A stretch of 36,234 nucleotides of DNA from Treponema sp. (GTDB taxonomy: Bacteria; Spirochaetota; Spirochaetia; Treponematales; Breznakiellaceae), in assembly GCA_009784935.1 (NCBI GenBank), contig WQXI01000023.1, positions 1-36,234 of the forward strand, given 5' to 3'. The first letter of the stretch is position 1, and every line of letters begins with the position of its first letter. The notes under the pieces are model-generated. The model saw only the letters and a list, made by a program, of their open reading frames with translations, had not been told where the DNA came from and searched no databases. Shown one piece after another: positions 1 through 36,234 of this stretch. The translations under genes were made by a program, and so were the position numbers.

Positions 1-59
1 ATTTAACTCCATACGTACTCCAGTAAATGGTCTTACCGGTATTATTTCATTTTCCGTAT

Positions 60-117
60 GGTTAGATTTTCATCTTGAGGCATCACCCCCCTTAGGGTTA
101 GATTTAACGTGAGGCAT
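60..117. repeat. Short direct repeat upstream of tRNA-Asp
   Basis: Two copies of GGTTAGATTT followed a few bases later by GAGGCAT lie at 60-83 and 96-117, offset by 36 bp. The central bases differ between copies. No gene is seen in positions 1-126. The unit is imperfect and present only twice here, so it may be the edge of a larger array or a local duplication. Confidence 0.4.
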
Positions 118-126
118 TGCGACTAC

Positions 127-155
127 TTGACTAACTTTGCGATTTTTAGTATGTT
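127..155 (+). promoter_or_regulatory. Sigma-70-type promoter of tRNA-Asp
   Basis: TTGACT at 127-132 is followed, after exactly 17 bp, by TATGTT at 150-155. The predicted start of transcription falls near 162, only a few bases before the tRNA 5' end at 167. Spacing and position fit a housekeeping promoter for a stable RNA. Confidence 0.55.
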
Positions 156-166
156 TATAAAACATT

Positions 167-241
167 GGGGGTGTAGCGAAGTTGGTCTATCGCGCTGGCC
201 TGTCACGCCGGAGATCGCGGGTTCAAGTCCCGTCACTCTCG
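167..241 (+). tRNA. tRNA-Asp (GTC)
   Basis: The cloverleaf folds with a 7-bp acceptor stem (GGGGGTG at 167-173 with CACTCTC at 234-240, two G-U pairs). The anticodon arm is 195-211, the anticodon GTC is at 202-204, and the T-loop contains GTTCAAGTC. The discriminator base is G241, as expected for tRNA-Asp. The CCA end is not encoded. Confidence 0.93.
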
Positions 242-270
242 ATAAAGAAGCTATCCTGGAATTAGGGATT

Positions 271-370
271 AACCACGGAGTACTGCTATCCTGCGGATAG
301 CTTGGAGTTTCACAGAGGAGGTAAGGTTTTCGTACCAGGCTCTCCGTGTTCCTCCATGTCCTCTGTGGTT
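271..370. repeat. Intergenic inverted-repeat element, copy 1
   Basis: The left part begins AACCACGGAG and continues with TTTCACAGAGGAG. The right part contains CTCCGTGTTCCTCC and ends CCTCTGTGGTT, so the ends are imperfect reverse complements. The same kind of element (CCACGGAGGTCACAGAG ... CCCTCTGTGGTT) occurs at 28015-28095. It does not code for a recognisable protein and sits between two tRNA genes. Copy 1 also contains an embedded small palindrome at 285-301. Confidence 0.6.
285..301. repeat. 17-bp palindrome GCTATCC-TGC-GGATAGC, intergenic copy
   Basis: The sequence is a perfect 7-bp inverted repeat with a 3-nt loop. An identical 17-mer lies inside the dnaE2 coding sequence at 31427-31443. 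A half copy (GCTATCCTG) lies at 250-258, just after tRNA-Asp. Confidence 0.7.
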
Positions 371-406
371 TTTTATTTTTTCTTCAGTATATGGCTTTTT
401 TTATCA

Positions 407-479
407 CGGGCAGTAGCGCAGATGGTAGCGCGCTTGGTTCGGGACCAAGAGGTCGTGGGTTCAACTCCCGCCTGCCCGA
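407..479 (+). tRNA. tRNA-Pro (CGG)
   Basis: The acceptor stem CGGGCAG (407-413) pairs with CTGCCCG (472-478), and the discriminator is A479. The anticodon stem CTTGG/CCAAG (433-437 with 445-449) closes the loop TTCGGGA with anticodon CGG at 440-442. The T-arm contains GGTTCAACTCC. CCA is not encoded. Confidence 0.95.
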
Positions 480-485
480 AGTAAT

Positions 486-505
486 AAAACACAGAGTGTT
501 TTTTT
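486..505 (+). terminator. Weak intrinsic terminator after tRNA-Pro
   Basis: AAAACAC (486-492) and GTGTTTT (496-502) form a 7-bp stem around the loop AGA, followed by more T residues to 505. The stem is AT-rich, so strength is uncertain, but it begins 7 nt after the tRNA end, where a terminator is expected. Confidence 0.45.
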
Positions 506-536
506 GGAGCTGACAGGAAGTCAGCGACTGGAACCC

Positions 537-554
537 CAACTCCGCCTTGCCCGA
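537..554 (+). repeat. Degenerate duplicate of the tRNA-Pro 3' end
   Basis: CAACTCCGCCTTGCCCGA at 537-554 matches 15 of 18 positions of the true tRNA-Pro 3' end CAACTCCCGCCTGCCCGA at 462-479. The copies are 75 bp apart. Such a partial 3' copy can remain after integration and excision at a tRNA gene, or from decay of a duplicated tRNA. No integrase is seen nearby. Confidence 0.45.
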
Positions 555-585
555 CTCTTCAACCTAAAATTCCTATATTATTCAC

Positions 586-615
586 TTGCTTTTATAAAGG
601 ATAATAAGGTAAAAT
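586..615 (+). promoter_or_regulatory. Possible promoter of the LysM lipoprotein gene
   Basis: TTGCTT at 586-591 is followed after 18 bp by TAAAAT at 610-615. The predicted start would give a leader of about 50 nt to the ATG at 675. The region is AT-rich, so alternative -10 boxes (GATAAT at 600, TATACT at 615) are possible. Confidence 0.4.
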
Positions 616-674
616 ATACTCAACGAAATTGAATTTTCGTAAAAATACTTTAATGAAGGGGTTATGAACGGGTT

Positions 675-1790
675 ATGAAAAAATTGATACCATTATTAAT
701 TATTACTGCATTTATTGTACTGTTTGGATGCGCCACTACAGGAGAAAAAGGGGAACCGCTTCCTCCTCCGGGAACAGAAAGGCTGACGCTTGGAAACGCC
801 GCTCTGGCGATGTACCGCTTTGATCTTCCTCCGGGACAGACTTGGGCTAATTACAACAAGATTTCTGCCGAATACCTTGTTGACGAAGAAAACTTCGGAA
901 GACCTTTACGCAGCGGCGCTATTCGTCTTTACGGTAATTACGAAGAAGATGACTTTATTGAAGGTTATGATTTTATTTGGGATGATGCCGAAGGTGATTT
1001 TATCGCAGAAGTAAGCCTCTATTATGTTTCGCTCGGAACAGACGCTAACTTTGCAGAAAGAATCATTTATAATGTGTCCGAAACTTGGGAAAGCCTTGGT
1101 GCAAAACCAAACGAATGGTTCTTATATGAATATGATATTTCCGGAGCAAAAGCTCACGGTCAGTTTAACAGAGTAAATATTCCTAACAGAAACGACCGCG
1201 GTCCTTTCTATTTTGCTATGGGTATTACAGCTCAGGAAGAAGTAAGAATCCTTATCATTACTCATTTAATCAGGAATGTAACATTGCATCACGCAACAAA
1301 TCCTGCATTAAATGTTGTTTCAACAGGTTCCGGTTTTGATTTACCGGCATTTGCTTCATACGGTCCTGTAACAGCTAAACGCGTAGCCGGACCTCCTTTG
1401 CCAGCTTCAGCGCCTGTAGCCGCGACACCAACTCCTGCTCCAACACCTACTCCTGCCGCCGCACCGACACAGGGCATTGTTCTTGAAGGCGCCAGAAACT
1501 ACACAGTTCAAAGCGGCGATACGCTTTCTTCTATTGCGGCAAGAATATACGGTGAATCGAATATGTTCTATTTCCCGCTTATAAGACTTGCTAACTCAAG
1601 TGTTGTAACAGATCCTGACAGAATCGAACCGGGAACAGTTTTGGTTATTCCGAATCTTCCGCCGAACTTGAACAGTGACGGCGCAAAAGCGCAGATGAGA
1701 GCAGATATGCTCAATACTGCCGCACGCTATGACAGGCAGAACATGCCTCAGTCAGCCGCAGAATTAAGAAGACTTGCAGGCAGATTGTAG
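675..1790 (+). CDS. LysM-domain lipoprotein
   Basis: 371 residues. The N-terminus is a lipoprotein signal (basic MKK, hydrophobic stretch, lipobox LFGC with Cys19), so the mature protein is probably anchored in a membrane facing the periplasm or surface. Residues about 20-235 form a domain I do not recognise. A linker of Pro/Thr/Ala at about 237-265 (repeated TP/AP) leads to one LysM domain at about 270-322, starting YTVQSGDTLSSIAARIYG and ending with the typical PGTVLVIPN. LysM binds the glycan strands of peptidoglycan. A short charged tail with R/A-rich helices follows. The ATG at 675 is chosen because it gives a complete signal peptide; an ATG at 664 runs into a stop at once. The gene is monocistronic, with a strong terminator after it. 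The lipoprotein and LysM calls are firm; the cellular role is not known. Confidence 0.85.
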   Translation: MKKLIPLLIITAFIVLFGCATTGEKGEPLPPPGTERLTLGNAALAMYRFDLPPGQTWANYNKISAEYLVDEENFGRPLRSGAIRLYGNYEEDDFIEGYDFIWDDAEGDFIAEVSLYYVSLGTDANFAERIIYNVSETWESLGAKPNEWFLYEYDISGAKAHGQFNRVNIPNRNDRGPFYFAMGITAQEEVRILIITHLIRNVTLHHATNPALNVVSTGSGFDLPAFASYGPVTAKRVAGPPLPASAPVAATPTPAPTPTPAAAPTQGIVLEGARNYTVQSGDTLSSIAARIYGESNMFYFPLIRLANSSVVTDPDRIEPGTVLVIPNLPPNLNSDGAKAQMRADMLNTAARYDRQNMPQSAAELRRLAGRL

Positions 1791-1812
1791 AATACGATTG
1801 TAATTAAAATTG

Positions 1813-1844
1813 AAGCTGTCCGGAATTCCGGACAGCTTTTTTTT
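1813..1844. terminator. Strong intrinsic terminator between convergent genes
   Basis: An 11-bp perfect GC-containing stem (1813-1823 with 1828-1838) with loop AATT is followed by a T-run to 1844. It lies 23 nt after the LysM gene stop and just beyond the end of pepF on the other strand. It terminates the plus-strand gene and may also serve the minus strand, where the T-run is poorer. Confidence 0.9.
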
Positions 1845-1864
1845 GTTTTATTCGTGCTGGTTTT

Positions 1865-3664
1865 TTACTTTAATAATTCTTCGAGCTCATCGACTAAACG
1901 CCCGAATGTTTCGCAAGCGGCGTTTACAGGTTCGGGAGAACTCATATCAACGCCTGCGGCGTAAAGCGAATCAATTGGAAAGCGTGAACCGCCGGATTTT
2001 AAAAAAGTAAAATAATCGTTTCTTTCTTTTTCTCCGCCGTCTAGTATGCGGTTTGCCAAAGCTAAAGCGGCGGAAACGCCTGTTGCATATTTGTAAACAT
2101 AAAAAGCGCGGTAAAAATGAGGGATACGGAGTCCTTCCAGATCGCTTGTGTCTTCTAGAATCATTTGCGGTCCAAAATATTTTTCTAAAAGTTTTCTGTA
2201 TTCTGCGCGTAAAAGATCTGTTGTTAAGGGAACGCCGTTTTCTTCGAGTTCGTGAGTGATTTTTTCGAACTCTGCAAACATTGTCTGGCGGTATAGTGTA
2301 GCCAAAAGATCGTCGGCGTGTTTATTAACAAGATACAAACGTTTTTCTTTGTCTTCTGCCTGCTTTAGTAAATGCCTGAATAATAGTTCTTCGTTAAATG
2401 TGCTGGCAACCTCGGCTTCGAAAATTGTGTAATTATATTGAAAGAACGGATTGTTCCGCGCAGAATACCAAGTATGCATGGAATGTCCGCCTTCGTGCGC
2501 AAGCGTAAAAACATCACGGATAGAATCATCCTTGTAGTTCATAAGTATATAAGGCTCTCCTGTAAAGCCTCCGGCAGAATATGCGCCGGAATGTTTACCT
2601 TTGTTTTCATAACGGTCTGCCCACCGGTTTAATAAACCTGCGCGCAAAACTGAAACATATTCGTCACCTAACGGAGAGAGAGCGGAGCAGACAAGATCGA
2701 CAGCTTCGTTCCAGCTTGTGGTTCTTTTTATACTTGTTACAAGCGGCGCATATACATCATAGTGGCGCAGTTCATTTAATTTAAGCGCGCGCTTTCGCAG
2801 AGAATAATAACGGTGCAGAATATCCAGTTTGCCGCTGACAGAAGAAATTAAATTATCATAAACCTGCTCGCTTACATTGTCCGGGAATAAAGCAGCGGCG
2901 CGCGCGCTTGAGTGGCCTCTTATTCTTGCGTTAATTACATCCTGTTTAACAGAACCGGAATACAAGCTTCCTAGTGTTGTTTTATGCGCTTCGAAACAGT
3001 CATAAAATTTTTTATACGCATTCTGCCTTATATTTCTGTCATTGTCTTCCATAAAAACAGAAAAAGTTGACTGAGAAAGCGGGCGCGCGCCGTCAGGAGT
3101 ATCTATTACGCCGAAATTAAAATCAACATTAGTTAATACAGAAAAAGTATCATTTAGAGAACCTTCGCCTTCTGACTGGAGAGCCAGGATTCTTTCTTCT
3201 TTATCGCTTAAAATATACGGCTTGTACCTAATTAATTTTTGCAAAGAAATTTTATAATCCGCTATTCTTTTGTGATCAAGAAAATTGTCCATGTCTTTTT
3301 CGGGGATTGCAAGTATTTCGGGATTATCCCAAGAAGATGCGGCGCTTGCCTTTGCGCCTGCCATTGTTATTTTACCTGTCATTTCGCGCCCTGTTGTATT
3401 TCCTTCGTCTTCTGATTGACGCAAAAACGCGTATGATCCCAGGCGTTCTCCGAGGATTCCTAAATCCCGTGAGAAGTCCATATAATCCGCAAGATGTTCT
3501 GCGGATTTTCCAAGAGTTCCTTTAAAAGATACAATCTTTTCTATTTTTTTTTCGTATTCTGCAAGCGCCGCATTCCATGTTTTATCATCTGTAAAGAGAG
3601 AAGATAAATCCCATGTATCTGCTGTCGCAGCTTCGCTTCTTAAAGGTATATCCTGTTTACTCAT
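1865..3664 (-). CDS. pepF: Oligoendopeptidase F (M3B metallopeptidase)
   Basis: 599 residues, the usual length of PepF. It is a cytoplasmic zinc peptidase that cleaves short peptides internally. The zinc motif HEGGH is at residues 390-394 within TLAHEGGHSMHTWYS, and the third ligand is probably Glu418 in the following AEVASTFNEEL segment. The N-terminal half is helical, as expected for the family's substrate-channel domain. The start ATG at 3664 has AGGAA seven bases upstream. It is the last gene of the long minus-strand run, 22 nt after hexokinase, and ends against the terminator at 1813-1844. No signal peptide is present. A role in peptide turnover or recycling is likely; co-location with hexokinase gives no further clue. 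Confidence 0.95.
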   Translation of the reverse strand: MSKQDIPLRSEAATADTWDLSSLFTDDKTWNAALAEYEKKIEKIVSFKGTLGKSAEHLADYMDFSRDLGILGERLGSYAFLRQSEDEGNTTGREMTGKITMAGAKASAASSWDNPEILAIPEKDMDNFLDHKRIADYKISLQKLIRYKPYILSDKEERILALQSEGEGSLNDTFSVLTNVDFNFGVIDTPDGARPLSQSTFSVFMEDNDRNIRQNAYKKFYDCFEAHKTTLGSLYSGSVKQDVINARIRGHSSARAAALFPDNVSEQVYDNLISSVSGKLDILHRYYSLRKRALKLNELRHYDVYAPLVTSIKRTTSWNEAVDLVCSALSPLGDEYVSVLRAGLLNRWADRYENKGKHSGAYSAGGFTGEPYILMNYKDDSIRDVFTLAHEGGHSMHTWYSARNNPFFQYNYTIFEAEVASTFNEELLFRHLLKQAEDKEKRLYLVNKHADDLLATLYRQTMFAEFEKITHELEENGVPLTTDLLRAEYRKLLEKYFGPQMILEDTSDLEGLRIPHFYRAFYVYKYATGVSAALALANRILDGGEKERNDYFTFLKSGGSRFPIDSLYAAGVDMSSPEPVNAACETFGRLVDELEELLK

Positions 3665-3686
3665 TTTTTATTCCTGTTTTTGTTTA

Positions 3687-5009
3687 TTATTTTTTGCTCA
3701 ATGCGGCAACTGCTGCGCCGAATAAAGAAGCCTGCTCGACAGGCGTAACAATGTACGGACGAGGTTTATCGATAAAAAGCATTTGATGAAGATAGGATTC
3801 CAGAGAGCGGCGCATGCCTTTATAGATCATGTAAGTTGTGCCCTCTACTGCAACGCGGACAGGAGAGTGAGGCTCATAACTGCTGTTCATACGTTTTATT
3901 GTTGCGGCTAACACAGCGGCAGAAAAGAGAGCTCCTCGTTCTGTAACAATCGAAGTAATGTACTGGACAGCGGCAAGCGCGTCAGTTTCGTCGCGGGCAA
4001 AGAGCGAACCAAAGGGTTCAACAGAAGACAGCGGAGCATGCGAAAACTCGTTTAAAAATCTGGTTTCCAAATGCGTCATTGCCATAAGTTCTGCTGATTT
4101 TTTAAATTGTATAATATTATCTTTTACTGCTTGTTTAAGTATATGAAGAGTTAAAGGTCCAAGATATGCGCCTGCAGTTGCTTTTTCCAGATAATAGCTT
4201 CCGGGATTTTTTGTTGTGCTGTCATATTCTCTGTCCAATTGACCTCTGTGATGAACGTCAAAGTTACCTGTCTCGCTTACTACAATTTGCGGCGAAGAAG
4301 GCGAATTAAAATTAATTTTTGGAATATTTGTTTCTGGGTATGCCGTGTTAAAGCCTGTTCCTAAAATAAATCCTGCTACAGGACCCGGTATGCCGTCATG
4401 AGGAATCGAAGCAATGCCCGAGAGCAATGTTGCAACAGTATCATTTAAAAGAACAATGGGACCCGAATATTTATAACCCTTTGACGCAAGAGCCTCGCGT
4501 AATCCTTTACCTATTTCTTTTCCTACAACATCCGGAGCGTCTACTTCTTTGCTGAACGATAAAAGTACTCCGTCTGCATCGGATGTGATTTCCATAGGAT
4601 AAGAAAATGTAAAGCCAATACCTTCTATCTTTGTGTCTTTAAGAAGCGGAAGAGCAGCATCAGCAATTGCGCTGAAAAAATCATCCGCGTTTAGTCTGCC
4701 GCTTGTTCCGGGCATTGGAGTTTTAGTTGTTCCTTGTGCGACTGCTTCGCCTTTTTCGTTAAAACGAACAAGACTTGTCCGCAGATTCGTGCCGCCTGCG
4801 TCAAGAGCAAGAACTGTTTTGCCATGAGGAATGTCTGAAACAGGAGTAATGTAGGATGGAATCATCGGAAGACTGGATGATTTGCCTTCTAGTCCGCGCT
4901 CCATATCTATGAGGACTTCTTTAACCAATGAATGAGGATTAATGCCGTCATAATGAAAGCCATAATACCGCGCAAAATCTGATAATTCGTCAGCGTTAAA
5001 TTTTCCCAT
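3687..5009 (-). CDS. Hexokinase family protein
   Basis: 440 residues, similar in size to single-domain eukaryote-type hexokinases rather than bacterial ROK glucokinases. It would phosphorylate glucose or a related hexose with ATP as the entry step of glycolysis. Visible motifs are the phosphate-1 loop LALDAGGTNLR (residues 67-77), the sugar-binding segment GFTFSYPME (132-140), LNDTVATLLSG with the probable catalytic base Asp190, the GTGFN segment, and the adenosine motif VAVEGTTYMIYKG near the C-terminus. The ATG at 5009 is preceded by AGGAG at good spacing. It is 27 nt downstream of addA and 22 nt upstream of pepF, so probably co-transcribed. Sugar specificity cannot be read from the sequence. 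Confidence 0.9.
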   Translation of the reverse strand: MGKFNADELSDFARYYGFHYDGINPHSLVKEVLIDMERGLEGKSSSLPMIPSYITPVSDIPHGKTVLALDAGGTNLRTSLVRFNEKGEAVAQGTTKTPMPGTSGRLNADDFFSAIADAALPLLKDTKIEGIGFTFSYPMEITSDADGVLLSFSKEVDAPDVVGKEIGKGLREALASKGYKYSGPIVLLNDTVATLLSGIASIPHDGIPGPVAGFILGTGFNTAYPETNIPKINFNSPSSPQIVVSETGNFDVHHRGQLDREYDSTTKNPGSYYLEKATAGAYLGPLTLHILKQAVKDNIIQFKKSAELMAMTHLETRFLNEFSHAPLSSVEPFGSLFARDETDALAAVQYITSIVTERGALFSAAVLAATIKRMNSSYEPHSPVRVAVEGTTYMIYKGMRRSLESYLHQMLFIDKPRPYIVTPVEQASLFGAAVAALSKK

Positions 5010-5036
5010 AATTATCTCCTTGTTTCTTCATTTTGA

Positions 5037-8000
5037 TTATAGCATAGCAAACGCGCTTTGTTCCAGATTAAATTGCTCTGCTTCTTCTGTAATTTCTGCC
5101 GCATGACCTGTCCGCAGATAATAGATCCAAACGCGGCATTGTTTTTTTGCGGCAGCCGCAAAAAGCGATGATACGGCATGATAATAACAGGACATCTGTG
5201 CCGCATGATCTTTTGGCGTTTCACTGCTGTCGGTTTTAAAATCTACTATATAGAAAGCGTCAGAAGTTTCAAAGAGCAGATCTATAACTCCGTTTATAAA
5301 TACTTCTTTTTGCTCTTTACTTCTTAAAATACTTCTAAAAGGAAACTCGTTTTCGCGCAATTCAGCATTTTTTGCCAAGCTGCCCAGAGGAGACTCAACA
5401 AAGCGGGCTGCTAGTTCCTTTCCAGCTTCCAGAAAAGCAGTCAGCTCCTGAGGCGACAAAAAGCCTGATATGCTAGAAGGAATTACCGGTTCTGTACCAT
5501 TAAAAAGAGCTTCTGTGCAGATATGGGCGATTGTTCCAAAGCTTGCATAGTTAAACTTTTCGTTATTATCTTCGCTGTTCTGCGGTGAATGCTGCAAAAA
5601 TCGTTGCAGCATCGTATCTACATTTTTAAATACATCATCGGATTTTTTTCCGGAAAATTCTTTGTTAATATTAACTGTATTTTCGCTGCCTGCGCCTTCT
5701 TTTTTTTCCTTCATCGAAACAGGCGAAATATGATTGTCAAAAATAAGCGGAGTTTTTATTACATTTGCGTCTTTATACAGATCCTTGGTCTTTTTTACAA
5801 ATGTATTTAATCCTTCGTTGTCATTTTTAATGTCAGTATTATTTAATTTTATTATGCTTTCTTCGGAATAAAATGGTATTTCTTCTAAGTTAAAGAAGTC
5901 AGGTGATTTGTCATATGAAGTTATAATGGGTAAAATAAGCCCAAAGAATGTATCATCATCAAGGATAGAATCGCCGTTAATGTAATTTTTATTTTTTTCC
6001 CATTTGGTTTCGCATTTTTCTTTTATATGAGTTTTTACTTTATCATAAAAATCGCCGGAGCTTAAACTGGCGCTTTCACTTAAATGTTCTGATTCCTTAA
6101 TATCTATTACGCCCGTTAAAAAGAGTCTTTCTTCGGCTCTTGTCATCGCCACATATAAAAGTCTTCGCAGTTCTGCGGTTCTTTTATGTTTTTCTTCTAT
6201 TTTTATCTGTTCCCAAAAAAAGTTCTTTTTAACGCCCGGAATATTTAGACAGGAATAAGGCATTGGAGGGCAAAAGATAATTCCTGCATTGTCTGATAAA
6301 TAAATATTTTTGCTTTGATTCCTTAAACTGTATTTTCCGCAGAAGGATATAAAAACCACAGGGTATTCCAGCCCTTTGCTTTTATGAATCGTTAATAGAT
6401 GAACAGCTCCGCTTCGATCTAAAGGAACATCAATATCTTTTAATCGTTTGCCCGATTCCCTCAGCTTGCACATGTAATCTGTAAAACCGGCAAGCCCTTT
6501 GTTTTCTTCATCAGCTGTTACCGCAAGATAAAAAAGATAATCATAATATTCGCGGCATATATTTGTATTTGGGTGCCACTCAGTTTCGTAGCGGTATCCT
6601 TCTTTATGCCACAATTCGCTTACAAGAGAACTTATATTCATTATTGAAGCTTTTTGGCGGATAGAAGAATAAATGTTTTGACCTAGAATATACTTTTCCT
6701 TGTCATTTTCATCAAGGCTTAAAAGCGCAGTGTCAGAAAAGGGAAGTTCTTCTTTACTCTCATTTAGGATAGAAAGGCAGACGGCAGTTCCGTTGATAGA
6801 AAGACCTGCAAAAGGAGAGCGGAGCATTTCTGCGTATGCCATTGTATCCAGCGGATAAGCCGTGAGGCGGAGAACTGATAAAATATCATTTATGACACCG
6901 CTGTAAAAAAGATCGTTTAAGTCTTCGCACGCATAAGGAATCCCAAGTAGCCTTAAATGTTTTTCGTACAGGTATTGCGAGCTGTGTGAGCGAAAAAGAA
7001 CAGCAATATCTTTTGGCTGATATTTATTTTTTCCTGTTTCTGTTTTTTCGCTTAAAAGATTAAGAATTTTTTCTGCTGTAAAGCGGGCTTCGTTTTCTTC
7101 TTTGCTGAGCGTATCTTCGGTTTCCAGTTCTCCGTTTAAAATGCATATTGATAAACTTCCATCACCTTTATTTTTTGCTTCTAAAGAAGAATAGGCAGCC
7201 TCATAAAGCGGAAGCGGTTCTGATAATTCCGGCGCAAAGACAGAAGGATGAATATGAAGCGGCTCTTTTCCTGCTGAATCAAAATTACTTCCCCCAAAAA
7301 TTGCGTTAAACGCGCCGATTAATAACGGAACAGAACGGTAATTTGAGTTTAACGAAAGATTCGCGCCTTTAATGTCATTGTTTAATTTCCTAAAAACAGA
7401 CACATCAGCGTTCCTAAAAAGATATATAGACTGTTTTTCATCGCCTACAAAGAAAAGTTTTCCTGGGCATAGATTGTCCGCAGAAGGGACACCTTTGCCT
7501 GTAAAATCAAGTTTTTCCGCCAAAAGAAAGAGCAGGTCTTTTTGCAGTTCATTATTATCCTGAAACTCGTCGATCATTATTGCTTTAAAGGCTTCTTTTT
7601 CGCTTTGCCTTATATCCGGCTGCTCCAAAAGAATTGTTCTTGACAGATTGGCTATATCTTTAAATGTAAGGATACCTTCGCAGCGTTTTCTGTCAAGATA
7701 TTTTTTTTGGAGTTTATTAAGTAAAGACATAAAAGAAATAATAAAACCGGATTGCATGCAAAATACAGCCATAGAAGAAAATATTTCATATAGATTTTTT
7801 ATTTGTTTAACGCTGTTCTTTACCGGGTTTTCGCGGGGTTTTCCCTTTTTTGTGCTTGTATTGCCTATATCAGAAATATAACAAAGTAATTTTTTTAATT
7901 TTTCTTGTATTGGATGGGATTCGGCTTTTTCTATTAGGTCATCTATTTTATTGTCTATTCTATTTTCAGTGCCGGTTTCTGTGCCGGATTCAATATCGCT

Positions 8001-8792
8001 GTTTAAATCGTTTGATAATAGAGAAAAGCTTAATAATAGATCAAAATAAGATCTAATCTCTTCTGTTTTAATTATTTCTATATTATTGTTATTATTATAT
8101 TTCTCCATTACAGGAATAAGATCCGGGCACATTTCTTTTATATTCGGCATTTGGTTTTTTAATTCATTAATTAACGATAATATTAATCCTGTTTGATTTT
8201 CCCATTCTGCGCAGATAATATTAAATTGTTTTTTTATATCAGCAGCAAAATCAATCTTATTGCCAATGTAGCAAAAATTTGTTAAAAATTCACAAAAAAT
8301 ATTGTCTGCAATACCGCCCGGCCTGTTATCCGCATAAAGTCTTTCCACTGCTGCATGACTGCGGTGTTTAATTAAAAACGGAAGCGATTCTTCCAGAGCA
8401 ATTTCGTCACTGCGCTTTGGGTCTATTTTAAAATCGGGGCTTATACCGTAGCGGCTTGCGCATTGTTTAACAAGAGCAGCGCTGTAAGAATCCAGCGTTT
8501 GTATTCTTGCATGGATAAAATTATCAAGAGCATCTTTTGCTCTTGCCGCTTTTTCTCCGGTTTCGTTTTTTACATATTCTGATAATAATAAATGAATCCG
8601 CCTAAACATTTCTGCCGCAGCTTTTTTTGTAAATGTAAGGGTTAGTATTTCATCTGCCTTGCAGTTCTTCTCTGTAATTAACCATACAAAACGATTTGCA
8701 AGCACCATAGTTTTTCCTGAGCCTGCGCCTGCCGCGACAACAGCGTTTTCTGTACAATAGACGGCTTTTTTCTGCTCTTCGTTAAGTTTCAT
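5037..8792 (-). CDS. addA: ATP-dependent helicase/nuclease subunit A (AddA-like)
   Basis: 1251 residues. It is a UvrD-superfamily (SF1) helicase fused to a C-terminal PD-(D/E)XK nuclease and would resect double-strand breaks together with AddB for RecA-dependent repair. Walker A is AGAGSGKT at residues 21-28. Walker B is IMIDEFQDN and motif III is FFVGDEKQSIYLFR. The helicase C-terminal motifs are LLTIHKSKGLEYPVVF and LLYVAMTRAEERL. The nuclease core is INGVIDLLFE...YIVDFKTD at roughly 1160-1190. The start ATG at 8792 has AGGGAAC upstream and overlaps the addB stop by 11 nt, implying translational coupling. A low-complexity N-rich stretch (NNNNN) occurs in the middle. RecB is the alternative name, but pairing with an AddB-type partner favours AddA. 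Confidence 0.9.
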   Translation of the reverse strand: MKLNEEQKKAVYCTENAVVAAGAGSGKTMVLANRFVWLITEKNCKADEILTLTFTKKAAAEMFRRIHLLLSEYVKNETGEKAARAKDALDNFIHARIQTLDSYSAALVKQCASRYGISPDFKIDPKRSDEIALEESLPFLIKHRSHAAVERLYADNRPGGIADNIFCEFLTNFCYIGNKIDFAADIKKQFNIICAEWENQTGLILSLINELKNQMPNIKEMCPDLIPVMEKYNNNNNIEIIKTEEIRSYFDLLLSFSLLSNDLNSDIESGTETGTENRIDNKIDDLIEKAESHPIQEKLKKLLCYISDIGNTSTKKGKPRENPVKNSVKQIKNLYEIFSSMAVFCMQSGFIISFMSLLNKLQKKYLDRKRCEGILTFKDIANLSRTILLEQPDIRQSEKEAFKAIMIDEFQDNNELQKDLLFLLAEKLDFTGKGVPSADNLCPGKLFFVGDEKQSIYLFRNADVSVFRKLNNDIKGANLSLNSNYRSVPLLIGAFNAIFGGSNFDSAGKEPLHIHPSVFAPELSEPLPLYEAAYSSLEAKNKGDGSLSICILNGELETEDTLSKEENEARFTAEKILNLLSEKTETGKNKYQPKDIAVLFRSHSSQYLYEKHLRLLGIPYACEDLNDLFYSGVINDILSVLRLTAYPLDTMAYAEMLRSPFAGLSINGTAVCLSILNESKEELPFSDTALLSLDENDKEKYILGQNIYSSIRQKASIMNISSLVSELWHKEGYRYETEWHPNTNICREYYDYLFYLAVTADEENKGLAGFTDYMCKLRESGKRLKDIDVPLDRSGAVHLLTIHKSKGLEYPVVFISFCGKYSLRNQSKNIYLSDNAGIIFCPPMPYSCLNIPGVKKNFFWEQIKIEEKHKRTAELRRLLYVAMTRAEERLFLTGVIDIKESEHLSESASLSSGDFYDKVKTHIKEKCETKWEKNKNYINGDSILDDDTFFGLILPIITSYDKSPDFFNLEEIPFYSEESIIKLNNTDIKNDNEGLNTFVKKTKDLYKDANVIKTPLIFDNHISPVSMKEKKEGAGSENTVNINKEFSGKKSDDVFKNVDTMLQRFLQHSPQNSEDNNEKFNYASFGTIAHICTEALFNGTEPVIPSSISGFLSPQELTAFLEAGKELAARFVESPLGSLAKNAELRENEFPFRSILRSKEQKEVFINGVIDLLFETSDAFYIVDFKTDSSETPKDHAAQMSCYYHAVSSLFAAAAKKQCRVWIYYLRTGHAAEITEEAEQFNLEQSAFAML

Positions 8793-11643
8793 TATTTGTT
8801 CCCTTTTTTATTGTGTATACCTTACGGCAAATGCTGTTGTATTTGCATTTATAGCAGATATTGGGATCGGATTCGTAAACGGTAAAATCTCCGGAAAGAA
8901 TTTCATCAGCAAACTGCTGAGTTTTTTGATTAAAAACGCCTATTAGTTCATTATATACATCGCTGGATCTTAAAACAATGTCTTTTTCATTTTTTGGAAA
9001 TTCTTCTTCTGTTATAATATCATGAACACTGCCGATAATTACTTCTGCCTGCAAATTTAATATACTGTAAAAAAGCGCGGTATTTACTTCTTCTTTTTTA
9101 TTTGCTTCTGTAAGCGTAATATACATAGGAAGCTGAAAATCAAAAAGACTTAAATCTTCTGTATTTAGGCAGTCTTTTCGTTTTTGCAGAGATGCCATTT
9201 TAAAATCTACGATGACGAGATTTTCGTTTTTATCTTTTAAAATACAATCAAGTTTTCCGTTTAAATAATATGTTTCTTTTTCTGCTTGATACCAGTTTTC
9301 GCAGCCTATTACAGTATAACCGCTAAAGAAAGAAAGAAATTGAGCGATACATTTTTCCATGTTAAAAATAAAATCTCTTTTTCCTGCTTTAATAAAGCGC
9401 GCACTCAGTGAACTAAGCGAAATTGAAGGAAAATCTTTGATAATTACTTCTATGCAATCATGAAGCGTTTTTTTATAAGAGAGCGGAAGCGAAGGAGAGC
9501 CGTCATATGTAATTACCGGTTTTTCTAAGGGTTTACCGGTATAATTACTAAAGAAAAGTTCCAGAGCATAGTGATATACAATACCGCTGAGATCGCTAGC
9601 CATTAAGCTGGTTTCTATTTGCAGGTTTTTAATTCCTAAGATACGGTCAAACAGCCAGTTTAATGAACATTGATAGTATGTTTTTAATGCAGAAGCAGAA
9701 ACGCTGTACTTGCCGGGATAAGTTTTATTACCTGTTAATTTTTTTTGTACATAATCTTTTATATTATATTTTTTTCCTGTTTTTATATCTGTTCTATTCC
9801 TATTGCTGAACGCTGTAAATCCTATATCCTGATTTTCGTATAATATTAACGGGTTTTTGCCGTCATTAGAAAATTCATCAATATAGAAATCTTTAGAAAA
9901 TAATTCGCTGTATTGCGGCTGAGGATTAATCGCATAACTTTCTGCCGGCTTTAACGGAGCTCCGATTAATGAATGCGCTATTGAATAACCGGAAAAAGTT
10001 TTTTCGCTGCAGAAAAAAGCCGCTGTTTTTACAGAATTATACATATGAAGGTAAATAAACGCAGAAGAAGCGTCTTCGTCAAAGAGCGAAAGTTCTTCGC
10101 GTTTTTTTCTTGGTAAAAAATCAAGCTGCCTGTTTATTATTGATAAACTGGTTTGCCCGGCTCCGAGAATAACATGGCAGTCAAAGGGAGCGGATGCCGC
10201 AGTTTTATACGGCAGAATATTTACTCCGCACAGCTTTGTCTGAGCAAGATAGTTTACTTCGTTTAGATACTCTGTAAAAAAAAGAAATGGGTCGATTGCG
10301 GGAATATCAGGAAAACTTTCTTCCAGTTCTACAAGGTTCATTAATTCAGAAATACATCTGGATAGTACGAGGTCAGCCTCTTCCGAACATAATTCCATAT
10401 CAAAAAATTGTTCTCTAAAAATAAAGTACTGCCTGCGGAGTTCTGCAAATGAAGATGCCGTTCTTAGCGAAGACAGACGTTTTTTTAAATTGTTATAAAA
10501 TTTAAGCACATCCGGATTAATGCCGCTTATTGGTTTTTTAAAAGCATCTTCCCAGACATTTATATGCTGTTCTGTATTACCGGATTCTTCTGTCCAAGAA
10601 TAAAGACAATTGTTATTAATTCCAAATTGAATTAATTCGCCGATTAAAGGAATATCTTTCCACGGGAGATTCTTGTTGGAAATAAGCGAAACAAACGAAG
10701 TAAACGAAAAATTTTGGGATATACATTCTAATATCGCGTTAAAAAACCGTCCTGACGGATAGTCAGAAAGCGGTTTGCTGGTGCGTTTTACAAACGGTAT
10801 ATTTCTGTTTGTAAACTCTCTTGTTACATACGGTTCATATGTATTAGAGTCTGCTATGCAAACCGCGATAGAATCCCAGCTTACATTTTGTTTTTCGTTT
10901 AGCGCGCGTATAAAAAGAGAGGCTTCTGTTATTTCTCTTATTACGTTTGTGTAATAAAATGCATGACATTTTAAACTGTCCGTATCAGAATAACTTATAA
11001 TTTTTACATGTTCGCTTTCCTGTAATAGTTTTTTGTAATCGCTGTAATCAGAAAGTGATTCGGGAAAAAACAAAAAACATTCTTTGCCGTCATTGTTAAA
11101 GGGAGGTATTTCCCATGCTGGCTCAAAAAGATTAAATGATTCCAGAAACTGCGCATAGCGGAATGCTAATACGAACATGTCCAAAAAATCACCTTCTAAT
11201 TTTTCCTTTATCTTTTGTGATTCTGCGTTTAAAATGCTATGAATCGGCAGACCCGAAACTTTATTAAACCAGCTCCCAAGCTGGGGAAGCAGTTTAGAAA
11301 GCCATGGCGCAAACTGCGCCGCGTTTTGAGCCCATTCGGCCCTTATTAGAGAAGTAAATATTGCAGTGTTTCCTTGTTTTACGGCTTCACTGTTTTCGTT
11401 TACAAGGCGGCTCACAAATATTTTTCTTAAAGAAGAAGGAATGCTCTTTTTATTTTGAACTTTAGATTTAATTGAATTTTGCTTAAATTTATCCCATGCG
11501 ATAAATTTGTTTACAGCAATAGAGCCGCCTTTAATGCGCAAAAGATGATCTATCCATCTAGAGACTGCCGTATCCGTAGGAAAAATGAATAAAGAGTTTG
11601 GATTGTTTATATTCTCAATAAGTACAGATTCGATTTTATTCAT
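8782..11643 (-). CDS. addB: AddB-like nuclease subunit, no Walker A visible
   Basis: 953 residues, shorter than typical Firmicutes AddB (about 1160). The C-terminal part carries a PD-(D/E)XK nuclease (GKLDCILKDKNENLVIVDFK) framed by the four-cysteine iron-sulphur pattern of AddB: one Cys in KTYYQCSLNWLF and the C-x2-C-x5-C cluster CYKCKYNSIC near the end. The N-terminus (NSLFIFPTDTAVSRW) occupies the place where AddB proteins often have a GxxGxGKS loop, but no such loop is present, so this subunit probably does not hydrolyse ATP. It is the partner of the overlapping addA. No Shine-Dalgarno sequence is evident before the ATG at 11643. Identification rests on the nuclease/Fe-S arrangement and on the neighbour. 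Confidence 0.85.
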   Translation of the reverse strand: MNKIESVLIENINNPNSLFIFPTDTAVSRWIDHLLRIKGGSIAVNKFIAWDKFKQNSIKSKVQNKKSIPSSLRKIFVSRLVNENSEAVKQGNTAIFTSLIRAEWAQNAAQFAPWLSKLLPQLGSWFNKVSGLPIHSILNAESQKIKEKLEGDFLDMFVLAFRYAQFLESFNLFEPAWEIPPFNNDGKECFLFFPESLSDYSDYKKLLQESEHVKIISYSDTDSLKCHAFYYTNVIREITEASLFIRALNEKQNVSWDSIAVCIADSNTYEPYVTREFTNRNIPFVKRTSKPLSDYPSGRFFNAILECISQNFSFTSFVSLISNKNLPWKDIPLIGELIQFGINNNCLYSWTEESGNTEQHINVWEDAFKKPISGINPDVLKFYNNLKKRLSSLRTASSFAELRRQYFIFREQFFDMELCSEEADLVLSRCISELMNLVELEESFPDIPAIDPFLFFTEYLNEVNYLAQTKLCGVNILPYKTAASAPFDCHVILGAGQTSLSIINRQLDFLPRKKREELSLFDEDASSAFIYLHMYNSVKTAAFFCSEKTFSGYSIAHSLIGAPLKPAESYAINPQPQYSELFSKDFYIDEFSNDGKNPLILYENQDIGFTAFSNRNRTDIKTGKKYNIKDYVQKKLTGNKTYPGKYSVSASALKTYYQCSLNWLFDRILGIKNLQIETSLMASDLSGIVYHYALELFFSNYTGKPLEKPVITYDGSPSLPLSYKKTLHDCIEVIIKDFPSISLSSLSARFIKAGKRDFIFNMEKCIAQFLSFFSGYTVIGCENWYQAEKETYYLNGKLDCILKDKNENLVIVDFKMASLQKRKDCLNTEDLSLFDFQLPMYITLTEANKKEEVNTALFYSILNLQAEVIIGSVHDIITEEEFPKNEKDIVLRSSDVYNELIGVFNQKTQQFADEILSGDFTVYESDPNICYKCKYNSICRKVYTIKKGTNNET

Positions 11644-11651
11644 TGTAACTT

Positions 11652-11682
11652 AAAGTGTAATATTAAAAAGTGTAATTGTCTA
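11652..11682 (-). promoter_or_regulatory. Putative addB promoter with direct repeats
   Basis: Read on the minus strand, TAGACA (11677-11682) and TACACT (11654-11659) are 17 bp apart. The predicted transcript would start about 4 nt before the addB ATG. Two plus-strand copies of AAAGTGTAAT (11652-11661 and 11667-11676) lie 15 bp apart across the spacer and -10, a possible regulator-binding pair. Confidence 0.35.
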
Positions 11683-11695
11683 TATTTAATTTTTC

Positions 11696-12478
11696 TTAAT
11701 TTTTAAGAAACTTTTCCCTATATGCCTTGCCAATCCGTTTAAGGGTTTTTGACGCGGTTTCTCCCTGCAAAGCCTGCTTTTTTAAATCGATTGTAAATTG
11801 ATTCATAGAAAAATGGCGGTATAAAAAAAGATTATTATTAAATTCTATGTTTTTTGTACATAATTTTTTTAGTTCCTCGGTATAGATCTCGAAAATACCG
11901 CCTTTTTTCATTTCTGAATAACCTGTAATCCAGACAGGGCAGTTTAACGCTTTGTAAAAATCATTAAGCAAAGAAGCCATAACAACCTGTGATTCATTTA
12001 AGGCCTTTTGAATTGATTCAATCTGGTCTCCTTTGTCTCCTTTGTGAGGTATTTTTTTATTATTTTCTATACGGCAAAGTTCACGCAGTTCAATTGTTCT
12101 TGGAGAATGAATAGGCGTTTTATTTAAGATGATTACATTTTTATAGAAATCAATGCCGAGAGAAGGAGTTTCGCGGAAAAATTTATCGGCTATTTTACCG
12201 GATGGTCCGACAAGGTAACGTCTGTTTTCTGCAGCCTGCTCACGCCGTCCGGGATTATCGGCAACGAGAATCAATTTAATCTCGTCATTAATAGAAATTT
12301 TATCAAGCGCAGAATTATATACAACCGGAGTTTCTACTGTATAAGACGCTTCGCTTCTGCTGTCCGCGAATTTCTGCTGAATGCTTCTTAGGTTAGGAAG
12401 CGAAAGAGACAGTTCTTCTGTATATTTAAGAAAAACATTTTTTGTTTTTACAAAATTTTTCCACGAGCTTTGAGTCAA
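11696..12478 (-). CDS. Uracil-DNA glycosylase superfamily protein
   Basis: About 260 residues. The segment ILVADNPGRREQ...RRYLVGPSGK resembles motif 1 of the UDG superfamily (GxxPGxxE...GRPFVGxxG), and NVIILNKTPIHS resembles the following conserved strand (xVxLNxxP). A later RHFSMNQF could hold the second active-site motif. A role in removing uracil or related bases from DNA is therefore likely but not proven; family and substrate cannot be set. I choose the TTG at 12478 because GAGAGG lies 5 nt before it and it sits 1 nt after the stop of the upstream coiled-coil gene; a TTG at 12496 is also open. The DNA-repair genes addB and addA follow downstream. Confidence 0.6.
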   Translation of the reverse strand: MTQSSWKNFVKTKNVFLKYTEELSLSLPNLRSIQQKFADSRSEASYTVETPVVYNSALDKISINDEIKLILVADNPGRREQAAENRRYLVGPSGKIADKFFRETPSLGIDFYKNVIILNKTPIHSPRTIELRELCRIENNKKIPHKGDKGDQIESIQKALNESQVVMASLLNDFYKALNCPVWITGYSEMKKGGIFEIYTEELKKLCTKNIEFNNNLFLYRHFSMNQFTIDLKKQALQGETASKTLKRIGKAYREKFLKN

Positions 12479-12479
12479 A

Positions 12480-15400
12480 TTAACCTCTCGAAGCAATCTC
12501 CAGCGTCAGCTCAACTTCGCCGATTGATAACTTTAATGCTTCGGAGATTTGTTGATTTGTCCACCCTTGGCCTTTTAATCTTAAAACATTCTCGCGGATT
12601 TGCGGAGCCGGAGCGCCCTGACCTGCAGGCTGCTGTCCTTTGCCGTAAATTCCCTTGGCAAGCTGAAGACTCGCTTTTGCATTTTTATCAAGCGCCTTAA
12701 GTTCTGTTTCGGTTCTTGCGAGCCATTCACGGGCAATATCCATATCAGCAATTCTTTTTTCGATATGCGAAATGGATTCATCAAGAGAAGAAATCTTTTC
12801 GACTGCGTTTGTCGCTTTTTCCTGCTGTGACGCAAGGATTTCGATGGAAGAACGAAGGCTTTCGAACTGGCTTGAGAGAGCAGTGATGATTTTTTCTGCA
12901 TTCTTAATTGCGGTTTCTGTTTTTTGAAGCGTCTGAAAGTTACGATCGATTCCGTCGTTTGTTTGTTCCAGTACTTCGTTTTTCTTTTCTACGCGCTGAT
13001 ACTTTTGTTCTGTTTCCTTGATAGAATCTTCCAGCTTGCGTATCTGTACTTGAACAGCCTGAAGAATATCATCAGAAGCGGAAACCTGTTCGAGTTTTTC
13101 TTTGACAGAATGCGAAGTCTTTATCGCATTGTTAAAGTCTTTTTCCATCTGCTCTATGCGGCGCTGTTCTGTAAGGAAGCGCGTCATCTTATTATTAATT
13201 TCGTCTTCCAGTCGCCTTACGCTTGCTAATTTTGCTTCTAACTGAGCGATCTCATTCTTGCGCTGATCGAGGCGGTCAAGATCACCGTTGATTTCTTCGA
13301 TATTTTTTTCCAGGTCTTTTTTGAGTATGCCTGTCTGATCAAATATTTTTTTCTGAACGCCGAGTTCTTTGTGAATGTCGTCAACGCTCTGGCGGAAATG
13401 AGCGATACGTTCGTCGTTTTCGGCTTCTGTTTCTCTGCTTCTGCGGCGCAGGTCTTCTAGAGATACATCCATTTCGCGCATTCTTGTGTTATACTGGCTC
13501 TGCCATTCGTCCATGTTTTGTTTAGAATGCTGGGCAGTTTCTTCCATGTTTGTGTATGAGTTTCTGGAATATTCAGAAATACCTTCAATTTCTTGTTCCA
13601 GTTCCCTTTGTTTTGCGCGCATGTTTTCGTGTATTGTTATCTGGTACTGTCCGACTTGAGTTTTAACTTCGTTTTCGGCTGCAGTGCGGATAACAGAAAG
13701 GTCTTTTTTAACCTGTTCTGCAAATGACAAATGCGTTTCGTCGATATTGTTAATTTCTTTTCTTATGCTTTCTTCGAATGTTGATGTTTCGGTTCTTAAT
13801 TTTTCAAGGTCAGACGAAAGTCTCTCGCCGAGATTTGCTATATTCCTTTTGTGATCTGCGGTAATCCGTTCTTCCGCGAGTTTCCAGTCATGTGTAATTT
13901 TACCGCCGCTGTTGGAAAGGCGTTCTTCGAGTCCTGCCTGCCAGTGCGCAATTTGTTTTCCTGCTTCTGATGCGCGTTTGCCAAGTTCTGCGGTAAAATC
14001 TTTTTCGAAGGATGTGAGTTTTTCTGACACATTGTCGTATGCCTGCTGACGGATTTTATTAAGCTCCTTATCCATTTCTTCCAGTTCTTTACGAAGAGCC
14101 ATTGCCTGTGTATTAAACGCAGACGCCGCGTTATCCATGCTTTCGCCTGATTCTTTTTCGTAGGCTGCAAATTCATTTTTTACTTTTGCTACAGCATCAT
14201 CCATGGAAGTGCGGAGTTCTTTGACAAGCTGCTGTGCTTCTTTAGGAAGGTCGGTTAAATGCTTGATAGTTTCGGCATTGCTTTTGTTGTATTCTTCTAA
14301 GCGTTTTTCGTTTGCTGTTATAATTTTTTGTTCAGATTCCCTGCATAAAAGTTTCCAGTCTTCCATCTGTTTTTCCAGCGCAGAGCCAAGATCGTCATGC
14401 TGACTGTTTACAGCGGCGTCTGTTTTTTCTTTTAATTCTTTTAATACCAAAGAAAGTTCGTCTTGCTGTTGTTTAACAGCGGAGCCTGATTTTTCTTTAA
14501 TATCAAAAAGAGCGGCGCTGAGTTCGCCGTGCTGTTGCTTTATAGCTGCATTTGATTTTGTTTTAATATCTGTAATAGCGGCATTAATTTCGTCATACTG
14601 CTGTTTAAATGCGCCGTCTGACTTTGCTTTTATATCGATGATAGCGGCATTTATTATGTCATATTGCTGTTTAAACGCTCCGTCAGATTTTGCTTTTATA
14701 TTGACAATAGCGGAATCGATCTCTCCATGCTGCTGTTTAAACGCGCTGTCTGACTTTGCTTTTATGTTGACAATAGCGGAATCGATTTCGCCATGCTGAT
14801 GCTTAAACGCGCTGTCCGATTTTTCTTTAATGTCAGCAATAGCGGCAATAAGTTCATCGTGCTGCAGCCTGACAGCGGCCTCAGATTTTTCTCTGACATC
14901 TTTGAGAGTAAAGCTGAGCTCGCTCTGCTGGTGCTTAACAGCAGTATCAGATTTTTCTTTTATATCTTTAAGTGTAAAAGAAAGTTCGTCATGCTGTTGT
15001 TTTAAAGCGGCTTGAAGTTCATCATTTTGCTGCCTGACAGTGATATTAGATTTTTCTTTTATTTCTTTAAGAGTTAAGCCAAGTTCGTCGTTTTGCTGTT
15101 TAATAGCAGAGCTCGATTTTTCTCTTAAATCATGCAATACAGCTGTTAGTTCTTCGTTCTGCTGTTTCTGCAGGCTCTTTGACTGTGTCTGCAGTTCTGT
15201 CAATGAAGAATTAAGTCTGGAAATTATATCGTTAGTTTCCTGTTGTTGTAATTTGACAGCCGCGCCGGATTTTTCTTTTAATTCTGCAATGCCGGAACTG
15301 ATTTCTTTCTGGTGTGTTTTAACCGCAGAATCAAGCTCGTCATGCTGCTGCTTCAGCGCCGCCTGTGATTTTGCTTTAAGTTCCATTATTGCATTATTAA

Positions 15401-16583
15401 GTTCCTGCTTGGAAATAGAAAGGCTTGTATCAAGATCCTTGCGTTGTTTCTCGGCGGATTTTTTTAATTCCTGAAAATTTTGATTCCAGTCGTTCTGCTG
15501 CTGAAGAAGAGCGGCATTAACAGTATCTCTTTCTTTTGTAAGGGAGCTTGTAATATCATGCTGCTGGCGCGCAAGAGAATTGGCAATATCTTCTTTTTGT
15601 TTTTTTGCAAGGTTGTCAAGTTCTGCAGCTCCCTTAAGCCATTCCTGATGATAATTTTTTTGCCTTGTGCTAATATCTGTTATCTCTGTATTCCACTTGT
15701 CGTGAATATTTTTTAGTTTTTCGTTAATCGAAAACTGTTCATTTTTGAGCGTATCCTGCGAAGTTTTTAATTTTTCTTCAAAGAAAGATTTAATCTGGTT
15801 AACTCTTTCCATTGCCTGTTCGCGTAATTTAACAAGAGCGGCGTCTTCCATCTTGTCCGCGCGTTTTCCGGCGTTTTCTAAAACATCCTTTAACAGTTTT
15901 TTTACCTGTTCTATATCGCGCGTAAGGACAGCTTCCCTCTCACGTTCAATTTTAAAAACCGCTTCCCTGTGTTCTTCTATTTTACGTTCTATTACATGAG
16001 CTGTTGTTTCATAGTCAGACAGCGTTGACTTTGCTGAGGACAGAACATCACGTACAGCAATTTCCATAGCTTCGGCGTTTTTCTTTTCGAGGCGTTCTTC
16101 GGTTTCCGCAAGATTTCTGCCTGCGGCTTCCAGAGCTCTTTCGACCTGTTCAAATTTTTCTCTGGCTTCGCCTACGCGCTTACCTGTATTTTCTACAAAT
16201 GCGGATTCGTCTTTTATACGGTTTAAGTTTTCCTGAACCCTGTCGGTCATACCAAAGAGTTCTTCCAGCGAGGATTCGAACGCGCGGATATGTTCTTCTA
16301 TACGTGATATGGATTCTGATTTTTTTGCAAGTTCTTCTTCTGTAAGTTTTTGGATATTTTTCATTAACTGGGAAGCGGCTTTTTTTTCCACATCCAGATC
16401 AATGCCAAAATTCTTTACCGCCATGCTCTTTTCTTCTGCGTAAGCGGCAATTTCTTCCTTGCATTTTTCGGCGTATTTTTTTACCTTTTCCAGAGGACGA
16501 TTGTTTTTATCAGCCAGTCTGTAAAGGATAAGCGCGCACGCAACAATGCCAAGCGTTATTAGGTTTCCTATTGTAAATTCCAT
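12480..16583 (-). CDS. Giant membrane-anchored coiled-coil protein (SpiroCoCo-like)
   Basis: 1367 residues from the ATG at 16583, which has a GGGGAGGG ribosome-binding site about 12 nt upstream; an in-frame TTG at 16619 lies before that site and is less likely. Residues 3-22 form one transmembrane helix. Nearly all the rest is predicted coiled coil rich in Q, K, E, S and A. The middle contains tandem 22-residue repeats (two 11-residue units each). The last 40 residues (VLRLKGQGWTNQQISEAL) look like a helix-turn-helix with a sigma-region-4 or DUF6115 flavour. I believe such proteins are catalogued as the 'SpiroCoCo' family of spirochaetes; that name is from memory. A structural or scaffolding role under the inner membrane is inferred. 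It is followed 1 nt later by the UDG-like gene. Confidence 0.8.
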   Translation of the reverse strand: MEFTIGNLITLGIVACALILYRLADKNNRPLEKVKKYAEKCKEEIAAYAEEKSMAVKNFGIDLDVEKKAASQLMKNIQKLTEEELAKKSESISRIEEHIRAFESSLEELFGMTDRVQENLNRIKDESAFVENTGKRVGEAREKFEQVERALEAAGRNLAETEERLEKKNAEAMEIAVRDVLSSAKSTLSDYETTAHVIERKIEEHREAVFKIEREREAVLTRDIEQVKKLLKDVLENAGKRADKMEDAALVKLREQAMERVNQIKSFFEEKLKTSQDTLKNEQFSINEKLKNIHDKWNTEITDISTRQKNYHQEWLKGAAELDNLAKKQKEDIANSLARQQHDITSSLTKERDTVNAALLQQQNDWNQNFQELKKSAEKQRKDLDTSLSISKQELNNAIMELKAKSQAALKQQHDELDSAVKTHQKEISSGIAELKEKSGAAVKLQQQETNDIISRLNSSLTELQTQSKSLQKQQNEELTAVLHDLREKSSSAIKQQNDELGLTLKEIKEKSNITVRQQNDELQAALKQQHDELSFTLKDIKEKSDTAVKHQQSELSFTLKDVREKSEAAVRLQHDELIAAIADIKEKSDSAFKHQHGEIDSAIVNIKAKSDSAFKQQHGEIDSAIVNIKAKSDGAFKQQYDIINAAIIDIKAKSDGAFKQQYDEINAAITDIKTKSNAAIKQQHGELSAALFDIKEKSGSAVKQQQDELSLVLKELKEKTDAAVNSQHDDLGSALEKQMEDWKLLCRESEQKIITANEKRLEEYNKSNAETIKHLTDLPKEAQQLVKELRTSMDDAVAKVKNEFAAYEKESGESMDNAASAFNTQAMALRKELEEMDKELNKIRQQAYDNVSEKLTSFEKDFTAELGKRASEAGKQIAHWQAGLEERLSNSGGKITHDWKLAEERITADHKRNIANLGERLSSDLEKLRTETSTFEESIRKEINNIDETHLSFAEQVKKDLSVIRTAAENEVKTQVGQYQITIHENMRAKQRELEQEIEGISEYSRNSYTNMEETAQHSKQNMDEWQSQYNTRMREMDVSLEDLRRRSRETEAENDERIAHFRQSVDDIHKELGVQKKIFDQTGILKKDLEKNIEEINGDLDRLDQRKNEIAQLEAKLASVRRLEDEINNKMTRFLTEQRRIEQMEKDFNNAIKTSHSVKEKLEQVSASDDILQAVQVQIRKLEDSIKETEQKYQRVEKKNEVLEQTNDGIDRNFQTLQKTETAIKNAEKIITALSSQFESLRSSIEILASQQEKATNAVEKISSLDESISHIEKRIADMDIAREWLARTETELKALDKNAKASLQLAKGIYGKGQQPAGQGAPAPQIRENVLRLKGQGWTNQQISEALKLSIGEVELTLEIASRG
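14390..15400 (-). repeat. Tandem 66-bp (22-residue) coding repeats
   Basis: Within the coiled-coil gene about a dozen units of 66 bp follow one another. At protein level each unit pairs FKQQHGEIDSA-type and IVNIKAKSDSA-type 11-mers. Similarity is highest in the centre (about 14570-14830), where adjacent DNA units are nearly identical, and decays outward. This indicates recent unequal crossing-over or slippage. Confidence 0.85.
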
Positions 16584-16621
16584 CAGTATTATTTCCCTCC
16601 CCGGATAATACTCTAGCAATT

Positions 16622-17323
16622 TTAATTTACCATAAATCTCCGTAATTGGCGATAGCTATGGAAAGAAAAATCAGGTTTTGGTTTTTTACAGCCGCTGCCC
16701 AAAATCAGGGGGCTTCTTATCAGAGCAGTTTTCATGCCGGCTCCGTTTGCCCCAATAATGTCATAAGAATGGCTGTTGCCTACGTATAGTATTTTTTCGC
16801 ATGGAAGCCCCATCAATGACGCAAGAGTGGTAAACGACTGCGGGTGAGGTTTTATCGCTCCGCAGTGTTCGGAGCAAAGAACAGCGTCCCAAACTGCCCC
16901 TTCCTTTGAATTTAAAAGCCCCAGGTTTTCCAGTTTTTTTTCGGGCGGAAAATCCGATAAAAGCCCAAGTTTAAGTCCCGCCTTTTTAAAAGTATCAAGA
17001 GTTTCTGCAGCTCCTTTAAACAGCTTTATTTTTTTAAAGAGCTCTTCCCAGCCTTTGTACATAAGACGGTCAATTTTTTCCTTTACAAAATCCGGTTTTT
17101 TGGACATAAGTTTTGCTGTTAGTTCGGCTTGATAATTATAAAAATCACCCCTTGGAGGAGCGCCGTTTTTTTGTTCTTTTCGGATAATAACTCTGGCTTC
17201 GCCGAAAGCGGCAAGGAGGCGCCATTCTTTTAATATAAATGGGATAAGCCTGATATTTAAGCGGTAATTGGGGTATAAAGTTCCGTCGAGGTCAAAAGCT
17301 ATACCTTCAATGCTGCTTCGCAT
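16622..17323 (-). CDS. HAD-superfamily (IA) hydrolase
   Basis: 233 residues, a normal length for a subfamily IA HAD phosphatase. Motif I is FDLDGTLYP with the nucleophile and acid/base Asp pair near residue 11. Motif II is LGLLSDF, motif III the Lys of IKPHPQSF, and motif IV is YVGNSHSYDIIGA, where the usual GD is GN and the metal-binding acid is the later Asp. An alpha-helical cap lies between motifs I and II. It would dephosphorylate a small metabolite; the substrate is unknown. The gene ends 38 nt before the start of the coiled-coil gene and is the first of the long minus-strand run. No strong Shine-Dalgarno sequence precedes the ATG. Confidence 0.85.
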   Translation of the reverse strand: MRSSIEGIAFDLDGTLYPNYRLNIRLIPFILKEWRLLAAFGEARVIIRKEQKNGAPPRGDFYNYQAELTAKLMSKKPDFVKEKIDRLMYKGWEELFKKIKLFKGAAETLDTFKKAGLKLGLLSDFPPEKKLENLGLLNSKEGAVWDAVLCSEHCGAIKPHPQSFTTLASLMGLPCEKILYVGNSHSYDIIGANGAGMKTALIRSPLILGSGCKKPKPDFSFHSYRQLRRFMVN

Positions 17324-17367
17324 TATTAAGTATAACTTGTTATTCCTGCCGTTGGCTAGCCTTCAAT

Positions 17368-18684
17368 CTAAGGATCAAAGCGGGTAGTAACAGGTATTCT
17401 TACCAAATTGACATAATGCCCGGGATAACGATTGCGGAATGCTGTAAAAGAAGTTTCGGCGGCGCTTTCAAAAACGACAATTCTAAAATCACCGTTTGCG
17501 TCAAAATACGGAATCAGCGCGGCTACATGAAAATATGTTCTAAGGCGCGGAGTTCCCCGCTCATTGTTTACTGCCGCGAGATAAAAACTAAAAGGATCAT
17601 CGATCGCGAGAGTGTAGAGCAGCGGATGAAGTCCCTCTACGCCGTATCCGGCTTCATTTAAAAATCCGGGATATGAATTAGTAACAAAAGTTCTGTTTCT
17701 GTTTACTAATACAGAAGAAAAATTATCAGTTCTTACTTCGAATTCCTGGAGCGCGCGGTAAGCCGGCGAACGCAGGGTTCCGTTTGCTTCTGCCGCAAGG
17801 TTTCTAATCCAGTCAAGCCCAAAAAATACATCACGTTCTTTTTCCCAGTTAGCAGTCAGAGAAGATCCCCTTTGTCCAAACGGAGCTTTTAGCGGCGGGA
17901 TTGTCAGTCTTCGTCCTGTTACAGGGCGCAGGATTCCGTCTATCAGCCACTTTGTAAAACCCGAACAATTAAGACCGGCAGCTGCGGCATTTTGCGGCTG
18001 TAATGTTTCTATAAAAACATAAGCTCCGTTTTCGTCAATTGCGCCGTCATCGGCAAAACGCAGACCGCTGAGGCGCGGACGTACCTGCGATATAAAGTTT
18101 CTTGTATCCGCGTAGCTTGCTATATCCGGTTCAAAATATCTGATTGGAAACTTGTCTTCGATAAGACGCAGGATATCATTTAACTGCATTGTGTATAGGC
18201 GTTCAAAAGGAACTGCCACAGGGATAGCGCGCGCGATATAACCTCCGTAAAGAATTACATCGACTTGGCATTTATCTCTGTCAAAGGGACGAAATTGAAC
18301 AATTGTATTTTGATCGCTTCTAAGGAAAATTTGAATCTGTGTGCCTGCGCCAGAATCCTTGCGCCGCGTGAGCATCCATGAACCCTGAGCCCAGCCTGGA
18401 TACGAACCGGAACCGCGCCTATGTTCTCTGGAAAAAAGAACCATAAATTCTTCCCTGCCCTCAATAGTGCTGATCCTGACCCTTTCCCCTGTGCCAAGGG
18501 TTTCTATTCTCGAAGGCTGAGAAAGCACCCTGTTAGGCGTTTCGAGCATCCATGTGTCCCGCAGCCTGAGCCTTAAATGGGAGTCGTCAGTAATCCTCGA
18601 AACAGGCAGATCATTGCCGAAAACGAGATTTATTGCAAAGGTAGAATTAAAGAAAATAAACAAAATAACTAAAAATTTAGACAT
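17368..18684 (-). CDS. Secreted protein with NlpC/P60-like Cys-His motif
   Basis: 438 residues with a cleavable signal peptide (MSKFLVILFIFFNSTFA), so exported. The first 230 residues include an RLRDTWMLETP segment and a beta-rich region, with no known domain I can name. LNCSGFTKW places Cys240 in a context like the DCSGF nucleophile motif of NlpC/P60 peptidases, and TYFHVAALIPYF places His386 in a strand context like their catalytic His. The Cys-His spacing (146) is longer than in ordinary NlpC/P60 domains, so an insertion would be needed. Peptidoglycan peptidase or amidase activity is therefore only a hypothesis. It is divergent from htrA with a shared 61-nt promoter region. Family membership otherwise unrecognised. 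Confidence 0.6.
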   Translation of the reverse strand: MSKFLVILFIFFNSTFAINLVFGNDLPVSRITDDSHLRLRLRDTWMLETPNRVLSQPSRIETLGTGERVRISTIEGREEFMVLFSREHRRGSGSYPGWAQGSWMLTRRKDSGAGTQIQIFLRSDQNTIVQFRPFDRDKCQVDVILYGGYIARAIPVAVPFERLYTMQLNDILRLIEDKFPIRYFEPDIASYADTRNFISQVRPRLSGLRFADDGAIDENGAYVFIETLQPQNAAAAGLNCSGFTKWLIDGILRPVTGRRLTIPPLKAPFGQRGSSLTANWEKERDVFFGLDWIRNLAAEANGTLRSPAYRALQEFEVRTDNFSSVLVNRNRTFVTNSYPGFLNEAGYGVEGLHPLLYTLAIDDPFSFYLAAVNNERGTPRLRTYFHVAALIPYFDANGDFRIVVFESAAETSFTAFRNRYPGHYVNLVRIPVTTRFDP

Positions 18685-18690
18685 ATCTGC

Positions 18691-18719
18691 TTCTATTATC
18701 GGCGAATTTTGATTATAAT
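18691..18719. promoter_or_regulatory. Divergent promoter region htrA / secreted protein
   Basis: The sequence GATTATAATG contains overlapping -10 boxes for both directions: TATAAT at 18714-18719 on the plus strand and, read on the minus strand, TATAAT at 18712-18717. On the plus strand TTCTAT at 18691-18696 is a weak -35 at 17 bp. A second minus-strand -10 (GATAAT, 18695-18700) is also possible. The two genes are only 61 bp apart. Confidence 0.45.
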
Positions 18720-18745
18720 GAAAGTATCTGTGGAGGAATTGCCTG

Positions 18746-19960
18746 ATGAAATTATATAGCCGAGCTCAGGTTTTATTTTTCGTTTTGATAAGTGTTTGTG
18801 TTGTTTTACTTTTAGCTGTTGGTTTTGGTTTGTTAAAACCGCAGCCAAGGGACAGCTCCGGCGCTGTTGTTTTTAATGAACCGGGACAGACCGATGAGTT
18901 TGTGCTTTTACAGTCAGAATATAGAATTTTAAATACTTCTGATCTTGTTCAGTATTCAGAAAGCGAAAGAGAAAATATCGCTATTTATGACAGGCTCAAC
19001 TCGGCTGTTGTAAATATCACTACAGAGATAATGTCGATTAACTGGTTCTTGGAACCTGTTCCGCAGGAAGGCACTTCCGGCTCCGGCTCCATTATTGATA
19101 CGCGCGGATATATTATTACAAATCATCATGTTATTCAAAATGCCCACAGGGTTTTTATAAATCTTGCCGACGGTTCTCAGTTTGAAGGTGAAGTAACAGG
19201 CGTAGATCCGGAAAACGATCTTGCTGTATTAAAATTTAATCCTCCTGCCGGAATGGTTTTACAGACAATTAATTACGGCGATTCTGATAATTTAAGAGTA
19301 GGGCAAAAAGTTCTTGCTATCGGCAATCCTTTCGCGCTGGAACGTACCTTAACTGTAGGGATTGTATCAGGTCTTGGACGTCCGATTCAGACATCCAGAA
19401 ACAGAATCATACGCGATATGATTCAGACTGACGCTTCTATTAATCCCGGTAATTCCGGCGGTCCGCTTTTGGATACACAGGGCAGAATGATCGGCGTTAA
19501 TACAATGATCTATTCTCCGTCAGGCGGTTCTGTCGGTATTGGTTTTGCTGTTCCCGCAAATACTGTAAGGCGCGTAGTAAACGAAATTATGCTTCATGGT
19601 AAAGTACGCAGAGGCTGGATTGACGCTACTATAGTGCAGATATTTCCGAGTCTTGTCCGTTATGCCAGACTGCCTGTAAACTCAGGCTTACTTGTTTCGC
19701 GCACTCGCAGGGGCGGTCTTGCAGAAAGAGCAGGTTTACGGCAGGGTACCGAAGCTGTTCAATACGGAAGAAGCGTAATTTATCTTGGCGGAGACATAAT
19801 CACATCTGTAAACGGATTAAAAACAAATACTCTGGCAGATCTTTACGCGTCACTGGAAGCATGCAAACCCGGTGATGTTGTAAATGTAGAGATCATCCGC
19901 GGCGGGCAGACCAGTGTCTTGCGCGTTACATTAGCGGACAGAGAAGAAGTAATGAATTAA
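18746..19960 (+). CDS. htrA: HtrA/DegP-family serine protease
   Basis: 404 residues. An N-terminal transmembrane helix or uncleaved signal (residues 10-30) would anchor it with the protease in the periplasm. The trypsin-like domain carries the triad: His128 in ITNHHVI, Asp158 in PENDLAVLK, and Ser237 in INPGNSGGP. One PDZ domain follows (GLLVSRTRRGGLAERAGLRQG ... GDIITSVNG), as in DegS or single-PDZ HtrA proteins. Its role is quality control or regulated cleavage of envelope proteins. The ATG at 18746 has GGAGG upstream and a clear TATAAT promoter. All catalytic residues are intact. It is divergent from a secreted putative hydrolase and convergent with a PEGA protein, an envelope-oriented neighbourhood. 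Confidence 0.93.
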   Translation: MKLYSRAQVLFFVLISVCVVLLLAVGFGLLKPQPRDSSGAVVFNEPGQTDEFVLLQSEYRILNTSDLVQYSESERENIAIYDRLNSAVVNITTEIMSINWFLEPVPQEGTSGSGSIIDTRGYIITNHHVIQNAHRVFINLADGSQFEGEVTGVDPENDLAVLKFNPPAGMVLQTINYGDSDNLRVGQKVLAIGNPFALERTLTVGIVSGLGRPIQTSRNRIIRDMIQTDASINPGNSGGPLLDTQGRMIGVNTMIYSPSGGSVGIGFAVPANTVRRVVNEIMLHGKVRRGWIDATIVQIFPSLVRYARLPVNSGLLVSRTRRGGLAERAGLRQGTEAVQYGRSVIYLGGDIITSVNGLKTNTLADLYASLEACKPGDVVNVEIIRGGQTSVLRVTLADREEVMN

Positions 19961-19983
19961 CGGGAAGATTTCACGAGAATTTA

Positions 19984-21633
19984 TTAATAAATTATCCCGA
20001 TTCCGACACCGCCGTATCCTTTAATAAGGGAATGGTGGATTCGAATTCCTGCCTGCAGCGAAAAGAATAAATTAGAGGGCGGCGGAAAAAACGCAGCCTG
20101 CGCGCCTGCAAGAAATCTATTCTGCGAAGCATCGTTAAAATTAAGTTCATACCTAGCGCTTAATCCCGCGCTGTACCAGTTATTTAAAACAAAAATACCT
20201 GCAGATATATGAAACTCAGGGGTTAAATTATTTGTTAGATCTTCTATCGATCCAAAATTAAAATAAAGCGAAGGACACAAAACAATCGAAAATTGTTCAA
20301 AAAAAGAATTTTTTATTTCGTATGAGAGCGGCAGATAAAAACCGGCTCCGCGTCCCGGGCTTAATGGATATTCGCCGTTGTTGCTTGACCATGAATACGA
20401 AAGAGCCGCGGAAAAAACAAGAGGTAAACTGCCGCCTGCGCCGACTCCTGCGCCGATTTCCGCGCCGCTGTAAAAATTATACATCGCAGAACCTGTTATT
20501 CCCCAGCCGGTCTGGTTTTGAATATTAGGGGACATGTTAAAACTTGCCGTTAATTCCAGCCTGTCTAGGAATGACATTCTCATATTTATCTTAAACGGAA
20601 AGCCTTCTAAAGCAGAGCAGTAAATAATTCCCGCGTCAAATTGATAACTTCCTTTTGGAAGAACATGCGGCATAGGCGCAAAGACAAGCCCCGCAGTTCC
20701 GCTTTCCAGCGGCTGTGCAAAAATACTGTACGAATAATTTATTTCTGTTTCCTGTTTTATTGACAAACCTTGAGCCTCGATAACTGCGGTATATGTTCCC
20801 TGCGGCAATGGACTGCCTTCTGCGTCTCTGCCGTTCCACTGTATTTGCTGAACACGGGAATTTATTTCTAATTGTTTTGTATAAACGGCAGAGCCGCTGT
20901 TATTTGTAATCGTAATTATACCCGAACCCGGCGCTGTTGCCTCGAATCTATACTCTGTAATGCCGAGATTCCCCGAATTATACGGATTCAAACGCCTTCG
21001 GCTCTGGGTAAAGTTTTCTATTTTAAAAGCCGCAGGTTTCATATAAATATCCACTTGGATATTCTCTGTCTCAGAAATTAAAACTGTTACAGTTGTTTCC
21101 TCCCAGCCAAAGGCGCGCGCTGTAAAGGTATGAAACCCTGCAGATAATCTTATAGTAGTTTTATTATCAGAAAGCGGAATCGGCGCGCTACCAAGAGACC
21201 GCGAAAAAAGCTGGGGTGCAAACGGAAGCTGTACAGCGCTGCTTCCCTGGGAAGTACTTTCATAAGAAGCGCCTTCTTCTCTGTGTATAGTTACATTTGC
21301 ATTTCCCTGTATTCTTATCATTTCTATCAGCATAAAAAGACGGCTGTTGCTGTGCAGGGTAACTTCGAAGCTGCGCTCTTCATAGTTTTCTCTTACGAGT
21401 CTTATAGAATAATCACCCGGTAGCAGATCATTATTTACAAAAGGAGTGAGTCCTCGTTCTACTCCATCTATAAAAACCCTTACTCCATTAGGTTCTGTCG
21501 CAATTTCCAGTCCCCTTCCCAAAGTCTCAATGAATGTCTCTCCTGTAATTACAGACGACGGACTGGCTAAAAGCGGCGCCGGGAGAAAGAGGAGAAAACT
21601 TAAAAGAATGAAACAAACCTGCGCTTTTTTCAT
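19984..21633 (-). CDS. PEGA-domain outer-membrane-like protein
   Basis: 549 residues with a signal peptide (MKKAQVCFILLSFLLFLPAPLLA). Residues about 42-105 form a PEGA domain (TEPNGVRVFIDGVERGLTPF ... LLPGDYSIRLVREGYE-like). A second weaker sugar-layer-like repeat and a FlgD-like Ig segment (GRDAEGSPLPQGTYTAVIEA) follow at about 220-305. The last 230 residues are alternating beta strands rich in aromatic, Gly and Ser residues that resemble an outer-membrane barrel and end with a hydrophobic strand (GGVGIGIIY). An outer-membrane or surface role is inferred. It lies 20 nt downstream of radC without a clear ribosome-binding site. Convergent with htrA; the 23-nt gap has an AT-rich palindrome but no convincing terminator. 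Confidence 0.75.
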   Translation of the reverse strand: MKKAQVCFILLSFLLFLPAPLLASPSSVITGETFIETLGRGLEIATEPNGVRVFIDGVERGLTPFVNNDLLPGDYSIRLVRENYEERSFEVTLHSNSRLFMLIEMIRIQGNANVTIHREEGASYESTSQGSSAVQLPFAPQLFSRSLGSAPIPLSDNKTTIRLSAGFHTFTARAFGWEETTVTVLISETENIQVDIYMKPAAFKIENFTQSRRRLNPYNSGNLGITEYRFEATAPGSGIITITNNSGSAVYTKQLEINSRVQQIQWNGRDAEGSPLPQGTYTAVIEAQGLSIKQETEINYSYSIFAQPLESGTAGLVFAPMPHVLPKGSYQFDAGIIYCSALEGFPFKINMRMSFLDRLELTASFNMSPNIQNQTGWGITGSAMYNFYSGAEIGAGVGAGGSLPLVFSAALSYSWSSNNGEYPLSPGRGAGFYLPLSYEIKNSFFEQFSIVLCPSLYFNFGSIEDLTNNLTPEFHISAGIFVLNNWYSAGLSARYELNFNDASQNRFLAGAQAAFFPPPSNLFFSLQAGIRIHHSLIKGYGGVGIGIIY

Positions 21634-21653
21634 ATTAGTATCTTATCATTAAT

Positions 21654-22355
21654 TTATTCATTCCTCAACTTCCCGTTTTCTTTATAGCTCCACCAGCCTG
21701 TCTCCGAAAAAATTATATGGTCTACAAAATGGAGCCCCAAAATACGCGATGCTGACAAAAGTCTGCATGTAATTTCGTCGTCTTCCGGCGAGCTTTTTAG
21801 CTGCCCTGACGGATGGTTATGCGCAACGCAGAAGGCGGCAGCCCTATCCTGAATAATGTCCGCAAATACTTCTCTCGGATGAACAATTGTTTTGTTTACA
21901 AGTCCGATTGTAACGACTCTTACTGCCAGAACTTCATGCGCGCCGTTTAAAGAAAGGCTTATAAACCGTTCCTGCTTGCGGTCGGCAAAATGACGCACCA
22001 GCGTAAAGACATCGACGGGCTGTTTTATGCGCGCAGAGAACGAACCGTAACGCCTTCTGCCGAACTCAAGCATTGCGGCTACAGCGCATGCCTTTGAGTC
22101 TCCGACCCCCGCAAGCGCGGATATTTCTTTTACTGACGGAATGTCCTTGTTTTTATCCAATAGAGACAAAAGATCCAATGCAAGCTCTTTTACATTTTTT
22201 CCCTGTATCCCTGTGTTTAAAAGGACAGCCAATAGTTCTCCGTCAGACAGAGAAGCCGGTCCGCGTTCCAGCAATTTTTCGCGCGGACGCTCATTTGGCG
22301 GCATGCAAGTAAATACATTACCAGGCCTGATTTTTGTTTTTTTATTTTTTTCCAT
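21654..22355 (-). CDS. radC: RadC-family protein (JAB/MPN domain)
   Basis: 233 residues, the normal length. It starts with the family signature REKLLERGPASLSDGELLAVLLNTG. A helix-hairpin-helix segment (ISALAGVGDSKACAVAAMLEFGRR) and the JAMM metal site HNHPSG...SPEDDE follow. The family was named for DNA repair, but its biochemical role is unsettled; the JAMM site suggests a metal-dependent hydrolase. The ATG at 22355 is preceded by ATACATGT rather than a Shine-Dalgarno sequence; an ATG giving MPPNERPREK is a possible alternative start closer to the conserved region. Divergent from the glucosaminidase gene and 20 nt upstream of the PEGA gene. Confidence 0.93.
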   Translation of the reverse strand: MEKNKKTKIRPGNVFTCMPPNERPREKLLERGPASLSDGELLAVLLNTGIQGKNVKELALDLLSLLDKNKDIPSVKEISALAGVGDSKACAVAAMLEFGRRRYGSFSARIKQPVDVFTLVRHFADRKQERFISLSLNGAHEVLAVRVVTIGLVNKTIVHPREVFADIIQDRAAAFCVAHNHPSGQLKSSPEDDEITCRLLSASRILGLHFVDHIIFSETGWWSYKENGKLRNE

Positions 22356-22450
22356 ACATGTATATGGCGCGGGCGTGCGCGGCGCTTTAAAAAATTCGCA
22401 TAAAACCCAAAAAAATTGATTAAATTTATGATATTGCCGAAAATTACTGT

Positions 22451-23044
22451 ATGAATAACAAACAATTTCCAGTTTTAGTTTCGATTTTTGTATTATCCGT
22501 ATCCATGCTCATTTCCTGCGTTGGATTTATTCAAACCGGCGGAGAAAAACTTGAACCTCCTCTATATATAATGGGGCAGGGGAAAATAAGCGCTGATAAA
22601 ATGGCTGGCTTTCTTAGGCAGAATAACCCCGCAGTAAACGCAGCTAATGCGCTGATGATGGCAAGGCTTTATATAGAAGAAGCCGCGTTCGAAGGAGTAA
22701 ATCATGACATCGCCTTTGTACAAATGTGCCTCGAAACAGGTTATTTAAAATTCGGCGGAGACGTTAAACCTGAACAAAATAATTTTGCAGGTCTGGGCGC
22801 AATCGGCGGCGGCGAGCCCGGGCTTTCGTTTCCCAGCGCGCGTATAGGCGTACGCGCCCAGATACAGCATTTAAAAGCATACGGCAGCGAAGCGCCGCTC
22901 AACGGTGAACTTGTAAATCCGCGCTTTAGATTTGTGCGCAGAGGTATCGCTCCCACTTACGAAGGTCTGGCAGGAACTTGGGCTGCCGACAGACAGTACG
23001 GCGTTAAATTAAAAGCTATGCTGGAGCGTCTGTATAATTTTTAA
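22451..23044 (+). CDS. Glucosaminidase-domain lipoprotein
   Basis: 197 residues. The lipoprotein signal ends at a LISC lipobox with Cys23. The rest is a compact glucosaminidase domain (FlgJ/LytG type, PF01832-like): DIAFVQMCLETGYLKFGGDV with the probable catalytic Glu95, then QNNFAGLGAIGGG, and a terminal AGTWAADRQYGVKL segment. It would cleave N-acetylglucosaminyl bonds of peptidoglycan from the periplasmic side. No Shine-Dalgarno sequence precedes the ATG at 22451; a TATGAT at 22427-22432 may be the -10, giving a leader of about 12 nt. It ends 26 nt from the convergent Eis-like gene, with only an AT-only hairpin between. Confidence 0.88.
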   Translation: MNNKQFPVLVSIFVLSVSMLISCVGFIQTGGEKLEPPLYIMGQGKISADKMAGFLRQNNPAVNAANALMMARLYIEEAAFEGVNHDIAFVQMCLETGYLKFGGDVKPEQNNFAGLGAIGGGEPGLSFPSARIGVRAQIQHLKAYGSEAPLNGELVNPRFRFVRRGIAPTYEGLAGTWAADRQYGVKLKAMLERLYNF

Positions 23045-23070
23045 CAGCTTAAATTTTATATAAATCAAAT

Positions 23071-24285
23071 TTAAAAATATTCTGTTACATGCTGATGACG
23101 CAAAGTAAAAACTTGTTTTAGAGTTTCTATATTACTGTGAACTTCCAGCCCTTCATTCCTTGAATAAAGAGCGTTTTCCAGTGATCTGTATCCTGTAATA
23201 AGCTGGCTCAATGTAAGTATATCGCATGATATATCAGGATTTTTCGAAGCCGCGCTGACTTTTGTTCCGTCAGCTCCAAATTGAACAAGATATTTTCCGC
23301 TGTTCACAGGCAGGCTTTCGTCTTTGACCTCGATTACATATTCGCCTTCTTTTTTACCGGCAGGACGGCGCATTAATTCCAGAGCGGTTTTTACATTTAC
23401 AACTCTTGTCATATCTCTGGGTTTTATTTCGGTTTCTATAGACCAAGCGTCGCCGATAAAATCATAAGGATCGATAAATACAGGAGCAAGCCATTTAAAG
23501 TTTTCAAATTGAGCGCTAAGTCCGCCTACTATACTAAGCGCGCCGTAAAGTCCCTTTTTACAGGTGAATGCAAGTTCTAATACGTTTATGTTATGATCGC
23601 CGTCTTCGGTTACATCCTGATACTTTATATAACTGCGCGGCGTTCCTTCTTCGTCTTTCCATACATATAAATGGATCCCTGTAGTGTACGGGTCTTCTCT
23701 TGTAAATGATTTCCATGCGCGGTTTTCCGGCCAGTAGTCCCTGTGTATCCCGTGGTTAATATCTGCAATATAGGCGCTGTGAATTTGCGCAAGCATAGAA
23801 GTATCATCATTTGCAAGAATATTTACAAACTCTCCGTTTTGCCTGATATCAGACATGTCCCCTGTTGAAATACTAATATTTTTTCTTGCGCAGGCAACTT
23901 CGTATCCAAACTTGCGGTAAAAATCGTGGTTAAATGGAGTCAAATTAGAAAAAACAAAGCCTTTTTCATAAGCCTCCGGCAGAATTTTTTCGAAGATACG
24001 CCGAACATATCCGCTTTTTCGCGCCTGCGGTAATGTTCCTACGCCGCTTATTCCTGACATTTTAACGCTGTGTCCGTCAAAACGCATGAGATAATCTATC
24101 TCGAACATTCCGGCGAGGAGTGTTTTGCCGTCAAAAACGCCTATTGCCCAATCGGCAGGATGTCCCAAAGGATCGATTTTTTGGTTTTCTTCCTTTGAGT
24201 AATCTATGCGGCGGTTATATACAACCGTATGTATTTTATTAAGCTGAAGTAAATCTTCGGCTTCGAGCCTGCGTATTTCTGCCAT
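23071..24285 (-). CDS. Eis-like GNAT N-acetyltransferase
   Basis: 404 residues, close to Mycobacterium Eis. Two GNAT-like regions are followed by a C-terminal SCP2-like domain (residues about 300-404). The acetyl-CoA site is VGTLPQARKSGYVRRIFE near residue 85-100. FYRKFGYE carries the Tyr that in Eis acts as general acid, and the protein ends in Phe, whose terminal carboxylate is the base in Eis; both are conserved here. Known Eis proteins acetylate aminoglycosides and lysines; the substrate here is unknown. No signal peptide. Divergent from carD with 45 nt between. Confidence 0.85.
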   Translation of the reverse strand: MAEIRRLEAEDLLQLNKIHTVVYNRRIDYSKEENQKIDPLGHPADWAIGVFDGKTLLAGMFEIDYLMRFDGHSVKMSGISGVGTLPQARKSGYVRRIFEKILPEAYEKGFVFSNLTPFNHDFYRKFGYEVACARKNISISTGDMSDIRQNGEFVNILANDDTSMLAQIHSAYIADINHGIHRDYWPENRAWKSFTREDPYTTGIHLYVWKDEEGTPRSYIKYQDVTEDGDHNINVLELAFTCKKGLYGALSIVGGLSAQFENFKWLAPVFIDPYDFIGDAWSIETEIKPRDMTRVVNVKTALELMRRPAGKKEGEYVIEVKDESLPVNSGKYLVQFGADGTKVSAASKNPDISCDILTLSQLITGYRSLENALYSRNEGLEVHSNIETLKQVFTLRHQHVTEYF

Positions 24286-24312
24286 TATTTAATATAGACT
24301 GTTTTTTTTCTT

Positions 24313-24318
24313 TATGAT
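24313..24318 (+). promoter_or_regulatory. Putative -10 box of carD, near-leaderless
   Basis: TATGAT at 24313-24318 lies 12 nt before the carD ATG at 24331, so transcription would begin about 6 nt before the start codon. No Shine-Dalgarno sequence is present in the intervening TATTGATTTA. No good -35 is seen at 16-18 bp. Confidence 0.3.
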
Positions 24319-24330
24319 AGTATTGATTTA

Positions 24331-24828
24331 ATGAGCAAATCAAAGTCTTTTCTGGTTGACCAAAAAGTAGTATATCCAAGTCAGGGTGTCGGGGTTATAA
24401 AATCCATCATCCAAAAAAAGTTTAAAGATTCCAAGATTCCCTATTATGTCATTTATATCGAAGTTACCGATATGACAATTATGGTTCCGGTTGACAAGGC
24501 AATAGAGCTTGGCATACGTCCGACAGTTTCCAGAGACGAAGCGATGAAGGCTCTAGAACTTATAAGCGAAGATTATGATCCGATTCCTTCGGACTGGAAA
24601 ATGCGTTATCAGATGAATCTTGAACTTCTTAAAAAAGGAAGCATTAGGGATATTGCAAGTATTGTGCGCTCTCTTTATCACAGAAGCAAGGTTAAAGAAC
24701 TGCCCATTCTGGAAAGAAAACTCTACGACTCTGCGCTTAAACTGCTGGAAGATGAAATGTCAATTTCTCTCAAAAAATCCAGGGATGATGTAGAAAACAT
24801 GATTTTTTCCCGTTTGGAACTTGAGTAG
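24331..24828 (+). CDS. carD: CarD/CdnL-family RNA polymerase-binding regulator
   Basis: 165 residues, the size of CdnL/CarD. The N-terminal Tudor-like RNA-polymerase interaction domain is recognisable from FLVDQKVVYPSQGVGVIKSI to about residue 70. The helical C-terminal domain includes the conserved SDWKMRYQMNLELLKKG segment with the Trp that in CarD stabilises the open promoter complex. It would bind the RNA polymerase beta subunit and tune initiation, often at rRNA promoters. Its TAG stop overlaps the GTG of ispD by one base (TAGTG), so the two are translationally coupled. The ATG at 24331 is taken without a ribosome-binding site because the protein aligns from this residue. Confidence 0.92.
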   Translation: MSKSKSFLVDQKVVYPSQGVGVIKSIIQKKFKDSKIPYYVIYIEVTDMTIMVPVDKAIELGIRPTVSRDEAMKALELISEDYDPIPSDWKMRYQMNLELLKKGSIRDIASIVRSLYHRSKVKELPILERKLYDSALKLLEDEMSISLKKSRDDVENMIFSRLELE

Positions 24829-25526
24829 TGAATGCCGGTTTAAATATTGCTGTTGTTATCTGCGCCGCCGGTTCTTCTTCGCGGATGGGCGGAGTAAAAA
24901 AAGAGTATCAAAAATTAAAAAACGGAGATACAGTTCTCGGCTCTTCTGTCCGCGTTTTTGCTTCGGTTAAATCTATAAAAACAATTGTAATTGCTGTTAA
25001 TAAAGACACAGAGGCTGACGCGCGCGGCGCTCTGCCGCAGAAGTTCCTTGCTTCTGACGACCCAAAAATCTTTTTTGTAAGCGGAGGAAGTTCTCGCAGT
25101 GCTTCTGTGTTTAACGCGCTTTCATTTTTAATGTCGCTTGATTCTCAGGCAGCAAAAATTAATTATGCGTTGATTCATGACGGCGCAAGACCATATATAA
25201 GCGCTCCCCTTACTTCTAAAATAATCGAAGCTGTTCAAAAAAACGGCGCTGTTGTTCCTGTTATGCCTGTAACAGAAACGCCGAAAGAAATCGGTAGTAA
25301 TGGTTTTATTAAAAGGCATTTAAAACGGGTTAGTATCGGCGCCGCGCAGACACCGCAGGCTTTTAAGTTTCCTCAAATTTATAATGCGCATAAAAAAGCT
25401 GCCAAAGTAAAAAATACTGAGTTTACCGATGACGCGGAGATTTGGGGCAGATTTTGCGGGAAAGTCGCAGTAATTGACGGAGAGGCAGAAAATAAAAAAA
25501 TTACATTTAAAGAGGATTTAAATTAA
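24828..25526 (+). CDS. ispD: 2-C-methyl-D-erythritol 4-phosphate cytidylyltransferase
   Basis: 232 residues. It catalyses transfer of CMP from CTP to methylerythritol phosphate in the MEP isoprenoid pathway. The nucleotide-binding loop is VICAAGSSSRMGGVKKEYQ near residue 10-28. Further family motifs are IHDGARPYIS, TPQAFKF and FTDDAEIWGRF. The only sensible start is the GTG at 24828, overlapping the carD stop. No IspF domain is fused, since the protein ends soon after the last motif. Cytoplasmic. The essential role and coupling to carD suggest constitutive expression with growth. Confidence 0.93.
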   Translation: MNAGLNIAVVICAAGSSSRMGGVKKEYQKLKNGDTVLGSSVRVFASVKSIKTIVIAVNKDTEADARGALPQKFLASDDPKIFFVSGGSSRSASVFNALSFLMSLDSQAAKINYALIHDGARPYISAPLTSKIIEAVQKNGAVVPVMPVTETPKEIGSNGFIKRHLKRVSIGAAQTPQAFKFPQIYNAHKKAAKVKNTEFTDDAEIWGRFCGKVAVIDGEAENKKITFKEDLN

Positions 25527-25539
25527 AAAGCTATTTTTT

Positions 25540-25603
25540 ACCACAAACCACACGAACTTGTGCTCCCGCATTTTCTCTTTGTTCGTGATGGTTCGTGATG
25601 GTT
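25540..25603. repeat. Intergenic inverted-repeat element, second type
   Basis: ACCACAAACCACACGAAC (25540-25557) faces GTTCGTGATGGTTCGTGATG (25581-25600), imperfect reverse complements around a 23-nt centre. The right arm is itself a tandem of GTTCGTGATG. The element follows ispD and runs into the 5' end of the next open frame, so it may supply the start codons of that lipoprotein gene. Confidence 0.5.
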
Positions 25604-26481
25604 CATTGTTTAAAATTCTTATAAGCTTTTCAATGTTCTTGTTTATGTTTGGGGCTTGTACTCGTGTTGTTACAGAAAGCGGCTCTGGGCTTATTACATG
25701 GTCGGGAGCATATCCAACTGCAATTCTTCAAACAGGGGAACATCCGCTTTGGTTTAAACTTACAGAAAACGGTCCCGTTCATATCGAAACAATAGAAGAC
25801 GCCGAAGGCATATATGCGTTTGTACCATGGCCTTATGCGCTCCATATCCGTTTTTTAAATGAAACAAGCGATGGAGTAGAAATGGCAGTAAACCGTGACG
25901 GCTTTTTAAGACTCAGCCCATTCAGCGGCAGAGAAAGAGGTATTGCGCTTTATCATTTTTCCGGAGGAGATCACTGGCGGCAGTATACAGTCGGCAGTTT
26001 TATTTTTTATAACGAAAGGCCAATTGCTGTTCTTTACCTTGACGAACGTTTCTTAAATTCTAACATCTCGCCTCCCAGTCCCAGAACATTATCCTTCAAT
26101 ATGAATTCAAATGCGGTTTTTCCTGTTTCAATTCCAGCTCTTAAAGATTTTCCGGAAGATGAAGGCTGGAATATAGACGTACTTCGCGCGGGCGAAAACG
26201 GCTTAATGTTCTATAGAGCGGCAAGAAGAAGAGGCGGCACGCCTGTGGTTCGTATGTTCCGTTCTGCGGATCTTTCGGGCGCTGGCGAAGAAATACCCGT
26301 TGATGTGTTTTTTAATTCACTGCCCAGACAGCAGGTATTAGACGCTTCGCTGCTGCCGCCGCTGCCGGCAGGGTTTTTCTATACAGGTATCGGCAGGGTA
26401 GGCAATAGCCTGTTTGCCTCATGGGAAGAACAGGAAGATTACAGCATAGGCGCTGCCGGTTTTGTTGTGATAAAGCCTTAA
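25588..26481 (+). CDS. Putative lipoprotein, function unknown
   Basis: About 297 residues from the ATG at 25588; a GTG at 25558 and a TTG near 25606 are also in frame. The start is doubtful because the upstream frame lies inside a repeat element and no ribosome-binding site is visible. The hydrophobic N-terminus ends in FMFGAC, a plausible lipobox, so the product is probably a membrane-anchored periplasmic lipoprotein. The body is rich in beta-type segments (AVNRDGFLRLSPFSGRERGIALYHFSGG) and aromatic residues, without a domain I can name. It sits between ispD and hisG on the same strand. Possible roles cannot be given. Confidence 0.65.
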   Translation: MVRDGSLFKILISFSMFLFMFGACTRVVTESGSGLITWSGAYPTAILQTGEHPLWFKLTENGPVHIETIEDAEGIYAFVPWPYALHIRFLNETSDGVEMAVNRDGFLRLSPFSGRERGIALYHFSGGDHWRQYTVGSFIFYNERPIAVLYLDERFLNSNISPPSPRTLSFNMNSNAVFPVSIPALKDFPEDEGWNIDVLRAGENGLMFYRAARRRGGTPVVRMFRSADLSGAGEEIPVDVFFNSLPRQQVLDASLLPPLPAGFFYTGIGRVGNSLFASWEEQEDYSIGAAGFVVIKP

Positions 26482-26512
26482 CATTTTTAATGATTTCTTT
26501 TATTATGATCAT

Positions 26513-27364
26513 ATGGAAAAGCTAAAAATATTAATTCCCAAGGGAAGAATTTATGATAATGTAAGCCGTCTTTTTTCTGAGGCAGGGTTTCCAATTTCTC
26601 TGGCGGACAGAACTTACCGTCCTGTAATGGGAGCTTCGTGGCTTGATGCGAAAATTATGAAGCCTCAAAACGTAGGCGAACTTTTGGAACTTGGAAGCCA
26701 CGACGCAGGTTTTACCGGCATAGACTGGATAAAAGAGAGCGGCGCAGATGTCGAAGAAATACTCGATCTTGGTTTTGATAAAGTGCGCATTGTTGCTGCA
26801 GTTCCGCAGGATTACGATGAGGCAAAATTAAAATCCAAAAAACTAGTAGTTGCCACTGAATATGTAAATATTGCCGAAAGCTGGCTAAAAGCATCAGGTT
26901 ATCAATACCGGATCCTCCGCACTTACGGCGCGACAGAAGTTTTTCCGCCGGATGATGCCGATATGATCATCGATAATACTTCTTCCGGTCAGACGCTCAA
27001 AGATAACGGTTTAAAGATAATCGGCACTTTGCTGGAATCATCTACCCGTTTTGTTGCTTCTCGTTCTGCTATTTCTAATACAGAAAAAAAGGGGCGCATA
27101 GAAGAACTTGCTATGCTGTTCCGCGCTGTTTTAGACGGACGTGATCGCGTAATGCTCGAAATGAATATCCCAAAAGAACAATTTGAATCCTTGGCGAGTC
27201 TTCCTGCTATGAGAAGCCCAACTGTCGCTCCGCTTTACGGTGATGCGGGTTATGCGGTTAAAATCGCCGTTAAAAAACATGAAGTTGTCGAAATTATTCC
27301 AAAACTTAAAAAACTCGGCGCTCTTGATATCGTGGAATATGATTTGCGAAAAGTAATGCAATAG
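26513..27364 (+). CDS. hisG: ATP phosphoribosyltransferase (long form)
   Basis: 283 residues. It is the first enzyme of histidine synthesis, joining PRPP and ATP. KILIPKGRIYDNV and GFTGIDWIKE mark the N-terminal catalytic domains, and DADMIIDNTSSGQTL is the PRPP-binding segment. The last 75 residues (MLEMNIPKEQFESLASLPAMRSPTV...) are the ACT-like regulatory domain of the long HisG form, which allows histidine feedback without HisZ. The ATG at 26513 has no evident Shine-Dalgarno sequence. HisB follows 20 nt later. Confidence 0.95.
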   Translation: MEKLKILIPKGRIYDNVSRLFSEAGFPISLADRTYRPVMGASWLDAKIMKPQNVGELLELGSHDAGFTGIDWIKESGADVEEILDLGFDKVRIVAAVPQDYDEAKLKSKKLVVATEYVNIAESWLKASGYQYRILRTYGATEVFPPDDADMIIDNTSSGQTLKDNGLKIIGTLLESSTRFVASRSAISNTEKKGRIEELAMLFRAVLDGRDRVMLEMNIPKEQFESLASLPAMRSPTVAPLYGDAGYAVKIAVKKHEVVEIIPKLKKLGALDIVEYDLRKVMQ

Positions 27365-27384
27365 CTGAATGGGAGGGAGAGAGG

Positions 27385-28005
27385 ATGAGCCGAACTGCAG
27401 AAATAGAAAGAAAGACAAAAGAAACTGAAATATATATTAAATTAAATATTGACGGCGCTGGTGAAGCGGATGTTCAATATCCTATTGGGTTCATGTCTCA
27501 CATGTTAAATACATTTGCGCGTCATGGTTTGTTTGATATCGAAGTGCGCGCAAAAGGCGACCTCGAAGTTGATCAGCACCATCTTATAGAAGACACAGGA
27601 ATTGTTTTAGGGCAATGTTTTGCAAAAGCGCTTGGTGAAAAACGCGGTATCAGGCGAAACGGAAGCTGCGCCTTCCCAATGGATGAATGCCTTGCAAGAG
27701 CTGCAGTTGATTTTAGCGGGAGACCGTTTTTGTTTTTTGACGGACAGCTTTCGGCAGCGCCGATTATTTCTGTTTTACAAGACGGAACCGAACAAAAGTT
27801 TCAGACTGATGTGACCGAAGATTTTTGGCAGGGTTTTGTCTCCGCCGCCGGATGTAATCTGCATTTAGAGGTTCTCCGCGGCAGAAGCGATCATCATAAA
27901 GTTGAGGCGCTTTTTAAAGCGGCGGCAAGAGCATTACGCACCGCCTGCGAGATAGATTTACGCGCACAGCATGCAATACCCTCGACAAAAGGTGTATTAA
28001 TATAA
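27385..28005 (+). CDS. hisB: Imidazoleglycerol-phosphate dehydratase
   Basis: 206 residues, a monofunctional HisB without the phosphatase domain found in E. coli. It dehydrates imidazole glycerol phosphate using two manganese ions. The metal ligands lie in HMLNTFARHG, DQHHLIEDTG, MDECLARAAVD and SDHHKVEALFK. The ATG at 27385 has GGGAGG at good spacing. It follows hisG by 20 nt, so both are probably one transcript; a repeat element separates it from hisF. Confidence 0.95.
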   Translation: MSRTAEIERKTKETEIYIKLNIDGAGEADVQYPIGFMSHMLNTFARHGLFDIEVRAKGDLEVDQHHLIEDTGIVLGQCFAKALGEKRGIRRNGSCAFPMDECLARAAVDFSGRPFLFFDGQLSAAPIISVLQDGTEQKFQTDVTEDFWQGFVSAAGCNLHLEVLRGRSDHHKVEALFKAAARALRTACEIDLRAQHAIPSTKGVLI

Positions 28006-28014
28006 TAAATAATT

Positions 28015-28095
28015 ACCACGGAGGTCACAGAGTTTCACGGAGAAAAAGAAAAGATGTCGTATCGCAACTCCGTGTTACTCCGTGCCCTCTGTGGT
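28015..28095. repeat. Intergenic inverted-repeat element, copy 2
   Basis: The left arm ACCACGGAGGTCACAGAG continues with TTTCACGGAG, and the right arm reads CTCCGTGTTACTCCG then CCCTCTGTGGT. The arms are imperfect reverse complements over about 27 bp around a centre of about 26 nt. It matches the element between the two tRNA genes at 271-370. It lies between hisB and hisF and would form a long hairpin in the his transcript. Confidence 0.7.
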
Positions 28096-28120
28096 TAGAA
28101 TCTTTCTTTTGGAGAAAAAA

Positions 28121-28885
28121 ATGAAAAGAATTATTCCGTGTTTGGATGTTGATGACGGCAAAGTCGTTAAAGGCGTTAAGTTCGAAGGTATAAAAGAAGT
28201 CGGAGATCCTGTAGAGCTTGCAAAAAAATATTGCGCCGACGGCGCGGATGAACTTGCGTTTTTGGATATCGGCGCTTCTGTTAAAAGCCGCGCGACATTA
28301 ATAGAAGTTGTAAGAAAAGTTGCAAAAGAAGTTTCTGTACCATTTTGTGTTGGCGGCGGAATTCGCACTGTAGATGACGCTAGAGCCGTAATAGAAGCAG
28401 GTGTTTCTAAAGTTTCGGTTTGTTCGTCTGCGATTGCGCGGCCGGAACTGTTACGCGAACTAGCAGACGCCTTTGGAAGTAAATCTGTAATGCTCGCAAT
28501 TGACGCAAAAAAAGTTGCAGATGTGAACGGCTCTCCGCGCTGGAACGCTTTTTCTAAAGGCGGCAAAGAAGACTCTGGAATCGATGCCATCGAATGGGCA
28601 GTTAAAGCCGTAGAGCTCGGAGCCGGAGAAATAATGGTTAACTCAATTGACGCTGACGGAACCTACACCGGTTATGATTTAGAACTCACCCGCAAAATCG
28701 CAAGTGCGGTATCTGTGCCGGTGATTGCATCCGGCGGTGCGGGAACACTCGAACAAATAGCAGAAGTTTTATTAAACACAGACGCAGACGCGGCTCTTGT
28801 CGCGTCGCTCTTACACTTTGATAAAACAACAGTGACAGAGATAAAAAAGTTTTTGGATAGTAAAGGCGTGAGTGTAAGGCGGTAA
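28121..28885 (+). CDS. hisF: Imidazole glycerol phosphate synthase cyclase subunit
   Basis: 254 residues from the ATG at 28121, which has GGAG 6 nt upstream; the longer open frame from 28082 lies in a repeat and is rejected. It is a (beta/alpha)8 barrel that forms imidazole glycerol phosphate and AICAR with ammonia supplied by HisH. The catalytic Asp is in IPCLDVDDGKVVKG, the second in LAIDAKKV. The phosphate sites are GGGIRT and VIASGGAGTLEQ. The glutaminase partner hisH is not next to it. The gene ends convergently with the nucleotidyltransferase. Confidence 0.95.
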   Translation: MKRIIPCLDVDDGKVVKGVKFEGIKEVGDPVELAKKYCADGADELAFLDIGASVKSRATLIEVVRKVAKEVSVPFCVGGGIRTVDDARAVIEAGVSKVSVCSSAIARPELLRELADAFGSKSVMLAIDAKKVADVNGSPRWNAFSKGGKEDSGIDAIEWAVKAVELGAGEIMVNSIDADGTYTGYDLELTRKIASAVSVPVIASGGAGTLEQIAEVLLNTDADAALVASLLHFDKTTVTEIKKFLDSKGVSVRR

Positions 28886-28906
28886 GCTGACAATTGCAGC
28901 TTGTTT
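28884..28906. terminator. Weak bidirectional hairpin after hisF
   Basis: AAGCTG (28884-28889) pairs with CAGCTT (28897-28902) around a 7-nt loop and is followed by GTTTA on the plus strand. It overlaps the hisF stop and lies directly after the convergent nucleotidyltransferase gene. The stem is short and the T-run poor. Confidence 0.35.
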
Positions 28907-29690
28907 ACACCCACTCCCAGGGGTCTGCAAAGTTGTTCATAATAATATTGTCATCCCTAGGATAATCATAGGAAGTCCATGCTTCGTAGCTGTCTACAAT
29001 CGCTTTGCAGTCTTCGTCCGATAAAGTTTGCATTAATTTATTACATTTTTCGATTATATTTTCTGGTTTGTTTGGAGCAAGCTTCACATATTCTTCGATT
29101 TTTCGCATAGAAGGAAAAAGAATCTCGTTTTCTATTAAAATTAAGCGGTAAAGATTGTAAATTATCCCGTCAGCTACGTGGTGGCGGAAAAATCCTTCGG
29201 GTTTACAGGCTGTCCAAAAATAACCGAAATACATTTTTAAAGTACAGTAAAATTTAAATTGTTTGGATAAAGCGTTTTGTTTTTGAAACACAGGGATTTT
29301 TTTTGCTAATTCTTCATAGATTGGGTCATCACAAAAAAGCGTAACAGCGCAGGAAAACATATTACGCATAGGCTCCGAACCGCTTTTTTCAATATTTATT
29401 AAATCTTTATATGTCATGTAATGAATATTAAAGTAACCGCCGTCATAAGTGCATTTGCCGTAGTAGACTTCTTCCAGTCCCTCATTGTTTTTTTTGTGGT
29501 CGTGGTATTCTTGTGATACGATTGCAACCCCGTCTATATCAGAATTGGGACGCGCAGTTCCCGTGGCAACAGAACCAATTAAAAACAGCGCTTTTATTTC
29601 TGTATTTTCACGGTAATGTTTAGTCATGTTTTTTATGGATTCTTTATGATGTTCCATCATTTGATGATCCATCATATGGTGTAAAAGCAT
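28905..29690 (-). CDS. Nucleotidyltransferase-domain protein
   Basis: 261 residues. FLIGSVATGTARPNSDIDGVAIV shows the GS...DxD signature of the Pol-beta-like nucleotidyltransferase fold (Gly39, Ser40, Asp51, Asp53). The remainder is helical and resembles small-molecule or antibiotic nucleotidyltransferases in size. The substrate is unknown. The first 15 residues contain five His and five Met (HHMMDHQMMEHH), an unusual segment that could bind metal. The ATG at 29690 has GGAG at 7 nt, so this N-terminus is probably real. It lies 35 nt after dnaE2 and may be the last gene of that operon. Confidence 0.75.
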   Translation of the reverse strand: MLLHHMMDHQMMEHHKESIKNMTKHYRENTEIKALFLIGSVATGTARPNSDIDGVAIVSQEYHDHKKNNEGLEEVYYGKCTYDGGYFNIHYMTYKDLINIEKSGSEPMRNMFSCAVTLFCDDPIYEELAKKIPVFQKQNALSKQFKFYCTLKMYFGYFWTACKPEGFFRHHVADGIIYNLYRLILIENEILFPSMRKIEEYVKLAPNKPENIIEKCNKLMQTLSDEDCKAIVDSYEAWTSYDYPRDDNIIMNNFADPWEWV

Positions 29691-29725
29691 ACTTTACTCC
29701 TTCAGTTTGATTATTAATTATAACA

Positions 29726-32725
29726 TTAATTGTTAAATAAAGAATGAACATAATTGATTATTTGCACTTCAAGAGAAATGGCTCCCTCGTCATTAACGAC
29801 CTTGCCGTAAACTAATAGCGGCTGCTGATCAAAAAGAAGTTTATGGTATTTTTCATACACATCCGGAAACACAACAGTTTCGTATAAAGCTGTTTCATCT
29901 TCGAGGCTTAAAAAGCACATTGTTAACCCGTCTTTTGTCCAAACATCTTTTTGGGTAACCTGCCAGCCGATCATTTTTACATTTTGTCCAATGTAATCTT
30001 TAATATGAATAGCTTTAACTCTGCTTTTAACAGCAAGTACATCGTCTCTCCAAAGAGCCAATGGGTGTAAGTTTCTTAAAAATCCCATAGCATTATATTC
30101 TTCCCATAGATCACTCAATTGATCGCTTTCCGTGATAGGCGCTTTTTTAGAAGATATGTTATAGACAGGCGTTGTGTCGGAAGTAAATAAATCCGATTGT
30201 TCTTTTTTTACATTGCTATTGTTAGCGGCTAAAAGTTTCCTTGCTTGCATAGGTCTTGATAGACCCTCTGCGATACTGTCAAAAACACCGGCAGGGCAAA
30301 GAGCGATTATGTCATCACGACCGAGTTTAATTCTGCGTGAGAAGTCGTTTATGTTTTTATATACGCCGTTTTTTTTCCTGTCTTCTAAAATTGCATTTGC
30401 TCCCGAAACTGATAAACCTTTAATCGCCATAAGTCCGATAACTAATACATCATCCTTGCCGTAATAATGCCAATGAGATAAATTAACATCCGGGCCCTCG
30501 GTAAAAAGACGCATGCGGCGCGCTTCTGCAATATACGCATGAGGACGGTAAAATCCTCCCTGATTGGAAAGCACAGCTGCGATAAATGCTGCAGGATAAT
30601 GAACACGCAAATATGCCGATTGAAAAGAAACCATGGCATAAGAAGCCGAATGAGGTTTGCAGAAAGAATAACCGTCAAACGATAACATCATTTCCCAAAT
30701 TTTAGTTAATGTTTCTTCGTTTACATTATTTTTTCTGCAGCCTTCAAAAAACTGGTCTTTATAAACTGCCAATTTTGTGCCGCCCATTTTCTTCGCAATA
30801 ACTTTTCGTAATTTATCTGCGTCAGTTTCATTAAAGCCTGCCAGGGCAACAGCCGTCTTTGATACATCCTCCTGATAACACAAAATGCCATAACTTTCGT
30901 TTAATATATTTTCGAGTCTGGGGTGTAATGGTTTCCATTTACCGCCTTTTAACCTTCGTACATATTCGTTTATAAACTTATTTGCGGCAGGTCTTATTAT
31001 AGAAGAATGTATTACGATATGATCAAAATCTCCTCTATTGGTTTTTTTCTGCAGCTGCCGCATTGCAGGGCTTTCGATATAAAATACCCCGATACTGTCG
31101 CCGCACGCCAATGCTTCGATTGTAGGTTTATCATCAACAGGTTTCCATGTATGCTGATCAATCGTTATTCCCTGTTCTTCGATATTTGCGATAACGTCTC
31201 TTATCACCGCCAAACTCCGGTTACCGAGTAAATCAATCTTTACAAATCCTGCAGCTTCTGAACCTTCCTTTTCCCACGCCATAAGCGGATATCCCTCTGC
31301 CGATTTTTCAATTGGCACATAACGGCGTATCGGTTCTGGTGTAATAACAACACCGCCGCAGTGCATACTTATTACACGAGGTAAACCCTCTATTCTTTTT
31401 GCAATAGAAAAAATTTCCTGCCATAAGCTATCCTGCGGATAGCACGGCTCCTGAAACAAAGATTTGTCTCCCATTTGAAAAAGCCGTCTTTCTATCTGTG
31501 TAATTTCTGCGTCTCCAAAGCCGTAAGTCTTGGCAGTTTCCCGTAACGCAGATCTGTACCGGAACATATTATGGTTTGCGACTCTTGCGCAATAATCAGC
31601 GCCAAACTTTTCTATTACAGCTTTTATTAATTCGTCTCTTTCGTCCCAGGCAAAATCAATATCAATATCAGGGGGATCTGGACGAGAAGGATTTAAAAAT
31701 CTTTCAAAATATAAATCGTGCCGTAAAGGATCAACGTTGGTAATTCCAAGTCCATAAGAAACTATCGATGCTGCTCCAGAGCCGCGGCCGCAAGTTCGTG
31801 ACGCCATTTTAACAATGTCATCAATTACCAGAAAATACGGCGCAAAACCTTTTTTATTTATTATACTCAACTCATAATCTATACGGCCAATTTCCCTGTC
31901 GGCAAGTTCTCCGTATCGCAAAGAGTTTCCTTCGTAAACCCGCTTTTTTAATTCATCAGCTACACTAATATCTTCGATATTTTGTCCGTCAGTGTGATAT
32001 TCGGGAAAAATCCAGCCGTCAAATAAATTATTATAAGTGCAAAGAGCCGCAATTTCGTTTGTACCTTTAATTGCTTCGGGCCAGGAAATTAAATAGCGGT
32101 GCAAGTCTTTGGAAGATTTTAAAATCCTGCCGGCATTTGCAGTATCGTCTTTTTCCAAATTACCCGTAGTTTTTAACAGTCGAATTGCGCATAACACTTT
32201 GTGAACAGAATAATCGTCTTTTTCTAGCATTAAAGAATCGTCTATAAAAGCAAGCGGTATATTAAGCTTGCGGCTTATGTCTACAGCTCTGCAATCAGTT
32301 GGAGTAATCGAAGCATATAACCGTTTAACTTTACAATTAAGGTTTTCCAGAATTTGCGTATCAGAAGAAACAAAAACAAGCCCAGATGATTGTTCAATTA
32401 AAAGTTGTATAGGGTTAAACCGCTCTTTATCTTTATTGCGTTCTGTAATTATTTCGCACAATCGGCAATAACCCTGTCTATTTTCGGCAAAACAATAAAC
32501 TGCAGCATTAGCGCTGTCTCCGATAGTCAAACAAGCTCCGATAATCGGACGGATATTATTTTCCTTTGCCGCTTCTAAACTTGAATGGATTCCATATAAA
32601 TTGTTTAAATCACAAATCGAAATTATTTTACAATCAAACGAAGCTAACTTTTCTATCAATTTTTCCGGCTTATGTACTCCATACAAAAGTGAGTAGGCAG
32701 AAACTGGTCCAAGGCGAATATTCAA
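29726..32725 (-). CDS. dnaE2: DNA polymerase III alpha subunit, DnaE2/ImuC type
   Basis: 999 residues, shorter than replicative DnaE (about 1160). The polymerase catalytic aspartates are present: Asp355 and Asp357 in PDIDIDFAWDERDEL and Asp498 in GFVKIDLLGN. The N-terminal PHP domain has lost the usual HxH metal motif (NIRLGPVSAYS), so it is unlikely to proofread. The C-terminal OB domain (MIGWQVTQKDVW ... LVYGKV) is followed by the end of the protein, without the tau-binding tail of DnaE1. Its start ATGA overlaps the stop of the ImuB-like gene by 4 nt. Size and pairing with an inactive Y-family protein point to the error-prone DnaE2/ImuC of mutasome cassettes. It also contains a 17-bp palindrome at 31427-31443. 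A main replicative role cannot be excluded without the rest of the genome. Confidence 0.8.
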   Translation of the reverse strand: MNIRLGPVSAYSLLYGVHKPEKLIEKLASFDCKIISICDLNNLYGIHSSLEAAKENNIRPIIGACLTIGDSANAAVYCFAENRQGYCRLCEIITERNKDKERFNPIQLLIEQSSGLVFVSSDTQILENLNCKVKRLYASITPTDCRAVDISRKLNIPLAFIDDSLMLEKDDYSVHKVLCAIRLLKTTGNLEKDDTANAGRILKSSKDLHRYLISWPEAIKGTNEIAALCTYNNLFDGWIFPEYHTDGQNIEDISVADELKKRVYEGNSLRYGELADREIGRIDYELSIINKKGFAPYFLVIDDIVKMASRTCGRGSGAASIVSYGLGITNVDPLRHDLYFERFLNPSRPDPPDIDIDFAWDERDELIKAVIEKFGADYCARVANHNMFRYRSALRETAKTYGFGDAEITQIERRLFQMGDKSLFQEPCYPQDSLWQEIFSIAKRIEGLPRVISMHCGGVVITPEPIRRYVPIEKSAEGYPLMAWEKEGSEAAGFVKIDLLGNRSLAVIRDVIANIEEQGITIDQHTWKPVDDKPTIEALACGDSIGVFYIESPAMRQLQKKTNRGDFDHIVIHSSIIRPAANKFINEYVRRLKGGKWKPLHPRLENILNESYGILCYQEDVSKTAVALAGFNETDADKLRKVIAKKMGGTKLAVYKDQFFEGCRKNNVNEETLTKIWEMMLSFDGYSFCKPHSASYAMVSFQSAYLRVHYPAAFIAAVLSNQGGFYRPHAYIAEARRMRLFTEGPDVNLSHWHYYGKDDVLVIGLMAIKGLSVSGANAILEDRKKNGVYKNINDFSRRIKLGRDDIIALCPAGVFDSIAEGLSRPMQARKLLAANNSNVKKEQSDLFTSDTTPVYNISSKKAPITESDQLSDLWEEYNAMGFLRNLHPLALWRDDVLAVKSRVKAIHIKDYIGQNVKMIGWQVTQKDVWTKDGLTMCFLSLEDETALYETVVFPDVYEKYHKLLFDQQPLLVYGKVVNDEGAISLEVQIINYVHSLFNN
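31427..31443. repeat. 17-bp palindrome inside dnaE2
   Basis: GCTATCCTGCGGATAGC is identical to the intergenic copy at 285-301. Here it is in frame and encodes residues 428-433 (CYPQDS) of the polymerase, in a linker before the conserved IAKRIEGLPR segment. Confidence 0.7.
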
Positions 32726-33948
32726 TTACTGCCTCCCGCTGTTATAAGTCGTTTCCCGTTTCCCAAATTCGAAGCAGTAAATACAAGGCCTCGCGTAATT
32801 TTTCCCATACCAAAGCGATTTTGAATTTTGTCTACTGCTTCCTGTATCTGCCTGTTTTTAATTTCCGTTTCCGGTTCGAATAATTCAGGTGCATAATCAA
32901 GCGGTATAAATTCTTCAAGAGACAAACCTATCGATCTAATCCTGATTCTCCTAACCGCAGTTTTTTTTAAAATTTTATATGCGGCTTCGGTAATATCACG
33001 ATCCAAAACAAAAGGCTTCATACCTGCGGAAGGAGATCGTTTTTCCTGTCCTTCTGCAGTCATGCCATCGGCATAAAAAACAACCAAACGAATTAAAGCC
33101 GCTCCCAATTTATTACGCCGCATTTCAAAACCGCCAAACCCCGCAAGCCCTTCAATTGCTCCTCTAATCGCAATTTCGTCTATCACATCTTCGTTAAAAT
33201 CAGCCTGTTGAGTTATTTTTTGTTTTCCGCTTCGATCGATTACAGGAGAGTTATCGATTCCCAGTGCCATTTCCCGCAAAGCGCCGCCATTTTTACCAAA
33301 CAAAGACAAAGCCTCGCCGGCAGACAGATTGGCTATTTCCCCAATCTCCCGAATGCCAACAACCGCCGCAGTTTTTTGGAGTTTTGCTCCCATGCCCGGC
33401 AGCAGCCGTACAGCCTGATGTTGTAAAAATTCAGCTTCTGTTTCTGCCTGCACCTGTATAAGCCCCATTGGTCTGATTGCTCTTGTAGCAACTTTAGAAA
33501 CCAGTTTATTGCAGGCAACCGCGGCGGCTGGTTTTATCCCAACCTGGTCAAGAATTGTGTTTAATATACGGCTTGAACAATCCATAGGGGAGCCAAAAAT
33601 ATTTTTTGTACCTGTAATATCAAGATATAAATTACCGGCTCTGTCATTTTCCCATAATGGCGCATAACGCTCGGCAATCTTTTCAAGCTCGGTATTCATT
33701 AGTTCGTAAGCGGGAATATCAGGAGATAGAATAATCAAATCGCTGATGCGCTTTTGGGCAGCCGTAAGCGTCATTCCCGGAGTAATGCCCTGTTTGATTG
33801 CTTCCGGTGAACAATCAAGCGTTACGTTCCGTCCGCCTGTTGCGCCTGCAATTACAAAGGGTCTGCCGCGCAAACTGATGTCTTTAACTTCTGCAACCGC
33901 AGCTTTAAAACCAATTATATTAAGGTGTGTGATTGTCCTTTCTTTCAT
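32722..33948 (-). CDS. imuB: Y-family polymerase homologue lacking catalytic residues (ImuB-like)
   Basis: 408 residues with the overall DinB/UmuC layout: palm/fingers, thumb with a helix-hairpin-helix (RLLPGMGAKLQKTAAVVGIREIGEI), little finger, and a short C-terminal tail. The active site is gone. Where Dpo4 has FVDFDYFYA with Asp7, this protein has HLNIIGFKA (Asn10), and where Dpo4 has IDEAYLD with Asp105/Glu106 it has AGNLYLD (Gly105/Asn106). The steric-gate Tyr is a Lys. Loss of all three carboxylates is the hallmark of ImuB, which acts as a hub linking DnaE2 to the sliding clamp. It is shorter than many ImuB proteins, and I see no certain clamp-binding peptide. The ATG at 33948 has AAGGAT upstream, overlaps the DUF72 gene by 29 nt, and the gene overlaps dnaE2 by 4 nt. 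Confidence 0.75.
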   Translation of the reverse strand: MKERTITHLNIIGFKAAVAEVKDISLRGRPFVIAGATGGRNVTLDCSPEAIKQGITPGMTLTAAQKRISDLIILSPDIPAYELMNTELEKIAERYAPLWENDRAGNLYLDITGTKNIFGSPMDCSSRILNTILDQVGIKPAAAVACNKLVSKVATRAIRPMGLIQVQAETEAEFLQHQAVRLLPGMGAKLQKTAAVVGIREIGEIANLSAGEALSLFGKNGGALREMALGIDNSPVIDRSGKQKITQQADFNEDVIDEIAIRGAIEGLAGFGGFEMRRNKLGAALIRLVVFYADGMTAEGQEKRSPSAGMKPFVLDRDITEAAYKILKKTAVRRIRIRSIGLSLEEFIPLDYAPELFEPETEIKNRQIQEAVDKIQNRFGMGKITRGLVFTASNLGNGKRLITAGGSN

Positions 33949-34729
33949 TTATAATCCTTAATAACTTTTCCAGCGTTTGTGCATTGCGAACCGCTTTACC
34001 AAAAGGGTGATTATTAAAAAACACAAGTATCCGCCGGGCTTGTTGACAAATACGTTTTATCCGTGCTGCTAACGCTTCAATTTCATTATCAGAATAGAGA
34101 TAGTCATATCGTGCATGATCATCCTTTCCCCACCACGCTTCTTTGTTACGGCCGTGCATACGGATATACGCAAGCGGAGCAGTAACAACATCCATAGTAG
34201 GCGGCAGTTTTGGCAATTCGGGCAGATCTACCGACACCAACGGAACTTCCCTGTTTTTCATTCCTTCGATAACTTTGGTAATACACCAGTCCGCAGTTCT
34301 AAACTCGACAGCTAACGGCACATCCTTAAAGTATTTTAAAAGACTGTCCAAATACCGCCTGTTATCATCGGTATAATGGAAGGAATAGGGAAACTGAAAC
34401 AAGACAGCTTCCAGCCGTCCCGCTTTAAGCATAGGTTCTATAGCCTTAAGGTAGGTATTGGCTTCGTTCTGCCACAGCGAGGGATTTATCTCGTGGGTCA
34501 AAGTTTTATGGGCTTTAATGGCAAAAGTAAGTTTTTCGCCCCCATCTATCAGCATTTGAGACAGATTTTTGGCCTCGGGCATTTTGTAATAAGAGAAATT
34601 AAGCTCTACAGCAGGGAAGAGCTCCGAATAACAGCCCAAAAAGTCCTTCTGTTTTGTACCCTCGGGATACACGCACCCGACCCATTCGTTATAAGAGTAC
34701 CCGCTTGTACCGATTAATATTTCCGCCAT
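33920..34729 (-). CDS. DUF72 family protein
   Basis: 269 residues, the normal length for DUF72 (YecE-like) TIM-barrel proteins of unknown function. Signature segments are ILIGTSGYSYNEWVG at the start, FPAVELNFSYYKMP, FAIKAHKTLTHE, LFQFPYSF, VEFRTADW, YIRMHGRN and FFNNHPFGKAV. These conserved polar residues line the presumed active-site end of the barrel. It is first in an operon with the ImuB-like and DnaE2 genes, overlapping the next by 29 nt. The start ATG at 34729 fits the family N-terminus (MAEILIGTSG) although no ribosome-binding site is present and the predicted transcription start coincides with it. A part in DNA damage tolerance is inferred only from this linkage. Confidence 0.88.
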   Translation of the reverse strand: MAEILIGTSGYSYNEWVGCVYPEGTKQKDFLGCYSELFPAVELNFSYYKMPEAKNLSQMLIDGGEKLTFAIKAHKTLTHEINPSLWQNEANTYLKAIEPMLKAGRLEAVLFQFPYSFHYTDDNRRYLDSLLKYFKDVPLAVEFRTADWCITKVIEGMKNREVPLVSVDLPELPKLPPTMDVVTAPLAYIRMHGRNKEAWWGKDDHARYDYLYSDNEIEALAARIKRICQQARRILVFFNNHPFGKAVRNAQTLEKLLRIINERKDNHTP

Positions 34730-34735
34730 ACATTA

Positions 34736-34764
34736 ATACTACATATTTGTGTAGTAAATGTCAA
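34736..34764 (-). promoter_or_regulatory. Promoter with palindromic operator for the DUF72-imuB-dnaE2 operon
   Basis: On the minus strand a perfect TTGACA (34759-34764) is followed after 17 bp by TAGTAT (34736-34741). A perfect inverted repeat TACTACA-N6-TGTAGTA (34737-34756) covers the spacer and the -10. A repressor bound there would block RNA polymerase. Transcription would begin at about 34729-34730, at the DUF72 start codon. The palindrome resembles in style the LexA operators of some bacteria, but no LexA gene is in the window. Confidence 0.6.
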
Positions 34765-34860
34765 GAGGTAATTTAGAAAAAGTTTTAAAAATATTTGAAA
34801 TGATATACTATTTTATGTAAGATAATGTAAGTGAAACTGAATTCAAATGGAGATCGATAT

Positions 34861-35341
34861 ATGGAAAATAAAAATGGATTAATAATACGATTAGCAGATA
34901 AAAATGATATATTGTCTCTTTCTCGTCTTTATGAAGAATTCTTTAAATATAATAGTTTACAAGAACCTTTTTTAAACGCTGAAGCAGAAGAAAAAGGAGA
35001 TTATCCTCAAAGTGTAATAGAAGGGACAACAGGTGATATTTTCGTTTCTGAAATTAATAATGATATTGTAGGATTTATTCATCTTGAAGAAGATAAAACA
35101 GACCCTTTTCCTTGTGTTGTTCAACATAGATTTACACGAATAATCGATTTATATTAAACCTGAATATAGAAAAAATGGAATAGGTAAACTATTAATAGAA
35201 GAGGCCAAAGAATGGTCAATAGAACGAAAACATGATTACTTGGAATTAATGGTTCTGGAAAACAACGAAATAGGTAAAAACTTTTATAAAAAAGAAAGTT
35301 TTGTTACAACATCAAATATAATGAGATATATTTTAAAATAG
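34861..35341 (+). pseudogene. Frameshifted GNAT acetyltransferase
   Basis: The ATG at 34861 (GGAG 8 nt upstream) opens a frame that ends at the TAA 35155-35157 after about 98 residues. A +1 shift near 35140-35147 restores a second frame (IYIKPEYRKNGIGKLLIEEAKEW ...) that runs to the TAG at 35339-35341. Together they form a complete GNAT domain of about 160 residues with the acetyl-CoA loop YRKNGIGK in the second part. One extra base explains the break. Either the gene is inactive, or there is a sequencing error or programmed shift; no slippery heptamer is seen. A TATACT at 34804-34809 may be its -10. The gene is very AT-rich. Substrate unknown. Confidence 0.8.
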
Positions 35342-35355
35342 AATGGGAAGTATTT

Positions 35356-35964
35356 ATGAAAAAGTTAGAATTAAATATTAATCATAGACTGGAAAAACAA
35401 CTTGAGTTTATTATTGAAATTGATAAAGTTAAAAATATTTTTAGAAAAACAAAATTATTTGACGGAAATCGATTTGAAAATGATGCAGAACATTCTTGGA
35501 CAATATGTATTATGGCCTTGTTGTTACAAGAATATTCCAATTTTTCTGTAAATATTGAGAAAGTAATTATAATGTTATTAATACATGATATTGTAGAAAT
35601 AGATGCAGGTGACACATTTTTATATTCTTCCGAAAGAGGAAATGAGCAAAACAAAGAAAAAGAAGCGGCAGAAAGGATATTTGGATTACTGGAAAATGAC
35701 CAAAAAGAATATTTTATTAATATATGGAATGAATTTGAAGAAAGAGAAACAAATGAAGCAAAATTCGCAGCAGTTTTTGATAGATTAGAACCAATGCTGC
35801 AAAATTATATTACCGAAGGATATACTTGGAAAAAACATAATATAACATTTGATATGGTTATCAAAAACAATGAACATATAAAAAATGGCTCAAAGGAAAT
35901 CTGGGAATTTGCATTAAAATTATTGGATAAGGCTGTTGAGAAGGGATATTTAATAAAATATTAA
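35356..35964 (+). CDS. HD-domain phosphohydrolase (YfbR/HDDC2-like)
   Basis: 202 residues. AEHSWTICIMALLL supplies the first His, LIHDIVEIDAGDT the HD pair, and FAAVFDRLEPML the last Asp of the HD metal site. Length and motif order fit the YfbR/HDDC2 group, which includes 5'-deoxynucleotidases acting on deoxynucleoside monophosphates. The ATG at 35356 follows GGGAAG and lies 14 nt after the broken GNAT gene. Codons are strongly AT-biased (AGA, ATA, AAA), unlike the genes to the left. A nucleoside phosphorylase-like gene follows, so a nucleotide-salvage theme is possible. Confidence 0.85.
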   Translation: MKKLELNINHRLEKQLEFIIEIDKVKNIFRKTKLFDGNRFENDAEHSWTICIMALLLQEYSNFSVNIEKVIIMLLIHDIVEIDAGDTFLYSSERGNEQNKEKEAAERIFGLLENDQKEYFINIWNEFEERETNEAKFAAVFDRLEPMLQNYITEGYTWKKHNITFDMVIKNNEHIKNGSKEIWEFALKLLDKAVEKGYLIKY

Positions 35965-35981
35965 ATAAGCAAAAATGCTCA

Positions 35982-36008
35982 TTGCCAAATGTTAAAAACA
36001 TGTATAAT
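35982..36008 (+). promoter_or_regulatory. Putative promoter of the right-edge gene
   Basis: A consensus TATAAT lies at 36003-36008, and TTGCCA at 35982-35987 is a possible -35 with a short 15-bp spacer. A small inverted repeat ATGTT-AAA-AACAT (35989-36001) fills the spacer. Confidence 0.4.
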
Positions 36009-36041
36009 ATAGAATAATGAAAATTATTAAGGATATAACAT

Positions 36042-36234
36042 ATGTTACAAAATGAGTTTCCAATACTGGAATTTGATGAGGACAAAAATGCATTCATAAG
36101 ACCTTCAAATTTAGTTCAGCCCATAGATGGTATATCAGAAAAATGTGTTTTATGTTTCTTTTCAGAAGTAATTGAAAAAATAATTAAGGAATATACACAT
36201 AAAATAGTTTACACATTTAAATCAGAAGGAATAA
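36042..36234 (+). CDS. Nucleoside phosphorylase-like protein, 5' part
   Basis: The frame is open from the ATG at 36042 (AAGGAT 8 nt upstream) to the window edge, giving 64 residues. MLQNEFPILEFDEDKNAFI and EKCVLCFFSEVIEKI resemble the N-terminus of purine/uridine phosphorylase-type proteins as I remember them. The catalytic part lies outside the window, so this is a tentative call. AT-rich like the two genes before it. Confidence 0.55.
   Translation, partial: MLQNEFPILEFDEDKNAFIRPSNLVQPIDGISEKCVLCFFSEVIEKIIKEYTHKIVYTFKSEGI

Follow-up and report, generated by a model that had tools for sequence, protein, structure and literature searches.

The three-gene cassette on the minus strand of this Treponema contig is, with fairly good confidence, an SOS-inducible translesion operon of the DnaE2B-iPolY-RecA kind to which a DUF72 gene has been added as a regular extra member, the DUF72 protein probably acting on lesions and most likely not standing in for ImuA. 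The genes overlap by 29 nt (DUF72/iPolY) and 4 nt (iPolY/DnaE) in the order DUF72 – iPolY – DnaE, and the ORF coordinates agree with the overlapping operon given in the preliminary description. The features in the window (the whole stretch of DNA that was analysed, 36,234 nucleotides) are as follows.

33920..34729, minus strand: DUF72 gene, 269 aa, first gene of the operon (Pfam DUF72, PF01904, 6e-58)
32722..33948, minus strand: gene of iPolY, an inactivated Y-family polymerase, 408 aa (Pfam IMS and IMS_C), probable scaffold
29726..32725, minus strand: second DnaE gene, 999 aa, TTG start, DnaE2-type (Pfam, motif table and tree)
32773..32877, minus strand: RecA-N-terminus-like motif in the iPolY tail, residues 358-392 (hhalign)
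32878..32892, minus strand: clamp-binding-like motif APELF, iPolY residues 353-357 (alignment; putative function)
30185..30199, minus strand: clamp-binding-like motif QSDLF, DnaE residues 843-847 (motif table)
34759..34764, minus strand: -35 hexamer TTGACA
34736..34741, minus strand: -10 hexamer TAGTAT, 17-nt spacer, 6 nt upstream of the ATG
34737..34756, minus strand: 20-bp palindrome TACTACACAAATATGTAGTA, spanning the spacer and the -10, probable LexA site

With the -10 only 6 nt from the ATG, the operon mRNA is perhaps leaderless. The gene downstream of DnaE (28905-29690) gave no tblastn match across 82 loci (L039-L120). The source genome (G000; 2.37 Mb, 68 contigs, 94.6% complete) harbors one DUF72 gene, one Y-family gene, which is the iPolY of the cassette, and two DnaE genes, the second of which (G000:C5) is 32% identical to the cassette DnaE.

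Conservation of the cassette

The phylum survey consisted of 296 sampled genomes searched with iPolY, which was found in 14 of them with a patchy spread and a clear gap in score (at least 198 bits in carriers, with the next Y-family genes at 138 bits or below). DUF72 lies directly upstream of iPolY on the same strand in all 14 carriers (in G186 it is cut by the contig end) and DnaE immediately downstream in 12; in G162 the contig stops inside iPolY, and there, as in G177, the cassette-type DnaE sits on a separate contig, so that the three genes co-occur in 14/14. One genome (G212) has the cassette in two copies. A full RecA was found in 13 of the 14 carriers and a LexA-domain match in every one (198/296 genomes overall). 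Additionally, each of the 14 possesses a separate DnaE1 counterpart with 30–33% identity. The idea that the cassette DnaE might be the only alpha subunit is thus ruled out by the second DnaE, in the source genome as in the other carriers. Pairwise distances of DUF72 and iPolY agree (r 0.89 over 41 cassettes, with 0 of 2000 permutations equally high), which speaks for co-inheritance, although genes inherited together also track the species tree.

A scan of named genomes with one peptide pattern gave 129 relatives, the best 80 of which were analysed; some are the same genomes as in the phylum sample and the counts are not summed. By record title these 80 comprise 37 spirochaete loci, 36 from Desulfobacterota/'Delta', four others (two Chitinivibrionales, one Fibrobacter and one Phycisphaerae) and three unclassified or doubtful. 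In 35 of the 37 spirochaete-titled loci iPolY has DUF72 ahead of it, the exceptions being a locus that starts inside iPolY (L046) and one in which a transposase-like ORF is followed by a truncated iPolY (L093); DUF72 is likewise ahead of iPolY in 3/3 doubtful loci and 3/4 others. Among the 36 Desulfobacterota/'Delta' loci of the same best 80, DUF72 is full in 21, partial in 2 (L091 and L114, at the contig end) and absent in 12, while one locus (L107) is undecidable. Their arrangement is lexA–(DUF72)–iPolY–DnaE, with a same-strand lexA ahead of 17 of the 21 cassettes with full DUF72 (within 0.9 kb) and of 11 of the 12 without DUF72, and the cassettes without DUF72 are scattered over the DnaE tree. 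The linkage asked about in the preliminary description was therefore found in related genomes as well as in other phyla, and a merely local association is ruled out by this recurrence.

The cassette was also found on mobile elements: the mobilizable plasmid Do28_1 of Desulfosarcina ovata carries lexA, DUF72, a Y-family gene whose product bears the annotation hypothetical protein, and DNA polymerase III alpha, and two IMG/VR contigs harbor the cassette. Two further spirochaete loci show lexA, DUF72 and a reduced PolY (IMS confirmed in one) and a third shows lexA-DUF72, these pairs (L166-L168) having no linked DnaE. DUF72 also stands alone in many genomes, relatives included.

The inactive Y-family protein, the second DnaE and the ImuA question

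The preliminary description had called the Y-family protein dead, and this holds: the window iPolY lacks the catalytic Asp/Asp/Glu, and across the cassette rows (counted where a letter is present, some rows being one genome under two ids) the three columns are N in 91/91, G in 93/93 and H in 80 or N in 13 of 93, compared with D, D, E in 16/16 active Y-family relatives. The iPolY tail (residues 358-392) matches the N-terminal 45 columns of RecA (hhalign E 7.5e-6, probability 84%). Tail windows that cover the motif gave E values of 2.5e-6 to 2.6e-5, those that stopped at residue 372 or earlier did no better than 0.032, and the match to a 300-residue RecA profile was less strong (E 4.9e-4, probability 32%). 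In the structure model the tail is a helix of low confidence. Judged by these alignments, it is the RecA-NT motif of PMC6511836, which on an inactive Y-family protein has been considered a sign that RecA takes the ImuA role (PMC6511836, PMC12926913). Just ahead of it, at the position of APELF, some other cassettes have QAELF, QLDLF or QPDLF.

The cassette DnaE has the Pfam domain set PHP, alpha NTPase, finger, HhH and OB and retains both catalytic Asp motifs. The window protein has lost the PHP HxH residues of DnaE1 and ends shortly after the OB fold; most DnaE2 proteins are described as lacking the PHP site (PMC3919608). A loose clamp-type motif is present in 16 of 39 cassette DnaEs. In a quick tree of 54 DnaEs, whose long branches are flagged by the program, 41 cassette DnaEs form one clade (SH-aLRT 99) next to a Bacteroidota PolY-linked DnaE. 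This clade is separate from the DnaE1 of spirochaetes and from three proteobacterial DnaE2, two of them ImuAB-linked and one unlinked.

The iPolY and DnaE pair is read as the DnaE2B-iPolY-RecA module of PMC12926913 (gbDinB2 type; PMC6511836), with which it shares an inactive Y-family protein with a RecA-like tail and a DnaE2. Operons of this kind often include lexA (PMC6511836), and the module genomes are without ImuA and ImuB-C, as are the cassette genomes here, subject to the possible escape of a diverged ImuA. The difference is in DUF72, a term that does not appear in the main text of PMC12926913, whereas the gene is first in nearly all of the spirochaete cassettes surveyed. With the ImuA-ImuB-DnaE2 mutasome cassette it has in common a dead Y-family protein and a second DnaE in one operon, but it has no ImuA or ImuB-C, its DnaE belongs to another clade and DUF72 is present.

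The ImuA model NF033429 gave no match over the cut-off in the 14 cassette genomes, its 13 weaker matches all being at RecA loci and the only one in the source genome being RecA itself; the cut-off is also missed by two plasmid ImuAs (66–68 bits) and in the Caulobacter control, which means that an ImuA of diverged sequence could escape. Within that limit, the canonical imuA that the preliminary description had considered elsewhere in the genome did not appear. ImuB-C (DUF6504) was found on or beside the Y-family protein in 0/14 cassette genomes; the Caulobacter control was positive, and two reference ImuBs show the domain weakly (24.5 and 23.9 bits). Three Burkholderiales plasmids carry imuA-imuB-dnaE2-DUF72. 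Among 12 annotated plasmid DUF72 loci viewed besides that of Desulfosarcina, these 3 lie directly behind dnaE2, 2 have imuA within 6 kb and the stretch around the other 7 contains no imuA and no polymerase; a relative of the Burkholderiales-plasmid DnaE2 is on 785 plasmid records, and therefore some nearness of DUF72 on plasmids is expected.

The proposal that DUF72 replaces ImuA as a structural partner that binds iPolY and completes the mutasome draws on its place as gene 1 with a tight overlap, on the lack of an ImuA over the cut-off and on its near constancy in spirochaete cassettes. It was rejected as improbable, given the RecA-like tail of iPolY, the 12/36 Desulfobacterota/'Delta' cassettes without DUF72 (best 80 of 129), the three plasmids with DUF72 beside a complete imuA-imuB-dnaE2, and an enzyme-like pocket in a fold other than that of RecA. 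Since DUF72-less cassettes exist, DUF72 is also linked to imuABC and iPolY bears a likely RecA docking motif, DUF72 is best seen as an added part, and RecA most likely fills the ImuA role. The mutasome variant with DUF72 in the place of ImuA, as first proposed, thus stands as a mutasome-type cassette with DUF72 as a regular member and falls as to the ImuA place.

The promoter palindrome and SOS control

The recA promoter of the source genome carries TACTTAACAAATATGTAGTA, in which 18 of 20 bases are equal to those of the cassette palindrome. A pattern written to fit both sites, TACTNNACNNNNNTGTAGTA, matches exactly only these two promoters in the genome; with one mismatch it has 4 matches, the same number as a reversed control pattern. 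Two matrix searches are less circular. With a first matrix, built from 21 cassette sites, recA proved to be preceded by a site in 8 of 13 genomes and lexA in 4 of 14 (0 of 300 dinucleotide shuffles reaching the score in each case), and no site was found before 9 further lexA and 5 recA genes of the carrier set. The source genome's own lexA promoter is without a site of the cassette spacing (score -1.5 with this matrix). A different palindrome, TTACTACAGGTAGTAA, is present there.

A second matrix, from 8 recA/lexA sites themselves chosen by the first, matches 35 of 42 distinct cassette promoters, each at no more than 2 of 200 mononucleotide shuffles (the 42 being 54 loci minus 6 with no or short upstream sequence and 6 duplicates). 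Its site is exactly 10 nt ahead of the DUF72 start in 20 of the 42 and absent in 7, four of them Treponema-titled. Some of the counted scores (15–17) are reachable by shuffles of other regions (up to 19.1, and 16.7 in another run). Because the palindrome is common to the recA promoter and related sites precede recA or lexA in other carriers, the cassette site points to SOS control, probably through binding of LexA, and a candidate LexA-type operator can be offered for a group of spirochaetes.

In the proposed mechanism, a LexA-type repressor would sit on the promoter of the undamaged cell through the observed 20-bp palindrome, and DNA damage would lead to DUF72, iPolY and DnaE being made together. 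The dead iPolY would serve as a scaffold, held on RecA at the stalled fork by its RecA-like tail, and would recruit DnaE2 for mutagenic synthesis in a complex like that of published models of the DnaE2B-iPolY-RecA module, while DUF72 would most likely act there too, on the lesion or an abasic site, or shield it.

The possible role of DUF72

To our knowledge, the DUF72 family (TM1631, EF0366) has solved structures and no assigned function. It is widespread: of 14 control genomes 9 have a member, those of E. coli, B. subtilis and Sulfolobus included. The protein is a TIM barrel with a pocket (E42, K72, H79, E142, R144, D168, R190, H192, N239 and N240) that is identical in 55/55 rows and features Lys, Arg and Asn with few His. 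The nucleases UV-damage endonuclease and endonuclease IV have a multi-metal His/Glu/Asp cluster. Many sugar epimerases are among the structural neighbours listed, and endonuclease IV is absent from the 50 listed, which excludes nothing; TM1631 has been modelled as endonuclease IV-like (PMC3828134). By inference, DUF72 probably works as an enzyme on damaged DNA, its activity on lesions being a guess because sugar epimerases are as close to it in fold as UV-damage endonuclease is.

An analogy comes from an Adhaeribacter (Bacteroidota) plasmid, in which the gene of a DNA-damage protein, SRAP, likewise stands ahead of PolY and DnaE, although SRAP takes the position of DUF72 and the Adhaeribacter Y-family protein keeps D, D, E. 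SRAP shields abasic sites and DUF72 is enriched near polB2 (PMC11791011), and the SRAP arrangement suggests the kind of job that DUF72 may do. It can be tentatively proposed, at somewhat less than even chances, that DUF72 serves mutagenic polymerases in general as a lesion-handling enzyme, processing or shielding abasic or bulky lesions to let DnaE2 pass. On this reading, members of different DUF72 branches would have come to adjoin at least three mutasome kinds, namely iPolY-DnaE2B, ImuA-ImuB-DnaE2 (some Burkholderiales) and PolB2 (from the literature), much like SRAP.

Two other explanations were weighed. DUF72 might be SOS-coregulated with a separate job, such as nucleotide or sugar-phosphate clearance, and have only the promoter in common with its neighbours, as the lexA-DUF72 pairs without linked DnaE, the stand-alone genes in relatives and the sugar epimerases among the structural neighbours listed would allow; the 29-nt overlap with iPolY, the agreement of the two proteins' distances and the adjacency of DUF72 to several polymerase cassette kinds, polB2 included (PMC11791011), make this rather unlikely. 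A passenger role in a cassette that moves as a mobile block would fit the Desulfosarcina plasmid, the IMG/VR contigs, the two copies in G212 and the patchy spread (14/296 genomes), but is very improbable for a gene that keeps its pocket unchanged, holds the first place behind the operator and is kept across phyla. The lesion-acting reading of DUF72 is the one retained here.

Searches of the open-access literature found nothing joining DUF72 with DnaE2 or ImuB, and the main text of the catalogue of eleven mutasome types (PMC12926913) does not name this gene. A DUF72 gene heading a probable SOS translesion operon provides a testable lead on the function of a widespread family and, if the general lesion-handling reading is true, it would give a function to proteins found in E. 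coli, Bacillus and archaea.

Genes flanking the cassette

In six cassette loci (L039, L040, L041, L045, L119 and L120), a gene on the opposite strand lies about 0.4 kb 5' of DUF72. It gave weak matches to the LexA profile (31–45 bits) in all six and may perhaps encode a local repressor. The cassette promoters of L039, L041 and L045 are without the usual candidate operator, the palindrome found at cassette promoters. On the other side of the cassette, DnaE is directly followed in the window by a gene on the same strand:

28905-29690, minus strand, nucleotidyltransferase-fold gene

This gene matched the MntA antitoxin and ANT(9) models, both under the cut-off, and tblastn found no counterpart in the 82 loci (L039-L120). 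Elsewhere in the window, two consecutive 2-kb blocks (12001-16000) have a strong AT skew of -0.28 and -0.30 that differs from the rest.

Variant and additional cassettes

Two spirochaete genomes (L167 and L168) carry the order lexA-DUF72-Y-family gene, the latter reduced and diverged, and no DnaE was seen adjoining these genes. In the Desulfobacterota/'Delta' locus L091, a short DUF72 match (7798-7974) flanked by lexA and iPolY is perhaps a remnant that decayed in place. Genome G212 harbors two iPolY/DUF72/DnaE sets (G212:C1; L006 and a second copy, along with 869197-869865), as well as two short DnaE2-like pieces at other places.

Related gene orders and other settings of DUF72

The Adhaeribacter swui plasmid (L207) shows the order SRAP-PolY-DnaE, and its PolY retains the catalytic residues. 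In Rhizobium phage RHph_TM2_3B (L225), DUF72 overlaps a gene that carries the annotation DNA recombination-mediator protein, and the same pair of names occurs in the other Rhizobium phages among the matches listed. In two Paraburkholderia plasmids (L230 and L231), a Ku gene, accompanied in L231 by LigD, lies no more than a few kb from DUF72; this setting is another DNA-repair neighbourhood of DUF72.
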